In this document: positions 1-59,139 of the stretch, piece by piece
How positions within the stretch are numbered: position 1 is the stretch's first letter
How the letters are laid out: each line of letters begins with the position of its first letter
NCBI GenBank assembly: GCA_004297825.1
Contig: SCSX01000080.1
Coordinates: 1-59,139 of the forward strand
DNA from: Spirochaetota bacterium
Lineage (GTDB): Bacteria; Spirochaetota; UBA4802; UBA5368
Direction of reading: 5' to 3'
DNA: 59,139 nt
The notes under the pieces: model-generated
The model's input: the letters and a program-made list of their open reading frames with translations, nothing else
Database searches by the model: none
Told to the model about the DNA's origin: nothing
Position numbers and translations under genes: made by a program

Positions 1-2
1 TG

Positions 3-68
3 AAATATATTGAGGATCAAGGCAAGGAGCCCACAGATACCGACTTTAAAACTGATGATGATCTTTAG
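3..68 (+). CDS. C-terminal tail of a gene cut by the window edge, possibly an IS200/IS605-type transposase
   Basis: An open frame enters from the left edge and ends at a TAG at 66-68, giving a tail that begins KYIEDQGKEP and ends in an acidic DDDL. The lysine/tyrosine/glutamine-rich end followed within a few bases by two hairpins resembles the C-terminus of IS200/IS605-type TnpA (Y1 HUH) transposases and their right end. Only 21 codons are visible, so catalytic residues cannot be checked. It could equally be the end of any hydrophilic protein. Confidence 0.4.
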   Translation, partial: KYIEDQGKEPTDTDFKTDDDL

Positions 69-109
69 TCGGCTTTAGCCGAACACGAAGCCACCGCCTT
101 CAGGCGGTG
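69..109. repeat. Two adjacent hairpins, possible IS200-like right end or terminator
   Basis: The first inverted repeat is TCGGC-TTTA-GCCGA (69-82). The second is CACCGCC-TTCA-GGCGGTG (92-109). Both sit directly after the stop of the partial gene. Short hairpins with TTTA/TTCA-type loops just past a small gene are typical of IS200/IS605 ends, which are recognised as single-stranded hairpins. No T-run follows, so a classical Rho-independent terminator is less likely. Confidence 0.45.
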
Positions 110-126
110 TGTGGTTCACTCCCGCA

Positions 127-582
127 TCATGCTCTCTGGACCCGATTTCCCCGCTGCCGCATTCCTGACAATGATACTATACCGGCAATAATAACCAGGG
201 TGAGTGAAACAATGCCGAATATCCAGGGGGTGCGCGCGCCCGTCGTATGCCGGATGTACAGTGCCGCAGCCAGTCCCATCGCGTTGTAGAAAGCGCCGGT
301 CACGGCAACGGTGACTATCGCCCACGGCTCGCTTTTCCGGAAGGGAACGAGGAGCAGGGTCATGATTGTGCCTGAAAAAAGAATCGTGACGCCGCCGATA
401 AGCTTCACCATCACACGGAGCAGGTCCCTCGTACCCGCCGGAAGCGCGCTCCAGGGGATGCCGATCGCTTCCAGGTGGTAGGGCATGACGTCTGGAGTAA
501 CGATATACAGCATCCCGCCGAGTATCCCCGCGAAGGAAAGAAGGGCGTAGATATAAAATGAGACTTGTTGTGCCTTGGTCAT
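127..582 (-). CDS. Small four-helix integral membrane protein of unknown function
   Basis: This 151-residue protein is mostly hydrophobic, with about four membrane segments: near residues 8-28, 58-80, 88-112 and 120-142. It ends in a short basic tail (RQRGNRVQRA). The start is an ATG with an AAGG-containing ribosome site a few bases upstream. A 38-bp palindrome lies 62 bp upstream, between this gene and the lipoprotein gene behind it. I recognise no catalytic motif or named family; similar four-helix proteins are usually annotated hypothetical. It is most likely an inner membrane protein. Confidence 0.7.
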   Translation of the reverse strand: MTKAQQVSFYIYALLSFAGILGGMLYIVTPDVMPYHLEAIGIPWSALPAGTRDLLRVMVKLIGGVTILFSGTIMTLLLVPFRKSEPWAIVTVAVTGAFYNAMGLAAALYIRHTTGARTPWIFGIVSLTLVIIAGIVSLSGMRQRGNRVQRA

Positions 583-643
583 CAGGTTAACCTTTTTATG
601 TACCCTGCGAACGCGATGCCGGCCCCATGCTCATGGAAGCTGG

Positions 644-681
644 TCTATGTAAAGCCGCGATTAATCGCGGCTTTACATAGA
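644..681. repeat. 38-bp perfect palindrome between two minus-strand genes
   Basis: The left arm (644-662) and right arm (663-681) are exact reverse complements of 19 bases with no spacer; the arm core is AAAGCCGCGATT. As RNA it would form a strong hairpin on either strand. It lies downstream of the lipoprotein gene (stop at 768) and upstream of the membrane protein gene (start at 582). It could be a bidirectional transcription stop, although the flanking T-runs are short, or a protein-binding site. Confidence 0.75.
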
Positions 682-767
682 GGATCAATTCATTTGGGCC
701 AGCCGCAAACCGGAATCCGTCTGGTAATCTATATATGGGTAATGCAACTTACCAGCCAGAGACAAAA

Positions 768-1253
768 TTAGAAAGTGAATGACCTTTGTGGGCTCGCATG
801 CGTAAGTTCGCCATTTGAGTCATAACCGTAAACCGCCCAATGGTAGGTAATTCCAAGTGGCGTGAAAGAATTCGTTTCGTCAACGTCATTCGTACTTGGG
901 TCATAGACATAGAGGTCGCTTTGATCAACACTATCGCGAGTGAATCCAGGCAAGGTTGTATGGTTACCTGCCCTATAATTACCCTCATTAATAATTGTTT
1001 TCTGGTCAGTTTGAATGGTACTATCAAATACCGCAATTACTGCAAATTCAACTTCAGATGGAAGGTTAAATGTAAATTTACCTCCATTTGCGCTGAGATC
1101 CGTATTATTCAAGGGCATCACAAGTTCAATACTTTCGACTCCTGAAAAAATAAGAGTCGAGGGCTGTTCTTCCGGTTGAGGTTGGCACCCAGTCAAAATT
1201 AACGCCACGGAAATTATTGCAGCAGAAATCGATTTAATAATTAGTATTCTCAT
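768..1253 (-). CDS. Putative lipoprotein of unknown function
   Basis: The product is about 161 residues with a lipoprotein signal: a basic start (MRILIIK), a hydrophobic stretch and the lipobox LILTGC, followed by a Gln/Pro/Glu-rich linker. The mature part has a beta-rich, Thr/Ser/Asn-rich character (for example ITYHWAVYGYD), like a fibronectin-type or other beta-sandwich fold, but I cannot assign a family. The ATG at 1253 is preferred over an in-frame ATG at 1268 because GGAGGGG sits four bases upstream of it. The gene follows the CsgG/PEGA protein gene by 14 bp and is probably co-transcribed. Its base composition is more AT-rich than its neighbours. Confidence 0.7.
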   Translation of the reverse strand: MRILIIKSISAAIISVALILTGCQPQPEEQPSTLIFSGVESIELVMPLNNTDLSANGGKFTFNLPSEVEFAVIAVFDSTIQTDQKTIINEGNYRAGNHTTLPGFTRDSVDQSDLYVYDPSTNDVDETNSFTPLGITYHWAVYGYDSNGELTHASPQRSFTF

Positions 1254-1267
1254 CTCACCCCTCCACA

Positions 1268-2533
1268 TTAAAAGAAATACTTCACGCCGCCGCCGAAGGT
1301 GATGTGATTGAAAGAATATTCGGTGTCATGCGATTTAAGTCCGCCAAGTAAACCCTGGCTCTCGAATACCTCGCGCGTAGCCTTGACGGGATAGTAATAA
1401 TATCGTCCCTCAAGGAAAATACCGATTTTAGCGAACGGTGCGATTGTCGCGCCCAGTTTCAACCCCATGTGCATAAGGCTCTGGCTGGCGAGTTTTTCCC
1501 GGTCATTGTCCCTGCTCTTGTTCGTGCGGAAATCCGTGAGCGATGTGTATCCTATGAACGCACCCCCGTACGGGGTTACATAGCTTGATATCTCGAAGGG
1601 TATCACCGCCGCGTGAGCCGTAAGGCTGAAGTACCGATACCAGCGCTCCTGGGTGATGTCCCCGAACGGGGTGTCGATGACCTGGTTGTGGTCGATTACG
1701 GCGTAGCCCATCTCACCCGAAATGTTCAGCCGGTTATAGGTATGTCCCACAAAAAGGGTGAAGAGCGGGGCGCCGTCCAGCTCCTTGTAGAACGGTTTCA
1801 GGTAGCTCACCCCCAGCCCTATTTCCGACCTGTTACGTACCCGGCTCTCGCCCAGGTAGGGGGTCCAGTTCTCCCGCGCGTCCTTCGCGATAGTAAGCTC
1901 GGTTTCCGCGTCAAGGTAGCCGCTCTTGACGGCCTTCAGTCTATGGGCGCCCGCGGCGAGCTTGTAGTCTACCAGGGGTGCCTTTCCCGCGAGAAGCCCG
2001 TCCACATAGACGTCGGCGCCGTCGGGGGTGGTGGAGACGCTCAGGATGCCCAGCGCCTCGCCGGAAATGACCGCGGCCATGGAGAGGGCCGCCTGGTTGG
2101 CCATGTCGAAGAGGTCGGCGAGCGGGGCCTTGACCACGCGTCCGTCCAGGACCCGGCCGGTGGCGATATCCACGGCCTTGATGGTGAGCACTATGTTCTC
2201 GGGATTGCCGGAGTACGATCCCAGGATGAGCACGTCGGCCTTGACCAGGGTGCCCGCGCCCGTGACCATCTGTTCGTCGAAAAGCCCGGTCTGGCTCAGG
2301 GCGATCTCGCTAATGATCGCTCCTATCTGACCCCGCTCCACGATCCTTATGCCCTGCGCCTGCGCAAGGCCCGCGGAGATGGATTCCGGAAGCGAATTAG
2401 TCAGATACTGGAGGCCCTTCCCGCCCGTGTGGTTGGTGAAATTCACGACCGCGACCGCACGGGGCGCTGCGAGCGCGCCGTATGACCACAGCATGGTCCC
2501 CGCGAAAAGGAGCAGAATCGATAATCGTTTCAT
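1268..2533 (-). CDS. Secreted CsgG-like/PEGA-domain protein with a beta-barrel-like C-terminus
   Basis: The 421-residue protein begins with a signal peptide (MKRLSILLLFAGTMLWSYGALAA). Residues about 24-165 resemble the CsgG/FlgO-type lipoprotein domain: AVAVVNFTN, IRIVERGQ, then a putative ADVLILGSYSG segment. Residues about 170-225 form a PEGA domain (GILSVSTTPDGADVYVDGLL). The remainder has alternating aromatic/polar strands and ends in GGGVKYFF, a terminal Phe typical of outer membrane beta-barrels. An envelope location is likely, with the PEGA part binding glycan or protein. It is the first gene of a probable minus-strand pair with the lipoprotein. Spirochaetes carry many such CsgG/PEGA combinations, but their function is unclear. 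Confidence 0.75.
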   Translation of the reverse strand: MKRLSILLLFAGTMLWSYGALAAPRAVAVVNFTNHTGGKGLQYLTNSLPESISAGLAQAQGIRIVERGQIGAIISEIALSQTGLFDEQMVTGAGTLVKADVLILGSYSGNPENIVLTIKAVDIATGRVLDGRVVKAPLADLFDMANQAALSMAAVISGEALGILSVSTTPDGADVYVDGLLAGKAPLVDYKLAAGAHRLKAVKSGYLDAETELTIAKDARENWTPYLGESRVRNRSEIGLGVSYLKPFYKELDGAPLFTLFVGHTYNRLNISGEMGYAVIDHNQVIDTPFGDITQERWYRYFSLTAHAAVIPFEISSYVTPYGGAFIGYTSLTDFRTNKSRDNDREKLASQSLMHMGLKLGATIAPFAKIGIFLEGRYYYYPVKATREVFESQGLLGGLKSHDTEYSFNHITFGGGVKYFF

Positions 2534-2543
2534 AATGATACCG

Positions 2544-2565
2544 TTACCCGTAATATCTTACCCGT
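2544..2565. promoter_or_regulatory. Direct repeat TTACCCGT-N6-TTACCCGT upstream of the CsgG/PEGA gene
   Basis: Two identical octamers start 14 bp apart and lie 11-32 bp upstream of the ATG at 2533. Such tandem sites are typical of response-regulator binding, but the position so close to the start codon could also make them part of the 5' untranslated region. No convincing -35/-10 pair was seen nearby. Confidence 0.3.
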
Positions 2566-2807
2566 GTATCGGCGCCCGCGCCTGAATAATGCCGTTTTAA
2601 GCGGCCCGGTGCACGACAACTATTCCGGGGTACATGGCCCGGTCCCTGATAGAATTATCCATGATTTGCCCGCCAATGCAATTATTTCTTGAAAAACTCG
2701 TTAAAATATATGCAAATATAATAGAATTGATGCGAAACTGCCGTCTTAAGGAATGGGAGAGGGCGCGCCAAGTGGCGCCAAGGACCGCATTCAATCAGGA
2801 GAAGCAC

Positions 2808-3386
2808 ATGGAGGATGCCATGAACGGGGACGCTCCCGCAGCACCGCGTTATACGGGGATCGGCGCGAAGGACACGCCGCCGGCAATGCTCGCGATCATT
2901 GAAAAGATCGGGACGCACATGGCGAAAGCCGGTTACATCCTGCGTTCCGGGGGGGCCCTGGGGGCCAGCGCCTCGTTCGAGCTCGCCTGCGACAGGGCGG
3001 GGGGCAAGAAGGAGATATACCTGCCGTGGCAGGGGTTCAACAAGAACCGGTCCATGTTCTACAATGTCCCGGACAGGGCCCACATGTTCGTCAAGGAGTT
3101 CAATCCCCAGTGGTCGACGCAGAGCGACGCCTCCCGGAAGGTCCAGGCCCGTTATGCGCAGGCGTTCCTGGGCCAGGACCTGGGCCGCGCCTCCGTGTGC
3201 GTTATCTGCTACACAAAAGAGGGCAAGCTCAAGGGCGGCACCGGGCAGGCCCTCCAGGTGGCCCTCAAGCACGGCATCCCCGTGTTCAACCTCGGGGAGT
3301 TCGAGTCCGATACCGCCCTCCTGGCCGAAAAGCTCCGTGGGTTCCTCAAGGGGCTGTCCATCCCGGACGAGGGCCTCGCAATCTGA
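2808..3386 (+). CDS. SLOG-superfamily (DprA/LOG-like) nucleotide-binding protein
   Basis: The 192-residue product shows a Rossmann-type SLOG pattern: an early YTGIGAKDTP strand-turn, then GYILRSGGALGASASFE, which matches the Gly-rich loop of DprA/LOG folds, and a later GGTGQALQVAL segment. The start at 2808 is preferred over an in-frame ATG at 2634 because AGGAG lies about seven bases upstream and homology begins after it. SLOG domains bind nucleotides or nucleotide-derived ligands, or DNA in DprA. This protein lacks the extra DprA domains, so its substrate is unknown. Upstream, 2534-2807 is AT-rich with a perfect TATAAT at 2717-2722. Confidence 0.7.
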   Translation: MEDAMNGDAPAAPRYTGIGAKDTPPAMLAIIEKIGTHMAKAGYILRSGGALGASASFELACDRAGGKKEIYLPWQGFNKNRSMFYNVPDRAHMFVKEFNPQWSTQSDASRKVQARYAQAFLGQDLGRASVCVICYTKEGKLKGGTGQALQVALKHGIPVFNLGEFESDTALLAEKLRGFLKGLSIPDEGLAI

Positions 3387-3430
3387 CTGTCGCGCTTTTC
3401 CCGCGACTCCCGGACGCCGATAATTAATCC

Positions 3431-3943
3431 ATGAAGATACGCGTTATCGGCGGGCGGGCGCTCGTCGTTTTCCTCGCCATGATGCTCGCGGGCATGGCGG
3501 CATGTTCGCCCCCCCACCTGCGCGGCGGGAGGACGTTCAGCAGCGCGGACCGCGCCAGGATCGTCGCCACGGCGGAGCGCTGCCTGGGGACGCCGTACCG
3601 CTACGGCGGGGAAAGCCCCGGCGGCTTCGACTGCTCGGGGCTCGTGATGTATGTATTCGGGAAGCATGGGATCGCGCTGCCCCGCACCGCTGGCGATCAG
3701 TTCGAGGACGGCGCGCGCGTGCCCCTCGCCGCGCTCCAGCCGGGGGATCTCGTGTTTTTCCGCACGGCCGGCGGGCGCGGCATTTCCCACGTGGGGATCT
3801 ATACGGGAAAGGGCGAATTCATACACGCGCCGCGCACGGGGACGACGGTGTCCTATGCCCGCCTGGACAATAAATACTGGAAGAGGCATTATGCGGGCGC
3901 GGTGACCTATTTCAGGCGAAAAAACGCCGCAGGAACCGGATAA
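3431..3943 (+). CDS. NlpC/P60-family peptidoglycan endopeptidase, lipoprotein
   Basis: The 170-residue protein has an N-terminal lipoprotein signal ending LAGMAAC (Cys25). It is followed by a single NlpC/P60 domain with the complete catalytic triad: Cys68 in GFDCSG, His120 in ISHVGIY and His132 in FIHAPR. The usual YRYGG and PGDLVFF motifs are also present. The family cleaves cell-wall peptides such as the gamma-D-Glu-diaminopimelate bond, here presumably in the periplasm while anchored to a membrane. No separate targeting domain (LysM or SH3) is present. It starts 44 bp after the SLOG gene and may share its transcript. Confidence 0.88.
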   Translation: MKIRVIGGRALVVFLAMMLAGMAACSPPHLRGGRTFSSADRARIVATAERCLGTPYRYGGESPGGFDCSGLVMYVFGKHGIALPRTAGDQFEDGARVPLAALQPGDLVFFRTAGGRGISHVGIYTGKGEFIHAPRTGTTVSYARLDNKYWKRHYAGAVTYFRRKNAAGTG

Positions 3944-4007
3944 ATCCCCGAGAACGGGGAAAATCGTGTAAAACACCCGGTAGGCCCTCTGTTTGTCAAC
4001 TTATTTC

Positions 4008-4036
4008 TTGACAAAAACTACATGCGCTGCTAACGT
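4008..4036 (+). promoter_or_regulatory. Sigma70-type promoter upstream of coaD
   Basis: A consensus TTGACA (4008-4013) is followed after 17 bp by TAACGT (4031-4036). The predicted start near 4043 leaves a short leader before the coaD ATG at 4069. Confidence 0.6.
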
Positions 4037-4068
4037 GAGAGGGCTGGAAAGGTACTGGTTGACTTTTT

Positions 4069-4557
4069 ATGCGGATTGGGATATACCCCGGATCGTTTGA
4101 TCCGTTAACGAATGGACACATCGACATTATTGAAAGAGCCCGGCAGCTCTGCGATAAGCTTTTCATCGCGGTTGCTAAGAACACCTCCAAGAACCCCTTC
4201 TTCAGCATGGAAGAAAGGGTGGAGATGCTCCAGTTCTGCTGCTCCGGAGATAGTTCTCAACTGGAAATCGTTGCTTTCGAGGGCCTGCTGGTAGACCTTT
4301 GCCGCAGGCAAAACGTGTCGTTTATAATACGCGGACTCAGGGCCCTGGTGGATTTCGATTACGAATACGCCATCGCGCTCATGAACCGCAAGCTGGCCCC
4401 CGAGGTTGAGACGGTGTTCCTCATGGCGCGGAGTGAATACTCCTTCGTCTCCTCGAATATCGTGAAAGAAGTCGCGTATTTCGGGGGGGATATATCCACG
4501 CTCGTTCCCCAATTCGTCCATAAAAGGCTCCAGGAGAAACTTTCCAGGAAAACTTAA
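4069..4557 (+). CDS. coaD: Phosphopantetheine adenylyltransferase
   Basis: CoaD transfers AMP from ATP to 4'-phosphopantetheine to give dephospho-CoA, the penultimate step of coenzyme A synthesis, in the cytoplasm. The 162-residue length is typical. The nucleotidyltransferase signature is intact at the start (IYPGSFDPLTNGH, with His17), and IIRGLRA and the late SSNIVKEVA (ISSS-like) motif are present. A strong promoter lies just upstream. Its stop (4555-4557) is immediately followed, in the same reading frame, by the phosphotransacetylase coding sequence, so the two are certainly co-transcribed and both relate to CoA chemistry. Confidence 0.95.
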   Translation: MRIGIYPGSFDPLTNGHIDIIERARQLCDKLFIAVAKNTSKNPFFSMEERVEMLQFCCSGDSSQLEIVAFEGLLVDLCRRQNVSFIIRGLRALVDFDYEYAIALMNRKLAPEVETVFLMARSEYSFVSSNIVKEVAYFGGDISTLVPQFVHKRLQEKLSRKT

Positions 4558-4572
4558 TCCTGGTGGGTAGTC

Positions 4573-5556
4573 ATTCTCGAATCGTTTAAAAACCGGGTCC
4601 GTTCCAAACCGAAACGGATCGTATTCGCCGAAGGCGATGACCCGCGGGTTATCCAGGCCGTCGTACGCATGCGCGCCGATAAACTCCTGGGCGAAGCCGT
4701 GCTCCTGGGTCCCGGTGAGGCCATAACCCGCTCCCTTTTCGAGCACGGCAAGCCCGACGGCGTGACCGTCGTCGATACGGGAGCCATTTCCGGGACGGCG
4801 AAGTACCGGAACGAGTATATCAAGGCGCGCAACCTGAGCGTGCTCGAGAACGAGATACTTTCGGCCGCGATGAAAAACCCGGTGGTACTGGGCGCCCTCA
4901 TGCTCCGCATGGGCGAGGCGGACGGGTTTATCGGCGGGGTACGGACGAACACATCGGAAATCCTGAGCAACGGCCTGCACATCATCAAGGCGCACCGCAG
5001 CGCGGGCGTCGTCACCTCGCTGTGCGTGATATCGGCCCCCGACAAATCCCTGGGAAGCGACGGCATCCTCGTCATCGCCGATCCCGTGGTGAACCCGGAC
5101 CCCTCGGTCGGGGTTCTGGTCAAGATTGCCGAGGCGGCCGCGCGCTTCGCCCGTAGCTTCCTGAAGATAACCCCCCGGGTCGCGTTCCTCTCCTATTCGA
5201 CGAAGGGAAGCGGCATGGGCAAATCCGTCGACAAGATGCGCATCGCCGCGGACCGCGCGCGCGCCCGCATGCCCGAAATAGTGGTGGACGGCGAGCTCCA
5301 GCTTGACGCGGCGATCTCGCCGGAGGTCGCCGCGCGCAAGGCGCCGGGAAGCCCCCTCGCGGGAAGCGCGAACGTGCTCATATTCCCGAATCTCGACAGC
5401 GCGAACCTGGCATGCAAAATCCTCAGCTTTTTCGGGAACGCGGTTATTATCGGACCCATCATCTACGGGCTGTCGAAGCCGTATAACGACATTTCACGGG
5501 CAGCCCGCGTCGAAGATATCATAAATTTATCCGTCATTACACAGCTCCAGGAGTAG
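4573..5556 (+). CDS. pta: Phosphate acetyltransferase with an apparent non-AUG start
   Basis: Pta interconverts acetyl-CoA and acetyl phosphate. The C-terminal half shows the family signatures YSTKGSG, DGELQLDAA, ANVLIFPNLDSAN, GPIIYGLSKPYND and the terminal DIINLSVITQLQ. The first ATG is at 4669, but the conserved family N-terminus (KRIVFAEGDDPRV) is encoded upstream of it, in frame and open back to the coaD stop. No ATG, GTG, TTG or CTG occurs in that stretch. An ATT at 4573 with GGTGGG about five bases upstream is the best start and gives 327 residues, the usual Pta size. The coordinates use this inferred start. A sequencing indel or stop readthrough from coaD are alternatives. Confidence 0.88.
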   Translation: MLESFKNRVRSKPKRIVFAEGDDPRVIQAVVRMRADKLLGEAVLLGPGEAITRSLFEHGKPDGVTVVDTGAISGTAKYRNEYIKARNLSVLENEILSAAMKNPVVLGALMLRMGEADGFIGGVRTNTSEILSNGLHIIKAHRSAGVVTSLCVISAPDKSLGSDGILVIADPVVNPDPSVGVLVKIAEAAARFARSFLKITPRVAFLSYSTKGSGMGKSVDKMRIAADRARARMPEIVVDGELQLDAAISPEVAARKAPGSPLAGSANVLIFPNLDSANLACKILSFFGNAVIIGPIIYGLSKPYNDISRAARVEDIINLSVITQLQE

Positions 5557-5619
5557 CAAACCAATGGTCTTATATAGTCGAAAGAATCGGTTGCTCAATA
5601 AATTATAAGGAGGATTGTT

Positions 5620-7155
5620 ATGGAACTATCGACAATTCTCCTGGTTTTAGCGATCCCCGTTGTTGGCTCGGCGGGCTTTGCGGTCCGCGCCTATCTTGGA
5701 AAGGCGCGGCTCAGCTCAGCGGAGGCCGAAGCCCGCAGGATCAGGCAGGATTCCATCAAGGACGCCGAAGCGAAGCGGAAAGAACTCCTTATCGAAGCGA
5801 AAGACCAGATTTTGAAGGAAAAGAACACCTTCGAAAAGGAGATCAGGGACCGCCGGCAGGAGCTCCAGTCCATAGAGAAAAGGATACTGCAAAAGGAGGA
5901 GTCCCTCGAGAACCGGGGTGAAAATCTCGAGAAGAGGGAAAAAGTCCTGCAGCACAGGGAGACTGAAAATCAGGAAAAAGATGAAGAATTAAAAAGGGAA
6001 TTCGAAAAACATCGTAAAGAGCTGGAGCGGATTTCAGGGCTCACGACGGACCAGGCCAAAGACATACTCCTGAAAAACGTCGAGAATGAAGCGCGCTTCG
6101 AATCGATCAAGCTCATCAACAAGATCGAGGAGGAGGCGAAACGCACTGCCGAGAAAAAGGCGAAGGAGATCGTGCTTTCGGCGATCCAGCGGAACGCCTC
6201 CGACTTCACCTCGGAATGCACCATCACGACGGTATCCCTTCCCTCCGACGACATGAAGGGAAGGATTATCGGGCGTGAGGGACGCAACATCCGCACCCTG
6301 GAAAACCTCACGGGCGTTGACATGATCATCGACGACACCCCCGAGGTCGTGGTGATATCGGGTTTCGACCCGGTGCGCCGCGAAATCGCGAGGCTCTCTC
6401 TCGAGAGGCTCATCCAGAACGGCCGCATCCACCCCGCCCGCATCGAGGAGGTCGTGGAGAAGGTAACCACCGAGCTCGAGGAGAATATGCTCGAGGAAGG
6501 GGAAAAGGCCGCGTTCGAGCTGGGCATTCCCGGGCTTTCGAAGGACGCGCTTTATCACGTGGGAAAGCTCCGCTACCGGCTGAGCTACGGGCAGAACATC
6601 CTGGCCCACAGCAAGGAGGTCGCCAACCTTTCCGGCATCATGGCCGGGGAGATGGGGCTCGACGTGCTGCTGGCGAAGCGTTCGGGCCTTTTGCATGATA
6701 TCGGCAAGGGGAGCATTGTCGAGGGCGAAGGGGCGCACGCGCTTATCGGCGCCGATATGGCGAAGAAGTTCGGGGAAAGCGGTCACGTGGTGAACATCAT
6801 CGCGGCGCACCACAACGACCGGGAGCCCGAGAGCTTCGAGGCGGTGCTCATCCAGGTCGCCGACGCGATCTCGGCCTCGAGGCCGGGGGCGCGCCGTGAA
6901 TCGCTCGAGACCTACCTGAAGCGCCTGGAAAATCTTGAGTCCATCGCATACGGATTCAAGGGCGTGGAGAAATGCTACGCGATCCAGGCGGGAAGGGAGC
7001 TCCGGGTTCTTGTTGCCAACGATCTCGTGACCGACGAGCGCGCCGAGCTGCTGGCGCGCGAGATCGCGCAGAAGATCGAATCGGAGCTCAAGTACCCGGG
7101 CATCGTCCGCGTGACGCTGATACGGGAGAAGAGGATAGTCGAATACGCGAAATAG
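5620..7155 (+). CDS. rny: Ribonuclease Y
   Basis: This membrane-anchored endoribonuclease initiates mRNA decay in many bacteria without RNase E. The 511 residues are arranged as in the family. There is one N-terminal membrane helix (about 3-25) and a long charged coiled coil (about 30-190). A KH domain follows with the GRIIGREGRNI signature and IIDDTPEVV. The HD phosphohydrolase domain has its metal-binding pair His359-Asp360 in LLHDIGKG, followed by AAHHND. The ATG has an AAGGAGG ribosome site. It follows pta by 63 bp and ends at a strong terminator. Confidence 0.95.
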   Translation: MELSTILLVLAIPVVGSAGFAVRAYLGKARLSSAEAEARRIRQDSIKDAEAKRKELLIEAKDQILKEKNTFEKEIRDRRQELQSIEKRILQKEESLENRGENLEKREKVLQHRETENQEKDEELKREFEKHRKELERISGLTTDQAKDILLKNVENEARFESIKLINKIEEEAKRTAEKKAKEIVLSAIQRNASDFTSECTITTVSLPSDDMKGRIIGREGRNIRTLENLTGVDMIIDDTPEVVVISGFDPVRREIARLSLERLIQNGRIHPARIEEVVEKVTTELEENMLEEGEKAAFELGIPGLSKDALYHVGKLRYRLSYGQNILAHSKEVANLSGIMAGEMGLDVLLAKRSGLLHDIGKGSIVEGEGAHALIGADMAKKFGESGHVVNIIAAHHNDREPESFEAVLIQVADAISASRPGARRESLETYLKRLENLESIAYGFKGVEKCYAIQAGRELRVLVANDLVTDERAELLAREIAQKIESELKYPGIVRVTLIREKRIVEYAK

Positions 7156-7194
7156 GCGCGCGCCCGCGGCGCGATAGAACGCACGAAGGGCAAG

Positions 7195-7238
7195 CCATAG
7201 GTGCCGGAAATATCGGTACCTATGGTCTTTGCTTTTTC
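7195..7238 (+). terminator. Rho-independent terminator after rny
   Basis: A 12-bp stem (7195-7206 with 7214-7225, one G-U pair; core CCATAGGT/ACCTATGG) with a 7-base loop is followed by a T-rich tract, TCTTTGCTTTTTC. It lies 40 bp after the rny stop and separates it from ymdB. Confidence 0.75.
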
Positions 7239-7250
7239 AAGGATTTCAAA

Positions 7251-7303
7251 TTCCGTGGGTGTTGCTGAACTTACACGTCTGTTAAATTCAGGACGTTACG
7301 GAA
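7251..7303 (+). other. Structured intergenic segment upstream of ymdB
   Basis: Between the rny terminator and the ymdB start (7411) there are nested inverted repeats: TTCCGT (7251-7256) with ACGGAA (7298-7303), and ACGTC (7275-7279) with GACGT (7292-7296). An alternative pairing is CTGAA/TTCAG. A purine-rich stretch with several GGAG-like motifs follows. It could be the 5' leader of the ymdB-dxs-tlyA transcript or a small RNA. No known riboswitch or 6S RNA signature was recognised. Confidence 0.35.
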
Positions 7304-7410
7304 AGGAGATGAGGAGATAAAGGATTCACGGCGATTGAAGAGACAGGGATCACCTCTTTTCATTAACATGTTTCGTGATGAAAAGAACAGTTTTGCCGGA
7401 GGAAGGATTA

Positions 7411-8196
7411 ATGGACGATAAGCTTGTCGTGCTCGTGATAGGCGACGTCGTGGGCAAGCCGGGGCGCAAGATCATCTCCCGGAAGCTCGTCGACCTGCGC
7501 AACGAGTACGGGGCGGACCTGGTGATCGCGAACGGCGAGAACGGGGCCGGGGGAAACGCGATCACCCCGGGGGTCTGTCACGAGCTTTTCAACTGTGGCG
7601 TCGACGTGATCACCACGGGCAACCATATCTGGGACAACAGGGACATCCTCCAGGTCATCGACACCGAGCCTCGTCTCCTGCGTCCCGCGAACTTCCCCCC
7701 GGGAGTCCCGGGGCACGGGGTGTTCACCGGGATCGCGAACGGATGGCCGGTGTGCGTGGTCAACCTCCAGGGCCGCGTGAATCTGCCCCCGCTGGACGAT
7801 CCCTTCCGGGCGTTCGACGCGATACACGCGCGCTATTCAAAGGATTACCGCATCATGCTGGTGGACCTTCACGCGGAAGCGACCTCGGAGAAGAGGGCGT
7901 TCGGCTGGTACGTCGACGGAAGGGCCTCGGCGGTGTACGGAACCCACACGCACGTCCAGACATCCGACGAGGAGGTCCTGCCCCGCGGTACCGCCTACAT
8001 AACGGACATAGGCATGACCGGATCGTTCAACTCCGTGATAGGCATGGACAAGCAGAAATCGATAGAGCGATTCATCACGCAGGCGCGGGTGAAATACGAA
8101 ATTGCCGAGGGAAACGTGAAGCTCAACGGCGCGGTCATCACGATAAGGCCCGACGGGAAGGCGGAGAGAATTACTAGACTTATCGTAACGGAGTAG
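7411..8196 (+). CDS. ymdB: YmdB-type metallophosphoesterase (TIGR00282 family)
   Basis: The 261-residue protein matches the YmdB family throughout: GDVVGKPGRK at the start, ANGENGAGG, TTGNHIWDN and GTHTHVQTSDE, which together supply the dinuclear metal ligands of the calcineurin-like fold. Bacillus YmdB is a phosphodiesterase with activity on 2',3'-cyclic nucleotides or cAMP and interacts genetically with RNase Y; it is commonly encoded next to rny, as here. The start at 7411 is chosen over an in-frame ATG at 7375 because GGAGGAAGG lies just upstream. It begins a probable ymdB-dxs-tlyA operon with a 29-bp gap to dxs. Confidence 0.92.
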   Translation: MDDKLVVLVIGDVVGKPGRKIISRKLVDLRNEYGADLVIANGENGAGGNAITPGVCHELFNCGVDVITTGNHIWDNRDILQVIDTEPRLLRPANFPPGVPGHGVFTGIANGWPVCVVNLQGRVNLPPLDDPFRAFDAIHARYSKDYRIMLVDLHAEATSEKRAFGWYVDGRASAVYGTHTHVQTSDEEVLPRGTAYITDIGMTGSFNSVIGMDKQKSIERFITQARVKYEIAEGNVKLNGAVITIRPDGKAERITRLIVTE

Positions 8197-8225
8197 GTAG
8201 CTTATCCTCGGGAACCGGGAACGGC

Positions 8226-10142
8226 ATGGTACTGGATACGATACATAAGATTCGGGATTTGAAAAAGCTCTCGATCGAAGAGCTTGAAACGCTCGGTGAC
8301 GAGGTGCGCGAGCGGATCATCGACGTGGTGTCCAGGAACGGGGGACACCTTTCCTCTTCGCTGGGCGTCGTCGAGCTCACCGTTGCGCTTCACTACGTGT
8401 TCAACACCCCGACGGACAAGCTCATATGGGACGTAGGCCACCAGAGTTATGCCCACAAGATCCTTACCGGCCGCGCGGAGCGTTTCTCCACGATCCGGAC
8501 CCTGGGCGGGATCAGCGGCTTTCCCAAGATGTCGGAAAGCCCGTTCGATTCGTTCAATACCGGGCATTCGAGCACGAGCCTTTCGCTCGCGCTGGGCGAA
8601 GCGGTCGCGCGCGATTTGAAGCGGGAGAAGCACAGCGTAATCGCGGTGATCGGGGACGGCTCGCTCACCGGCGGCATGGCCTTCGAGGCGCTCAACCAGA
8701 TAGGGCATCTGAAAAAGGACATAATTATCGTCCTCAACGACAATGAGCATTCAATCTCGAAGAACGTGGGCGCGATCTCCGAGTACCTGCTGCGCATCAT
8801 TACCGGCGGGCTGTATAACCGGCTGCGGCGCCGCTCCTACGACATCATCCGGAAGATTCCCCGGTTCGGGGACGGGCTCTACGATTTTATCTACAAGCAG
8901 GAGGCCCGGCTCAAGGGCCTGTTCGTCCCGGGTCTCATTTTCGAGGAGATGGGCCTGCGCTACTTCGGGCCTATCGACGGGCACAACACCGGGCTTCTCA
9001 TCGAGATATTCGAGGGCATCAAGAACATCAAGAACGGTCCCAAGATCGTACATGTCATCACCAAGAAGGGCAGGGGATTCGCGCCGGCCGAGCACCACCC
9101 GGCGAAATTTCACGGGGTAGGGCCCTTCGAACGGTCGACCGGGCTATCGATCAAACCGGCCTCGCTCTCCTATTCGGAGATCGCGGGACGGACGCTCGCG
9201 GAGCTTTCACGGACCGATAAAAAGATACTCGCGATCACCGCCGCGATGAAGCTCGGCACCGGGCTCTACGAGTTCGAGAAGCGCGCGCCCTCCCGGTTCT
9301 TCGACGTAGGTATCGCGGAACAGCACGCGGTCACCTTTTCGGCCGCGCTTGCCGCCAGGGGGTTCAAGCCCTTCGTCTCGATATACTCGACGTTCCTCCA
9401 GAGGGCGATAGACCAGCTCATCCATGACGTGGCGACCATGAACCTGCCCGTACGGCTGCTCGTGGACCGCGCGGGGATCGTGGGGGAAGACGGCGAGACC
9501 CATCACGGGCTTTTCGATATCGGGATCATCAAGAACATCCCGAACTTCATGTTCCTGGCGCCCTCCAGCGGCATGGAACTGCGCGACATGATTCACTTCG
9601 CCGCCGCGTACGACAAGGGCCCTATAGCCATCCGCTACGCCCGCGGCGGTGAGGCGGCGGGGGAGATGGATTTCGCGTCCCACGAGCGCTTCACCCCCAG
9701 CAAAATAAAGCGGCTCACGAAGGGAAAGGACATCGCCGTTTTCGCGGTGGGAGACATGGTTCAGCCCGCGCTGCGGCTCGCGGCGATCCTCGCCGAATCG
9801 GGATACAAGGCCGGCGTGGTGAACCTGCTTTCGATCAAGCCCCTGGATCTTCGCGGTATCGAGCGGGTGATCCTGGAATCCGGCGGCTTCATCACCATGG
9901 AGAACGGGTACCTCTCGGGCGGGATCGGGGAATACCTGCTTTCGCGCATCCGCCCGGAGCTCAGGGAGAAATTTTTATGGTCGGCGGGATTCCCGGACGA
10001 GTTTATCGGCCAGGGGAAAAACAGGGAGCTTTTCGCGCTCCACGGAATGGACCCGGAGTCGCTCGCAAAGCGGCTCGCGCCGGCGCTCGCACGCACGCGG
10101 TACAATGAAAAAAGGGACACGATTAGACGCGTATCTGGCTGA
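8226..10142 (+). CDS. dxs: 1-deoxy-D-xylulose-5-phosphate synthase
   Basis: DXS condenses pyruvate and glyceraldehyde 3-phosphate in a thiamine-diphosphate-dependent reaction, the entry step of the MEP isoprenoid pathway. The 638 residues have the normal length and layout. Visible motifs are DVGHQSYAHKILTGR, the ThDP-binding GDGSLTGGMAFEALN (Gly143-Asp144-Gly145), LNDNEHSISKNVG, the catalytic transketolase-like DVGIAEQHAVTFSA, and DRAGIVGEDGETHHG. Its 3' end overlaps tlyA by 38 bp, implying coupled translation. The last MEP enzyme, IspH, is encoded elsewhere in the window on the other strand. Confidence 0.96.
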   Translation: MVLDTIHKIRDLKKLSIEELETLGDEVRERIIDVVSRNGGHLSSSLGVVELTVALHYVFNTPTDKLIWDVGHQSYAHKILTGRAERFSTIRTLGGISGFPKMSESPFDSFNTGHSSTSLSLALGEAVARDLKREKHSVIAVIGDGSLTGGMAFEALNQIGHLKKDIIIVLNDNEHSISKNVGAISEYLLRIITGGLYNRLRRRSYDIIRKIPRFGDGLYDFIYKQEARLKGLFVPGLIFEEMGLRYFGPIDGHNTGLLIEIFEGIKNIKNGPKIVHVITKKGRGFAPAEHHPAKFHGVGPFERSTGLSIKPASLSYSEIAGRTLAELSRTDKKILAITAAMKLGTGLYEFEKRAPSRFFDVGIAEQHAVTFSAALAARGFKPFVSIYSTFLQRAIDQLIHDVATMNLPVRLLVDRAGIVGEDGETHHGLFDIGIIKNIPNFMFLAPSSGMELRDMIHFAAAYDKGPIAIRYARGGEAAGEMDFASHERFTPSKIKRLTKGKDIAVFAVGDMVQPALRLAAILAESGYKAGVVNLLSIKPLDLRGIERVILESGGFITMENGYLSGGIGEYLLSRIRPELREKFLWSAGFPDEFIGQGKNRELFALHGMDPESLAKRLAPALARTRYNEKRDTIRRVSG

Positions 10143-10923
10143 GAAGGGCCTCTCGGACTCCAGGGAGAAGGCGAAGCGCGAGATTCTCGCGGGCTGGGTC
10201 AAGGTGGACGGCGAGACCGTGAGAGAGCCCGCGCGCCCGGTGGGTGAAAACCGCGATGTCGCGGTAGAGCGTCCGGGGGGCGTGTTCGCGAGCCGGGGCG
10301 GCGAAAAGCTTGCGCATGCGCTCGAGCATTTCGGCATCGATGTGCGCGGGAGGGTCGTCGCCGACCTGGGGGCCTCTACCGGCGGCTTCACCGACTGCCT
10401 GCTTGAGCGCGGCGCCTCGCTCGTATACGCGATCGACGTCGGGTACGGCCAGCTCGATTACAGGCTTCGCCGGGACCCCCGCGTCGTGGTTCGCGAACGG
10501 ACCAACGTACGGCATGTCGGCCGTGCGGAATTCGAGCAGCAGCCCGGTTTCGTTACCGCCGATCTTTCCTTCATCTCCATCGTCAAGGTGGCGCCCGTCA
10601 TCAGGGACGTATTCGGTCCCGTCGAAGGCGTGGTATTGGTCAAGCCCCAGTTCGAAGCCGAAAAACATGAACAAAAGAAGGGTGTGGTCAGGAAACCCGA
10701 TATCCACGAGCGCATCCTGGGCCGCGTAATCGACGGCCTTCTGGACGCCGGGTGGGCAATCCGGGGGCTGTGTTATTCGCCCCTGAAGGGCCCGGCAGGC
10801 AATATCGAGTTTTTATTGTACTTCAGCGTGGGAATTCCGGGAAGTCCTGAAACCCCGATGGCCGATATCGGACAAATTATAAATCGTGTTGTGCGTGAAG
10901 CGCACATGAATCTTGATATTTAA
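10105..10923 (+). CDS. tlyA: TlyA-family rRNA (ribose-2'-O) methyltransferase
   Basis: The 272-residue protein has an N-terminal S4 RNA-binding domain (RLDAYLAEKGLSDSREKAKREILAGWVKVDG). An FtsJ-like SAM methyltransferase domain follows, with VADLGASTGGFTDCLLERGA as the SAM-binding loop. The family methylates 16S/23S rRNA riboses; the historical name hemolysin is misleading. The start inside the dxs 3' end is supported because the S4 domain begins right after it. The dxs-tlyA overlap is a common arrangement in several phyla, including spirochaetes. Confidence 0.92.
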   Translation: MKKGTRLDAYLAEKGLSDSREKAKREILAGWVKVDGETVREPARPVGENRDVAVERPGGVFASRGGEKLAHALEHFGIDVRGRVVADLGASTGGFTDCLLERGASLVYAIDVGYGQLDYRLRRDPRVVVRERTNVRHVGRAEFEQQPGFVTADLSFISIVKVAPVIRDVFGPVEGVVLVKPQFEAEKHEQKKGVVRKPDIHERILGRVIDGLLDAGWAIRGLCYSPLKGPAGNIEFLLYFSVGIPGSPETPMADIGQIINRVVREAHMNLDI

Positions 10924-10926
10924 TGT

Positions 10927-10954
10927 TTGAAATATTCGGGAGGACAGCTATAGT
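10927..10954 (+). promoter_or_regulatory. Candidate sigma70 promoter for the HD-GYP regulator
   Basis: TTGAAA (10927-10932), a 16-bp spacer and TATAGT (10949-10954) lie 57-84 bp upstream of the regulator's ATG at 11011, immediately after the tlyA stop. Confidence 0.5.
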
Positions 10955-11010
10955 ATTTACAGGGCGGCCTGGTGCGTTCGTCCTCTTTTTTTATAAATAA
11001 CGGAACTGGA

Positions 11011-12009
11011 ATGGGAAAACACAGGATACTGGTTGTCGAGGACGAAGCGATCGTCTCGATGGAAATTAAGTACATGATCGAGAGCATGGGCTACGAGGTC
11101 GCGGGATCGGCCTCGAACGGCGATGACGCGGTCAAGCTCGCGGGCAAGCTGGGACCCGATCTCATCCTCATGGACATTCTCCTGCAGGGGGACCGCGACG
11201 GCATCGACACCGCCGAGGAGATTCGCAAGGATTACAGCATTCCCATCATTTACGTGACGGCATTCGCCGACGATTCCACCCTGCAGCGGGCAAAGATCAC
11301 GAGCCCGTACGGGTACGTGATCAAGCCCATACAGTACAAGGAGCTCAATACCGCGATCGAGATCGCCCTCTACAAGCACCGCGCGGACATGCAGCTGCAG
11401 CAGCATATAGAGAAGCTGCACAAGACTATCGAGGGAATCATAAACGCGATGGCCAAGACGGTCGAGATACGCGATCCCTATACGGCGGGCCACCAGCGCC
11501 GGGTGGCCAGACTCGCGAAGCTCATATCGGAACGCCTGGGGCTCAGTGAGGCGGAGATAGACGGGGTATACATGGCGAGCATGATCCACGATATCGGCAA
11601 GCTTTCGATACCGTCGGAAATACTCAGCAAGCCGGGAAAGCTCTCGGAGACCGAGTTTAACATCCTGAAAATCCATCCCGAATCCGGTCACGAGATACTC
11701 AAGAACATCGAATTTCCCTGGCCCATAGCCGAGATGGTGCTGCAGCATCATGAGAGGCTCAACGGAAGCGGGTACCCGCAGGGCCTGACGGGCGATAAAA
11801 TGCTCGCGGGCGCACGGGTGATGGTCGTATCGGACGTAGTGGAGGCGATGGCCTCTCACCGTCCCTACCGCGCGGCCCTGGGGGTCGGCCGCGCGCTTGA
11901 GGAGATCACCCAGAACCGGGGCATCCTGTACGATCCCATAGTCGTCGACGCCTGCATAAACCTCGTGAATCACCCGGGATTTGATTTAAACACGGAACTC
12001 GACAAATAA
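11011..12009 (+). CDS. Response regulator with HD-GYP output (probable c-di-GMP phosphodiesterase)
   Basis: The 332-residue protein starts with a receiver domain (ILVVEDEAIV, phospho-acceptor Asp55 in LILMDILL, KPIQYKEL). A short coiled linker follows, then an HD-GYP domain (MIHDIGKLSIP with His193-Asp194, HPESGHEIL, HHERLNGSGYPQGL), a full set of motifs for an active cyclic-di-GMP phosphodiesterase. The start at 11011 is chosen over 10972 because the receiver begins there and CGGAACTGGA precedes it. No cognate kinase is adjacent, so it is an orphan regulator transcribed on its own. Confidence 0.93.
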   Translation: MGKHRILVVEDEAIVSMEIKYMIESMGYEVAGSASNGDDAVKLAGKLGPDLILMDILLQGDRDGIDTAEEIRKDYSIPIIYVTAFADDSTLQRAKITSPYGYVIKPIQYKELNTAIEIALYKHRADMQLQQHIEKLHKTIEGIINAMAKTVEIRDPYTAGHQRRVARLAKLISERLGLSEAEIDGVYMASMIHDIGKLSIPSEILSKPGKLSETEFNILKIHPESGHEILKNIEFPWPIAEMVLQHHERLNGSGYPQGLTGDKMLAGARVMVVSDVVEAMASHRPYRAALGVGRALEEITQNRGILYDPIVVDACINLVNHPGFDLNTELDK

Positions 12010-12027
12010 TTCTTGACCGTCCACTTC

Positions 12028-12056
12028 TTGTCTGTTGGGGTATTCCGTACTAAATA
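12028..12056 (+). promoter_or_regulatory. Candidate promoter whose start falls on the next gene's start codon
   Basis: TTGTCT (12028-12033), 17 bp, then TAAATA (12051-12056). The predicted transcription start near 12062 coincides with the GTG start codon at 12061, and no ribosome binding site is visible, so the mRNA may be leaderless. Confidence 0.4.
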
Positions 12057-12060
12057 ACAT

Positions 12061-12462
12061 GTGAAGCGCCCCTTGAAGAAAACAATCGCGATACTTGTAA
12101 CCTTGATTCTATTTAGTGCCACGGGCGTTCACGCCCTGAACCTTGGCAAGGTGGTCGCATACCCTGTTCCCTTTAATCCCAACGCTGGATCGGGTCTTCT
12201 GAAACTGCTGGATAAAAGCGGGAGCGTGACGGGGCCCTTTTCGGTAACACTTGAAATATTCGATATCAACGGTGACAAGGTACTGGGTAAAAACTATTCA
12301 GGCGTTAATTTAGCCAGTGCGTTGAATCCGGTTGTTTGGAATGGCAGGAACGGCGCCGGTAAAAAGGTGAAGCCCGGCTTCTACATCATCAAGCTCACGG
12401 TTGAAGACCCCGCTTCCAACGCTTTTAGCAGCACGACCATTCGTATACTAATCGACTACTAG
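12061..12462 (+). CDS. Secreted protein with a FlgD-type immunoglobulin-like domain
   Basis: The 133-residue product has a signal peptide (MKRPLKKTIAILVTLILFSATGVHA). A single small beta-sandwich domain follows, with the pattern VTLEIFDINGDKV...VVWNGRNGAGKKVKPGFYIIKLTVED, characteristic of the FlgD-Ig/T9SS C-terminal-like fold. In spirochaetes such proteins commonly precede UPF0164/PorV-like outer membrane proteins, and here the next gene starts one base after its stop. It is exported and probably binds another envelope component. The GTG at 12061 is the start, as the signal peptide begins there. Confidence 0.75.
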   Translation: MKRPLKKTIAILVTLILFSATGVHALNLGKVVAYPVPFNPNAGSGLLKLLDKSGSVTGPFSVTLEIFDINGDKVLGKNYSGVNLASALNPVVWNGRNGAGKKVKPGFYIIKLTVEDPASNAFSSTTIRILIDY

Positions 12463-12463
12463 C

Positions 12464-13567
12464 ATGGGAAAGAATGCGATGCGGCCGACAGTTCCGATAC
12501 TCATGAATCCCGCACGGTGCAGGCAGGCGGTAGTTGACCGCGCAGGAAAGCTCGCTGCGACGGCCGTAATTATCGGCGCGCTAGCGCTTAACCTTGGAAT
12601 CCCCGGGAAATTGTACGCCCAGGACGCGGGAAGCCGCGCCTCCTACACCCGCGGGGGCTGGGTGGGGGCCAAGTATGTGGGAATGGGAAAGGCCGCCGAG
12701 GTGGTCGCCGACGACGTGTTCGCGATTTACTGGAACCCGGCGGGGCTTCCCGAGCTCAAGAACCTTGAACGCCTGACCCCCGACGAGATTCGGGAAAAGG
12801 TGAAGAAGGGCGACGTGAAGGGAATATCCGAGGAGGACCTCCTCAAGTTTTCGGAAGACACGAAGGCGAAGAATTTTTTCCATATTGGCGTTTCGGGCGG
12901 GATGCTCGACATCGAGCGGGAGACGGGGTTCGCGGGGGTCGCGTTCAACCTCTTTTCCGGGGTTGCGGGCGCGGGCGTGTACTCGATCCAGTCGCGCGAC
13001 ATTACGGCCACGGACGAGTCGGGGAGCATCACCGGGTCGCTCGATTACACGGCGTCGGTGGGATTTCTTTCGTACGGATGGTCGACCGGCGCGGCGCAGG
13101 TGGGCTTCTCCGTCAAGGGGCTCCAGGAAACGATCGGGAAACGCACCTATTATGGGGGCGGGGTCGATTTCGGCACGATCGTGGACGTGCTTCCGTTCCT
13201 GAAGCTGGCCTTCGTGCTGCAAGACATCGGGACCGGCCTGTACACGGACAGGCACACCGCGACGGGCACCGACAAGTTCGATTTCGCGTACCCTTCCATG
13301 AAGCTTTCGGCGTCGCTGGCGAGCTCCCAGGAGTTCATTTTCGCGGTAACATTGGTGAAGAAACTGGAACAAAAGGATTATCAGGCAAACGCGGGGCTTC
13401 GCTACAGCCTCACGAAGAGGTTCGACCTTTACCTGGGGATGAGCGATACCAGCCTGTCCTCGGGGTTCAGCCTGAAGCTGCTCAACATGAACGTCGGCTA
13501 TGCCTTCGCGATCGACAACGTCAACCTGGGATACAACAATATCGTATCCCTGACCATGGTGTTCTAG
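12464..13567 (+). CDS. Outer membrane protein of the UPF0164/PorV (FadL-like) type
   Basis: The 367-residue protein has an N-terminal export segment (AATAVIIGALALNLGIPGKLYAQ). Its mature start, GAKYVGMGKAAEVVADDVFAIYWNPAGL, is diagnostic of PorV/PorQ/UPF0164 and FadL-related barrels. The rest is rich in alternating strands and ends SLTMVF with a terminal Phe, as expected for an outer membrane beta-barrel. A highly charged helical insert (about residues 105-135) is unusual. The Treponema paralogues are proposed to take up hydrophobic compounds, but that is inference for this gene. Its stop overlaps the GTG start of folP. Confidence 0.78.
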   Translation: MGKNAMRPTVPILMNPARCRQAVVDRAGKLAATAVIIGALALNLGIPGKLYAQDAGSRASYTRGGWVGAKYVGMGKAAEVVADDVFAIYWNPAGLPELKNLERLTPDEIREKVKKGDVKGISEEDLLKFSEDTKAKNFFHIGVSGGMLDIERETGFAGVAFNLFSGVAGAGVYSIQSRDITATDESGSITGSLDYTASVGFLSYGWSTGAAQVGFSVKGLQETIGKRTYYGGGVDFGTIVDVLPFLKLAFVLQDIGTGLYTDRHTATGTDKFDFAYPSMKLSASLASSQEFIFAVTLVKKLEQKDYQANAGLRYSLTKRFDLYLGMSDTSLSSGFSLKLLNMNVGYAFAIDNVNLGYNNIVSLTMVF

Positions 13568-14400
13568 TGAGCGCCGCAACGCACCGGACGCTCATTATGG
13601 GCATACTCAACGTGACGCCGGACTCCTTCCACGACGGCGGCCGCTACGCGGATACTGAATGTGCCGTGGCGCGCGCACATGAGATGATCGCGGAAGGCGC
13701 GGACATCGTGGACGTGGGAGGGGAATCGAGCAGGCCGGGCGCCGTCCCGGTTTCCGCACAGGAGGAAATCGACCGGGTGTGCCCGGTGATCGAGCGCATC
13801 GCGCGCGAGTGGGACGCCGTGATCTCGGTCGACACGTACAAATCCCGGGTCGCGCGGGAAGCGCTCCGTGCGGGGGCGCGCATCGTCAACGATATCAGCG
13901 GGCTCGGGGGCGACGAGGCCATGGCCGGTGTGGTCGCGGAACACGGCGCGCGGATCGTCGTCATGCACATGAAGGGAACACCGGCGACCATGCAGCAGTC
14001 TCCCGCGTACCGCGATCTCCTGGCGGAGGTGCGTGAGGGCCTGGAGAGGGGAATTTCACGTGCGCGCGCGGCGGGCATTCCGGCCGATACTATAATCGTC
14101 GATCCGGGAATCGGATTCGGGAAGACCATGGAGCACAATTACGAAATTCTCAGAAATATCCCCTTTTTTAAAGCGATGGGATACCCGGTGCTCATAGGTC
14201 TTTCCAGGAAATCGCTCATCAAGGGGCTCTATGAGGGCGAGGCCGACAGGCTTCCCGCGACGATCGCGCTTAACGCGGCCGCGGTAATGACGGGCGCGGA
14301 CATTATCCGCGTGCACGACGTGAAGGAACACAGGCTCGCAATGGCCGCGATAGAAATGCTTAAAAGGGTACCGGCGGAGAATGGAAGCGCTGTTCGATAA
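13567..14400 (+). CDS. folP: Dihydropteroate synthase
   Basis: FolP joins 6-hydroxymethyl-dihydropterin diphosphate and 4-aminobenzoate to make dihydropteroate in folate synthesis and is the sulfonamide target. Clear motifs are MGILNVTPDSFHDGG, DVGGESSRPGA, ISVDTYKSRVAREAL, VNDISGL, VVMHMKGTP, DPGIGFGKTMEHN and GLSRKSLI. The 277-residue length is normal. Translation starts at the GTG that overlaps the preceding stop (TAGTG); an upstream open frame in the porin gene is coincidental. The 3' end overlaps cdaA by 20 bp. Confidence 0.94.
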   Translation: MSAATHRTLIMGILNVTPDSFHDGGRYADTECAVARAHEMIAEGADIVDVGGESSRPGAVPVSAQEEIDRVCPVIERIAREWDAVISVDTYKSRVAREALRAGARIVNDISGLGGDEAMAGVVAEHGARIVVMHMKGTPATMQQSPAYRDLLAEVREGLERGISRARAAGIPADTIIVDPGIGFGKTMEHNYEILRNIPFFKAMGYPVLIGLSRKSLIKGLYEGEADRLPATIALNAAAVMTGADIIRVHDVKEHRLAMAAIEMLKRVPAENGSAVR

Positions 14401-15190
14401 AATAATGTACATCGTCCTCTCGTTCTGGGACTATTTCCGCATCGTCCTGGACGTGATGCTGGTCGCGCTTCTCTTTTACTGGGTCTACGTATTCATATCC
14501 AATACGCGCGCGCTGCAACTGGTCAAGGGGCTCGTGGCGATCCTGGTGGTCGCGATTTTGTCGCAACTCCTGCGCCTGGATACCCTGAGCTGGCTCATCA
14601 CGAACATCACCTCCTACGTCGTGATCGCGGTCATCATCCTCTTCCAGCCGGAGCTCAGGCGGCTTCTCACGCAGTTCGGACAGCGCAACTGGTTCGCGGG
14701 CGCGATCGCGACCGACACCTTTCCCCTGGACGAGATCGTGAGCGCGCTTGTGTCCATGTCCGAGGAACGGGTGGGCTCGCTCATCGTGATCGAGCGCAAC
14801 GCGAACCTGCGTACCTACATCGAATCGGGCGTGCCCATTAATTCGCAGATATCCGAGGAGGTGATAAGGACCGTGTTTTTTCCCAATACGCCGCTGCACG
14901 ACGGCGCGATCATCATCCAGAGCGCGCGTATCGCCGCGGCGGCCTGCTACTTGCCCCTCTCGGATTCGCGCCAGCTCAAGAAAAACCACGGCGCCCGCCA
15001 CCGCGCCGCCCTGGGGATCGCGGAGGAGACGGACGCGCTCGTGCTCGTCACGTCGGAAGAGACCGGCGGGATTTCGATCATGGTCAACGGCAAGCTCTAT
15101 TCCAAGCTCAAGATCACGGACCTGAAAAACATGATCCTCTACTTCATGAACCCGAAAACGGCGTTCGAGGAGAAGTACCCGATCAAATGA
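14381..15190 (+). CDS. cdaA: Diadenylate cyclase (c-di-AMP synthase)
   Basis: CdaA makes the essential second messenger c-di-AMP from two ATP. The 269-residue protein has three N-terminal membrane helices (about 15-75) and then a DAC domain with both catalytic motifs: DGA at 174-176 and RHR at 206-208. The following ALGIAEETDALVLVTSEETGGIS is also typical. It overlaps folP upstream and its regulator gene cdaR by 4 bp downstream, the classic cdaA-cdaR pairing seen in Firmicutes and spirochaetes. Confidence 0.95.
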   Translation: MEALFDKIMYIVLSFWDYFRIVLDVMLVALLFYWVYVFISNTRALQLVKGLVAILVVAILSQLLRLDTLSWLITNITSYVVIAVIILFQPELRRLLTQFGQRNWFAGAIATDTFPLDEIVSALVSMSEERVGSLIVIERNANLRTYIESGVPINSQISEEVIRTVFFPNTPLHDGAIIIQSARIAAAACYLPLSDSRQLKKNHGARHRAALGIAEETDALVLVTSEETGGISIMVNGKLYSKLKITDLKNMILYFMNPKTAFEEKYPIK

Positions 15191-16167
15191 AACGCCTTCT
15201 GGAAAAACTCCTGGTGATCCTGCGTGAGCGCAATATCGCCGCCAAGCTCGTCTGCCTGGTGCTGGCCGTGGTGCTGTGGGCCTATATCAGCAGCACCAAG
15301 ATGGGGGATCTCAAGTACCGCATCCGCGTGGAATTCAAGAATACGCCGCACACGCTCGTGGTTACCTCCCCGCAAAATCCGTATATTACGGTCATGGTGA
15401 GCGGCACGAAGGACCTCCTGAAAGACGTGCGCCCGGAAAAGATCAAGGCGTTCGTCAACCTTGATCGCGCCGTTGCGGGGGAGGATCAGAAATTCACGGT
15501 CGAGATTACGAGGACCGAGCTCCCGGACAACCTGAGCGTGGGCACGGCAACCCACCGGATAGGCGTGACCATCGAGAAGCGGCTGGTCCGGCGGGTGCGC
15601 GTGGTCCCGAAGATTACGGGGGACGTCCAGGACGGGTTTATCGCGGGCTCCCCGCGCGCGGTGCCGGAGTCGGTGACGGTAACCGGGGCGGAATCGGTCG
15701 TGTCGAAGATGGACGCGGTCTACACGAAACCCGTTTCCATCGACAAACTCGCAAAGACGGCGAACCGTGACGCGATCCTGGACGCCGGGGACAATGGCGC
15801 GATCACCCTCGACACGCAGAAGGTCGTCGTCGTCGTGCCGGTGTACCCGGGCAAGGACCTGGTCAAGATCGAGAAAAAAGCGACGGTCAAAGACGCGGGG
15901 GGCCGATATCGCCTTTCGATTCCGGAGGACCTCGTCGTCCTCTACGTGCGCAAGCTTCAGCACGACGCTGAAATCGAGCCCGATGATTTCGACGTAACGA
16001 TAGACCCGGAGGTTCACACCGTCGCCGAACAGCTTGACAAGGGCGACGAACGCGAGATACATAAGCTTTGTCTGGTGAACGCTTTCCAGAAGGCGCATTT
16101 CGAGCGGGTACGGCTCGTGCTGGTCGTTCCGGACATGATCTGGGTGAAGATCGCGAAGAAAAACTGA
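15187..16167 (+). CDS. cdaR: YbbR-domain regulator of diadenylate cyclase
   Basis: The 326-residue protein has one N-terminal membrane helix (about 17-35, LVCLVLAVVLWAYISS), after which the chain should be extracytoplasmic. Several YbbR-like beta repeats follow; PESVTVTGAESVVSKMDAV is the most typical stretch. YbbR proteins bind CdaA at the membrane and modulate c-di-AMP output. ATG overlaps the cdaA stop (ATGA). The C-terminal ~90 residues are less repeat-like. Confidence 0.88.
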   Translation: MKRLLEKLLVILRERNIAAKLVCLVLAVVLWAYISSTKMGDLKYRIRVEFKNTPHTLVVTSPQNPYITVMVSGTKDLLKDVRPEKIKAFVNLDRAVAGEDQKFTVEITRTELPDNLSVGTATHRIGVTIEKRLVRRVRVVPKITGDVQDGFIAGSPRAVPESVTVTGAESVVSKMDAVYTKPVSIDKLAKTANRDAILDAGDNGAITLDTQKVVVVVPVYPGKDLVKIEKKATVKDAGGRYRLSIPEDLVVLYVRKLQHDAEIEPDDFDVTIDPEVHTVAEQLDKGDEREIHKLCLVNAFQKAHFERVRLVLVVPDMIWVKIAKKN

Positions 16168-16185
16168 GTGCGGGTGGAGAGTATC

Positions 16186-16377
16186 ATGCTTGGCGGAATA
16201 TTCAGATTCGTAATATTATTCATAGTCATCTATATAATTTATTCGCTTATAGTCAACGCGATCGGTATTTACAGGAAAATACGGCGCGAACAGGCCGAGA
16301 TGCGCTCCCGCACGGAGAAGGCCAAAAAGCGCGATAAGGTGATCGAACTTGATAAAGACCAGTATAAAGTCGAGTAG
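16186..16377 (+). CDS. Small membrane protein with charged cytoplasmic tail
   Basis: A product of about 63 residues consists of one strongly hydrophobic helix (FRFVILFIVIYIIYSLIVNA) and a Lys/Arg/Glu-rich tail. No family is recognised. The ATG at 16186 is favoured by GGTGGAG six bases upstream; a GTG at 16168, directly after the cdaR stop, is an alternative and would add six residues. It overlaps the next lipoprotein gene by 29 bp. Its placement behind cdaA-cdaR suggests it may belong to the same membrane complex, but that is only context. Confidence 0.6.
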   Translation: MLGGIFRFVILFIVIYIIYSLIVNAIGIYRKIRREQAEMRSRTEKAKKRDKVIELDKDQYKVE

Positions 16378-16786
16378 CCCGGGCAGGTACGCCATCGCGA
16401 TTCTGTTCGCGGGGGCCCTCGCGGTGCTTTCATGCGGCAAGCCGGGAGGGGATTTCGCGTTCAAGAAACCAATGGAGGACGTGTACCGCAAGGTCGCCCA
16501 GCCGCCCGAGTTCGAACGCGAGGAGGCCGTGGACTGGGTATTCGCGCTGAAAGGGCTCGGGGGCTCGCCCGTGAAACTGGCCGTATTTCTCGTAAAGAAG
16601 GAGCTCGTATGGGTTGAGCTGCATACCCGGACCGAATCGGTTACCAGGGACAGGGCATTTATCTACGGCACGATCGAGGGACTGAAAAAAGGACGCTACA
16701 AGATCATCATCGCGCGCGGGGGGGACGTCGTGGGAGAGCAGGAATTCGACATCTACGACGAGACCGACGACGGGGTCTTCGATTGA
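16349..16786 (+). CDS. Putative lipoprotein of unknown function
   Basis: The 145-residue protein has a type II signal (YAIAILFAGALAVLSCGKPGG, lipobox Cys about residue 29). The mature domain is beta-rich with an alternating pattern (VKLAVFLVKKELVWVELHTRTES) and ends very acidic (YDETDDGVFD). The TTG at 16349 is the only sensible start before the signal sequence and lies inside the preceding gene. It is the last plus-strand cistron, converging on the IspH-UbiA gene with a 13-bp gap. Confidence 0.65.
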   Translation: MIKTSIKSSSPGRYAIAILFAGALAVLSCGKPGGDFAFKKPMEDVYRKVAQPPEFEREEAVDWVFALKGLGGSPVKLAVFLVKKELVWVELHTRTESVTRDRAFIYGTIEGLKKGRYKIIIARGGDVVGEQEFDIYDETDDGVFD

Positions 16787-16799
16787 CCTTCGCGGCCGG

Positions 16800-18524
16800 T
16801 CAGTAAATCCCCAGCGCGAGACAGAGCGCGACAAACACCACGAAGTTGAAATCCACGATGAATTCGTATTTCAGCGCGAAAAAATAGCTCTTCGAGGGGA
16901 ATCGCACGAAGAGTATCCCCAGGTAAACCAGGTTAACGAGGAAGTACAGGTATATCGGCGCCCCGCGCGCCAGCACGAGCGCGGCGTACAGGAGAGACGT
17001 CGCGACCACGATTATGGCACCCAGGCGCTGGGTCTGCCGCGGGCCTATCGTTACGGGAAGCGTCTGCCTGCCCAGTATGAGGTCGCCCTGCGACGCAATG
17101 ATGTCGAGGAGCAGGTAGCGCAGGAGTATCATCGAAAACACGAAGGCGTTGAGCGCGATCATCGCCGGGGCCTGCGCGCCGCGCCCCAGGAGCGGCAGGA
17201 GCGCGACGGCGATGGTCCATCCGACCGACGAGATGATGTTCTTCTCCGAATAGACGAGCCTCGCCAATCGCACCGGCACGAGCTGTACCGCTTTTTTTAT
17301 GAGTCCGGTCGAATACACGCACCCGAGAAGCGCGGAAACCCCGTATACCGCCCCGATCCACCACGGGTGGGAGGATAGTACGAGCCCGGAGACGGCCAGC
17401 GAGAGCGCGGCCATCGGGAGGAGGAGGTATCTCGATCTTTTCAGGAGCGCGTATTTAACCGGGTTGCGCACCAGGAGCCATTGCATCTCGAGGAAATTGT
17501 TCACCGTGTACATCGAAAAAATGTAGAGCATCGATACCAGGCAAAGCCCCCTGTCCGGTACGAGTCCCGCATAGGATTGCACGAAGGCGGTTATGAAATA
17601 CGCGGTGACGGCGGAAAAAATGTTCGTGCGCAGCATGAATTGAAGGAGGCGAATAGGGATGTTCACCAGGAAAAAGCTGTTACGGAAATTGATATCGTAC
17701 AGCCGTTCCATGACGTTGTTGATGATCCAGCCCGGGGTCGAGGCGCCGGCGGTGACCAGCACCTTGCGGACGTTCCTGAAATCAGCGTGAAGAAGCTCCT
17801 CCTCGGTCTCGATGTGAAAGGTCTTCACGCCGTACTCGCGTCCCATCTGCGCGAGACGCTGGGTGTTCGCCGATTTTCGCCCGCCCACGACGACGAGAGC
17901 GTCCGCGCCGCCCTTGACGCCCTCGGTGACGTCGGATTGGCGGTTGTGCGTCGATTCACAAATCGTGTTGAACACGGTAAGCCCGGGGAAGCGCGCCTGT
18001 ATCCCCGTAACGATCTCGTCGAAACGGTCGGCGTCCTGGGTCGTCTGCGAAACCACCAGGTGGTTGGCGGCGGGGGGAATTAAAGGAATCTCCTGAACGT
18101 CCGATATCACGGAAACCCCCGCCTGCGCGTAGCTCTTGAGGCCGAGCACCTCCGCGTGGTCATGGTCGCCCACGATGATCGTATAGTACCCCATGCCGGA
18201 GTATTTGCGGATAATGCCCTGGACGCGCGACACCTTGGGGCAGGTCAGGTTGTAGTACCGCGCCGCGCGTCCCTTGATTTCCCGGAGCTTGTCGGCGGTT
18301 ATGCCATGGGTGCGGATCGCGATGGTTTTCCCGGCGATTCCGTCCAGGTCGTGAACGGTGCGGAGTCCCCTGGTTTCCAGGATCTGGGTCGTTTGCGGGT
18401 TGTGGATGAGCGGGCCATACACGAGAATTTCGTCGTCCGAGTGATTAAGCTCCCGCACGATTCGGAGTATCGCGTCGCGTACCCCCATGCAGAAGCCGGA
18501 GTGGCAGGCAAGCTCAATCTTCAA
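16800..18524 (-). CDS. ispH: Fusion of IspH (HMBPP reductase) with a UbiA-like prenyltransferase domain
   Basis: Residues 1-~285 are a complete IspH: the [4Fe-4S] ligands are Cys12 (GFCMGV), Cys95 (LTCPKV) and Cys189 (NTICESTHNRQ). Catalytic-site residues His123 and Glu125 (DHDHAEV) and the late KSANTQRL are also present. IspH makes IPP and DMAPP in the last MEP step. Residues ~290-574 form about eight membrane helices resembling UbiA prenyltransferases, with DIIASQGDLILGRQTLPVTIG near Asp474/Asp481 matching the second UbiA motif. The first motif, normally NDxxDxxxD, reads NNFLEMQWL (342-350). A TTG start at 18524 is inferred because upstream in-frame sequence is coding for GspN in another frame; the genes overlap by 11 bp. 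Confidence 0.85.
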   Translation of the reverse strand: MKIELACHSGFCMGVRDAILRIVRELNHSDDEILVYGPLIHNPQTTQILETRGLRTVHDLDGIAGKTIAIRTHGITADKLREIKGRAARYYNLTCPKVSRVQGIIRKYSGMGYYTIIVGDHDHAEVLGLKSYAQAGVSVISDVQEIPLIPPAANHLVVSQTTQDADRFDEIVTGIQARFPGLTVFNTICESTHNRQSDVTEGVKGGADALVVVGGRKSANTQRLAQMGREYGVKTFHIETEEELLHADFRNVRKVLVTAGASTPGWIINNVMERLYDINFRNSFFLVNIPIRLLQFMLRTNIFSAVTAYFITAFVQSYAGLVPDRGLCLVSMLYIFSMYTVNNFLEMQWLLVRNPVKYALLKRSRYLLLPMAALSLAVSGLVLSSHPWWIGAVYGVSALLGCVYSTGLIKKAVQLVPVRLARLVYSEKNIISSVGWTIAVALLPLLGRGAQAPAMIALNAFVFSMILLRYLLLDIIASQGDLILGRQTLPVTIGPRQTQRLGAIIVVATSLLYAALVLARGAPIYLYFLVNLVYLGILFVRFPSKSYFFALKYEFIVDFNFVVFVALCLALGIY

Positions 18525-19437
18525 CAGGCTGATCCTTTTCCGTTTCCGGGACCGGGGCCTTACCCTTTTCCCTTGGCCTGTCTTTCTCCTTTTCCTTGCC
18601 CCCCTTCGTCCAGGGGAACGTCGCCTTGGGATTTTTAAGGGGTCCGGTGAGCGTGATCTTGAGATTTTCCCCGTTTTTCTTCGCACCGCCCAGGAGGATG
18701 GCGTAATCCTCGAGGACGCGCGAGTCGGGGTCCAGTTCTATGGTGAGGTTCAGGTTCGAGCTCGCGATGCCCTTGGCGAGCGAGAGCATGCCGTGAATAT
18801 TGCCCTGGAGATCGGGCCCGGCAATTTTCATGCTCGCAAGGCGCAGGTTGCCGCGCTGAATGGTCGAATCGCCCCGGATGGATGAAAATTTTATCGGCGG
18901 AACGTCGAAGTCCTTGATCTTAATCCCCTTCAGAAACGCGTTGTTGAGTTCGAGCTTGAGAAAACCGTCCGCGGGAGGTCCCGATTCCGGAAACGCGAGA
19001 TCGAAGTCGCTCTTGAGGGCGGCGGTTACGGTGGTATCGGTGAGCGTATAGCGGAAATCCTGGATGGAAATCATTCCCCGCAGGGTCTTTTTCACGAGCG
19101 TGGTATACGGGTTGATGGCGATGTTGAACTTGATATCCTTCAGCACAAGCTCGCCGTCCTGAAGGCTTATGACGATGGAATCTATCTCGGAATTGCCGAA
19201 CAGGCTGAAATCGATCTCCCCCACGGCGATCGAGCGCCCCATGGACTTTTCGAGGTTGTGAAACTGTTCGCGAATAAGCAGCTCGTACGGGAATGTCATT
19301 ACGAAAAAGACGAGCGTCAGGACCACCGCCGCGGCGAGATAGAGTTTCACGTAGGGGAGCTTCCACATCTCCCGGAGCCTGCCGCCCAGCGACTGGAAAA
19401 AAGCGCGAATACCCGCCCGTATCGAATTTACATCCAT
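18514..19437 (-). CDS. gspN: Type II secretion GspN-like (Leptospira/Geobacter type) protein
   Basis: The 307-residue protein has one membrane helix (about 33-50). A periplasmic, repetitive beta-rich region with AsmA/GspN character follows (for example GNLRLASMKIAGPDLQGNIHGMLSL). The Pro/Lys/Glu-rich tail is probably disordered. Its place as the gene after gspM and its size fit the GspN form found in Leptospira and Geobacter type II systems, where it may contact the secretin or the membrane; the exact role is not established. Confidence 0.75.
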   Translation of the reverse strand: MDVNSIRAGIRAFFQSLGGRLREMWKLPYVKLYLAAAVVLTLVFFVMTFPYELLIREQFHNLEKSMGRSIAVGEIDFSLFGNSEIDSIVISLQDGELVLKDIKFNIAINPYTTLVKKTLRGMISIQDFRYTLTDTTVTAALKSDFDLAFPESGPPADGFLKLELNNAFLKGIKIKDFDVPPIKFSSIRGDSTIQRGNLRLASMKIAGPDLQGNIHGMLSLAKGIASSNLNLTIELDPDSRVLEDYAILLGGAKKNGENLKITLTGPLKNPKATFPWTKGGKEKEKDRPREKGKAPVPETEKDQPVED

Positions 19438-19447
19438 GGCTCTCCCG

Positions 19448-19963
19448 TCATTGCTGAGTGAAACTGTCGATTTTTATGATTACATCGTACGTATCGGCGC
19501 CCTTCATTCCCTGGTAAATCTTCAGGTAGCTGACTTTTAGAAGGCTGTTGGAATTCTCAATCTCGTAAAGGAACCGGAAAAATTTCTGGACGGGCACCGC
19601 GTCCAGCTTGATATCCGAAGTGAACTTCGTGTACTTGTTCTGGATGTTCGCCTGCGTGCGGCGGTTATACGCGATGTTCTTCGAGACATCGGCGGTGTTC
19701 GCCCATTGCTCGATCAATGTGCTGATGTTTTCGTTCCGGTTTCCCAGCTGGGTCTGGTAGCGCGTTTTGCGCTGCTTGATATCGCGGTACTGGTCGTAGA
19801 GCGCCTCCAGCCGGGTGATGTCGCTCACGTTCTTGCGCGTCTCCTGCTGCGTGGACGAGCGGTATTCCACGAGCGGCATTATGATCAGGTAATAGGCGAG
19901 CGTGAACGCCAGCATCCCGCCCAGGGCGTAAAGAAGGTATTTTTCCCTTGACGAGAGCTTCAT
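19448..19963 (-). CDS. gspM: Type II secretion inner-membrane protein GspM
   Basis: The 171-residue protein has a single N-terminal membrane helix (about 10-30), a coiled-coil stretch (about 35-85) and a C-terminal ferredoxin-like alpha/beta part, the standard GspM/PilO layout. GspM partners GspL in the inner-membrane assembly platform. Its ATG overlaps the gspL stop by four bases. Confidence 0.8.
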   Translation of the reverse strand: MKLSSREKYLLYALGGMLAFTLAYYLIIMPLVEYRSSTQQETRKNVSDITRLEALYDQYRDIKQRKTRYQTQLGNRNENISTLIEQWANTADVSKNIAYNRRTQANIQNKYTKFTSDIKLDAVPVQKFFRFLYEIENSNSLLKVSYLKIYQGMKGADTYDVIIKIDSFTQQ

Positions 19964-21600
19964 TTTGCTTCACCCCGTTCCGCGGGTTTCGCCTTTCCGC
20001 CCCGGATTTTCTGCTTGATGATCATGGTGAATGTGGTCTGATTCGCGCGCGCCTGGTTGGTGGTAAAATTCACCGAATCGTATTTTTTCGTGTCGACCAG
20101 GCGGTTGCGGTAGTCATCCAGGGTTTTCACCGTTCCCACGGTCCCGTCGATACGGACGGAATTGTCGTTTACCACGACGCTGGTAAGAACGAATCCATCG
20201 TCCCCCGGGAATGCGGTGACCACCCCTTTCATGAGATCGATAAGCCTCTCGTCGGACTGGATGATGTTGTCGATCGCCTCCACGTCCTTCTTCTCGTCGT
20301 TGACGAGCTTCTGCGCGGCTTTCACCGGGTCGGCCTCGGCGGGTTTGGTGTGAAAGTATTTCTGAAACCGGTCGTTCAGGAGCGCCGAATATTCCGAGCT
20401 CGTTCTATAATTGATGACCGCCGCGGTCACGAGGTTCACGGCAAGTACGATCGCGGCGGCGACCCCTACCGCTCCCGCGAAATAATAGATCTTGCGCGAA
20501 TTGGAAACGAAGTCGGGGAGGAATTCACCCTTCAGGAAGTTGATGGACGCCTGCCTGCGATCGAGGTAGGAGAGCACGGTTCCGAACACTATGGGGAACT
20601 GCGATTGGATTTTACGCTCGGTATAGTCCGGAAGGAAGGGGAGACCGGCTACCGGTACGTTGAAACTCCTGGACAGCAGCATGCCCAATCCCGCGATGTT
20701 GGAGCCCCCGCCCGATATGAGCATGCGGCCGAACTCGATGCTGCCGTATTCCACCGCGAAGGATTTGAGCGTGATCGCCACCTGCTCTATGAGCTGGTCC
20801 ACGACCGCGCACGACGTTTCATAGATGCGTTTCAGCCTGGGACGGGTGATGCCCAGGGTCTTGTAGTATTCGCGCTGGAGGTTGTTTTCCAGGGACGTGA
20901 GATCCAGGTTGAGCTCCTCGAAAAGCCGGCCGGCCTCCGCGAGCGTCATCTTGTGAGCCGTGGCGATCTCCCGGTAGATGTCCGATGTGCCCAGGGTTAT
21001 GCAGCGGGTGTAGATGAGGAAATTGTCCCGTATGACGTTGACGACGGTTTTCGAATGCCCGATATCGAGCTGGATGACGGATTCGCCCCCGACCCGGTTG
21101 AAATATCGGTAACACTCGAAGAGGGCGTTCGCCTCGAGTCCCATGCGCACGGGCTGTATGCCGCATTCCTGGAGCGCGGCGAGCAGGTCGCGCAGCTGGT
21201 CCTTGTGGGAGGCCGCCAGGAGGATGCGGCCCTCTTCAGGGTTCGATCCCCTGAGCGACTGGAAGTCCATTGAAAGCTCGTCCATCCGGAAGGGGATGTT
21301 TTCCTCGGCCTCGAAGGGAATCGCCGATCGTATCTTTTCGAGATCGCTGAAGGGAAAGGTTATGTTCCTGATAATCGCCTTCTCCATGGGAAGGTTGACG
21401 AATACCGTGTATCCCTTGAGGGGATTCTCCTCCAGCATTTTACCGAGCGTCGCGGCAATGGGCGACGCATCCTCCGTGTCCCCGGGGCCTATGTCCTCGT
21501 AGGTCATGGAGGTAATCTGGAAATTCCTGAGGCTCGTCCGGATGGTGATCATCTTTATGGAGGATGACCCTATATCCAGCGCCGCGATGTTCTCAAACAA
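19960..21600 (-). CDS. gspL: GspL/PilM-like actin-fold protein of the type II secretion platform
   Basis: The 546-residue protein starts with a PilM-like actin fold (ALDIGSSSIKMITI, VIQLDIGHSKTVVNVI, MLISGGGSNIAGLG). It continues through one membrane helix (about 375-400) into a periplasmic GspL/PilN-like domain. It thus combines the cytoplasmic PilM and periplasmic PilN functions on one chain, as GspL does. It couples the GspE ATPase to the pseudopilus machinery. It is followed directly by gspM and preceded by gspK in the same operon. Confidence 0.85.
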   Translation of the reverse strand: MFENIAALDIGSSSIKMITIRTSLRNFQITSMTYEDIGPGDTEDASPIAATLGKMLEENPLKGYTVFVNLPMEKAIIRNITFPFSDLEKIRSAIPFEAEENIPFRMDELSMDFQSLRGSNPEEGRILLAASHKDQLRDLLAALQECGIQPVRMGLEANALFECYRYFNRVGGESVIQLDIGHSKTVVNVIRDNFLIYTRCITLGTSDIYREIATAHKMTLAEAGRLFEELNLDLTSLENNLQREYYKTLGITRPRLKRIYETSCAVVDQLIEQVAITLKSFAVEYGSIEFGRMLISGGGSNIAGLGMLLSRSFNVPVAGLPFLPDYTERKIQSQFPIVFGTVLSYLDRRQASINFLKGEFLPDFVSNSRKIYYFAGAVGVAAAIVLAVNLVTAAVINYRTSSEYSALLNDRFQKYFHTKPAEADPVKAAQKLVNDEKKDVEAIDNIIQSDERLIDLMKGVVTAFPGDDGFVLTSVVVNDNSVRIDGTVGTVKTLDDYRNRLVDTKKYDSVNFTTNQARANQTTFTMIIKQKIRGGKAKPAERGEAK

Positions 21601-21624
21601 GGCAGGTCCTCCGTCCAGGCGGCG

Positions 21625-22872
21625 TCATTGCTCGCCCACATAATAATACTTCTTGGTGTCACGGTTGTATACGGCCACGATGGTGACCTCGGTGTCGTTC
21701 ACGGTCCCCGTCGAATCGATCCTGAAAATGAAGGAGCGCACGGAGAGGTGATTTTTTCGAAAGGTGTCATCCGGAACGAGGTCCTTTATTTCGTCAACGG
21801 TCTCGAAGGGCTTCTGCTGCCGCCTCCGGACGAGCTCGGTCACGATATCATCGGTCATGGTATCTGTCAACGCCGATAAGACGCGGTATGACGCGGTGTT
21901 GATATTTATTTTATTCAGGTCGCTCAGGTAGTCGGTCCGGTCGCCGTGAACGCGAAAGTAATCGGAAAGCCTGCGGCTCCGCTCCTTTCCTATGGGGCGC
22001 TCGAGCCCCTTGAAGCTCATGGTCTTTTCCGCGAGACCCTTGTTTCCCGGGGCGAATTTTTCCACGGCGGCCGCGTCCAGGTTCTGGTTACCGCGATTGT
22101 CGTCAACGAGGTTCGTCTCGTTGACGGGCGGGTCGCCCAGGCCGTAATAGATCTCCGGCGTAATCCCCCTGACAAGCAGCATCTCCTGGATGCTGTCCAT
22201 TTCGCGGTTCTTCGCGTGGTAGGGGGAGGGCAGGGTCAGGTAATAATCCGAAGACTCCGCGCCGTAGGGAGACCGCGAATCATCCAGGTCCACCCAGTCG
22301 AGCAGGCAGTCGGCGAGGTCCATGGGAAGGCCCATGTTCAGGAAGAAGCGCTGGGTAATTGAATAGTAGGGCGTGCGATCCACCACCTCGGTGCCCAGCA
22401 CGCTCAGGTTGATCTTCGAATTTTCGTCGTTGATGCGCAGCTTCAGGTCCCCGTATTCAAGGGGAATCTCCGGGAAGTTGAGGGCCCAGAGATCCTGGTA
22501 TGAATCGACCGCGGAATTCGAGGACGCCCCCTGCATGATGCTCGAGGAGCCCCCCTTCTTGTCGGCGTCCAGTATGTAGGCGCACAGGGCCGTCCCCGCC
22601 TTCGCGAGCGTCCAGGCCTTGAGCTTCTGGTCGAACCCGCGCTTGTAGTGCATGTTGGTGACCGCGGTGATGAAGAACTCCGACGACACCGATACGAGCA
22701 GCGTGATCATGAGAAAGACGATCACGAGCACGAACCCCCGGGAGCCGCGCATCCGAACGAATACGCCGTGCGCGCGAAGGTCCGCGGCCCTCCGGGCATA
22801 GTCGTGCCGGAAGGCTGACGCATAACGCGCCATGAGGCCGCGGATCTTCATGGAGTATTTCATCATGGTCAT
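21625..22872 (-). CDS. gspK: Minor pseudopilin GspK
   Basis: The 415-residue protein has a prepilin-type helix beginning SRGFVLVIVFLMITLLVSVSS. The large globular domain has the GspK signatures (LKAWTLAKAGTALC, INDENSKINLSVL, LLDWVDLDDSRSPYGAE, ININTASYRVLSAL). GspK caps the pseudopilus tip with GspI and GspJ. The leader before the cleavage site is unusually long (about 45 residues) if the first ATG is used; the internal ATG at 22752 would give a short, conventional leader. The +5 glutamate of ordinary pseudopilins is absent, as is normal for GspK. Confidence 0.9.
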   Translation of the reverse strand: MTMMKYSMKIRGLMARYASAFRHDYARRAADLRAHGVFVRMRGSRGFVLVIVFLMITLLVSVSSEFFITAVTNMHYKRGFDQKLKAWTLAKAGTALCAYILDADKKGGSSSIMQGASSNSAVDSYQDLWALNFPEIPLEYGDLKLRINDENSKINLSVLGTEVVDRTPYYSITQRFFLNMGLPMDLADCLLDWVDLDDSRSPYGAESSDYYLTLPSPYHAKNREMDSIQEMLLVRGITPEIYYGLGDPPVNETNLVDDNRGNQNLDAAAVEKFAPGNKGLAEKTMSFKGLERPIGKERSRRLSDYFRVHGDRTDYLSDLNKININTASYRVLSALTDTMTDDIVTELVRRRQQKPFETVDEIKDLVPDDTFRKNHLSVRSFIFRIDSTGTVNDTEVTIVAVYNRDTKKYYYVGEQ

Positions 22873-22883
22873 CGTGTTCTCGC

Positions 22884-23603
22884 TCAGTTCATGGGGGTCA
22901 GGTAACTCACCAGGGTGAACGATTCCTCGGCCTGCTTCCCGGGCTCGTCGGCGGACATGCGGTAGCTTTTCATCTTGAGGGTCGTACGCACGGCGACCGG
23001 GAACTTCTTGTCGTTCTTCGAGTCCCAGTGCGAGCTCCAGTCGTTCCGCAGCCAGAATTCGAACTTGATATCGGCGACGTGTTTTAGCAGGATGCTCGAC
23101 GCGCCCCCGGTCTGCGGGGCGTCGTCGTAGGTGAGCTTTTCACGCCGCATTAAAAGGTAGCTTCCCTCGAACCCGGGATCGGGCGTTTTATCCTCCATGA
23201 GATAGTATCCCACTTCCTTGACGTCGCTTCGGGGAAAGGATTCACGGGGGTCCGATGATACCGTCGACGCGACGCGATTCACGGCGACGAATGAGATCTT
23301 CCCGTTGGAAAAGGTGCCGGAAGAATTTTCGCCCGATATCTGTACGTTCGGGTTCAGCTTGTTGGAGAACGCGTAGGTCAGGTCCTTGTCAACGCGGTAG
23401 AGCGCGAGGTTCAGGCTTTCGTAGAATCCCGCCACCCCGGCCGAGTGGCGGATAGACGCGATCACCGAGCGGTGCGCCGTATAGGCCATGATGAGGATGA
23501 GGGAGGATACCGACATCGCGACCACCATCTCGATGAGCGAGAACCCCTGGTCTTCCGCGAGGAGCGAGTGTAATCGTGTGAAAAGGCGCCGCATCTCCGT
23601 CAT
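22884..23603 (-). CDS. gspJ: Minor pseudopilin GspJ
   Basis: The 239-residue protein has a prepilin signature (QGFSLIEMVVAMSVSSLILIMAY, with the conserved Glu at +5) and a large beta-rich domain ending SFTLVSYLTPMN. The start at 23603 is chosen because its ATG overlaps the gspI stop (ATGA). With GspI and GspK it forms the tip complex of the type II pseudopilus. Confidence 0.88.
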   Translation of the reverse strand: MTEMRRLFTRLHSLLAEDQGFSLIEMVVAMSVSSLILIMAYTAHRSVIASIRHSAGVAGFYESLNLALYRVDKDLTYAFSNKLNPNVQISGENSSGTFSNGKISFVAVNRVASTVSSDPRESFPRSDVKEVGYYLMEDKTPDPGFEGSYLLMRREKLTYDDAPQTGGASSILLKHVADIKFEFWLRNDWSSHWDSKNDKKFPVAVRTTLKMKSYRMSADEPGKQAEESFTLVSYLTPMN

Positions 23604-24004
23604 TTCTCCGGGTAAATGTAACTGATGGAATAGTTTCTCTGCGTGCCGCGCTCCTCCCATTTCACGGTAATTTCGAGCTTCTTGGCCGCGAGCGGCCCGA
23701 AAAATTCATGCTCGAAACGGGTGACCGTGCGGCTGTAGGTGAAACCCTCGTACTCCTTCACTATATCGTTCTGTATATCGGGGGCGCGCATGCGCATGAT
23801 CTGGAATTCGGCGAGCTTGTTTTTCGCGATGAGCATCGCCTTGGTGATATTGCGATTCTGCGCGATCGCGAGAATTCCCTTCGATACCCCCGAGATGATT
23901 CCCAGCAGCACGATCGAGAGTATCGTGATGGCGATGAGAAGCTCGATTATCGCGAAGCCCTCGTGCGGGCCGCGGCGCGTTTCCCGTCTATTCGTAGCGC
24001 GCAT
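23600..24004 (-). CDS. gspI: Minor pseudopilin GspI
   Basis: The 134-residue protein has a basic leader (MRATNRRETRRGPHEG) and the prepilin helix FAIIELLIAITILSIVLLGI with the conserved Glu at +5. The soluble domain (LIAKNKLAEFQI and a C-terminal ISYIYPEK) matches GspI size and layout. It overlaps gspH by 17 bp and gspJ by 4 bp. Confidence 0.88.
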   Translation of the reverse strand: MRATNRRETRRGPHEGFAIIELLIAITILSIVLLGIISGVSKGILAIAQNRNITKAMLIAKNKLAEFQIMRMRAPDIQNDIVKEYEGFTYSRTVTRFEHEFFGPLAAKKLEITVKWEERGTQRNYSISYIYPEK

Positions 24005-24560
24005 AGCCCTGCTCGATTGACGGCTCTTTTAGAAACTTTGATATCCGCACGGACCGCTGATCCGTGCCGTTCACCAGTACGTGGACGATCACGTCGTCGG
24101 AATAGCCCGCGGGGTGGAAGGGAACGAGCACGTTCCCGCGCCTCACGACCTGGCCCCCGGCGAAGAGGACCTCCTCGATGCGAAAGGCGTCGGAGAACTC
24201 ATGGAAGCGGAGCAGGCGCTGGGGAGAGTCCGTGAATTTTCCCTCGGGGGAAAGATTCAGGACCGAGATGGCGTTCTTCCGTTCGAACACGCCCTCGTTG
24301 AATTTTGAAAGTTCCATATCGCGCTCGTAGAGGTGGAATACGACGTAGTTGGTCCGTCCCTTTACGAACGCGTCGTCGAACGCCTTGGAGATGAGCGCGC
24401 GCACCACGATGAGCCCGCTCCGCTCGGCGTTCATGAAATTGGCGATGCGGGGGGCGACGACCATCGCCATGACCGAGAGTATCGAAATGACGATGATGAG
24501 CTCTACCAGCGTGAATCCCTCACGGCCGGAGAGCGCGCGGATGAACGGTCGGCGGCTCAC
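23988..24560 (-). CDS. gspH: Minor pseudopilin GspH
   Basis: The 190-residue protein has a prepilin signature (REGFTLVELIIVISILSVMAMVVAP) and a beta-rich GspH/FimT-like C-terminal domain. It follows gspG by 15 bp. GspH sits between the GspG shaft and the GspI-J-K tip. Confidence 0.88.
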   Translation of the reverse strand: MSRRPFIRALSGREGFTLVELIIVISILSVMAMVVAPRIANFMNAERSGLIVVRALISKAFDDAFVKGRTNYVVFHLYERDMELSKFNEGVFERKNAISVLNLSPEGKFTDSPQRLLRFHEFSDAFRIEEVLFAGGQVVRRGNVLVPFHPAGYSDDVIVHVLVNGTDQRSVRISKFLKEPSIEQGYARYE

Positions 24561-24575
24561 GTCGGGACGGCCGGG

Positions 24576-25058
24576 CTATTCCCAGCTCCTGATATCGGCG
24601 TTTTCGCCCTCGCCGCCGTCCTTCCCGTCGGCGCCCAGGCTCACGAGCTCGTAATCCTTGCTCTGCTCGCCGGGCGAGCGGTACAGGAACGCGCGTCCCC
24701 ACGGGTCCTTGGGCACCTCCCGCTTTTTCAGGTAGCCGCCCTCGTTGTAATTCTGCGGTGAGGGCTCGCTGGACGGCTTGTTTATCAGCGCCTCGAGACC
24801 CTGCTCGGTCGTGGGATAGTTTCCATTGTCGCTGCTGTACATCTCGAGGGCCATGCCTATATCGGCGATCTGCTGTTTCGCCGCGGCCACTCGCGCCTTC
24901 TTGGGAAGGTCCATGAATCGCGGGACCACCATCACCGCGAGGATGCCGAGAATGGTTATCACGATCATGATCTCCAGGAGCGAAAAGCCGCCCCGTCCCG
25001 CGAGATCGCGCCCGAGCCTCGAGATCCGGTTCATACACGCGCGCATCAGCTGTTTCAT
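24576..25058 (-). CDS. gspG: Major pseudopilin GspG
   Basis: The 160-residue protein has a prepilin cleavage motif [28 protein letters not shown]. The GspG-specific calcium-binding loop region follows ([49 protein letters not shown]). It polymerises into the periplasmic pseudopilus that pushes substrates through the secretin. No gspO prepilin peptidase lies in this window, so processing must rely on one encoded elsewhere. Confidence 0.94.
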
Positions 25059-25069
25059 GCTTATTCTCC

Positions 25070-26317
25070 TTATTGTAGAATCAGGTTCATTTCGAATATG
25101 GGGAGGAGTACCGATACCACCAGCAGGCCGATAAAAAGCCCCATCACCACTATGATGATGGGCTCGATAAGCCGGGTGAGGCTCGATATGGTAAGGTCCA
25201 GCTCCGTTTCGTAGACATTGCCGATCTTCACGAGCATAGTATCGAGCGTGTCGCTCGCCTCGCCCGCGGCGATCATGCCCATCACGAGCCGGGGAAGGAA
25301 CCCGCTCTTCGCGAGGGCCGTCGATACGGTCGCCCCCTCGCGGATCTTTTTCGCCGCCTCGTCGATGCGCTCCTCGACGACGGAATTGACGACGATCTTT
25401 TTCACGATCTCGAACGATTTTAAGATGTCGACGCGGTTGTTCAATAATATTCCCAGGTTCTGCGTGAAACGGAGCACCAGGAGCTTTTTATAGAGCTGGC
25501 TCACCAGGGGCAGCGTGAGCTTGAGCTCGTCCATCTTCCGCCTTCCCTCGGGGGTCTTCCGATACTGGTTAAAGAAGTATCCCCCGGTGATGAGCAGGGT
25601 GAGCGGGATGAACCAGTAGTTCGCCAGGAAGTCGCTCACCGCCATGACGATCCGCGTGGGCAGGGGCAGGCTCTTGCCCAGGTCCAGGAAAAGGCGCGAG
25701 AGCGAGGGGATCACGTATATCATTATCAGGAAGATGACCACGAACGAGACGATCACCAGGAACGCGGGATACCATAGGGCCGCGTTGATCTTGCTTTTCA
25801 GGACGGTCCTCTTTTCTTCCAGGTCGGCGAGGCGCTCCATGACCTGGTCGAGCGAGCCCAGGCTCTCTCCGACGCGCACCATGCTTATAAACATGTCCGA
25901 GAATAAAACCTTGTGTCGCTCCAGGCAGTTCGAGAACGAGGAGCCTTCCTCGAGCTTGCCCTTGATGTCGACGATAATGCTCTTGAATACCTGGTTGTCA
26001 ATCTGGTCGATGATATCGGTGATCGCGACCAGCAGCGGCATGCCGGCGTTCAGGAGCGTCGCGAGCTGGCGGGAGAAGATGCCCACCTCCTTCACGCTCA
26101 TGCGAAGGCTCACGTAATGAGAAAGCCGGTCGTAATAGGCGCGTAAGGCGCTCCCGCCTTCGGAGGGACCCGTTCCCATGACCGCGTGCGGCTTGATGCT
26201 CGTCACGTAGAGCCCCTGCGCGCGGAGCCTCTGTCGCGCGGCGACGTCGCTCGTCGCGTCTATGAGATCGGAAACAGCCGTCCCCTTGCGGTCCAGGGCC
26301 TGGTATTCATAGATCAT
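25070..26317 (-). CDS. gspF: Type II secretion inner-membrane platform protein GspF
   Basis: The 415-residue protein has the duplicated GspF domain ([16 protein letters not shown] and the second copy [17 protein letters not shown]), membrane helices near 180-205, 230-250 and 385-410, and the terminal [16 protein letters not shown]. The N-terminal [19 protein letters not shown] is also typical. It is the core of the assembly platform driven by GspE, which lies immediately upstream with a 1-bp gap. Confidence 0.94.
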
Positions 26318-26318
26318 G

Positions 26319-28019
26319 TCAGCTCACCCGCCGGACTTCTTCGATGGTGGTGATTCCCTGGAAGGCTTTTTCGAGCCCGTCGGTGAGGAGCGTGGGCATG
26401 CCCTCGGTTATGGCCTGCTGCTTGATCTCCTGGGCCTCGGAGCGCGAGAGAATCATGCGCCGGATATCCGCCGAAAGCGGCAGGAACTCGTAGATTCCAG
26501 TCCTTCCCAGGTATCCCGTGTTGAGACATTTCTCGCAGCCTTTCCCGCGATAGAGCTTGTTGCCCTTGATATGCGTCCGGTCCGCGCCGAGCTCTTTCAG
26601 CATCGCGGCCGTGGGCTTGTAGCTCTCCCGGCAGTGCGGGCATATCGTGCGCACCAGGCGCTGGGCCAGAAACGCGTTCACCGATGAGGTGATGAGGAAG
26701 GGCTCCACGCCCATGTCGATGAGGCGCGTGATGCCGCTCGCGGCGTCGTTGGTATGCAGCGTTGAAAACACCCGGTGTCCCGTGAGCGCCGACTGCACCG
26801 CGATTTCGGCGGTTTCCAGGTCGCGGATTTCCCCGATCATGATCACGTCGGGGTCCTGCCGCAGTATGGAGCGAAGACCGTTCGCGAAGGTGAGATCGAT
26901 CTTGGGCTTCACCTGCATCTGGCCTATGCCCGGGATCTGGTACTCGATGGGGTCCTCGACCGTGAGGATGTTGATGTCCGCGCTCTTGAGCGACGAAAGC
27001 ACCGCATAGAGCGTCGTGCTCTTTCCGCTTCCCGTGGGACCGGTCACCAGCACCACGCCGAATGTCTTGCGGATGATCTGATTGAACCCCGCGAGCGTCG
27101 ATGCGGAAAATCCGAGCGACGACAGGTCGAAGCTCATATCGGTCTTGTTCAGGAGACGGAGCACCACGCGCTCGCCGTAGTAGGTGGGGAATATCGAAAC
27201 GCGGATGTCGATGTCTTTCCCCCCGATCTTGATCTGGATGCGCCCGTCTTGCGGAAGGCGGTTCTCGGCGATGTTCAGGTTCGCCATGATCTTGATACGG
27301 GATATTATCGCCCCCTGGTATTTCTTGGGCGGCGTGAACATCTGGTACAGTATACCGTCGATACGGTACCGCACGACAAGTTCCTTCTCGTAGGGCTCAA
27401 GGTGAATGTCGCTCGCGCGGTCCTGCACCGCCTGTGAGACGACCATGTTGACGAGCTTGATGATGGGGGCCTCATTCGCGAGGTCCATTATGTCCTCGGT
27501 CTCCATGATGGGCGAGGTGAGGATCTCGAACTCGGACTCTTCGAGGGTCTCGATGACCTCCCCGGTCGTATCGCCCTTCATCATCTCGAAATGGGCGGCG
27601 ATGACGCGCTGTATCTCGAGCTCGCCGGAGAGCGCGAATTCCAACGTATATCCCGGAAAAATCATCTTGAGATCGTCGAAGGGATGGAAATTGAGCGGGT
27701 CAGAGATCGCGACATGTATTAATGTGCCCGATACGCGGTAAGGCGCCACGCGATTCTTCCTGAGAAAGTACACGGGGACTTGCGAGAAAACGCCGTCCTT
27801 GTCCTCGAAGTGAAGCGATTTCACGTAGGGCATGCCAAACTGCGCGGCCAGTGCGTCAAGTACGTCGTCCTCGGCAGCGAGCCCCTTTTTCACGACGATG
27901 GCGCCCAGGCGCAGGGTCGTGCCTTTCTGCGCAAGCAAAAGCTCCTGGAGCTGTTCGACCGTGAGCACGCCGCGCTCGACGAGAATGGCCCCCAGCATCT
28001 TGTTCTTCTTGGAAGGCAT
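26319..28019 (-). CDS. gspE: Type II secretion ATPase GspE
   Basis: The 566-residue protein has an N-terminal MshEN-type domain (LGAILVERGVLTVEQLQELL), then the secretion ATPase. The Walker A loop is GPTGSGKST with Lys333, with the Asp box EDPIEYQIPGIGQ, Walker B-region MIGEIRDLETAEIAVQSALTGH and the His box STLHTNDA. The tetracysteine zinc motif (CPHC and CEKC) is present. It powers pseudopilus assembly from the cytoplasmic face. It starts 7 bp after the gspD stop. Confidence 0.95.
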   Translation of the reverse strand: MPSKKNKMLGAILVERGVLTVEQLQELLLAQKGTTLRLGAIVVKKGLAAEDDVLDALAAQFGMPYVKSLHFEDKDGVFSQVPVYFLRKNRVAPYRVSGTLIHVAISDPLNFHPFDDLKMIFPGYTLEFALSGELEIQRVIAAHFEMMKGDTTGEVIETLEESEFEILTSPIMETEDIMDLANEAPIIKLVNMVVSQAVQDRASDIHLEPYEKELVVRYRIDGILYQMFTPPKKYQGAIISRIKIMANLNIAENRLPQDGRIQIKIGGKDIDIRVSIFPTYYGERVVLRLLNKTDMSFDLSSLGFSASTLAGFNQIIRKTFGVVLVTGPTGSGKSTTLYAVLSSLKSADINILTVEDPIEYQIPGIGQMQVKPKIDLTFANGLRSILRQDPDVIMIGEIRDLETAEIAVQSALTGHRVFSTLHTNDAASGITRLIDMGVEPFLITSSVNAFLAQRLVRTICPHCRESYKPTAAMLKELGADRTHIKGNKLYRGKGCEKCLNTGYLGRTGIYEFLPLSADIRRMILSRSEAQEIKQQAITEGMPTLLTDGLEKAFQGITTIEEVRRVS

Positions 28020-28026
28020 GGCGTCC

Positions 28027-29961
28027 CTAGTTACCCCTGATCCGGCGCTGCTCCTCGCGCTTCTGCTCGGTGATGGCGTCCATGCGATCCTGCTTCGTCA
28101 GCAGGTGCGGCGTTATGAACACGAGCAGGTTCGTCTTGCTGTAGGAAACGTTCTTCCGCTTGAAGAACCACCCCAGGAGCGGGATGTCGCCGAGCACCGG
28201 GACCTTCGTTTCCTCGACGTTCTTGTTATTGCGGATGAGGCCGCCCACCACGATCGTCTTGCCGTCGTGCACCGTGATCTTGGTCTTGATGTCGCGCTTG
28301 CCCAGGCTGGGCGGAATGACCGCGCCCGTGCTCGTTGTCGTGGTCGCGCCCAGCACGGAGTTGACCTCCTGGTAAAGGTCCAGGGTGATCTGGTCCGCCT
28401 TGGTGATGTGGGGCGTGATCTTGAGCTTTACGCCCACGGATTTGTATTCGAAGGTGTAGAAGGCGACGCCCGTGTCGCTGATGCGGTTGTTCGTGGGCAC
28501 CGGGATTTCCTCGCCCACGTTCAGCTCCGCCTCCTGGTTGTCTATGGTAAGGATCTGGGGGGTCGATAGGATATTGAAATTTTTATCGGTGCCCGTGGCG
28601 TTAAGGAGCACGAAGCCCAGCATGTCGGTATCGCTCAGGTAGCCCAGCTGGAGTCCCGTCGCGAGCGGGACCGCGATTTTCTTGCCCGTGAGCCCGGTGG
28701 GAACCGAGTAGCTCGGCACACCCCCCATGATGGACGATCCCCCGAACAGGTTCGAACCCGCCTGGCCGCCCAGCATCCAGTCGATGCCCAGCCCCCAGCC
28801 GTTTTCCGCCGAGACCTCGACGATGAGGGCCTCGATAAGCACCTGCTCGCGTACGATGTCGAGCTCCTTGATGACGCGCTTGATCTCGTTGAACTCCTCC
28901 TGCGTCGCGGTGATGATGAGCGAGTTGGTCTCCTTGTTTGCGACGATGGAAAGCTTCGCCTGCGTTTTCTGTTGCCCGGGCTGGACGGTAACGGGCTTGG
29001 GTTTCGCTTCGCCCGGTTTTCGCTCGTCGGCCTGGGGCTGTTCCGTGTGCAGGGGGCTTGTGTCGATCTTCGCCGCGTCCGAGAAGGGGATGCGGGCGAG
29101 GACCGCGCCCAGCTGCTCGGCGTCCGCGTTTTCCAGGTGGACGACGTGGATGTTGCCGTGCTTCGCCTTGTCGTCCTTCAACTCGTCTATTTTACGGTCG
29201 AGCTGGCGCGCCACCTGGACCAGCCCGTTAATCTCTGACGAGGTGCCGGTGAAGATCACGGTGTTGAGGGGCGCGTATACCACGATTTCCGTATTGGCGG
29301 ACTTGAGCGCCTTGAGGACGTTCGCTATTTCGTTGACGCTCGCGTATTCGACGTCGAGCAGATAGGTGATCGTTTTATCCGTTTCGGCGGGCAGCTTCTT
29401 CTTTTCGTCTATGAGCACCTCGACGTTTTTCCGAATGGCTTCTTTAATGGGGAGCACCTTGATCATGTTTTCGGATTCGACGATCGCGAAGCCCTTTACC
29501 TCGAGTATGGACTTCATGATGTCGTACGCCTGGTCGACGGGGATGCGTTTCGCCGAGGTGATGCTTATCTTGCCCTTGACCTTCTCGTCGATGATAATGT
29601 TCTTCTCGATGAGCTGGCTCATGATCGTCAGGAACTCGGATATCTCCACGTCCTTGAAGTTCAGGGTGAAGTATTTGGTCTGGTCGGGGGCCTTTTGCGC
29701 CGCGGCCTTTTCGTCTTTCTTCGCGGCGTCGGCGGGCTGCGCCGTTTTCTGGACGGTCTCGACCTGCACCTTCTTCACGGACGTGTCGTCGCCGGCGGGC
29801 TTGTCGACCGGTTTTTCTGCGGGCTTCGTCTCTTCCTCGGCGGGACGGGATTCCTTCGTCTCGTCGGGCTGCTGCGGAAATACGGCGGGCCACGGCCCCG
29901 CGCACAGGATCATGGTGATGGCGATGAGCGCAATCCTGCCGCACGCAAAAGGTTTCTTCAT
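28027..29961 (-). CDS. gspD: Type II secretion outer-membrane secretin GspD
   Basis: The 644-residue protein has a signal peptide and a Lys/Glu/Pro/Ala-rich low-complexity linker (about 30-95). N-domains follow (NFKDVEISEFLTIMSQLIEKNIIID, then repeated N1-type domains with AVLARIPF). The secretin barrel domain includes EAELNVGEEIPV, YKSVGVKLKI and VPVLGDIPLLGWFFK near the end. It forms the outer-membrane channel. The long charged linker before N0 is an unusual feature. No pilotin gene was recognised nearby. Confidence 0.95.
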   Translation of the reverse strand: MKKPFACGRIALIAITMILCAGPWPAVFPQQPDETKESRPAEEETKPAEKPVDKPAGDDTSVKKVQVETVQKTAQPADAAKKDEKAAAQKAPDQTKYFTLNFKDVEISEFLTIMSQLIEKNIIIDEKVKGKISITSAKRIPVDQAYDIMKSILEVKGFAIVESENMIKVLPIKEAIRKNVEVLIDEKKKLPAETDKTITYLLDVEYASVNEIANVLKALKSANTEIVVYAPLNTVIFTGTSSEINGLVQVARQLDRKIDELKDDKAKHGNIHVVHLENADAEQLGAVLARIPFSDAAKIDTSPLHTEQPQADERKPGEAKPKPVTVQPGQQKTQAKLSIVANKETNSLIITATQEEFNEIKRVIKELDIVREQVLIEALIVEVSAENGWGLGIDWMLGGQAGSNLFGGSSIMGGVPSYSVPTGLTGKKIAVPLATGLQLGYLSDTDMLGFVLLNATGTDKNFNILSTPQILTIDNQEAELNVGEEIPVPTNNRISDTGVAFYTFEYKSVGVKLKITPHITKADQITLDLYQEVNSVLGATTTTSTGAVIPPSLGKRDIKTKITVHDGKTIVVGGLIRNNKNVEETKVPVLGDIPLLGWFFKRKNVSYSKTNLLVFITPHLLTKQDRMDAITEQKREEQRRIRGN

Positions 29962-29982
29962 GGCATAGGTTCCCCTGGAACG

Positions 29983-30825
29983 TTATTCGGTGATCGTAAA
30001 CTCATAATTCATGGGCTGGCCGTCGCGCTCAAGGTCAACGGTGATGCGCGACTCGCCCTGTATATTTTTCCACATTTCGATCAGCTTCTCAGTGCTGTCG
30101 ATCGGGTGCCCGTTGACGCGCTTGATGACGTCGCCGCTGCGCGCCCCCAACCGGTAGAGCATGCTCTCGTTCTGTACGCGCAGGAGCTTGTAGCCCTGTA
30201 TCTTATTGTCGACCCTGTGCGGACCGGCCTTGATTCCCTTGAGCGCGTTATCCATGTCGTTGAGAACCTTCTGCTGGAGCTCGGCGCGGCTCAGGTTCTG
30301 CTTCACGCGGCTGGAACCGCCCTGGGGGGTGCTTTTCCCCGAGGGGCCGGGCTTCTTGGGCGGCGCGAACATATCGAGCACCTCGTATTTTTTCTGCGGG
30401 GTGAGGAGCACGACCTTTGAGTTGTCGATTCCGACGAGGATATTGCCGTATACGTTTCCCCAGAGCGCGAAGACATCGGGGCCCTTCTCGGACGTTTTCT
30501 TGATGAGGGCCTTGGATATGGCGGGGAGACCGGTTATGGTTCCCAGCAGCTGAAGGTCGGCCACTTCGCTCGAAACCGATTCCGCCCCGTCGCCCTTACC
30601 GGAATCGCCGCCGGCAAGCCGGAAAAAGCCCGCGTCCAGGATGGACTTATAGTCATCGAACCCCTTCGCGGGTCCCTCTCCCGCGCGGGCCTGCGTCCGT
30701 GCGGATTGCTTCCCGGGCAGCGTGCTTACCCCCATGCGGAAGAACTGGTTGATGGTGCTCGCGAGCAGAAATGAGAAAACGATGACCGATAGTGAGTTCA
30801 CCAGATGATACTTGATGTTCTGCAT
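29983..30825 (-). CDS. gspC: Type II secretion inner-membrane protein GspC with a C-terminal PDZ-like domain
   Basis: The product is about 280 residues: a membrane helix (about 8-28, VNSLSVIVFSFLLASTINQFF), a Pro/Gly-rich linker, a homology-region segment (ADLQLLGTITGLPAISKALI) that contacts the secretin, and a PDZ-like end (LGARSGDVIKRVNGHPIDS). The ATG at 30825 is preferred to an in-frame start 48 codons upstream because the membrane helix follows directly and a promoter lies in between. It is the first gene of the gspC-N/ispH operon. Confidence 0.87.
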   Translation of the reverse strand: MQNIKYHLVNSLSVIVFSFLLASTINQFFRMGVSTLPGKQSARTQARAGEGPAKGFDDYKSILDAGFFRLAGGDSGKGDGAESVSSEVADLQLLGTITGLPAISKALIKKTSEKGPDVFALWGNVYGNILVGIDNSKVVLLTPQKKYEVLDMFAPPKKPGPSGKSTPQGGSSRVKQNLSRAELQQKVLNDMDNALKGIKAGPHRVDNKIQGYKLLRVQNESMLYRLGARSGDVIKRVNGHPIDSTEKLIEMWKNIQGESRITVDLERDGQPMNYEFTITE

Positions 30826-30850
30826 GTAGCCTACAAACCCCGAAGCCCTA

Positions 30851-30880
30851 ACTATAGATTGAACCTTTTTCGCCGCACAA
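30851..30880 (-). promoter_or_regulatory. Candidate promoter of the type II secretion operon
   Basis: On the minus strand TTGTGC (30880-30875), 18 bp, then TATAGT (30856-30851), about 26 bp upstream of the gspC ATG. The -35 element is weak. It is the only good match upstream of a 14-kb run of closely packed genes. Confidence 0.4.
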
Positions 30881-31039
30881 GTTACATGGATGCATAAGGA
30901 AAAGCGCACCGGGTGCGCATGGAAAACCGTTCGGGAAACCCGCGGAGAATGGCCACCGCGGGCGCGCATATTGGGGGTAATCTAGGTATCCGAGGCGGTG
31001 TTGTCAATCGATAATTGCGTACGGGAAAGACGGGTGAAA

Positions 31040-31067
31040 TGAAAAACACGGCGGAGGACCGCCGTGT
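31040..31067 (-). terminator. Rho-independent terminator of the 71-residue protein gene
   Basis: A perfect 9-bp stem (ACACGGCGG/CCGCCGTGT, 31046-31067) with a four-base loop is followed on the minus strand by TTTTC. It lies 29 bp beyond the stop at 31096 and marks this short gene as a single-gene transcript. Confidence 0.8.
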
Positions 31068-31095
31068 CCGGATGGAATATCCGCAGAAGCGGTTT

Positions 31096-31311
31096 TCAGG
31101 CCGCGAACATGTCTACCGCCTTTATAAGGGAAATAGGAATGCGGACCTCGTGGTTGTTCTTGTCGTAGATGACGATCTCGTCCTTTACAAGCGCCCTGTT
31201 CTTGTTCAGTTCCATCATGGAGCCGTTGTGCAGATACACGATAATGTCGAGTCCCTTGATGGCCAGGTATTTCTTGAGCTGGCTTTTAAAGCTTTTTATT
31301 TTATGCGCCAT
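31096..31311 (-). CDS. 71-residue conserved-looking protein, possible Sm-like fold
   Basis: The protein starts with a basic helix (about 3-19) and then shows predicted short strands: LDIIVYLHNG, EIVIYDKNN and VRIPISLIKAVD. The helix-then-strands order and the YLHNG sequence recall Hfq (YLVNG), but the Hfq Gly and FDQF motif are not conserved and there is an approximately three-residue insertion, so the resemblance is tentative. It has a strong ribosome site (GGGGGAC) and its own terminator, which argues that it is real. It is separate from the gsp operon and divergent from the GntR locus. Confidence 0.65.
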   Translation of the reverse strand: MAHKIKSFKSQLKKYLAIKGLDIIVYLHNGSMMELNKNRALVKDEIVIYDKNNHEVRIPISLIKAVDMFAA

Positions 31312-31454
31312 CGGTCAGTCCCCCGCATTTTTTTATTATGTCCCATCTATTGTATCGGCCGGTAGGGACTTCTTTTTAGAGTTTTTTTAATAAAAATGCC
31401 AATTCCGGCACATAAAATGCGTATCAGACCCCTTATCTGTCGTTTAAGATATGC

Positions 31455-31482
31455 TTGACAAATATTTAATGATCTTTAGTAT
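31455..31482 (+). promoter_or_regulatory. Promoter of the glycyl radical enzyme operon
   Basis: A perfect TTGACA (31455-31460), 16 bp, then TAGTAT (31477-31482). The predicted start near 31489 falls inside the adjacent palindrome, so a bound repressor would block initiation. Confidence 0.6.
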
Positions 31483-31506
31483 GGCTGGTGGTAATACCAG
31501 CAGCCA
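31482..31506. promoter_or_regulatory. 25-bp palindromic operator with a FadR-type core
   Basis: The 25 bases form an inverted repeat centred on 31494 with one mismatched pair (31488/31500). The core TGGTAATACCA (31489-31499) fits the TGGT-N3-ACCA pattern of FadR-subfamily GntR regulators. It overlaps the predicted transcription start and lies 12 bp upstream of the GntR gene's start, so autoregulation and control of the whole cassette are likely. Confidence 0.65.
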
Positions 31507-31517
31507 CGAGGAGAACG

Positions 31518-32273
31518 ATGACCGAGCTTCTTGCACCCATCCAATCACAGAGCCTTGTCGAGGTGTTCGTCGAACGCTTTGAACGGCTCATTCTCTCCGG
31601 CCAGATTTCCGTAGGGGAGCGGCTGCCCTCCGAAAGGGAGCTTGCCCTGAAGCTTGGGGTAAGCCGGCCGGTCGTGCACGAGGGGCTCGTGGAGCTTCAG
31701 GTACGGGGACTGGTCTCGGTCGTTTCACGCAAGGGCGTTTTCGTAAACGATTACCGGAAGCAGGGGTCCCTCGCGATGCTCGAATCGCTCCTGGTCTACC
31801 AGCAGGGCGCCCTGGAGCCGCGGCTCATGAAGAGCCTCCTCGAGATGCGCCGGCTCTTCGAGTGCGAAACCGCGCGCATGGCGGCGCGCATCCGCGCGGA
31901 GGACGGGGTGAAGGCCCTTCGGGAAATCGTGGACGAGGAGAAGGCGTGCGATCACCGGGACACCGCGCGCGTGGTCGAGCTCGATTTCCAGTTTCACCTT
32001 AACGTGGCGATCGCCTCGGGAAACCTCGTGTACCCGCTCCTCATGAATTCCTTCCGCGGCGTGTATACGAATATCACCGGGCAGTTCTTCACGGTTACGG
32101 CCTTCGTCGTGGAGGTGTTCGGCTTCCACGAGGGGCTCGCCCTCGCGATCGAGGCCGGCGATGAGGAGCGCTCCTGCGCGATAATGCAGCGCCTGCTGGA
32201 GCACGGCGCGGTCAATCTTGAGCACATCCTGGGCGGGGCGAAAGCGTCTCGGCCCCCACTATACGGACTCTAA
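31518..32273 (+). CDS. FadR-subfamily GntR transcriptional regulator
   Basis: The 251-residue protein has an N-terminal winged helix-turn-helix (GERLPSERELALKLGVSRPVVHEGLVELQVRGLV) and a C-terminal all-helical FCD domain. The FCD part shows the likely metal/ligand residues, including DFQFHLNVAIASGN. FCD regulators usually sense organic acids. The ATG at 31518 has GAGGAGA just upstream; an earlier in-frame start at 31488 falls inside the operator. It is the first gene of the cassette, 11 bp before the glycyl radical enzyme gene, so it probably responds to the substrate or product of that enzyme. Confidence 0.9.
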   Translation: MTELLAPIQSQSLVEVFVERFERLILSGQISVGERLPSERELALKLGVSRPVVHEGLVELQVRGLVSVVSRKGVFVNDYRKQGSLAMLESLLVYQQGALEPRLMKSLLEMRRLFECETARMAARIRAEDGVKALREIVDEEKACDHRDTARVVELDFQFHLNVAIASGNLVYPLLMNSFRGVYTNITGQFFTVTAFVVEVFGFHEGLALAIEAGDEERSCAIMQRLLEHGAVNLEHILGGAKASRPPLYGL

Positions 32274-32284
32274 GGAGGAAGATC

Positions 32285-34795
32285 ATGGAAAGCGCGGCGG
32301 TAAAGTTCCAGATAAAAGAACCCAAGGGTCTCTCGCCCAGAATAGCCTGGCTCAGGGACTATTTCTTTTCCGGGGCGGACAGGTCCTGGAACAATGAATA
32401 CACCTCCTGGACCACGGGCACGCCGTGGGACGTCCAGTATGACGAAATCGCTTATTATATCGTGCCCGAGACCTATCCGTTCCTCCAGACCTTCCGCTCG
32501 TCGATGCACCAGAACGCGCGGCCGGTGAAGCTGGACCCCGAATTCTGGTCATGGGGCCTGCCGGAACGCCGCGCATGGTTCGTGAGGGAGGTCATGGTAA
32601 ACTACGTGCCCCAGGAGATCCTGCCGGGCGATCTCATCGCCGGTTCGCGCTTCAATCTCCAGGCGTCCCGCTGCTGGTCGAAAAATGAGCTTAAGAAACG
32701 CGATGGTCTGATATACGGGAAGAAGGGGGCGCGCGCGTTCATGAAGTGGTTCCATGACCACGGGTACGGCAATGCCGGCGCGACCTCCGGCCACCTCATC
32801 CCCGGCTACGAGCGCGTGCTCTCGGTCGGATGGAAGGGCGTTCACGAGGATCTGAAATCGAAATACGAGTCGCTCACCCCGCGCGAACGCAAGGGCGGGA
32901 AGGGCGCGCAGCTCAGGGCGATGATGACGGCCGCGACGATGCCGCGCGACCTGGCGGCGAAGTACGCGTCGCTCTGCAAAAAACTCGTGCAGAAGGAGGT
33001 GCTTCCCTCGCGGCGGGACGAGCTCGCGCAGATGGCGGCGAACCTCGAGCGCGTTCCCTGGGAGCCCGCGGCGAATTTCTGGGAAGCGGTGCAGGCGCTG
33101 TGGCTGAGCCACATGCTTGTAATGAGCGACGAGAATTATCCCGGCCCGGGGGTTTCGTTCGGGAGACTGGACCAGTATCTCTACCCGTACTGGGAAAAAT
33201 CCGTCGGGGAGGGCATGGACCGGGAATACGGAAAGGAAATATTGAAGTGCTTCTGGGTCCACGCCAATACCGCGTACGACGCGATGATTCGCGTGGGCGG
33301 CAACCAGGGCATCACGGCGGGATTCGGCCAGCTTTTCAACCTTTCGGGCATGGGGCCGGATGGAAAAGACATGACGAACGAGCTCACCTACGTGATGCTC
33401 GAGGTGATCGACGAGATGACGCCCATCCTTGAGCCCAAGCCTAATGTGCGGCTGCACCGGAACTCGCCCGACGAACTGCTGGACCGGGTTATCGACATGA
33501 TCTCGTCGAGCCAGGGCGCGCCGTTCCTGTTGAACTTCGATGAGCGCTCCATGGCCGGCATGATGCGCGAGGCGAAGATGGCGGGGGTGGGTGAGCTTAT
33601 CAACGAGGGCAACGTGCATGACTATGCCTCGGTGGGCTGCCTCGAGAACACGATGGTGGGCAACGACCGCTCGGGCACCGTCGACTGCAATCTGAACCTG
33701 TTGAAAGCGGTGGAGCTCGCGCTTGCCGGCGGCAGGGACATGCTCCCCGTGACCGATTTCATGACCGGGAAACCCGGCGCGATCGCACAGGACGGGCCGG
33801 CCACGGGCGACGCTCGAAAGTTTTCTACCTGGGACGAGTTCTGGAAGGCGTACGAGACCCAGACGCGCTACCTGGTTAAAAAATGCGTTGGGCTTTACGA
33901 AGTTTCGGAACGCGTGCGTGCGTCGTTTTCTCCCACGCCCTACCTTTCATGCCTCGTGAAGGGGTGCGCCGAAAAGGGCCTGGACATCACGCAGGGAGGT
34001 CCGGAGCTCGGTTTCGTGACCATCGAGGGCGTGAGTTTCGCCACTACCGTGGATTCGCTCCTGGCCGTAAAGTACCTGGTGTTCGATAAAAAGGAATGCA
34101 CTATGGGCGAGCTTATCGACGCCCTCAGGGACAACTGGGCGGGGCACGAGATCCTTCAGGCAAAGGCGAAGTTTCGGGCGCCGAAATACGGGCGGGACGA
34201 CGACGAAGCCGATGCGATGGCGAAGCGGGTGATGGACCTCTGGACCGGGGAAACCTGGAAATATAAAACCGTGTCGACCGGCAGACAGTTCCGGCCGGGG
34301 ATGCTCTCTTGGAACTACTGGGTGAGCGACGGCTACATTCTCGCCGCCAGCGCCGACGGACGGCCCAAGGGCCAGTTCCTGTCGAACGCGATATGTCCCT
34401 CGAACGGCGCGGATGTCAACGGTCCCACCGCGAACGCGAATTCCGTGGGGAAGGCCCTGGGCGGGCGCGCGAATAACGGCGCGGGCGACTGGAAGGACTA
34501 CGTGAGCAGCCTGCCCAACGGCGCCAGCCACACGATCACCTTCAACCCGTCCCTGCTGCGCGACCCGGAGCACCGCGCGAAATTTCGGGCGTTTCTTAAA
34601 GGCTATATCGAGAACGGCGGATCGGCGCTCCAGATTAATATGATCGACGCGGACATGCTCAAGGACGCGCAAAAGCACCCCCGTCTTTATCGGCACCTCC
34701 TGGTGCGCGTAACCGGATACAACGCGTACTTCACGAGCATCGGGCGGGAGCTCCAGGACGAGATAATCGCCCGGGAAAGCCATAACAAGTATTGA
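32285..34795 (+). CDS. Glycyl radical enzyme of unassigned substrate (C-X-E lyase/decarboxylase type)
   Basis: The 836-residue protein has a PFL-like barrel domain and a C-terminal glycyl radical domain. The radical glycine is Gly811 in LVRVTGYNAYF, 25 residues from the end; the active-site cysteine is Cys452 in SVGCLEN. Glu454, two residues on, is the general base/acid position found in glycerol and diol dehydratases, choline TMA-lyase and arylacetate decarboxylases, but not in pyruvate formate-lyase (Cys-Cys) or benzylsuccinate synthase. No shell proteins, aldehyde dehydrogenase or HpdC/Bss-type small subunits flank it, so the well-known systems do not fit. An AAGGAGG ribosome site precedes the ATG. 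Expression should be anaerobic because the radical is destroyed by oxygen. Confidence 0.88.
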   Translation: MESAAVKFQIKEPKGLSPRIAWLRDYFFSGADRSWNNEYTSWTTGTPWDVQYDEIAYYIVPETYPFLQTFRSSMHQNARPVKLDPEFWSWGLPERRAWFVREVMVNYVPQEILPGDLIAGSRFNLQASRCWSKNELKKRDGLIYGKKGARAFMKWFHDHGYGNAGATSGHLIPGYERVLSVGWKGVHEDLKSKYESLTPRERKGGKGAQLRAMMTAATMPRDLAAKYASLCKKLVQKEVLPSRRDELAQMAANLERVPWEPAANFWEAVQALWLSHMLVMSDENYPGPGVSFGRLDQYLYPYWEKSVGEGMDREYGKEILKCFWVHANTAYDAMIRVGGNQGITAGFGQLFNLSGMGPDGKDMTNELTYVMLEVIDEMTPILEPKPNVRLHRNSPDELLDRVIDMISSSQGAPFLLNFDERSMAGMMREAKMAGVGELINEGNVHDYASVGCLENTMVGNDRSGTVDCNLNLLKAVELALAGGRDMLPVTDFMTGKPGAIAQDGPATGDARKFSTWDEFWKAYETQTRYLVKKCVGLYEVSERVRASFSPTPYLSCLVKGCAEKGLDITQGGPELGFVTIEGVSFATTVDSLLAVKYLVFDKKECTMGELIDALRDNWAGHEILQAKAKFRAPKYGRDDDEADAMAKRVMDLWTGETWKYKTVSTGRQFRPGMLSWNYWVSDGYILAASADGRPKGQFLSNAICPSNGADVNGPTANANSVGKALGGRANNGAGDWKDYVSSLPNGASHTITFNPSLLRDPEHRAKFRAFLKGYIENGGSALQINMIDADMLKDAQKHPRLYRHLLVRVTGYNAYFTSIGRELQDEIIARESHNKY

Positions 34796-34830
34796 CGGGA
34801 ACGGATTCCGGGTAACGGAGAGGACGAGGC

Positions 34831-35886
34831 GTGAACACGATACATTCAGGCGCGGGTATGACGGAAACCGGGACGGCCATGGTGCTCAACATCCAGAGGA
34901 TGTCGACCGAGGACGGTCCGGGTCTTCGAACTACGGTGTTTTTCAAGGGCTGCGGGCTTCGCTGTGCGTGGTGCCACAACCCCGAAAGTATCTCGACCCA
35001 TCCCGAATTGCAATGGCTGGAATCGCGCTGTATAGGGTGCAGGACGTGCATTTCGGCGTGCCCACGGAACGCGCTCACGGCGGACGAGCGGGGAATCCAG
35101 ATCGATCGCGCGCTCTGCGACGGATGCGGCACATGCGCGGGCGAGTGCCCGGCGACGGCCATGGAGCTCATGGGTGAACGGTGGACCGTGGACCGGCTCG
35201 TGGCGGAGGTCGTCAAGGATCGTTCGTACATACTCAACTCCGAGGGGGGCGGGATCACCGCATCGGGCGGGGACCCCATGGTACAGGCCCCCTTCGTCGC
35301 CGAGTTTCTTCGCCGCTGCAGGGCCGAGGGATTCCATACCGCTCTGGATACCTGTGGGCTGGGATCGGAAGCATCGTTCGACCTCGTGCTTCCCCATACG
35401 GACCTGGTGCTCTTCGACCTGAAGCTCGCGGACGAATCGGCACACGAGCTTCATACGGGACGCTCGAACGAGCGCGTTCTCGAAAACCTGGTCCGCATTC
35501 GCGATCGTATCCGTATCAACGGCGCCCCGGAGCTTTGGGTGCGCACCCCGATCATACCGGGGGCCACCGATACCGACGAGAATATAGCCGGTATCGGACA
35601 GCTGATCGAAAGCCTCCTGGACGGCGCGGTGAGCCGCTGGGAGCTGTGCGCGTTCAACAACCTGTGCCGCGACAAGTACGCACGGCTCGGAATCGAATGG
35701 CGTTTCCGCGAGTCCGGGCTTCTCGATAAGGGAATGATGGAACACCTGGCGACCGTTGCGCGACACTCCGTTGGCAAACCCGGCATCGTGCGCTGGAGCG
35801 GGGCCACGCGTAGCGAAGCCGCGGCGGACAACGCGCGTGCGGCCGAACGGCAGCCGGCGGCGCACCTCGTGAAGGGGTGCGGTTAA
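34831..35886 (+). CDS. Radical-SAM glycyl radical enzyme activase with two extra 4Fe-4S clusters
   Basis: The 351-residue protein uses SAM to abstract hydrogen from Gly811 of the partner enzyme. The radical-SAM cluster motif is CGLRCAWC (Cys41, Cys45, Cys48). A ferredoxin-like insert carries two more clusters (Cys67/70/73/77 and Cys96/99/102/106), as in activases of the dehydratase/decarboxylase group but not in PflA. SEGGGITASGGDP is the SAM-binding GGE-like region. It starts with GTG after GGAGAGG and lies 35 bp behind the enzyme gene. A C-terminal extension rich in Ala and Arg (about 325-351) is poorly conserved-looking. Confidence 0.92.
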   Translation: MNTIHSGAGMTETGTAMVLNIQRMSTEDGPGLRTTVFFKGCGLRCAWCHNPESISTHPELQWLESRCIGCRTCISACPRNALTADERGIQIDRALCDGCGTCAGECPATAMELMGERWTVDRLVAEVVKDRSYILNSEGGGITASGGDPMVQAPFVAEFLRRCRAEGFHTALDTCGLGSEASFDLVLPHTDLVLFDLKLADESAHELHTGRSNERVLENLVRIRDRIRINGAPELWVRTPIIPGATDTDENIAGIGQLIESLLDGAVSRWELCAFNNLCRDKYARLGIEWRFRESGLLDKGMMEHLATVARHSVGKPGIVRWSGATRSEAAADNARAAERQPAAHLVKGCG

Positions 35887-35904
35887 TTACCAGAGGAGGG
35901 CCTT

Positions 35905-36753
35905 ATGACCACCATGTACAAAGAGTTCGACCCAGCCGACCTGAAGGAATTCGAGCCCGAGGCCAAGATCGGGCTTATCGCCACGGTGAGCCCGGAAGGC
36001 CTTCCGCACCTCACGCTCATCACCGCGCTCCAGGCGCGGGGGACGCGCGAGCTCATCTGGGGTCAGTTCAGCGAGGGCCGCAGCAAGAAAAACGTGAAGC
36101 GGAACGGGCGCACGGCGTTTCTCATAATGAATTTGAACAAAGAGCTCTGGAGGGGGAAGGCGCTCTGGACCCACGAGGAGAAAGAGGGCCCCGAGTACGA
36201 AATGTACAACAAGAAGCCCATGTTCCGATACAACTCCTACTTCGGCATCCACACGGTCCACTACATGGACCTTGTGGAAACCGGCGGAAGGGAAAAACTT
36301 CCCCTGGGAGCGGTGGTCCGCGCGGCGCTCGCGACGAAGATTGCGAAGGGTGGGGCGGCCACCGGGAACCCCGCGCGGATTCTCAAGGAATGGGGCCAGG
36401 GACTATTCAACCGCATGGACAGCCTGAAGTTCCTCTCCTACGTGGGCGGGGACGGGTTTCCCGTCATAGTACCCCTGATCCAGTGCCAGGCCGCCGACAG
36501 CAGGAGGCTTGCGTTTTCGACGGCGGCGTACGGGGACGAGCTCGAGCGGATACCCGCGGGCGCGTCCGTCGCGGTCTTCGGCATGACCTTCGACATGGAG
36601 GATGTGCTCGTCCGCGGTACGTTCGGAGGGTTTTCGAGGAGCAGGGGATTCCGGCTGGGGACGGTCGATATCGAATGGGTGTATAATTCGATGCCCCCCG
36701 TACAGGGGCAGGTCTATCCGGCGACTGAGCTCAAACCGGTGACGGAGTTTTAA
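35905..36753 (+). CDS. Pyridoxamine-phosphate-oxidase-like split-barrel flavoprotein
   Basis: The 282-residue protein appears to hold two split-barrel halves: residues about 20-80 (KIGLIATVSPEGLPHLTLIT) and about 165-250 (FLSYVGGDGFPVIVPLIQ). That fold usually binds FMN, F420 or heme. The middle section is Lys/Arg-rich and less typical. It follows the activase gene by 18 bp and is surely in the same transcript, which makes it a candidate electron donor or product-processing enzyme for the pathway. It ends by overlapping the 3' end of the convergent phosphatase gene. The exact cofactor cannot be read from sequence. Confidence 0.75.
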   Translation: MTTMYKEFDPADLKEFEPEAKIGLIATVSPEGLPHLTLITALQARGTRELIWGQFSEGRSKKNVKRNGRTAFLIMNLNKELWRGKALWTHEEKEGPEYEMYNKKPMFRYNSYFGIHTVHYMDLVETGGREKLPLGAVVRAALATKIAKGGAATGNPARILKEWGQGLFNRMDSLKFLSYVGGDGFPVIVPLIQCQAADSRRLAFSTAAYGDELERIPAGASVAVFGMTFDMEDVLVRGTFGGFSRSRGFRLGTVDIEWVYNSMPPVQGQVYPATELKPVTEF

Positions 36754-38576
36754 TCGGCGACCGCGGCGATCCTTGAAAGCCCGGACTTCGCCGAGGAGTT
36801 TTCCGGATCCAGCGCAAGCAGCTTTTCGAGCAGGGGCACCGCCTCTCCGGGTTTCCCCAGCTTTTCGAGCGCCCGCGCCCACACCAGGAGCGGACCGCGG
36901 AAATCCTTGCGAAGCTGGCACGCCTTCTGCGCGCACTTCGACGCGTTTTCGTAATCCTTCACGTTAAAATACGCTGCCGAAAGCTTGTACAGCGTATCGG
37001 CGTCTTCGCTGTGCAGTCCCAGGTACAAGAGCAACTGTTCGATTGCGAGGGCGAATTCCCCCTTCTGCATGTGGCAGCGCGCGAGCAGCTGGTGCACCTG
37101 TTCGTCCGCCGTGCCCAGGCTCATGGCGGCGCGCAGTTCCACGATCGCCTCGTCCAGGTTGCGGTTGTACATGAGCTCCAGGCCGCGGTTCCGGTGGTTG
37201 ATGAGTTCCTGGTAGGCGGGATCGACCTCGATGAGCAGGAAGGTCACATCGTCGCGGATGGGCGTATCGGACACGAACTCCTCCCATGTGCGGATGATAT
37301 GCGTGCGGGCCTCGCGAATATTCATGTCGCGTGAATCCACGAGCGTACGCTGGAGCATCGACAGGCCGAACTGCTCGTCGTTCGCGTTGCGCGCCTCGAC
37401 CAGCCCGTCCGTGAAAAGCAGCATCCTGTCCCCGAAGTCGAGCATATCGTGTTTTTCCTCGTAGGTCTCCCCCGCGTTCTCGAGGGCTCCCACGAACAGC
37501 CCGTTGGTGTCCCACGTCTCGATCTCCGCCGTGCGCTTCCGGAGCACCATCGCCTTGTGATGCGACGCATTGGTATAGAATACCTCGAAGGAAGGGCTGA
37601 TCACCGCGACGAACGCGGTGAGGTAGTCCTGGGTCTTGATCGTTTCAAGAAGGGCCGTGTTCACCCTGGTGAGTATGTCCCTGGGGAAAAGGTTCTTCTG
37701 CGTCGCCTCGATGAAGCTGATCTTGCCGATCGCGGATATGAAGGCCGCGGGAATGCCGTGTCCCGAGACGTCGGCGATGAAGATGCAGACGTGGCCCCCG
37801 CTCATGGGAATGATATCGAAGAAATCCCCGCCGATCTTGTCCATGGAGCGGTAGAACGCCTCGATAGAAATGCCGTTATACGAAATAGGAGTCGCGGGGA
37901 GGATTCCCCGCTGTATGTCCGAGGCGATGTCCATTTCCTTGTCTATGTACAGGTCGCGCTCTTTTAGATTTGCGAGGGCGGTCTCGCTGGTGCGTTTGGC
38001 ACTCTTGACCTCGATGCGCTGGCGCCTGAACTCGCCTGCAAGGAAGGCGATGAAGATCGCGGCGGGCAGGAAACAGCCGGTATAGAACATCTCGAAAGGC
38101 AGCGAGCCGTTCTGGCCAAGCACCGTTATAGCGAAGGCCGATGCTCCTATCTGGAGCGTCGCCGAGGCGAGCACGAGCACCAGCGCCTGCACGAAGGTGA
38201 GGCTGGAAAGCATGAAGGCGAGCGCCATATAGGCGAGCAGCAGCGCGGCGGAACGGACCTCGTTAAGGATCACCACCCATATCCCATGTATGATCAACCA
38301 TGCGATGAATTGGAGGAGGGTGAAGGAAAATGAATACCTGCTGCTTATCGGCTTGGAGCTCATCCGGGTAATAAAGAAAAAAACAAGGCTTATGCCCGTG
38401 GCCATCGCGGTAATAATAGAAAGCCAGAGGTACGAGATGTTCGCGAGCCCCAGGATGCGCGCCATAAAAGCGGCCACTATGGCTATACAATAGGCGAGAA
38501 CGATATAGCTTGAGTTTCTCAGCAGGATTTGCCTGCGTCGAGCGTGTTTATCGAAGGATATGTCTCGTTTTTCCAT
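36750..38576 (-). CDS. Membrane-bound SpoIIE/RsbU-type serine phosphatase with C-terminal TPR repeats
   Basis: The 608-residue protein has about six N-terminal membrane helices (roughly residues 20-190) and a short coiled linker. The PP2C/SpoIIE domain follows (GGDFFDIIPM, FIADVSGHGIPAAF, LLFTDGLVEARN, DDVTFLLIE) with the metal-binding Asp/Gly motifs intact. About three TPR-like repeats sit at the C-terminus (ELRAAMSLGTADEQVHQLLAR onward). Such proteins dephosphorylate anti-anti-sigma factors in partner-switching pathways. The ATG at 38576 is chosen because the membrane domain follows and a promoter lies just upstream. No anti-sigma or STAS gene is nearby. Confidence 0.88.
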   Translation of the reverse strand: MEKRDISFDKHARRRQILLRNSSYIVLAYCIAIVAAFMARILGLANISYLWLSIITAMATGISLVFFFITRMSSKPISSRYSFSFTLLQFIAWLIIHGIWVVILNEVRSAALLLAYMALAFMLSSLTFVQALVLVLASATLQIGASAFAITVLGQNGSLPFEMFYTGCFLPAAIFIAFLAGEFRRQRIEVKSAKRTSETALANLKERDLYIDKEMDIASDIQRGILPATPISYNGISIEAFYRSMDKIGGDFFDIIPMSGGHVCIFIADVSGHGIPAAFISAIGKISFIEATQKNLFPRDILTRVNTALLETIKTQDYLTAFVAVISPSFEVFYTNASHHKAMVLRKRTAEIETWDTNGLFVGALENAGETYEEKHDMLDFGDRMLLFTDGLVEARNANDEQFGLSMLQRTLVDSRDMNIREARTHIIRTWEEFVSDTPIRDDVTFLLIEVDPAYQELINHRNRGLELMYNRNLDEAIVELRAAMSLGTADEQVHQLLARCHMQKGEFALAIEQLLLYLGLHSEDADTLYKLSAAYFNVKDYENASKCAQKACQLRKDFRGPLLVWARALEKLGKPGEAVPLLEKLLALDPENSSAKSGLSRIAAVAD

Positions 38577-38610
38577 TGTAGATCGAGCCTGTCGTCCCTG
38601 TGAGCAGATC

Positions 38611-38639
38611 ATAGTAAGCGGCGCTGAACTATTTGTCAA
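38611..38639 (-). promoter_or_regulatory. Sigma70-type promoter of the SpoIIE phosphatase gene
   Basis: On the minus strand TTGACA (38639-38634), 17 bp, then TACTAT (38616-38611). The transcript would start near 38604 and leave a leader of about 28 bases before the ATG at 38576. Confidence 0.65.
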
Positions 38640-38752
38640 CACGGGAATTTTCGGGATGAATTATTATTGATCATACCGGGTGCGGGCGCGCGCATCGCGG
38701 TGGCGGACGAACAGGCGCTCCTGGTCGTGTAAGAATGCGCGGGCGTTACGCG

Positions 38753-41575
38753 CTATTTCATGCCGCTCTCGATGAGCATCTCGAAGAGCCCCTTGTGGGT
38801 GAACGAGATCGAGGTGAAAAGCTTGTAGGCCTTGTTGGGGATGAGCGTGAGATCGGTATCGGTCGGGTAGTACAGGTAGCCCCTGTTGGTCTGCATGAAC
38901 ACCCTGAGCTCGCCGATCACCTGCCGTATGCTCGCGCGCGAGAACGGGTTGGTGAACGATCCGTCCGGGTGCGTGAAACCGTAACCCGGCTCCCCCGTTT
39001 CGAGCGGGTGCACCGCGAGCGTGAGCGGGACTATGCCCTTGCGCGCCTCCACTATGTTCTTGGAAAGCTCCGGGTTGATTTCGCTTATGGTGCAGCTGTT
39101 GCGAAGGTCGCGCTCGAGCTTGTATATCTCGACCTGCTTGAGCTGTCCCGCAAGCGAGGACCGGGGATTGTTCTTCACCACTTTTTCCACGATGTTAAGC
39201 GTGAATACGTAGAGTCGCGAGAGGTATTCTATGAAGGCCTCGGCCGGTTTGCGCACGAAGAAGAGCGAACCGCGCTCGTCCATGATGAAAAAATAGCAGT
39301 ACTTGTTCTCCTGCTGAAAATAGATCTGGATGCAGTTTTCCTTATGGTTTTCGAGGATCTTTCTAAGATAGTTGAGCTCGCTCAGACCCGGATCGATCCT
39401 GAGGCTGGTGAGCGCGCCGTTGTTGTTGCTCAGAATGTAGAGGAGCTGGGCCTCCGATTCGCACATGGTCGCCGAGATGCTCTCCTCCTGACCGACGCGC
39501 TTGTTCGAATACAGGAAGAACTTGTTTCCGATCACCGATATGTAGCGCCTGCGCACGTTGTCGGAGGTATCAATGAAAAAGCGGTACATGTCGCGTATGA
39601 TGGCCGTCAGGCGGTCGAATTCCCTGGTCGAGCCGTAGGGCAGCGAGGACGAGAGGTGAACCGCCGCGGTGTAGTCCTTGCGCGTGAGCAGGGCTCCCTG
39701 AAGTATTCTCCCGAACACCTTTGCAAGGTCGATCTCGTTCTTGAAGGAATCGAATTTCGTTTCGCCCCAGCTCGTATGATAAAGAAAAATAATGTCGTCG
39801 ATCTTCTTCGAATATTTCGAATAGGGGTTGATAATGATATAGCTGACGACGGGGAACGCCTCTTTGAGGAAATAGGCGTTGTGCAGCTCGATGCGCTTGT
39901 AGGTGAAATGCGTGGTGAGCTGCGCGATGAGCTCCCGTATGTAATTCGGGTCCGCCGGGAGTATCCCGGGGTCCATTTCCAGCCGGGTGTAGTCCTTCTG
40001 GAAGAGCCGGTTCAGGCCCAGCCACACGATGATGCCCACGAAGCGGTTGTCCTTGTATAGAATTACCTTTGCGGGGGAATTGCTTATTATCACCCGCTTG
40101 GAAAGCAGCCAGAATTCCCGCCCCTCCTTGTCGCGTACGAATTCGATGGTGAGAAGCTTTTCCGGCGGGTAATTCTTGAAACTCAGCGTATTGTCGATCT
40201 TGTTGTCGGCGATCGCGAAGTGGGAATATATCTTGCGGGAAATCCCCTGGAGCTCGCTATCGGAAAGCAGGTGCGCGGCCTTCTTGGATTCGATCGCACC
40301 CAGGATGTCCTTGTAACCGCGCAGCATGAATTTCTTGGTGTCGTTCATGAGCTTGGTGACGGAATCGATATCCAGGTTTTCGAAGTTGTCGAGCTTGGCC
40401 AGGAGCGAATCGGCCCACTCCCACTTGGCGATGTACGCGGCCATGTTCCGGACCTTTTCGCTCTGCGCGGCCTCGGGATGGTTCCTGGGGGTATACGACA
40501 GCCGCGGATCGACTTTCAGATAAAAGCATATGGTGAGGAGCTCGGTCGCGAGGCTGTCTTTAATCATCGCGGCGTAGTAATTGTAAACCTGGTTAAACAT
40601 GATGACGTAGGAATCGACCGCCTGGGTGTAGAGCTTCCCCTCGTGGACGTTTTTCTTGATAATCGTGCTAATAAAGGGATTCGTTCCGGTGGAGTGAATG
40701 TAGCGCTCGAGGAGCCCCAGCTTCAGTATAGATTTGAACGGGCTTCCCAGCGATTTCAGAAGCTGGAACAGGGCGGCGACAAGGAAATCGTCGCGCCCGA
40801 TCATGGACAGATTTCCCAGGTCGATATACTCGTTCACGAGCGCGGCGCCATCCGCAGCAAGGAGCCATTCCCCGTATTCGGAATCGCTGCAGCCGGCGGG
40901 TACCACCCACCAGAACGGCGTCTTGCCGGCGATGATGATCGAGCTTCTGAAGAATTCCTCTTTCAAAAGCACGCCCAGCGATGTCCCGGAAAAGTTGTCC
41001 TCGCTGTTGTCGTCGAATATATTGCGGCGGACTTTCGATATGTCGTTGAGGAAGAAATGGACCTCGACGTTGAAGTGCTCGGCGATCCATTCCTCGATGA
41101 GACGGAATTTCGATTTGAAAATTCTCAAGGCCTCGGGGCTCGCCTGCGATTCGTCCGCGCACACCCAGAAATCGAAATCGGAATGCTTCGAGAAAGCTAT
41201 CGTGCCGCCGCTGCCCATGAGCGCGAACATCTGGATAAAGGGCTGTATCCCCTGGCCGGTGGAAATATTCGCGGCGGGGAACAAGCCGCGTACGAACGCG
41301 GGGACCCTGGGCTTCGCCTCGTACCGGTAAATGCCCTGCGGCATTTCGGGGTATTCCACGAAGCCCGGGAGACTCGGCTGGTTAACGCTCAACAGGAACG
41401 GGATCGAGTCGAAGAGATCGATGATCTTCTGGTCGCCAATCGCCGCGTACAGGCTTTCGACCTTGCGGGAATTGAAGGCGCGGAAGGCCTTGTCAAATGC
41501 GGCTACCTTTCCCAGTATTTCCGATTTTTTTTCAGTTTCCATTTCCTTCTCGCAGGGATCGCTTTGGGTTTCCAT
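38753..41575 (-). CDS. cyaA: Class I (CyaA-type) adenylate cyclase
   Basis: The 940-residue protein carries the nucleotidyltransferase-fold catalytic motif of class I adenylate cyclases. GSGG (121-124) is followed by HSDFDFWVC (131-139), placing metal-binding Asp133 and Asp135 as in enterobacterial CyaA (GS...HSDLDIWVC). The rest is a long alpha/beta region with the family's extended C-terminal part. It makes cAMP from ATP. Unlike E. coli CyaA there is no glucose-PTS-linked phosphohistidine region that I can identify. The final part contains a separate-looking module ending SFTHKGLFEMLIES. Its stop is 114 bp from the SpoIIE phosphatase promoter region. Confidence 0.85.
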   Translation of the reverse strand: METQSDPCEKEMETEKKSEILGKVAAFDKAFRAFNSRKVESLYAAIGDQKIIDLFDSIPFLLSVNQPSLPGFVEYPEMPQGIYRYEAKPRVPAFVRGLFPAANISTGQGIQPFIQMFALMGSGGTIAFSKHSDFDFWVCADESQASPEALRIFKSKFRLIEEWIAEHFNVEVHFFLNDISKVRRNIFDDNSEDNFSGTSLGVLLKEEFFRSSIIIAGKTPFWWVVPAGCSDSEYGEWLLAADGAALVNEYIDLGNLSMIGRDDFLVAALFQLLKSLGSPFKSILKLGLLERYIHSTGTNPFISTIIKKNVHEGKLYTQAVDSYVIMFNQVYNYYAAMIKDSLATELLTICFYLKVDPRLSYTPRNHPEAAQSEKVRNMAAYIAKWEWADSLLAKLDNFENLDIDSVTKLMNDTKKFMLRGYKDILGAIESKKAAHLLSDSELQGISRKIYSHFAIADNKIDNTLSFKNYPPEKLLTIEFVRDKEGREFWLLSKRVIISNSPAKVILYKDNRFVGIIVWLGLNRLFQKDYTRLEMDPGILPADPNYIRELIAQLTTHFTYKRIELHNAYFLKEAFPVVSYIIINPYSKYSKKIDDIIFLYHTSWGETKFDSFKNEIDLAKVFGRILQGALLTRKDYTAAVHLSSSLPYGSTREFDRLTAIIRDMYRFFIDTSDNVRRRYISVIGNKFFLYSNKRVGQEESISATMCESEAQLLYILSNNNGALTSLRIDPGLSELNYLRKILENHKENCIQIYFQQENKYCYFFIMDERGSLFFVRKPAEAFIEYLSRLYVFTLNIVEKVVKNNPRSSLAGQLKQVEIYKLERDLRNSCTISEINPELSKNIVEARKGIVPLTLAVHPLETGEPGYGFTHPDGSFTNPFSRASIRQVIGELRVFMQTNRGYLYYPTDTDLTLIPNKAYKLFTSISFTHKGLFEMLIESGMK

Positions 41576-41722
41576 CGATTACGCGCAATTTCTCTTTGAG
41601 CCTTTATGCGCGCACCGATGCGTGCGGTTCCGGCAATCCGATGCGTCCGCCTGTGAACAAACGATAGCGTACGCGTCCCAATAATTCAATGATTTTATCC
41701 TCGCGTCCGGGGCGCCTCTGTC

Positions 41723-42793
41723 CTAGAATACGGACTTTTCGAGCACCTTGAGCGCCGTTTCCTCGAGTATCTTCACCGCGAAGATGAGCATGGCAAACCG
41801 CTGGTCTTTCGTCTGGCCGTGATAAAAGCGGTAATATATCTGCTGCGCGATCACGGCCAGACGGAACAGGCCGAAGCAAAAATAATAATCGAAATTGTCG
41901 ACGGGGATCCCGCTGTGCCTGGAGTAGTATTCGACCAGTTCATCCCTGGTCATCGCGCCGTCAAGGTGCGTGGGCAGCATGCGGACGGCCTGGAAATTCG
42001 CGGGATCGGTTTTCTCGACCCAGTACGCGATGGACGAACCGAGATCCATCAGGGGATCGCCTATGGTCGCCATCTCCCAGTCGAGCACCCCGATTATTTT
42101 CAGGGGATTCGCCGGATCGAGGACCACGTTGTCGAACTTGTAATCGTTGTGAATAACGGCGACATAGGGGGAATCTGCGGGCATTTTTTCCGCGAGCCAC
42201 GACATGACGGTTTCAAAATCGGGCGCGTCGGGCGTGCGCGCGTCCCGGTAGCGGCGGCTCCAGCCGGTCACCTGCCGTTCGACGTACCCCTCGGGCTTGC
42301 CGTAATCCGCGAGTCCGGCCGCGCGGTAATCGACCTTGTGGAGTGCGATCTGGACGTCCGCAAGCTCCTTGCACAGGGCGCGCATCTCGGGCGGCGAAAG
42401 GCTAAGACCCTTCGGCAGATTTTTCCTGAGTATGATTCCCTTTATCCGCTCCATCACGTAGAACGGGCATCCCATGATGCCCTCGTCCTCGGAATACGCG
42501 AGCGGGGCGGGGCAGTAGGGAAACACCGGTTTGAGCGCGGAAAGCATGCGGAACTCGCGCCCCATGTCGTGCGCGGTCTTAGCCTTGCGGCCGAACGGGG
42601 GCCTGCGGAGCACGAGCTCGCGCGTTCCGAATTTAATGAAATAGGTGAGGTTCGAGAAGCCGCTCGGGAACTGGCTGATCCGGAATTCACCCGAGAGCCC
42701 GGCTATGGAATCCTTTAAAAAGGCTTCGACCCTGCCCGGATCGAGCTCTTCCCCCGGGCGTGTATTCGTGGCCTCGTCGATATATTCGCTCAT
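41723..42793 (-). CDS. APH-type phosphotransferase related to ACAD10/11 kinase domains
   Basis: The 356-residue kinase-like protein has NLTYFIKFGTRELVLRRPP near the start, the catalytic loop HNDYKFDNVVLD, and the metal-binding GVLDWEMATIGDPLMDLG, the last being diagnostic of the ACAD10/11-type branch of aminoglycoside phosphotransferase folds. That branch is linked to phosphorylation of hydroxy-acyl-CoA intermediates in mammals; in bacteria it commonly sits among fatty acid degradation genes. The neighbours here (histidine phosphatase, TetR, ETF) fit the same role. It follows the TetR gene by 12 bp. Substrate is unproven, and antibiotic resistance is unlikely. Confidence 0.8.
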   Translation of the reverse strand: MSEYIDEATNTRPGEELDPGRVEAFLKDSIAGLSGEFRISQFPSGFSNLTYFIKFGTRELVLRRPPFGRKAKTAHDMGREFRMLSALKPVFPYCPAPLAYSEDEGIMGCPFYVMERIKGIILRKNLPKGLSLSPPEMRALCKELADVQIALHKVDYRAAGLADYGKPEGYVERQVTGWSRRYRDARTPDAPDFETVMSWLAEKMPADSPYVAVIHNDYKFDNVVLDPANPLKIIGVLDWEMATIGDPLMDLGSSIAYWVEKTDPANFQAVRMLPTHLDGAMTRDELVEYYSRHSGIPVDNFDYYFCFGLFRLAVIAQQIYYRFYHGQTKDQRFAMLIFAVKILEETALKVLEKSVF

Positions 42794-42805
42794 GTGATGG
42801 TCTCC

Positions 42806-43513
42806 TTAGCCGCGGCGGTCGAGGTATGATTCGACGAATCCGGTCACGAATGCCGCGTAATCCTCCGCGCTTACCTTGCGGGTCCTGTACTTCCAACGCT
42901 TGAGATACCAGTCTTGCAGAATGGATTTGATGAGCGACGCGGTCATGATCGTGTCGTGATCGGCGAAGGCGCCCGCCCGGCTGCCTTCCTCGAGTATCCC
43001 GGCGAAGAGCCCCTCGGTGAACAGCTCGCTTTCGATGGCGGCCTTCTGGTCCTTCTTTCCAAGGTTTTTGGCCTCCATGTATGAAAAATAAAACCAGGCA
43101 TGCATGATCTCGCTCAGGAAAATGTGCGCGTAGATGAGGGTGCGCAGCCTCGTGCGCGCGTCGGGCACCGCCAGCATCCGCTCCCCGAGCACGCGCGCCA
43201 CGGTGCGGCGCCCGTATTCCTGGATAAGGGCGAGCAGCTCTTCCTTGCTCGAAAAGTAGGCGTACATGGCGCCCAGGCTCAGTCCCGTAGCCGCGCTCAG
43301 GTCCCGCATGCTCATGGCCTGGAAGCCCTGGCGGTTCGCGATCTCCAGGGTCGCCTCGGAAATGCGGCGCAGGTTTTCCACCGCGCGCGCCTCTTTCTTG
43401 ATGCGGATCACCGACGGATTTTCCTGGACGATCTCGCGGATGGCCGCGTCCTGGGACGCGGCGACAAGCTTCTCGAATTCCCTGATGTCCATCATGCCCG
43501 ATAGCGCGTTCAA
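42806..43513 (-). CDS. TetR-family transcriptional repressor
   Basis: The protein of about 235 residues has an HTH domain at roughly residues 50-95 (RISEATLEIANRQGFQAMSMRDLSAATGLSLGAMYAYFSSKEELL) and a helical ligand-binding C-terminus. The N-terminal ~45 residues before the HTH are longer than usual; a TTG with AAGGGG upstream is one start, the ATG at 43495 another. It is embedded in the minus-strand operon and the nearest TetR-like operator is the palindrome at 45536-45547 in the divergent promoter region. It is the probable regulator of that site. Confidence 0.85.
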   Translation of the reverse strand: MNALSGMMDIREFEKLVAASQDAAIREIVQENPSVIRIKKEARAVENLRRISEATLEIANRQGFQAMSMRDLSAATGLSLGAMYAYFSSKEELLALIQEYGRRTVARVLGERMLAVPDARTRLRTLIYAHIFLSEIMHAWFYFSYMEAKNLGKKDQKAAIESELFTEGLFAGILEEGSRAGAFADHDTIMTASLIKSILQDWYLKRWKYRTRKVSAEDYAAFVTGFVESYLDRRG

Positions 43514-43576
43514 TTCGGCATTTCCCCTTGAAGTTGATCGACGTCCCCGGGGCGATCCGGATTCGGGCCGGGTGAA

Positions 43577-44764
43577 TTACTCGGCGCCCGGAATATCGAT
43601 TCCATCTTTCCGATCCGTCCGTCGTGCAAGAGCCTGCCGTGAGGCATAGACGATACGTGCGGCCTCTATTTCCCCGCGAACCGCCGTATCGGACCCCTCC
43701 CGCGCCGCTTCGAGCGCTTCCCCGGCCCCACACGTGCCTATCCTTCCCAGGGACCACGCGCACATCGCCCGTACACGCCAGTCCCCCGCCTCCGCGAGCC
43801 CGCGCGCAAGGCTGCTCACGTACGTGGGATCAAGGCTGTTGCCCATCGCCCGCGCGGCGTTCATCTGCCATCGCCACAGGTCCTCGGGCGGCATGTAGAA
43901 CATGTGCGGCCAGACGTTCGCCGTGTAGTACGCCGTGTCCATGTTCAATATTTCACGCAGGTCGAAATGCGCCGCGCGCGCGCGGACGCGCTCGTTCACG
44001 GGACGGTCGGCCGCCAGCCACGCCTGGTTGCGGGGGCACACGTTCTGGCAGCGGTCGCAGCCGTAGACCCAGAGTCCCATGGGCTCCCTGAGCTCCACGG
44101 GCGTGAGATCGTTTCCATAATAGCTCAGGTACGAGATGCAGCGCCGGGGGTCGATTTTCCTGGGTCCCTTCAGGGCGCCGGTGGGACAGGCCGATATGCA
44201 CGCGTTCCTGCACCATTCGGGGCACCCCACGCTCACGGTGGGGGCATCGGGCTCGAAATCGCGGTCGACGAGGAAGGCGAGGGGGAGCACGAAGGAGCTT
44301 CCCCGGGCGGCGCGATGTCCGTAAAAGAGGCAGTTTTTGCCGAACGTGCCCAGTCCCGCGCGTGCCGCCGCGAGGCGGTGCGGCACGTGAAACGGGACCT
44401 TCGAATCCATGCCATGTTCCTTCAGGAAGGCGCGAAAGGCCTTGAGCCTCACCGCGAGCCCGTCGCGCGTAACGCGATCGTCGTCCAGGTAACAGCGCCC
44501 GTAATGCGTCTCGAGGCCGCGGGGGAATCCCTCCCGGAAATAATTTTCCAGCAGCACTATGATCGACCGGCATTCCGGATACACCGCGCGGGGGTCCGTT
44601 CCCTGGAAGAGGTCCAGCCCCAGCGAGACGCACCACTCGTACATGTCGCGCCGCGCCTCGAGCACCTCGCGATGGTCTTCGAACGGCTCACAGCCCGTGA
44701 AGCCCGCGTCCTCGAACCCCAGCTCCCGCGCCTTGTTCCTGATATCTTCCTTCGAAATATTCAT
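43577..44764 (-). CDS. QueG-like 4Fe-4S/cobalamin-type reductase paralogue
   Basis: The 395-residue protein shows the QueG-like order: an alpha/beta N-terminus (DIRNKARELGFEDAGFTG), RAGLGTFGKNCLF, a first ferredoxin motif (GCPEWCRNACISACP, about 181-197), YGCDRCQNVCP, and a HEAT-like C-terminus. True epoxyqueuosine reductases have a catalytic Asp in a DTxPxxER segment just before the RAGLG motif; here that place reads HVPHRLAAARAGLG, so the Asp is missing, and the first Fe-S motif has CxxxCxxxCxxxCP spacing. It is therefore probably not QueG. Its setting in an acyl-CoA-type operon suggests a redox role there, but the reaction is unknown. Confidence 0.75.
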   Translation of the reverse strand: MNISKEDIRNKARELGFEDAGFTGCEPFEDHREVLEARRDMYEWCVSLGLDLFQGTDPRAVYPECRSIIVLLENYFREGFPRGLETHYGRCYLDDDRVTRDGLAVRLKAFRAFLKEHGMDSKVPFHVPHRLAAARAGLGTFGKNCLFYGHRAARGSSFVLPLAFLVDRDFEPDAPTVSVGCPEWCRNACISACPTGALKGPRKIDPRRCISYLSYYGNDLTPVELREPMGLWVYGCDRCQNVCPRNQAWLAADRPVNERVRARAAHFDLREILNMDTAYYTANVWPHMFYMPPEDLWRWQMNAARAMGNSLDPTYVSSLARGLAEAGDWRVRAMCAWSLGRIGTCGAGEALEAAREGSDTAVRGEIEAARIVYASRQALARRTDRKDGIDIPGAE

Positions 44765-44769
44765 TCCCG

Positions 44770-45480
44770 TTACCTGTAGGTGATGAGTGCGCCCCCGTCG
44801 TTCATTTCGAGGTGGCAGTAGTCGTTAAACGATGCCAGGGTGAGCCTCTCCTCGCTGTATTTGAAGCGCGTCACGGAGCTGTTCACGACCTGCCAGCAGA
44901 GCCTCATGGTCTCTTCGCCCGAGAGGCCCGTCGCATACTGCACCGATGCCGAAATGGTTCCCCCGGAGGTGAACACGATCACGCGCTTCCCGGCGCCGTT
45001 TTCCTTCATGATGCGCGTGAGGGAGTGCTTCACCCTTTCCTGGAACTCATTCCAGGACTCAAGTCCGTTTGATTCGAATCCGCCTCCCACCCACCTGAGC
45101 ATCGCGCGCTCGAACACGCGCTGAAATGATTTGCGGCTGGTAAACAGCGCCTCTATGTCCGGCGCGAGCGTGGGGTCTTCCCGGACGAGACCGGGAAGGA
45201 TCGCGGTGAGAATCGCCTTCGAGTCGTATTCGTCGAGTCCGGGAATCGTCACCGGCGCGGGAAGCTCGACGCCCTGCGTTGTATAATAGTCGATGAACGC
45301 GGCCGCCGAATAGCGCTGGCGTTCGAGCGTGCCCGAGTACAGCGCGTCGAAGCGTGCGCCCAGCGCGTGCAGGTGGGAGGCGAGCAGTGCCGATTGCCGT
45401 GTCCCCGTGGGCGACAAGACATCATAGTTTTCCTTGCCGAACGAGGCCTGCCCGTGTCTGATACAATAGAGTTCACTCAT
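44770..45480 (-). CDS. Histidine phosphatase superfamily (phosphoglycerate-mutase-like) protein
   Basis: The 236-residue protein has the phospho-acceptor motif LYCIRHGQASFG near the start, GTRQSALLASHL, YSGTLERQRYSA and later VIVFTSGGTISAS, matching histidine phosphatases rather than a glycolytic mutase. Such genes are often found next to ACAD10/11-like kinases and acyl-CoA genes, as here, and may remove the phosphate. It is the first gene of the minus-strand operon, starting 10 bases after the predicted transcription start. Confidence 0.85.
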   Translation of the reverse strand: MSELYCIRHGQASFGKENYDVLSPTGTRQSALLASHLHALGARFDALYSGTLERQRYSAAAFIDYYTTQGVELPAPVTIPGLDEYDSKAILTAILPGLVREDPTLAPDIEALFTSRKSFQRVFERAMLRWVGGGFESNGLESWNEFQERVKHSLTRIMKENGAGKRVIVFTSGGTISASVQYATGLSGEETMRLCWQVVNSSVTRFKYSEERLTLASFNDYCHLEMNDGGALITYR

Positions 45481-45497
45481 GCCCGCACCTTTCCCAG

Positions 45498-45526
45498 AAA
45501 CTAGCGCCGTACCGGGAACCGGTCAA
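45498..45526 (-). promoter_or_regulatory. Promoter of the histidine phosphatase/QueG-like/TetR/kinase operon
   Basis: On the minus strand TTGACC (45526-45521), 17 bp, then TAGTTT (45503-45498), with the start codon at 45480. Confidence 0.5.
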
Positions 45527-45535
45527 GAAAAATAT

Positions 45536-45547
45536 GAACGATCGTTC
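45536..45547. promoter_or_regulatory. Perfect 12-bp palindrome, probable TetR operator between divergent promoters
   Basis: GAACGATCGTTC is perfectly symmetrical and lies midway between the two divergent -35 elements, 9 bp from each. Such sites are typical of TetR-family repressors of acyl-CoA metabolism. The TetR encoded in the minus-strand operon is the obvious candidate ligand. Confidence 0.65.
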
Positions 45548-45556
45548 GTTTTTTTA

Positions 45557-45584
45557 TTGTCAGCCCGCACAGGTCGCGTAGTAT
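45557..45584 (+). promoter_or_regulatory. Promoter of the etfBA operon
   Basis: TTGTCA (45557-45562), 16 bp, then TAGTAT (45579-45584). The start near 45591 lies 26 bases before the preferred etfB start at 45617. Confidence 0.5.
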
Positions 45585-45616
45585 GAGGTCTGATACACCA
45601 GGCAATGGACGGGCGT

Positions 45617-46384
45617 ATGAAAATTCTGGTATGCATAAAACAGGTAGCGGATGCGGAATCGAGGTTCCATATCGCCCCCGGCGGGAGTCGTATCCTCTTC
45701 GATCCGGGCGCGGTCTACCGCATGAACCGCTACGACGAATTCGCGCTGGAGGAGGCGCTCAGGGTGAAGGACGCCGCGCCGGACACCCTGGTCCATGCGG
45801 TATCCCTGGGTCCCCCGCGCGCGGAGAGCACGCTCAGGCGCGCGCTGGAGATGGGCGCCCATGACGCATTCCGGATCGAGGGCGACGACGAGGGCGTGAT
45901 GCCCGCGCTGTGGAAGGCGCGCATGATAGCCGCGTGGGCGGTTACGTGCGGATACGACCTTGTCCTGGCAGGGGTGATGTCGGAGGACAGCATGTCCTGC
46001 CAGTTCGCGCCCGCACTCGCGGAATACATGGGGGCGGCATCGGCGACGGGGGTCATGGAAATCGCGATCGCCCCGGCGGGCGGCCGCGTCACCGTTGGGC
46101 GCGAGATCGATTCCAACACGCGCGAGATCGTGGAGCTCTCCCTGCCGGCGGTGCTCGCGGTGCAATCGGGCATCAATCGTCCTCGCTACCCATCGCTCTC
46201 CAACGTGCTGCGCGCGAAGGAGCGAATGATCACGACGGTTCGTTCCGATACTCCCGCGGGCCCCGATCAGGACATCCGGTATCACGAGGCCCCGCGCGGC
46301 AGGGAAGGACGCATCCTGGCCGGGAGCCCCGCGGAAAAGGCGGCCGCACTCTGCGATTTCTTCCACGAGGTCTCGCTGCTATGA
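45617..46384 (+). CDS. etfB: Electron transfer flavoprotein beta subunit
   Basis: The protein of about 255 residues matches the ETF beta/FixA family: MKILVCIKQVADAE at the start, NRYDEFALEEALRVKD, HAVSLGPPRAESTLRRALEMG, DLVLAGVMSEDS and VELSLPAVLAVQSGIN. With EtfA it binds FAD (and AMP or a second FAD) and carries electrons from acyl-CoA dehydrogenases. The ATG at 45617 fits the family start better than one at 45605. No dehydrogenase is in the window, so its partner must be elsewhere. The stop overlaps the etfA start (ATGA). Confidence 0.92.
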   Translation: MKILVCIKQVADAESRFHIAPGGSRILFDPGAVYRMNRYDEFALEEALRVKDAAPDTLVHAVSLGPPRAESTLRRALEMGAHDAFRIEGDDEGVMPALWKARMIAAWAVTCGYDLVLAGVMSEDSMSCQFAPALAEYMGAASATGVMEIAIAPAGGRVTVGREIDSNTREIVELSLPAVLAVQSGINRPRYPSLSNVLRAKERMITTVRSDTPAGPDQDIRYHEAPRGREGRILAGSPAEKAAALCDFFHEVSLL

Positions 46385-47367
46385 CGCGCGTTCTCATCGT
46401 CCTCGCCGAGCGCGCACAGGGCCCGGCGCCGTTCGCGATGGCGGGCGAGCTCGCCGCCTGCGCGCGCGCATTCGGTGGTAACGACGCCGAAATCGCCCTG
46501 GCATTGCTGGGGGGCGGCACCGAAGAAATGACGACCGAACTTTCGCGCGCGACCGGGTGCCCCGTGTATTCTTTCGAGTATCCCCACGGAGCTGTGTATT
46601 CGTGCGAAACCTGCACGACCGCGCTTGCCGCGCTCGCGCGGGAAACCGGCGCGTCCGTAGTGCTCGTTCCGCATACCCCGCGCGGGTACGATTTCGCCCC
46701 GCGTCTCGCCGCGCGGTTGGGCGCGGCGTGCGTGACCGGGGTGGAAGGAATCGAGCGTAACGGTGACACCGTCAGGTTTTCCCGGTCCGCGTGTTTCGGG
46801 AAGCTTCGAGCTGCGATCGCGCGCGGGGAAGGCCTGGTCGTCGCGACCGTGATGCCGGGCTCGTTTGGCGCGCCTGACAATGCGTGCGCGGGATCGCCGG
46901 AGGTGTATCGGCGCCCCGCCCCCGGGCCGTGGATGTGGACGCACACGGTGAGCGAACGCGTCACGGGAAGCGGGAGCCAGGATTTTTCAAGCGCGGAGGT
47001 GATCGTGTCCGCGGGGAAGGGCATGCAGAAAAAGGAAAACGTGGAGCTCGCACGGGAGCTCGCGAAGCGCTTTCCGCGATCGGCGGTGGGCGGTTCCAGG
47101 ATCGCCTGCGACCTGGGCTGGCTGGGATACGAATCGCAGATAGGAATTACCGGCAGGAGCGTCGCCCCCCGGCTCTACATCGCCTGCGGCATCTCGGGCG
47201 CGTTCCAGCACGTCTCGGCGATCCGGGGTTCGCGCTACATTGCGGCGATCAACCGCGACCCGTGGGCGGCGATATTCCGGGAGGCCGATATCGGCGTGGT
47301 GGAAGACGCTGTTCATTTCATCCCCCTCCTTATCGCCGAGATCGATCGCAGAAAGGGAACGTCCTGA
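46381..47367 (+). CDS. etfA: Electron transfer flavoprotein alpha subunit
   Basis: The 328-residue protein has an N-terminal alpha/beta domain (RVLIVLAERAQGP). The C-terminal FAD-binding domain is very typical (SAGKGMQKKENVELARELAKRF, GYESQIGITGRSVAPRLYIACGISGAFQHVS, AAINRDPWAAIFREADIGVVEDA). It begins at the ATG overlapping the etfB stop; a longer upstream open frame in etfB is not used. It pairs with EtfB and is expressed with it. Downstream the receptor kinase gene starts after 102 bp. Confidence 0.94.
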   Translation: MTRVLIVLAERAQGPAPFAMAGELAACARAFGGNDAEIALALLGGGTEEMTTELSRATGCPVYSFEYPHGAVYSCETCTTALAALARETGASVVLVPHTPRGYDFAPRLAARLGAACVTGVEGIERNGDTVRFSRSACFGKLRAAIARGEGLVVATVMPGSFGAPDNACAGSPEVYRRPAPGPWMWTHTVSERVTGSGSQDFSSAEVIVSAGKGMQKKENVELARELAKRFPRSAVGGSRIACDLGWLGYESQIGITGRSVAPRLYIACGISGAFQHVSAIRGSRYIAAINRDPWAAIFREADIGVVEDAVHFIPLLIAEIDRRKGTS

Positions 47368-47469
47368 ACCGCGCTTTTTATTGACATTTCGCGGGAATCA
47401 TGCGGAAATCCACCTGCATCGCGGAACTCACGAAAATAAGGCCGCGATGGTGCGGGAAGGAGAACGCTC

Positions 47470-50400
47470 GTGGGCTTTTTGGAAACCTTTTACGCGAATT
47501 TTTTTACGGTAGGGGCGCTCATACCCACCATTTTCAATTTTTTCCTGGCCTACCTGTTTCTCTCAATAAAAGAGAAGTCGCGTTCCACGTTCCACATCGG
47601 GATGAGCATGCTGCTCCTTGCCGTGTTCAACCTCGCCTACCTGGTCGCGGGGAGCTTCTATCATCCCTGGGCGGCCTATCACCGATGGGTCACGACCGGC
47701 GTAATATTGCTTATCGAAACGCATTTTACCTTCTTCATTTATCATATCGGCAGGGAGGAGCGTACGCCCGCGGCACGATGGCTGTTCCGGGGGATGTATG
47801 CGTGCAGCCTCCTTGTGGCGGTGTTCTTCTACGCCTCCACGGTCAGTGCCGGGAAGGTTTTCATCGCGTCGGCGCACCAGTGGGATTTCGCGACGGAGGG
47901 TGCGAGCAGGGTGGTGGGAGTATTCATATTGGTATATATCCTTATTTTCGTCGGGGTGATGGCGTGGAAACTCTACGATATGCGGGGACGCAGTTTTGGG
48001 CCTATCCTCGCCATGAGCATCACCTACCTCGTTTCAGGAATAGTGCCCACCATCGCCAATATTCTCAGCCGCAACGGCGTAATCGAACGCGGGCTCTACC
48101 AGGTGATATGGGATCTCTTCATTATATTCGGGTTTTTCATCATAGCCATCCTGTATCTCAACTACACGGAGGATCGGACCAGTTTCATGGCAAAAATCGT
48201 GGGGATCAGCATGGTGACCATGCTGGTGATCCTGCAGGGCTTCAGCTATTATTCATTCAAGGATCATGAAGTCGCCTACGATGCCGCGCACTCGGTAAAA
48301 ACCCATCTTGCGGCGGAGACCGGTGAAATTCTCCCCGAGATGTCGTACGCGTACCGGGTGTCGACTGGCGGGAAAACCGCGCCCGACCGCATCTATGGCG
48401 TAATGGACGAGATGAAGCCGGTCATAGGCCGTTGGCGCGGCGAGCTCTACAACGCCGCGCTGCGGGCGCGCCTCGCCCGTATCCCCGGCGGGGAATTTGA
48501 AAAGACCGTAATCGACGCCGTGCGAAACACGCCGTCCCATTGCACGGCCTATAGGATGTTCATCCTCACGGTGCTCCAGAACGCTTCCGGGGACGGGAGC
48601 GCGAAAAAGGAAACGGTCCTGGGCGCACTGGACCGCATATCCCGCGCGGTGCGCTATCATCGCGGAAAGATAGAGGCCATGGGGGACGATTCGTTCAGGG
48701 AGGAGGTCGTCGCGTACACCGACCGTCACCGCGAGGATTTCTACCCTTTCGCACAGGTTCTGGCAAGCCATGTGCGCTACAGCGGGAGCGAGGGTGCGGC
48801 GCTCAGGGACGAGGTCCTGGCGTTCATAGCCCCCATGGACGAACCGGGCACCCGGCGCTACCGGGAGAGCGGGGACGAGCGTTTCGTTTCGTTCATCCAT
48901 GTTGACGGGGGCGGCGAGTGGGCCTTTGAAGCCGGCTTCCCCTACCGGGGATACCGCGCGTACCTCCATCCCGCGGCCATGAAATTCGTATGGGCGCTTT
49001 TTATCATCATGGTGTTCGTGACCCTGGGATACGGCATTTTTTTCCAGGGGGTATTGATAGGCCCCCTGAACGAGCTTGTGCACGGTCTCGAGGAGGTGCG
49101 GAAGGGGAACCTGGGGGTAACCATCCCGGTAAGGAAAGAGGACGAGGTCGGTTTCATGGTGCGAAGCTTCAACACCATGGTCGAGGGGCTGGGAGACGCG
49201 CGTGCGCGTCTCGATTCTTACGCGGACGAGCTCGAGGAGATGGTGGCCGAACGGACCCGGGAGCTCCAGGCATCGGAGGCCCGGTACAAAAACATTCTCG
49301 CGAGCATAGGGGAGGGGTATTACGAGGTCGATCTCAAGGGGAACGTCACCTTCGTCAACGATTCCATCGCGCGCATCCTGGGATACTCGCTGGAGGAAGT
49401 GCTGGCCATGAACTACAGCCAGTTCATGCCGGATAATGACGTGGGTAAAAAGATATTCCAGATATTCAATGTAATATACGCCTCCGGCGAGCCGTCGCCC
49501 ATCTTCGATTGGAAGGTGTTGCGCAAGGACGGCACGGTGCGCACCACCGAGGGTACCGCCTCGCTCATCGTGGATTCCGGCGGGAATCCCGCCGGTTTCA
49601 GGGGGATCCTGCGCGACATGACCGAGAAGCTCGAGGCGGAGGAGGCGCTCAATCGCAGCGAGAAGAAATTCCAGGCGATCATCGCGACCATCCACGAAGG
49701 AATCTATGAAGCGGACCTGGCTGGAAATTTCACGTTCGTGAACGACGCCATCGCCGAATTTTTCGGGTATTCGAAAGATGAAATGCTGAACGTCAACTTT
49801 TCGCGGATCGTGCCCCCGGAATCGGTCCAGTCCGTGTTTGAAATCTATCACGAGGTCTACATCACCGGCAAGCGCAAGGAGCTCATCGTGTTCGAAATAG
49901 TGCGCCGCGACGGGAGGCGCCGCTACGCGGAACATTCCATAGAGCTTATTACAGCCCCGGACGGCACGAAAACGGGATTCAGGGGGGTATCCCGGGACAT
50001 CACCGCGCGCAAAAAAGCGGAAGAGGCCCTGGTGGAGCTCGACCGCCAGAAATCGCGCTTTTTCGCGAATATATCCCACGAAATCCGCACGCCCCTCACC
50101 CTCATGCTGTCTCCCATCGAGTCGGTCATCCAGGGGGATTACGGGAAAAATATTTCCGCCGATTTTTTCAGGAGCCTTCACAAGAACGGGATCAGGCTGC
50201 TCAAGCTCATCAACGATCTGCTGGATTTCTCGAAGATCGAGGCGGGCCGCATGAACCTCCGCGTGCAGGAAATCGATGCGGTCGATTTCCTCATGTCCTT
50301 TCTCCGGACCGTCCGCTCCGCGGCCGGCGCGAAGCGTGTGGCGATACGGTTTTCGCAACCCCAGGCTCCTCTCATGATCTGGGCGGATAGCGACAAGCTC

Positions 50401-52026
50401 GAGAAGATAGTAATGAACATATTCTCGAACGCCCTCAAATACACGGAGGGCGGAGGGAGCATCACGGTTTCGGTGAAGGCGGACGGGGACGTCTGCCGTA
50501 TAGCGTGCGAGGACACGGGGGAAGGCGTGCCGCCGGAAAGCCTGGGAAGAATATTCGACCGGTTTGGACAGGCGGGCGAGGGGCCGGGGGGGCATCGCGA
50601 GGGTACGGGTATCGGCCTCGCCCTGGCCAGGGAATTCGCGCTGCTCCACGGAGGGGACATTCGCGTTGAAAGCCGGCACAAGGCGCACTACCCTGAAAAC
50701 CATGGGAGCGTGTTCACGGTATCCCTGCCCCTTGGCAAAAAGCACCTGGAATACCGTGAGGACGCGGCGTTCATCGAGTCAGGGGAGATCGAATCGGCGA
50801 TCTCCGACCATGCGCGCATCGCCCTGCATGCCCTGCAGGATCCTGGCGGGGAGTCGCGGACGGAGGACGGCGGGGGCGCAGATACCGGCGTGTCGGAAGA
50901 CCGGGCCGTTACGCTCCTGGTCGTCGACGATAACCAGGAGATGCAGTCCTTTATCGGGTTTCTCCTCGGAAAGGAATACCGGCTCCTGTTCGCGTCCAAC
51001 GGCGAGGAAGGCCTGTCTGCCGCGCGGGAACACCGGCCGGACCTGATCGTCACCGACGTCATGATGCCGGTCATGGACGGGTACGAGATGACGCGCCTGC
51101 TGAAATCGGACCCCGCGTTGAAACAGATACCGGTGCTCATGATCACCGCGAAGGCGGAGCTCGCCAACAAGATCGAGGGACTGGAACACGGCGCGGACGA
51201 TTACCTTACCAAGCCCTTCAACTCGAAGGAGCTCCTGGTGCGCATCCACTCCCTGTTAAGAATGTACGAATACCAGCGCCTCATTTCGGCGCGGAACCTG
51301 GAAATCGAATACGAGCTCGACATGGCGCGCCTGATACTCGAACGCCTCCTGCCGAGCCAGGTTCCCCTTGTGCCGGGAATACGCACACATGCCGTGTGCA
51401 TGCCCATGGACAAGGTGGGGGGAGATTTCTACGATCTCTACGAGCAGGACGGGCGGCTGTATTTCTTCATCGCCGACGTCTCGGGCCACGGACTGCACGG
51501 CGCATTTCTTTCGCTCATAGCCAAGATGGCGCTGGACGGCGCCCGCGAAAAAAGCGCGCCCCCGCTCGCGCTGGCGGCGGTGAACCGCGCGGTGTACCGG
51601 TCGACGGTCAACAGCAACTTCGTGACCGCGTTCTACGGGGTGCTCGATGTGGCTTCGCGCCGGGTGCGCTATTCCTGCGCGGGGCATCCCGCGCAGATCC
51701 TGCATCGCCGCTCCACGGAAGAATTTATCGAGCTCAAGACGAAGGGAATGCCGCTCGGCTGGTTTCCCTCGGTGCGGCTGGAAGAGGCCGAGGTGACGCT
51801 TCGCGCGGGCGATCGTCTTCTCATCTTCACCGACGGTATCACCGAGTGTCTCAGCGAAGCGAAGGAATTGTTCGGGGAGGAGAGGCTCATGGACTGCATG
51901 CGGCGCGGCGCGGGGGACAAGGCGGATTATTTCTCGGGGCGCCTTGTTAAGGAATTGGCGTCATTCCGCGGATCCGACAGGTTCAATGACGATCTCAGCT
52001 TTATCGTCATTGACGCTGAGGTTTAG
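47470..52026 (+). CDS. Membrane hybrid sensor kinase with HAMP, two PAS, receiver and SpoIIE phosphatase domains
   Basis: The 1518-residue protein has about seven N-terminal membrane helices (1-245), an extracytoplasmic region (about 270-500), another helix (504-528) and a HAMP domain. Two PAS domains follow (about 602-720 and 733-855), then a HisKA domain with phospho-acceptor His870 (FFANISHEIRTPLT) and a HATPase (NIFSNALKY, GTGIGLALA). A receiver has Asp1196 (DLIVTDVMMPVMDG). The SpoIIE PP2C domain (about 1300-1518; DKVGGDFYDL, IADVSGHGLHGAF, LLIFTDGITE) looks intact. The kinase can thus relay signal on one chain to a phosphatase output. The GTG start has AAGGAG seven bases upstream. It overlaps the convergent TetR gene by 20 bp. 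Confidence 0.93.
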   Translation: MGFLETFYANFFTVGALIPTIFNFFLAYLFLSIKEKSRSTFHIGMSMLLLAVFNLAYLVAGSFYHPWAAYHRWVTTGVILLIETHFTFFIYHIGREERTPAARWLFRGMYACSLLVAVFFYASTVSAGKVFIASAHQWDFATEGASRVVGVFILVYILIFVGVMAWKLYDMRGRSFGPILAMSITYLVSGIVPTIANILSRNGVIERGLYQVIWDLFIIFGFFIIAILYLNYTEDRTSFMAKIVGISMVTMLVILQGFSYYSFKDHEVAYDAAHSVKTHLAAETGEILPEMSYAYRVSTGGKTAPDRIYGVMDEMKPVIGRWRGELYNAALRARLARIPGGEFEKTVIDAVRNTPSHCTAYRMFILTVLQNASGDGSAKKETVLGALDRISRAVRYHRGKIEAMGDDSFREEVVAYTDRHREDFYPFAQVLASHVRYSGSEGAALRDEVLAFIAPMDEPGTRRYRESGDERFVSFIHVDGGGEWAFEAGFPYRGYRAYLHPAAMKFVWALFIIMVFVTLGYGIFFQGVLIGPLNELVHGLEEVRKGNLGVTIPVRKEDEVGFMVRSFNTMVEGLGDARARLDSYADELEEMVAERTRELQASEARYKNILASIGEGYYEVDLKGNVTFVNDSIARILGYSLEEVLAMNYSQFMPDNDVGKKIFQIFNVIYASGEPSPIFDWKVLRKDGTVRTTEGTASLIVDSGGNPAGFRGILRDMTEKLEAEEALNRSEKKFQAIIATIHEGIYEADLAGNFTFVNDAIAEFFGYSKDEMLNVNFSRIVPPESVQSVFEIYHEVYITGKRKELIVFEIVRRDGRRRYAEHSIELITAPDGTKTGFRGVSRDITARKKAEEALVELDRQKSRFFANISHEIRTPLTLMLSPIESVIQGDYGKNISADFFRSLHKNGIRLLKLINDLLDFSKIEAGRMNLRVQEIDAVDFLMSFLRTVRSAAGAKRVAIRFSQPQAPLMIWADSDKLEKIVMNIFSNALKYTEGGGSITVSVKADGDVCRIACEDTGEGVPPESLGRIFDRFGQAGEGPGGHREGTGIGLALAREFALLHGGDIRVESRHKAHYPENHGSVFTVSLPLGKKHLEYREDAAFIESGEIESAISDHARIALHALQDPGGESRTEDGGGADTGVSEDRAVTLLVVDDNQEMQSFIGFLLGKEYRLLFASNGEEGLSAAREHRPDLIVTDVMMPVMDGYEMTRLLKSDPALKQIPVLMITAKAELANKIEGLEHGADDYLTKPFNSKELLVRIHSLLRMYEYQRLISARNLEIEYELDMARLILERLLPSQVPLVPGIRTHAVCMPMDKVGGDFYDLYEQDGRLYFFIADVSGHGLHGAFLSLIAKMALDGAREKSAPPLALAAVNRAVYRSTVNSNFVTAFYGVLDVASRRVRYSCAGHPAQILHRRSTEEFIELKTKGMPLGWFPSVRLEEAEVTLRAGDRLLIFTDGITECLSEAKELFGEERLMDCMRRGAGDKADYFSGRLVKELASFRGSDRFNDDLSFIVIDAEV

Positions 52027-52645
52027 CATGGGCGGAGGCCTGCCGCGTGAAAATCCCGTCCCGAAACACCGCCGTTATCTCCCCGGCGATCTTTTCGATA
52101 TCGACGGGAGCCTTCTCATTTTTCTTGTGCACGAAATAATGATACGCGACGTGAAGCAGGGCCCCGTCCAGCAGATTGGCGGTTAATTCGACGTTCAGGT
52201 CTTTGCGGACGTTTCCCGCGCGAATCCCGAGCTCGAGATCGCCCTGAATAAGGGTGTAAATCCTTTTTTCCATCTTCCTGATGATTGACTCGAAGTCCCT
52301 TTGAAGCCCGTGTCCCATGCGCAGCACTATGTTGCACATTTCACGGTCGCTTTCGAAGAACACGAGCGTCATGCGCACCCTGTGCCTGAAATAGTCCACG
52401 GGGTCTATCGTCTTGATGGATACCCCGGTGATGCCCGTGGACACCGCGTTCTCCCATTGCCGGTAAAAATTGTCGAGCAGGGTGGTGAAGATATCATCCT
52501 TGTTCTTGAAATACTGGTACACGGTGCCGCGCGCGATGTCGGCGGCCTTCACGATGTCGCTTATCTGGGTCTCGTAGTAGCCATTCCTTGAAAAAAGTCT
52601 CTTGGCAACCTCGAGTATCTGTCTCTTCCGCTCTTCCGCATTCAT
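52007..52645 (-). CDS. TetR-family transcriptional regulator
   Basis: The 212-residue protein starts directly with the HTH domain (ERKRQILEVAKRLFSRNGYYETQISDIVKAADIARGTVYQYFKNKDDIF), followed by a helical ligand-binding domain (RIYTLIQGDLELGIRAGNVRKDLN resembles fatty-acid/drug-sensing members). The ATG at 52645 with AGGGATC upstream is preferred over a start 15 codons earlier. It is divergent from the ABC transporter, so it may regulate it, but the intergenic region (52646-52867) shows only a loose TGACA...TGTCA repeat. Confidence 0.85.
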   Translation of the reverse strand: MNAEERKRQILEVAKRLFSRNGYYETQISDIVKAADIARGTVYQYFKNKDDIFTTLLDNFYRQWENAVSTGITGVSIKTIDPVDYFRHRVRMTLVFFESDREMCNIVLRMGHGLQRDFESIIRKMEKRIYTLIQGDLELGIRAGNVRKDLNVELTANLLDGALLHVAYHYFVHKKNEKAPVDIEKIAGEITAVFRDGIFTRQASAHAKPQRQ

Positions 52646-52867
52646 TGTTCGGATCCCTTGGCTCTCTATCTTTCGCGAACCCTGACACATTGCGCCGATT
52701 ATGTCAATTTCATTTTATCCCCGGGAACAGGATGCCGCCGGACATCGGTTTGAAAAGTCAACGGGTAAGCGGGAATAGCGAACGCCGCGTTTCACACACA
52801 ATCCGGGAATGTGAATTTGCAGTAAAATCTGCTTGATAGGCGGACTTTTCTATAGTAGGCATTTTGC

Positions 52868-53878
52868 ATGAGTATCGTGAAAAAATTCTCTGCGTCCATT
52901 CTTGTCCTCGGTATTGCGATATTCGTTGCGGGCTCTTGTTCCCGAAAGCCGCGCGTGTGGATATACGCGAGCATCTATAAGGAAGTAATCGCGGAGATGA
53001 AGCCCCTGCTCGAAAAGGCGCTGCCGCCCGGTGTCGAGGTCATGTGGTTTCAGGGGGGAAGCGAAACCATCGCGAGCAAGGTGAATGCGGAGCTTGCCGC
53101 CGGCCGCACCCGCGCCGATATCATCCTTACCAGCGATCCCTTCTGGTATTACGAGCTGAAAATGGCCGGCATGCTCCTGCCGTACGAATGCGCCGCCGCG
53201 TCCGAGGTCCCGGGATATTTCATGGATCCCGACCGTCATTTCGCGGGCGTGAGGCTCCCGGTCATGGTGATCGCCTACAACCCGAAAGCACTCGACGAAA
53301 AGGACGCGCCCCGATCCTGGAAAGATATTATCGGCCCCCCGCACAAGGGAAAGGTCAGCATGCCCAATCCCCTCGAATCGGGATCGGCGTTCACTGCGGT
53401 CGCGATGCTCGAGCGGATGTTCGGCTGGGATTATTTCAGGGAGCTTCGCGCGCAGGACTTGCTGGTCGCCGGGGGAAACAGTTCGGTCATCACGCGCATG
53501 GAAACGGGAGAACGGCCGGTGGGCATCGTCCTCCTGGAAAACGTGCTCAAGGCGCGCCGGAAGGGCTCGCCCGTCATTCCCGTCTACCCCCTGGACGGGA
53601 CCATACCGGTCATAAGTCCCATCGCCATCATGAAGGACAGCCGCCGGCCCGAGCTCGCGCGAAAAATCTACGACTGGTTCTTCACCGACGAGGCGCAGCG
53701 GGCCATCACGGCGGGATACATGTATTCGCCCCTGAAGCGGATGCCCGCGCCTCCCGGCGGCAGGGAGTTCGCCCAACTGGAACCGGGGCTCATGCCCTGG
53801 TCCCTCGAAATACAAAAGGAAATCTATTCCCGGCGGCAGGAACTTAAAAACACCTTTACGGATATTCTGCTGCGCTGA
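52868..53878 (+). CDS. ABC transporter substrate-binding lipoprotein (ferric-iron/FbpA-like)
   Basis: The 336-residue protein has a lipoprotein signal (AIFVAGSC, Cys24) and a periplasmic-binding fold of the type-2 group (VWIYASIYKEVIAEMKPLLEKA, GRTRADIILTSDPFWYYELKMAGML, MVIAYNPKAL, PLESGSAFTAVAMLERMFGWDYFREL). It resembles ferric-binding FbpA and phosphonate/thiamine-type binders. The ligand cannot be decided from sequence, but the partner permease favours an iron(III)-type system. Lipid anchoring suits a diderm or Gram-positive-like envelope. It is translationally coupled to the permease (TGATG). Confidence 0.85.
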   Translation: MSIVKKFSASILVLGIAIFVAGSCSRKPRVWIYASIYKEVIAEMKPLLEKALPPGVEVMWFQGGSETIASKVNAELAAGRTRADIILTSDPFWYYELKMAGMLLPYECAAASEVPGYFMDPDRHFAGVRLPVMVIAYNPKALDEKDAPRSWKDIIGPPHKGKVSMPNPLESGSAFTAVAMLERMFGWDYFRELRAQDLLVAGGNSSVITRMETGERPVGIVLLENVLKARRKGSPVIPVYPLDGTIPVISPIAIMKDSRRPELARKIYDWFFTDEAQRAITAGYMYSPLKRMPAPPGGREFAQLEPGLMPWSLEIQKEIYSRRQELKNTFTDILLR

Positions 53879-55425
53879 TGGACCTTTCATTCCTCAATGA
53901 ACCGGTGGTAAAGGAAGCCATAGTGCGGTCTCTCTGGCTGAGCCTCGCCGTGTCCGGATTCTCGGGACTGTTCGGGTGCGTCATGGCCTGGATCGCCTCC
54001 CGCACCGATGTCGCGGGGAAGGGCGCCCTCGCCACGCTGCTTTCGATCCCGTACGCGATTCCCGCCTACCTGCTGGGAATGGCCTGGATCGTGCTTGGCA
54101 ACCCCGCGGTGGGAATACTCCGGGGCGTGTTTCCCTCCCAGGGCATTTACGGCTTCTGGGGAATGGTGCTCGTGGAAACCACCGTGGCCTTCGCGTTTCC
54201 CTACCTGGAACTGCGCGCCGGGTTCGACCGGCTTGATCCCTCGCTCGAGGAGGCGGCGCGCATGAGCGGCGCCCCGCCGTGGCGCGTATTCCGGGACGTG
54301 AGCCTGCCGCTGCTGTGGCCGCCGCTGCTCAACGGGATGAGTCTCGCCTTTCTCTATACACTCTCGTCGTTCGGAGTACCGGCGATGCTCGGCATGCCGG
54401 TGCGCGAGTTCGTGCTCACGACGCTCATTTATTCGCAGTTCAAGCTGGGCGGATTCCAGGGGCTCATGACGGGATTCAAGCTCGCCGCCCTGCTGCTCGT
54501 GATCGCGCTCGCCGTGCTCGTGTTCTCCAACAGGCTCATGCACGCCTATCGCAAACGGGCGGGCGCCTTCCTCGCGGCCCGCTCATCACGGCCCTCGCTC
54601 GTCCTCCTGGGACGGGCGCGCATTCCGCTCAGCGCGATCTCGTGGGCGCTCGTGGGCGTGATGCTCGCCCTGCCGTGGTGCGCGCTCGCCCTGTCGGCGC
54701 TGGCGCCCGTCGCCGGCACCTACGCGCCCTCGGCATGGACGCTGCGCAACCTGGGCTACGTGATCTCGCTCCCGGATTTCCGAGAGGCCCTGGTGAACTC
54801 GCTCACCCTTGCAGGGGCAGTATCGGCCCTGCTGGTCTTTGCCGGTTTCCTCGTGGCGTACGCCGCGGTGCGCAGGGGGAGCAGGGCGGCCCGATGGTGC
54901 ATAGAGTCGCTCGGTGCCGGGTTCGCTGCCCCCGGCACCGTGATCGCGCTCATTATTATCATCGTATCCGCGCGGGTGAGCGTGTCTCTGGGCGATTACG
55001 GATTCATGGCCGATATGCCGCTCGTGTGGATGGGAATCGCCTACGCCGTCAAGTACGGGGCGCTCGGCTCCAGGATGCTCGCGGCCTCCTTCCGCCAGGT
55101 TCACCCCGCCCTGGAGGAATCGGCGCGGGTATGCGGCGCGGGCACCGCGCGCGTACTCGCCGACATATGGGCGCCCATCCTAAAGAAAACCATCGCGGCG
55201 GCGCTCTTCCTGAGCGCGCTGCCCATGTTCACCGAGCTCACCATGAGCGTGCTCCTCACGGGCCCGGGCGCCGCGACCCTGGGCACCGTATTGTTCCAGC
55301 TCCAGGAATACGCCGATCAGCCGTCGGCGGCCGCGCTCGCCTGGATGATCCTCACCGCGGCGCTGGCGGTCGCGCTCGCCGCGCGGGGCGGGAAGACCGT
55401 AGACATACTGGAGGAGCGTTCATGA
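53878..55425 (+). CDS. ABC transporter permease, duplicated FbpB type
   Basis: The 515-residue protein has about twelve membrane helices in two halves, each with a BPD-type EAA loop (LEEAARMSGAPPWRVFRDVSLPLLWP in the first; LEESARVCGAGTARVLADIWAPILKK in the second). This duplicated layout is characteristic of iron(III) and related permeases (FbpB/AfuB). ATG overlaps the binding-protein stop. Its own stop overlaps the ATPase start by 4 bp. Confidence 0.92.
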   Translation: MDLSFLNEPVVKEAIVRSLWLSLAVSGFSGLFGCVMAWIASRTDVAGKGALATLLSIPYAIPAYLLGMAWIVLGNPAVGILRGVFPSQGIYGFWGMVLVETTVAFAFPYLELRAGFDRLDPSLEEAARMSGAPPWRVFRDVSLPLLWPPLLNGMSLAFLYTLSSFGVPAMLGMPVREFVLTTLIYSQFKLGGFQGLMTGFKLAALLLVIALAVLVFSNRLMHAYRKRAGAFLAARSSRPSLVLLGRARIPLSAISWALVGVMLALPWCALALSALAPVAGTYAPSAWTLRNLGYVISLPDFREALVNSLTLAGAVSALLVFAGFLVAYAAVRRGSRAARWCIESLGAGFAAPGTVIALIIIIVSARVSVSLGDYGFMADMPLVWMGIAYAVKYGALGSRMLAASFRQVHPALEESARVCGAGTARVLADIWAPILKKTIAAALFLSALPMFTELTMSVLLTGPGAATLGTVLFQLQEYADQPSAAALAWMILTAALAVALAARGGKTVDILEERS

Positions 55426-56147
55426 ACGTACTGCGTCTTACCGGGGTATACAAAAGCTTTGGACACAACGAGGTGCTGCGCGACATTTCGCTCTCGGTGA
55501 CCCACGGCAGCTTTCTCGCGCTGCTGGGCCCCAGCGGCTGCGGGAAAACGACGCTCCTGCGCATCGTCGCGGGCCTCGAGGAGCCCGATACGGGAGAGGT
55601 GCTCCTGGATGAAAGAATCCTGTTTGGGGAAGGGAGTTTTCTCCCGCCCGAAAAACGGGGATTCGGAATGGTCTTCCAATCCTACGCGGTGTGGCCTCAC
55701 ATGACCGTGCATGAAAACGTGGAATACCCGCTCAGGATCAGGAAACTTATCAAGCCGGTCCGCGGGGAAAAGGTCGCCCGCGCGCTCGAGCTGGTACACC
55801 TGGACGGGTTGGGCGGGCGTTTCCCGCACCAGCTTTCGGGCGGGCAGCAGCAGCGCGTCGCCCTCGCGCGGGGCATCGTCATGGAACCGCCCGTGCTCCT
55901 GCTCGACGAGCCGCTCTCGAATCTGGACGCGAAGCTGCGCGCCGAGATGCGCCGGGAGCTGCGGGACCTGCACCGCGCGCTCGGGATCACGATTCTGTAC
56001 GTCACACACGACCAGCGCGAAGCGTTCGAGATGGCGACCAGGGTCGCCGTCATGAACGAGGGGCGCATCGAACAGGACGGCTCACCCGAGGAGATTCGAA
56101 CCCATCCCGCCCCGGGGTTCGTCGCGGATTTTTTATCGGACCATTGA
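55422..56147 (+). CDS. ABC transporter ATP-binding protein
   Basis: The 241-residue protein has Walker A GPSGCGKTT (36-44, Lys42), the signature LSGGQQQR, Walker B VLLLDEPLSNLD and the switch His in YVTHDQREAF. It lacks the extra C-terminal regulatory TOBE domain of longer FbpC/PotA types (ending soon after EEIRTHPAPGFVADFLSDH). The start is the ATG overlapping the permease stop; a longer upstream open frame lies over the permease in another frame. It energises the ferric-type importer. Confidence 0.93.
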   Translation: MNVLRLTGVYKSFGHNEVLRDISLSVTHGSFLALLGPSGCGKTTLLRIVAGLEEPDTGEVLLDERILFGEGSFLPPEKRGFGMVFQSYAVWPHMTVHENVEYPLRIRKLIKPVRGEKVARALELVHLDGLGGRFPHQLSGGQQQRVALARGIVMEPPVLLLDEPLSNLDAKLRAEMRRELRDLHRALGITILYVTHDQREAFEMATRVAVMNEGRIEQDGSPEEIRTHPAPGFVADFLSDH

Positions 56148-56533
56148 GCCGCCCTTCGACTGCGCTCAGGGTGACTCCCCTTTGACCGCGGCCAGGGTGA
56201 CCGTAGGGTCTCAGCAGGGGCAGGCATGATCCGCAAGCTAAAAAGCGCCCCCCATACCCCCCGGCGGGGGGCAACGACATCTGCCAATGGTAAAAAATGC
56301 ATATTCTGCCGATTGTTGAAGTCCCCCTCCGGGGGATTTAGGGGGCCTCCTCAGGAAGTTTTCGTGATACAGGGAATGATCAGCCAGGGTGTTGCGGTGC
56401 GCGCGCGCGAAAAGTGATGAATTTGCGGTGTCTTATCTCCGACAATATTAATGGAAGCGGCGGTCCTCATGCCTGCGTATTTTCGCGGGATCCCGGGGAC
56501 ATGGATTACACGGATGGCACGGAAAGCTCACGG
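56148..56533. repeat. Gene-poor stretch with several dispersed-type palindromic repeats
   Basis: No convincing gene is present for 386 bases. The stretch holds CCCTTCGACTGCGCTCAGGG (from 56152), a G/C hairpin near 56257-56271, and CCCCCTCCGGGGGATTTAGG (from 56322). Near its end is a run with three CACGGA-type units (about 56500-56530). Each resembles short palindromic or tandem repeats seen scattered in intergenic DNA of many environmental bacteria. Base composition is patchy compared with the surrounding genes. Confidence 0.6.
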
Positions 56534-56659
56534 ATGAATAAAAAAGTGGTTGATATCGCTGCATACAGGATCGAGAAAACCCTCCAAAAGAGCGGTTTTG
56601 CCGTAAAGAAAGACAAGAACAAGAATATCAAGCTCCTCATCAAAATCAATGCAAAATGA
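56534..56659 (+). CDS. Possible 41-residue basic peptide gene
   Basis: An ATG-started frame encodes a Lys-rich peptide that starts MNKKVVDIAAYRIEKTLQKS and ends LIKINAK, with an amphipathic helical look. It lies in repeat-rich DNA before greA; a longer in-frame extension to 56414 is less likely. There is no clear ribosome site. Codon use (Lys/Asn-rich, AT-rich) differs from neighbours. It may be a real small protein or chance. Confidence 0.35.
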   Translation: MNKKVVDIAAYRIEKTLQKSGFAVKKDKNKNIKLLIKINAK

Positions 56660-56707
56660 CTTTTCACATGCGTGAGCGGAGCAATCTCACACCGGCGAGG
56701 TATCGGC

Positions 56708-57208
56708 ATGGATGACTCCATCGAAGAAAAAAAGCTCAAACTGCGGGAAGAGCTCGACCGGCTCAAGTACGAATTCAAGGTCGAGCTCCCGAAGCGCATC
56801 GCCGAGGCCCGGACATACGGCGATCTCAAGGAGAACGCAGAATATCACGCCGCGCGCGAGCGCCAGGGGATGGTCAAGGCGCGTATCGCCCAGCTCTCGA
56901 ACCAGTTCAGCCAGTTGTCCAATCTGAACCTGTCCGACATCTCAAAGGATAAAATCGGCTATGGTTCGACGATCGTGGTGCAGGACGTCGAAAGCGGCGA
57001 CCGGCTCGAATTCACGCTTGTCGCGTCGAACGACGTCAAGCCCTCGGAGGGGAAAATCTCGGCAACCTCACCGGTGGGCATGGCCCTTCAAAATCACACC
57101 GTGGGCGAAACGGTCGAGATCACGATACCCGCGGGAAAAAGAAAATTCCTCATCGAGCGCTACATCACCATCCACGGCGGCGTATTCGAGATGGACCCCG
57201 AGGGCTGA
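56708..57208 (+). CDS. greA: Transcription elongation factor GreA
   Basis: GreA/GreB bind RNA polymerase and stimulate cleavage of backtracked transcripts. The 166-residue protein has the coiled-coil N-terminal domain with the tip motif GDLKENAEYHAARERQ, which includes the acidic residues needed for cleavage, and the FKBP-like C-terminus (GSTIVVQDVESGDRLEF, SPVGMALQNHTVGETVEITIPAG). The start at 56708 is preferred over 56672 because the coiled coil begins there. Confidence 0.93.
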   Translation: MDDSIEEKKLKLREELDRLKYEFKVELPKRIAEARTYGDLKENAEYHAARERQGMVKARIAQLSNQFSQLSNLNLSDISKDKIGYGSTIVVQDVESGDRLEFTLVASNDVKPSEGKISATSPVGMALQNHTVGETVEITIPAGKRKFLIERYITIHGGVFEMDPEG

Positions 57209-57357
57209 TTCCCCGGAGTCCTCGTTCGGTAAACCCGATCGTACGGCCGGGTCAACAGCCTGTCGGAGCATCGACCCCCACTCCCTTGAACGAAATCTCC
57301 CGAATAGTGTACATGGAGATATTGACTTTGGTTGTTTCATCAGGGATGTTCAAGAAA

Positions 57358-57440
57358 ATCCCCCGCCCTTGACGGGAGGGGTTAGGGGAGGGTGAAGCTT
57401 TCACCCCCACCCAGCCTCCCCCATCGAGGGGGAGGCTGGG
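57358..57440. repeat. Intergenic palindromic (REP-like) repeat
   Basis: The 313 bases between greA and the next gene hold no gene. Within them is a perfect 13-bp hairpin (57410-57422 with 57428-57440, loop ATCGA). An adjoining G/C-rich repeat around 57358-57380 (CCCGCCCTTGACGGGAGGGG) and a poly-C/poly-G bridge complete it. This composite (hairpin, then CCCCTCCC-type tail) is a common scattered intergenic element. It could end the greA transcript, although it lacks a T-run. Confidence 0.6.
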
Positions 57441-57521
57441 CATGCCCCGGCAATTAATACTTGAAAAAATGCCTCGCGTGCCCACACGTGCCCACTATAC
57501 TTTATTGAACCAGAGGTTTTC

Positions 57522-58751
57522 ATGGCACGCATCAAGGCATTCAGGGGACTTCGTCCCGAACCAGGGCGCGTTTCCCGTGTCGCGGAGCTTCCCTACGACG
57601 TCGTCTCATCGGACGAAGCGAGAGCGATCGCGCAAGACAGGCCCGAGAGCTTTTTCCACGTCTCGAAGCCCGAGATAGACCTGCCCGCACACGTATCGAT
57701 GTATGACGATTCCGTCTATGCCGCCGGCAGGAAGAACCTCGAACGGTTCATCGCGGACGGCGTATTGAAGAAGGATGACGGGCCCGCGCTGTATCTCTAT
57801 ACCCTGGTAATGGCAGGGAGGGAGCAGACCGGTCTCGTGACATGCCTGAGTATCGACGACTACATGAACGAGCTCATCAAGAAGCACGAGCTCACCCGCG
57901 AGGACAAGGAAAAAGACCGCATGCGGCATATGGACGAGCTCAACGTCCAGGCGGGGCTTGTCTTCACGTTCTATAAGGAAGACGGGGCGGGCGCCCCGCT
58001 GTTCGCCAGGGCGTTGGCACTACCCCCGGAGAGCGATTTCACCACCGGGGACGGCATCAGGCACGTATTCCGCGTAATCAGGGATGCGGAGCTGATCGCG
58101 GGATTCACGAAAATGATCGCGCCGCGGCCCCTCTACATCGCCGACGGGCATCATCGCGCCGCGTCGGCCGCGAAACTGGGCATCGCGCGCAGGGCAACAC
58201 GGTCCACTGCCCCCGGGGAGAGCGAGTCCGACTGGTTCATGGCGGTGGTATTTCCCCACGACCAGCTAAGGATTTTCCCGTACAACCGCGTGGTAAAGGA
58301 CCTGCAGGGCGCGTCCCCCGCCCAGTTCATTGAAAAGCTCTCCCGGAGGTTCAAGGTCGGGAAGACCGGCGAAAAAATGCCCCCGCACGGGCATTCCTTC
58401 TGCATGTACCTGGAGCATCAATGGTACCTGATCGAGCCCTCGTTCAAAATCGCACCCGGTCCCATCGAGGGTCTCGACGTGACCGTGCTTCAGAACGAAG
58501 TCCTGGGGCCCCTGCTCGGCATTGCCGATCCGCGCAGGGACAAGAGAATAGACTTTATCGGGGGGATAAGGGGCCCGGAGGAACTGGAGAGGGTGGTGGA
58601 TGCCGGCGCTTTCAAGGTCGCGTTTTCCATGTACGCGACTTCAATAGAAGAGTTGATCGCGGTGGCCGATATCAACGGCCTCATGCCGCCCAAATCCACC
58701 TGGTTCGAGCCCAAAGTGCGAAGCGGCATCGTGCTGCACCAGCTGGACTAG
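57522..58751 (+). CDS. DUF1015-family protein
   Basis: The 409-residue protein matches DUF1015: RIKAFRGLRPEPGRVSRVAELPYDVVSSDEAR at the start, ESFFHVSKPEID, PLYIADGHHRAASAAKL in the middle, and LNVTVLQNEVLGPLLG-like later sequence (here LDVTVLQNEVLGPLLGI). The GHHR segment is reminiscent of ParB/Srx-type folds that include serine kinases. DUF1015 genes often lie beside serA, but no serine gene is seen in this window. Function remains unassigned. The ATG follows AACCAGAGG. Confidence 0.88.
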   Translation: MARIKAFRGLRPEPGRVSRVAELPYDVVSSDEARAIAQDRPESFFHVSKPEIDLPAHVSMYDDSVYAAGRKNLERFIADGVLKKDDGPALYLYTLVMAGREQTGLVTCLSIDDYMNELIKKHELTREDKEKDRMRHMDELNVQAGLVFTFYKEDGAGAPLFARALALPPESDFTTGDGIRHVFRVIRDAELIAGFTKMIAPRPLYIADGHHRAASAAKLGIARRATRSTAPGESESDWFMAVVFPHDQLRIFPYNRVVKDLQGASPAQFIEKLSRRFKVGKTGEKMPPHGHSFCMYLEHQWYLIEPSFKIAPGPIEGLDVTVLQNEVLGPLLGIADPRRDKRIDFIGGIRGPEELERVVDAGAFKVAFSMYATSIEELIAVADINGLMPPKSTWFEPKVRSGIVLHQLD

Positions 58752-58866
58752 TCGACGCGCGCGGGATCGAGTGGGGCGCCGATACGCGTGTTGCAGGGCG
58801 CTTTTGGACGGTACGAACAAATTATCTTGACATCGAGCCTTATGCGGGATATTGATTAGAAGGGTG

Positions 58867-58939
<73 letters not shown>

Positions 58940-58966
58940 GGGTCCACGCGAGCCGCGTGTGTCCGG

Positions 58967-58996
58967 ATAGTGATTCGGGTGCAGTCGATTTGTCAA
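58967..58996 (-). promoter_or_regulatory. Promoter of tRNA-Ala
   Basis: On the minus strand TTGACA (58996-58991), 18 bp, then CACTAT (58972-58967). Transcription would start near 58960, about 20 bases upstream of the tRNA. Confidence 0.5.
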
Positions 58997-59055
58997 TAGA
59001 AATTTTGACCCGGTTGCGGGGCTTGATAATTTTCTGGATAAGGAAGGGGCTGCCA

Positions 59056-59139
59056 TGAGTAACGAATTGGAGAGCCTGCGGAAAGAAAACCTGGGGCTCA
59101 AAAAAGAGCTGGAACAGATCAGGAAAATGCTCAGCGGTC
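59056..59139 (+). CDS. N-terminus of a coiled-coil protein, cut by the window end
   Basis: The first 28 codons (MSNELESLRKENLGLKKELE and onward) form a heptad-patterned helix. AAGGAAGGGG lies seven bases upstream of the ATG, supporting a real start. The family cannot be told from so little sequence. Confidence 0.6.

Follow-up and report, generated by a model that had tools for sequence, protein, structure and literature searches.

A conserved IspH–UbiA-like fusion protein of Spirochaetota with a predicted, consistently altered UbiA metal site

Proteins in which IspH, the HMBPP reductase that completes isoprenoid-precursor synthesis, is joined to UbiA were described as 'Rosetta stone' proteins by Rao et al. 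in 2015, who collected about 47 sequences, all from sulfate-reducing anaerobic bacteria, reported two DXXXD motifs in them and proposed that the fusion serves membrane localisation together with local supply of IPP and DMAPP; the full active protein could not be expressed (PMC4746011). The Spirochaetota protein described here likewise consists of an N-terminal IspH and a C-terminal UbiA-like membrane domain in one chain, but, as compared with the published description, it lacks both DXXXD motifs. Another known arrangement, the IspH–RPS1 fusion (PRK00087), also joins IspH to a C-terminal partner, although there the partner consists of ribosomal protein S1 repeats and not of a membrane domain. 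Both the fusion type and the idea of local supply have thus been published (PMC4746011), and what is added here is the distribution in Spirochaetota and the state of the active site.

The window, i.e. the whole stretch of DNA analysed, comprises 59,139 nucleotides of contig SCSX01000080.1 from a draft Spirochaetota assembly of 96 contigs (GCA_004297825.1). The fusion is encoded in a single open frame (Table 1) with a TTG start at 18524, a position at which the nearest relative also has TTG and most other relatives have ATG. It is the sole IspH of the source genome, which additionally carries two further UbiA-family genes, both of them ordinary.

Table 1. Features of the fusion locus, in window coordinates
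Feature	Position	Strand	Details
IspH–UbiA-like fusion gene	16803..18524	-	574 aa; stop codon 16800-16802
IspH (LytB) domain, residues 1-275	17700..18524	-	PF02401, TIGR00216, Foldseek to IspH structures
UbiA-fold multi-helix membrane domain (predicted), residues 276-574	16803..17699	-	AlphaFold model, Foldseek
First Asp-motif position, NNFLEMQWL, residues 342-350	17475..17501	-	alignments
Second Asp-motif position, R469..D474..A477..D481	17082..17120	-	alignments; Ala in place of the first DxxxD Asp
gspN-like gene	18514..19437	-	3' end overlaps fusion start by 11 nt
gspM, L, K, J, I, H, G, F, E-like genes	19448..28019	-	upstream, same direction

By sequence, the N-terminal half is certain to be IspH, scoring 257.8 bits against PF02401 (LYTB; cut-off 24.5) and 242.1 bits against TIGR00216 (cut-off 187.85). 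The initial annotation had described its active site as intact, and all of the residues in question were indeed found: the Fe-S cysteines C12, C95 and C189 as well as the active-site residues H41, H73, H123 and E125, each of which is invariant in 44 fused proteins. With every catalytic residue that was checked in place, this half is predicted to be a working IspH.

The assignment of the C-terminal half is less direct, but a UbiA fold is well supported by modelling. The Pfam UbiA profile gave a weak score of 21.8 bits on the C-terminal 299 residues, below the cut-off of 34.2, while the relative L014 exceeded the cut-off by itself with 36.3 bits. When the domain by itself was compared as a profile with solved structures, the matches, to chlorophyll synthase, were similarly weak (E 0.03), and sequence identity to known UbiAs is approximately 15%. 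In profile–profile comparisons with the ordinary UbiAs of related genomes, however, the probability was 90–96% and both motif regions aligned. The AlphaFold model of the domain, built from 30 homologues, had a mean pLDDT of 88.7, and the top PDB matches of this predicted model in Foldseek all belonged to the UbiA superfamily (7bpu, 6m31, AfUbiA 4tq3/4tq5/4tq6 and ApUbiA), with E-values of 1.8e-4 to DGGGP synthase and 4.1e-4 to AfUbiA. The domain shares with AfUbiA, DGGGP synthase, MenA and UBIAD1 the predicted fold, equivalents of N68, Y139 and D202, and a TLP-type sequence after motif 2, and differs from the prenyltransferases of the superfamily in lacking equivalents of D76 and D198.

These equivalences were taken from alignments and from published ligand data for AfUbiA (PMC4106721). 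In motif 1, N342 corresponds to N68, E346 to D72 and L350 to D76, and elsewhere Y404 corresponds to Y139, A477 to D198 and D481 to D202. AfUbiA K146 corresponds approximately to K410 or K411; a Lys or Arg is found at 410 in 27 of 30 members of the window's order, which matches K146 only with a one-residue shift. The position of R22 has no exact match, an Arg being located two residues further on.

The window protein matches neither the NDxxDxxxD first motif nor the DxxxD second motif. The first had been called degraded from its sequence, NNFLEMQWL, which is as odd as described, but its NN opening is no defect in itself, because an ordinary UbiA-family protein of the same genome has NNVQDRALD. 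The claim that the second Asp motif is kept did not hold: the region reads R469-YLLL-D474-II-A477-SQG-D481, so that half of the motif is lost through A477 in place of the first Asp, and D481, along with D474, remains. The possibility that the domain has a complete Asp site at another place was considered and rejected, since the C-terminal domain of the window protein contains no DxxxD. Among the order members, none has a DxxxD in this domain except L034, whose second motif is DYQGD, and L011, which has DIVLD out of the motif register.

The same pattern recurs throughout the order. Across the 30 members, D481, R469, N343 and K357 are invariant, N342 and Y404 are present in 29 each and D474 in 28, and K428 and E554 are also invariant or nearly so. 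Position 346 is Glu or Asp in 22 of the 30, whereas position 350 is Leu, Ile or Met in all of them and never acidic, and position 477 is Ala, Gly or Ser in 29 and Asp in one. As judged from these alignments, the motif loss involves both Asp motifs and is conserved across many Spirochaetota, and it is therefore a trait of the family and not the mark of a broken gene. In families f15, f17 and f42 the prenyl-diphosphate pocket would be weaker, because the D72 position (346) is Asn in 11 of 11 sequences and there is no conservation at the K410 position.

The initial annotation had read the gene as an IspH–UbiA-like fusion and proposed looking for the same arrangement elsewhere. A phylum-wide profile search, in which only full-length matches were counted, recovered it from 60 of the 392 Spirochaetota genomes covered, and the fusion is a real, single gene. 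These genomes comprise 27 from the window's order, spread over most of its families, 28 from f15 (roughly 2–3.4 Mb and often near-complete), two from f42 and one each from f17, f32 and f29, of which the f32 and f29 genomes are incomplete, so that these two finds may reflect contamination. A divergent fusion (L095) was also present on an IMG/VR contig of cellular appearance, and a plasmid scan gave no full-length match to the fusion. No IspH match was obtained in five order members (G011, G022, G024, G040 and G041), probably owing to gaps in draft genomes. Another order member, G029, has a second ispH that is fused to ispE (L039:2714-4345), with the GHMP kinase domains preceding LYTB, and which lies within a further set of MEP-pathway genes.

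In a quick tree with several long branches, the fused UbiA-like domains formed one clade against the ordinary UbiAs (SH-aLRT 99), and by this analysis the predicted membrane domain belongs to an old, fusion-specific clade of its own, separate from the known prenyltransferases. In the IspH tree, the fused proteins fell in several places: the stand-alone IspHs of f3 (G009 and G018; loci L040 and L041) were sister to the fused clade of the order, and the stand-alone IspH of G088 (L104) nested inside f15. A single fused clade with f3 and G088 inside was not rejected (p-AU 0.149, under a constraint that left out the three most divergent fusions), and the sequences would allow one fusion event followed by losses of the domain. 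For G088 the stand-alone IspH would represent a natural loss of the membrane domain; for f3, a gain of the domain after the split of that family is possible instead of a loss. No stand-alone copies of the domain were detected at E<=1 in the fusion-less relatives f3, G088, G054 and G282.

In most of the order, the fusion or a stand-alone ispH comes immediately after gspN as the last gene of a type II secretion operon (window 18514-28019; L044-L066, L040 and L041), and gsp genes (E/F through N), named from translations and gene order alone, precede the fusion in nearly every order locus long enough to tell. The initial annotation had stated that the fusion is co-transcribed with these genes; the 11-nt overlap with gspN and the order-wide synteny agree with this, while co-transcription itself is inferred from them. 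Since the stand-alone ispH of f3 sits at the same place after the gsp genes, the association with the secretion operon does not depend on the membrane domain. A small ORF on the forward strand (16349-16786), convergent with the fusion and without a Pfam match, adjoins the fusion in several of the order's families. Outside the order, the fusion has other neighbours. One divergent IspH–UbiA protein, L102 (G195:C75), has an intact second motif, DVQGD, and its gene follows one for a trans-polyprenyl diphosphate synthase (PF00348, 218.8 bits) at a distance of 46 bp, a position which fits a prenyl-related role there, and its contig is possibly a contaminant.

The reading that we favour, and to which we give an even chance, is that the UbiA-like domain serves as a tether with a retained pocket of the prenyl-phosphate type, in which ordinary transferase chemistry is altered or absent. 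The domain would hold IspH at the inner membrane and would keep a pocket for a prenyl phosphate, a prenyl diphosphate or some other lipid; lacking the normal two-metal site, it would carry out no ordinary UbiA prenyl transfer, and it would act as a membrane tether and a ligand-binding or altered-chemistry module near the sites of IPP/DMAPP use. We infer both the tethering and the ligand binding from the predicted fold and the conserved residues, which putatively face the cavity of the domain. In AfUbiA, alanine at N68, D72, R22 or K146 abolished GPP binding, whereas D198A weakened it 45-fold and D202A 21-fold, neither of them abolishing it (PMC4106721). As some binding is left in D198A, a pocket can survive loss at that position, and a retained but altered pocket is favoured because the mutation at D198 only weakens binding while those at N68 and D72 abolish it. 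The inexact matches at the R22 and K146 positions, and the substitutions in f15, f17 and f42, weigh against this reading.

Alternatively, the domain could be catalytically active as a prenyltransferase, with its metal site rearranged and IspH feeding it locally with IPP/DMAPP, as envisaged by Rao et al., which we consider possible but rather unlikely. E346 can replace Asp, N342 and D481 are kept, and the complete DVQGD of L102 beside its synthase gene also favours such an activity. The absence of a C-terminal DxxxD from the order members other than L034 and L011, however, is unfavourable to it, as are the secretion genes that take the place of prenyl genes next to the fusion in the window's order. 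Moreover, EcMenA depends critically on its second-motif ligands for function (PMC4106721), and the lost ligands of the fusion speak against ordinary transferase chemistry. Somewhat more doubtful is that a UbiA-fold clade whose metal site is reduced has taken on a new role, which might be that of a prenyl-phosphate sensor or carrier controlling IspH, or a non-standard transfer fed directly by IPP/DMAPP.

That the domain is a membrane anchor alone, with no ligand, which the initial annotation had offered as an option beside channelling to a transferase, appears improbable. The partial loss of the ordinary ligand residues, the retention of ispH without the domain in f3 and G088, and the faster evolution of the UbiA part (mean identity 35%, as against 60% for IspH) would be in line with a mere anchor. 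On the other hand, N343, K357, Y404, K428, R469, D481 and E554 are invariant or nearly so within the order, which is more than an anchor needs, and so is the dN/dS, which was low in the UbiA part (0.04–0.20, compared to 0.04–0.11 for IspH, in nine pairs; rough estimates, some with high dS). Together, these conserved polar residues and the purifying selection make a mere anchor less likely and argue against decay of the domain. Finally, the idea that two genes were joined artificially, by misassembly or a frameshift, for which the draft state of the source assembly could be cited, is ruled out with near certainty by the conservation of the same single frame in the 60 genomes, which span several families and include the one-contig genome G140.

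The results extend a published fusion of unexplained function to another phylum. Its membrane half is a clade under selection that has consistently and partially lost the UbiA metal site, and the role of the UbiA part can now be tested through defined residues and through the natural comparisons that f3 and G088, which are without the domain, provide.
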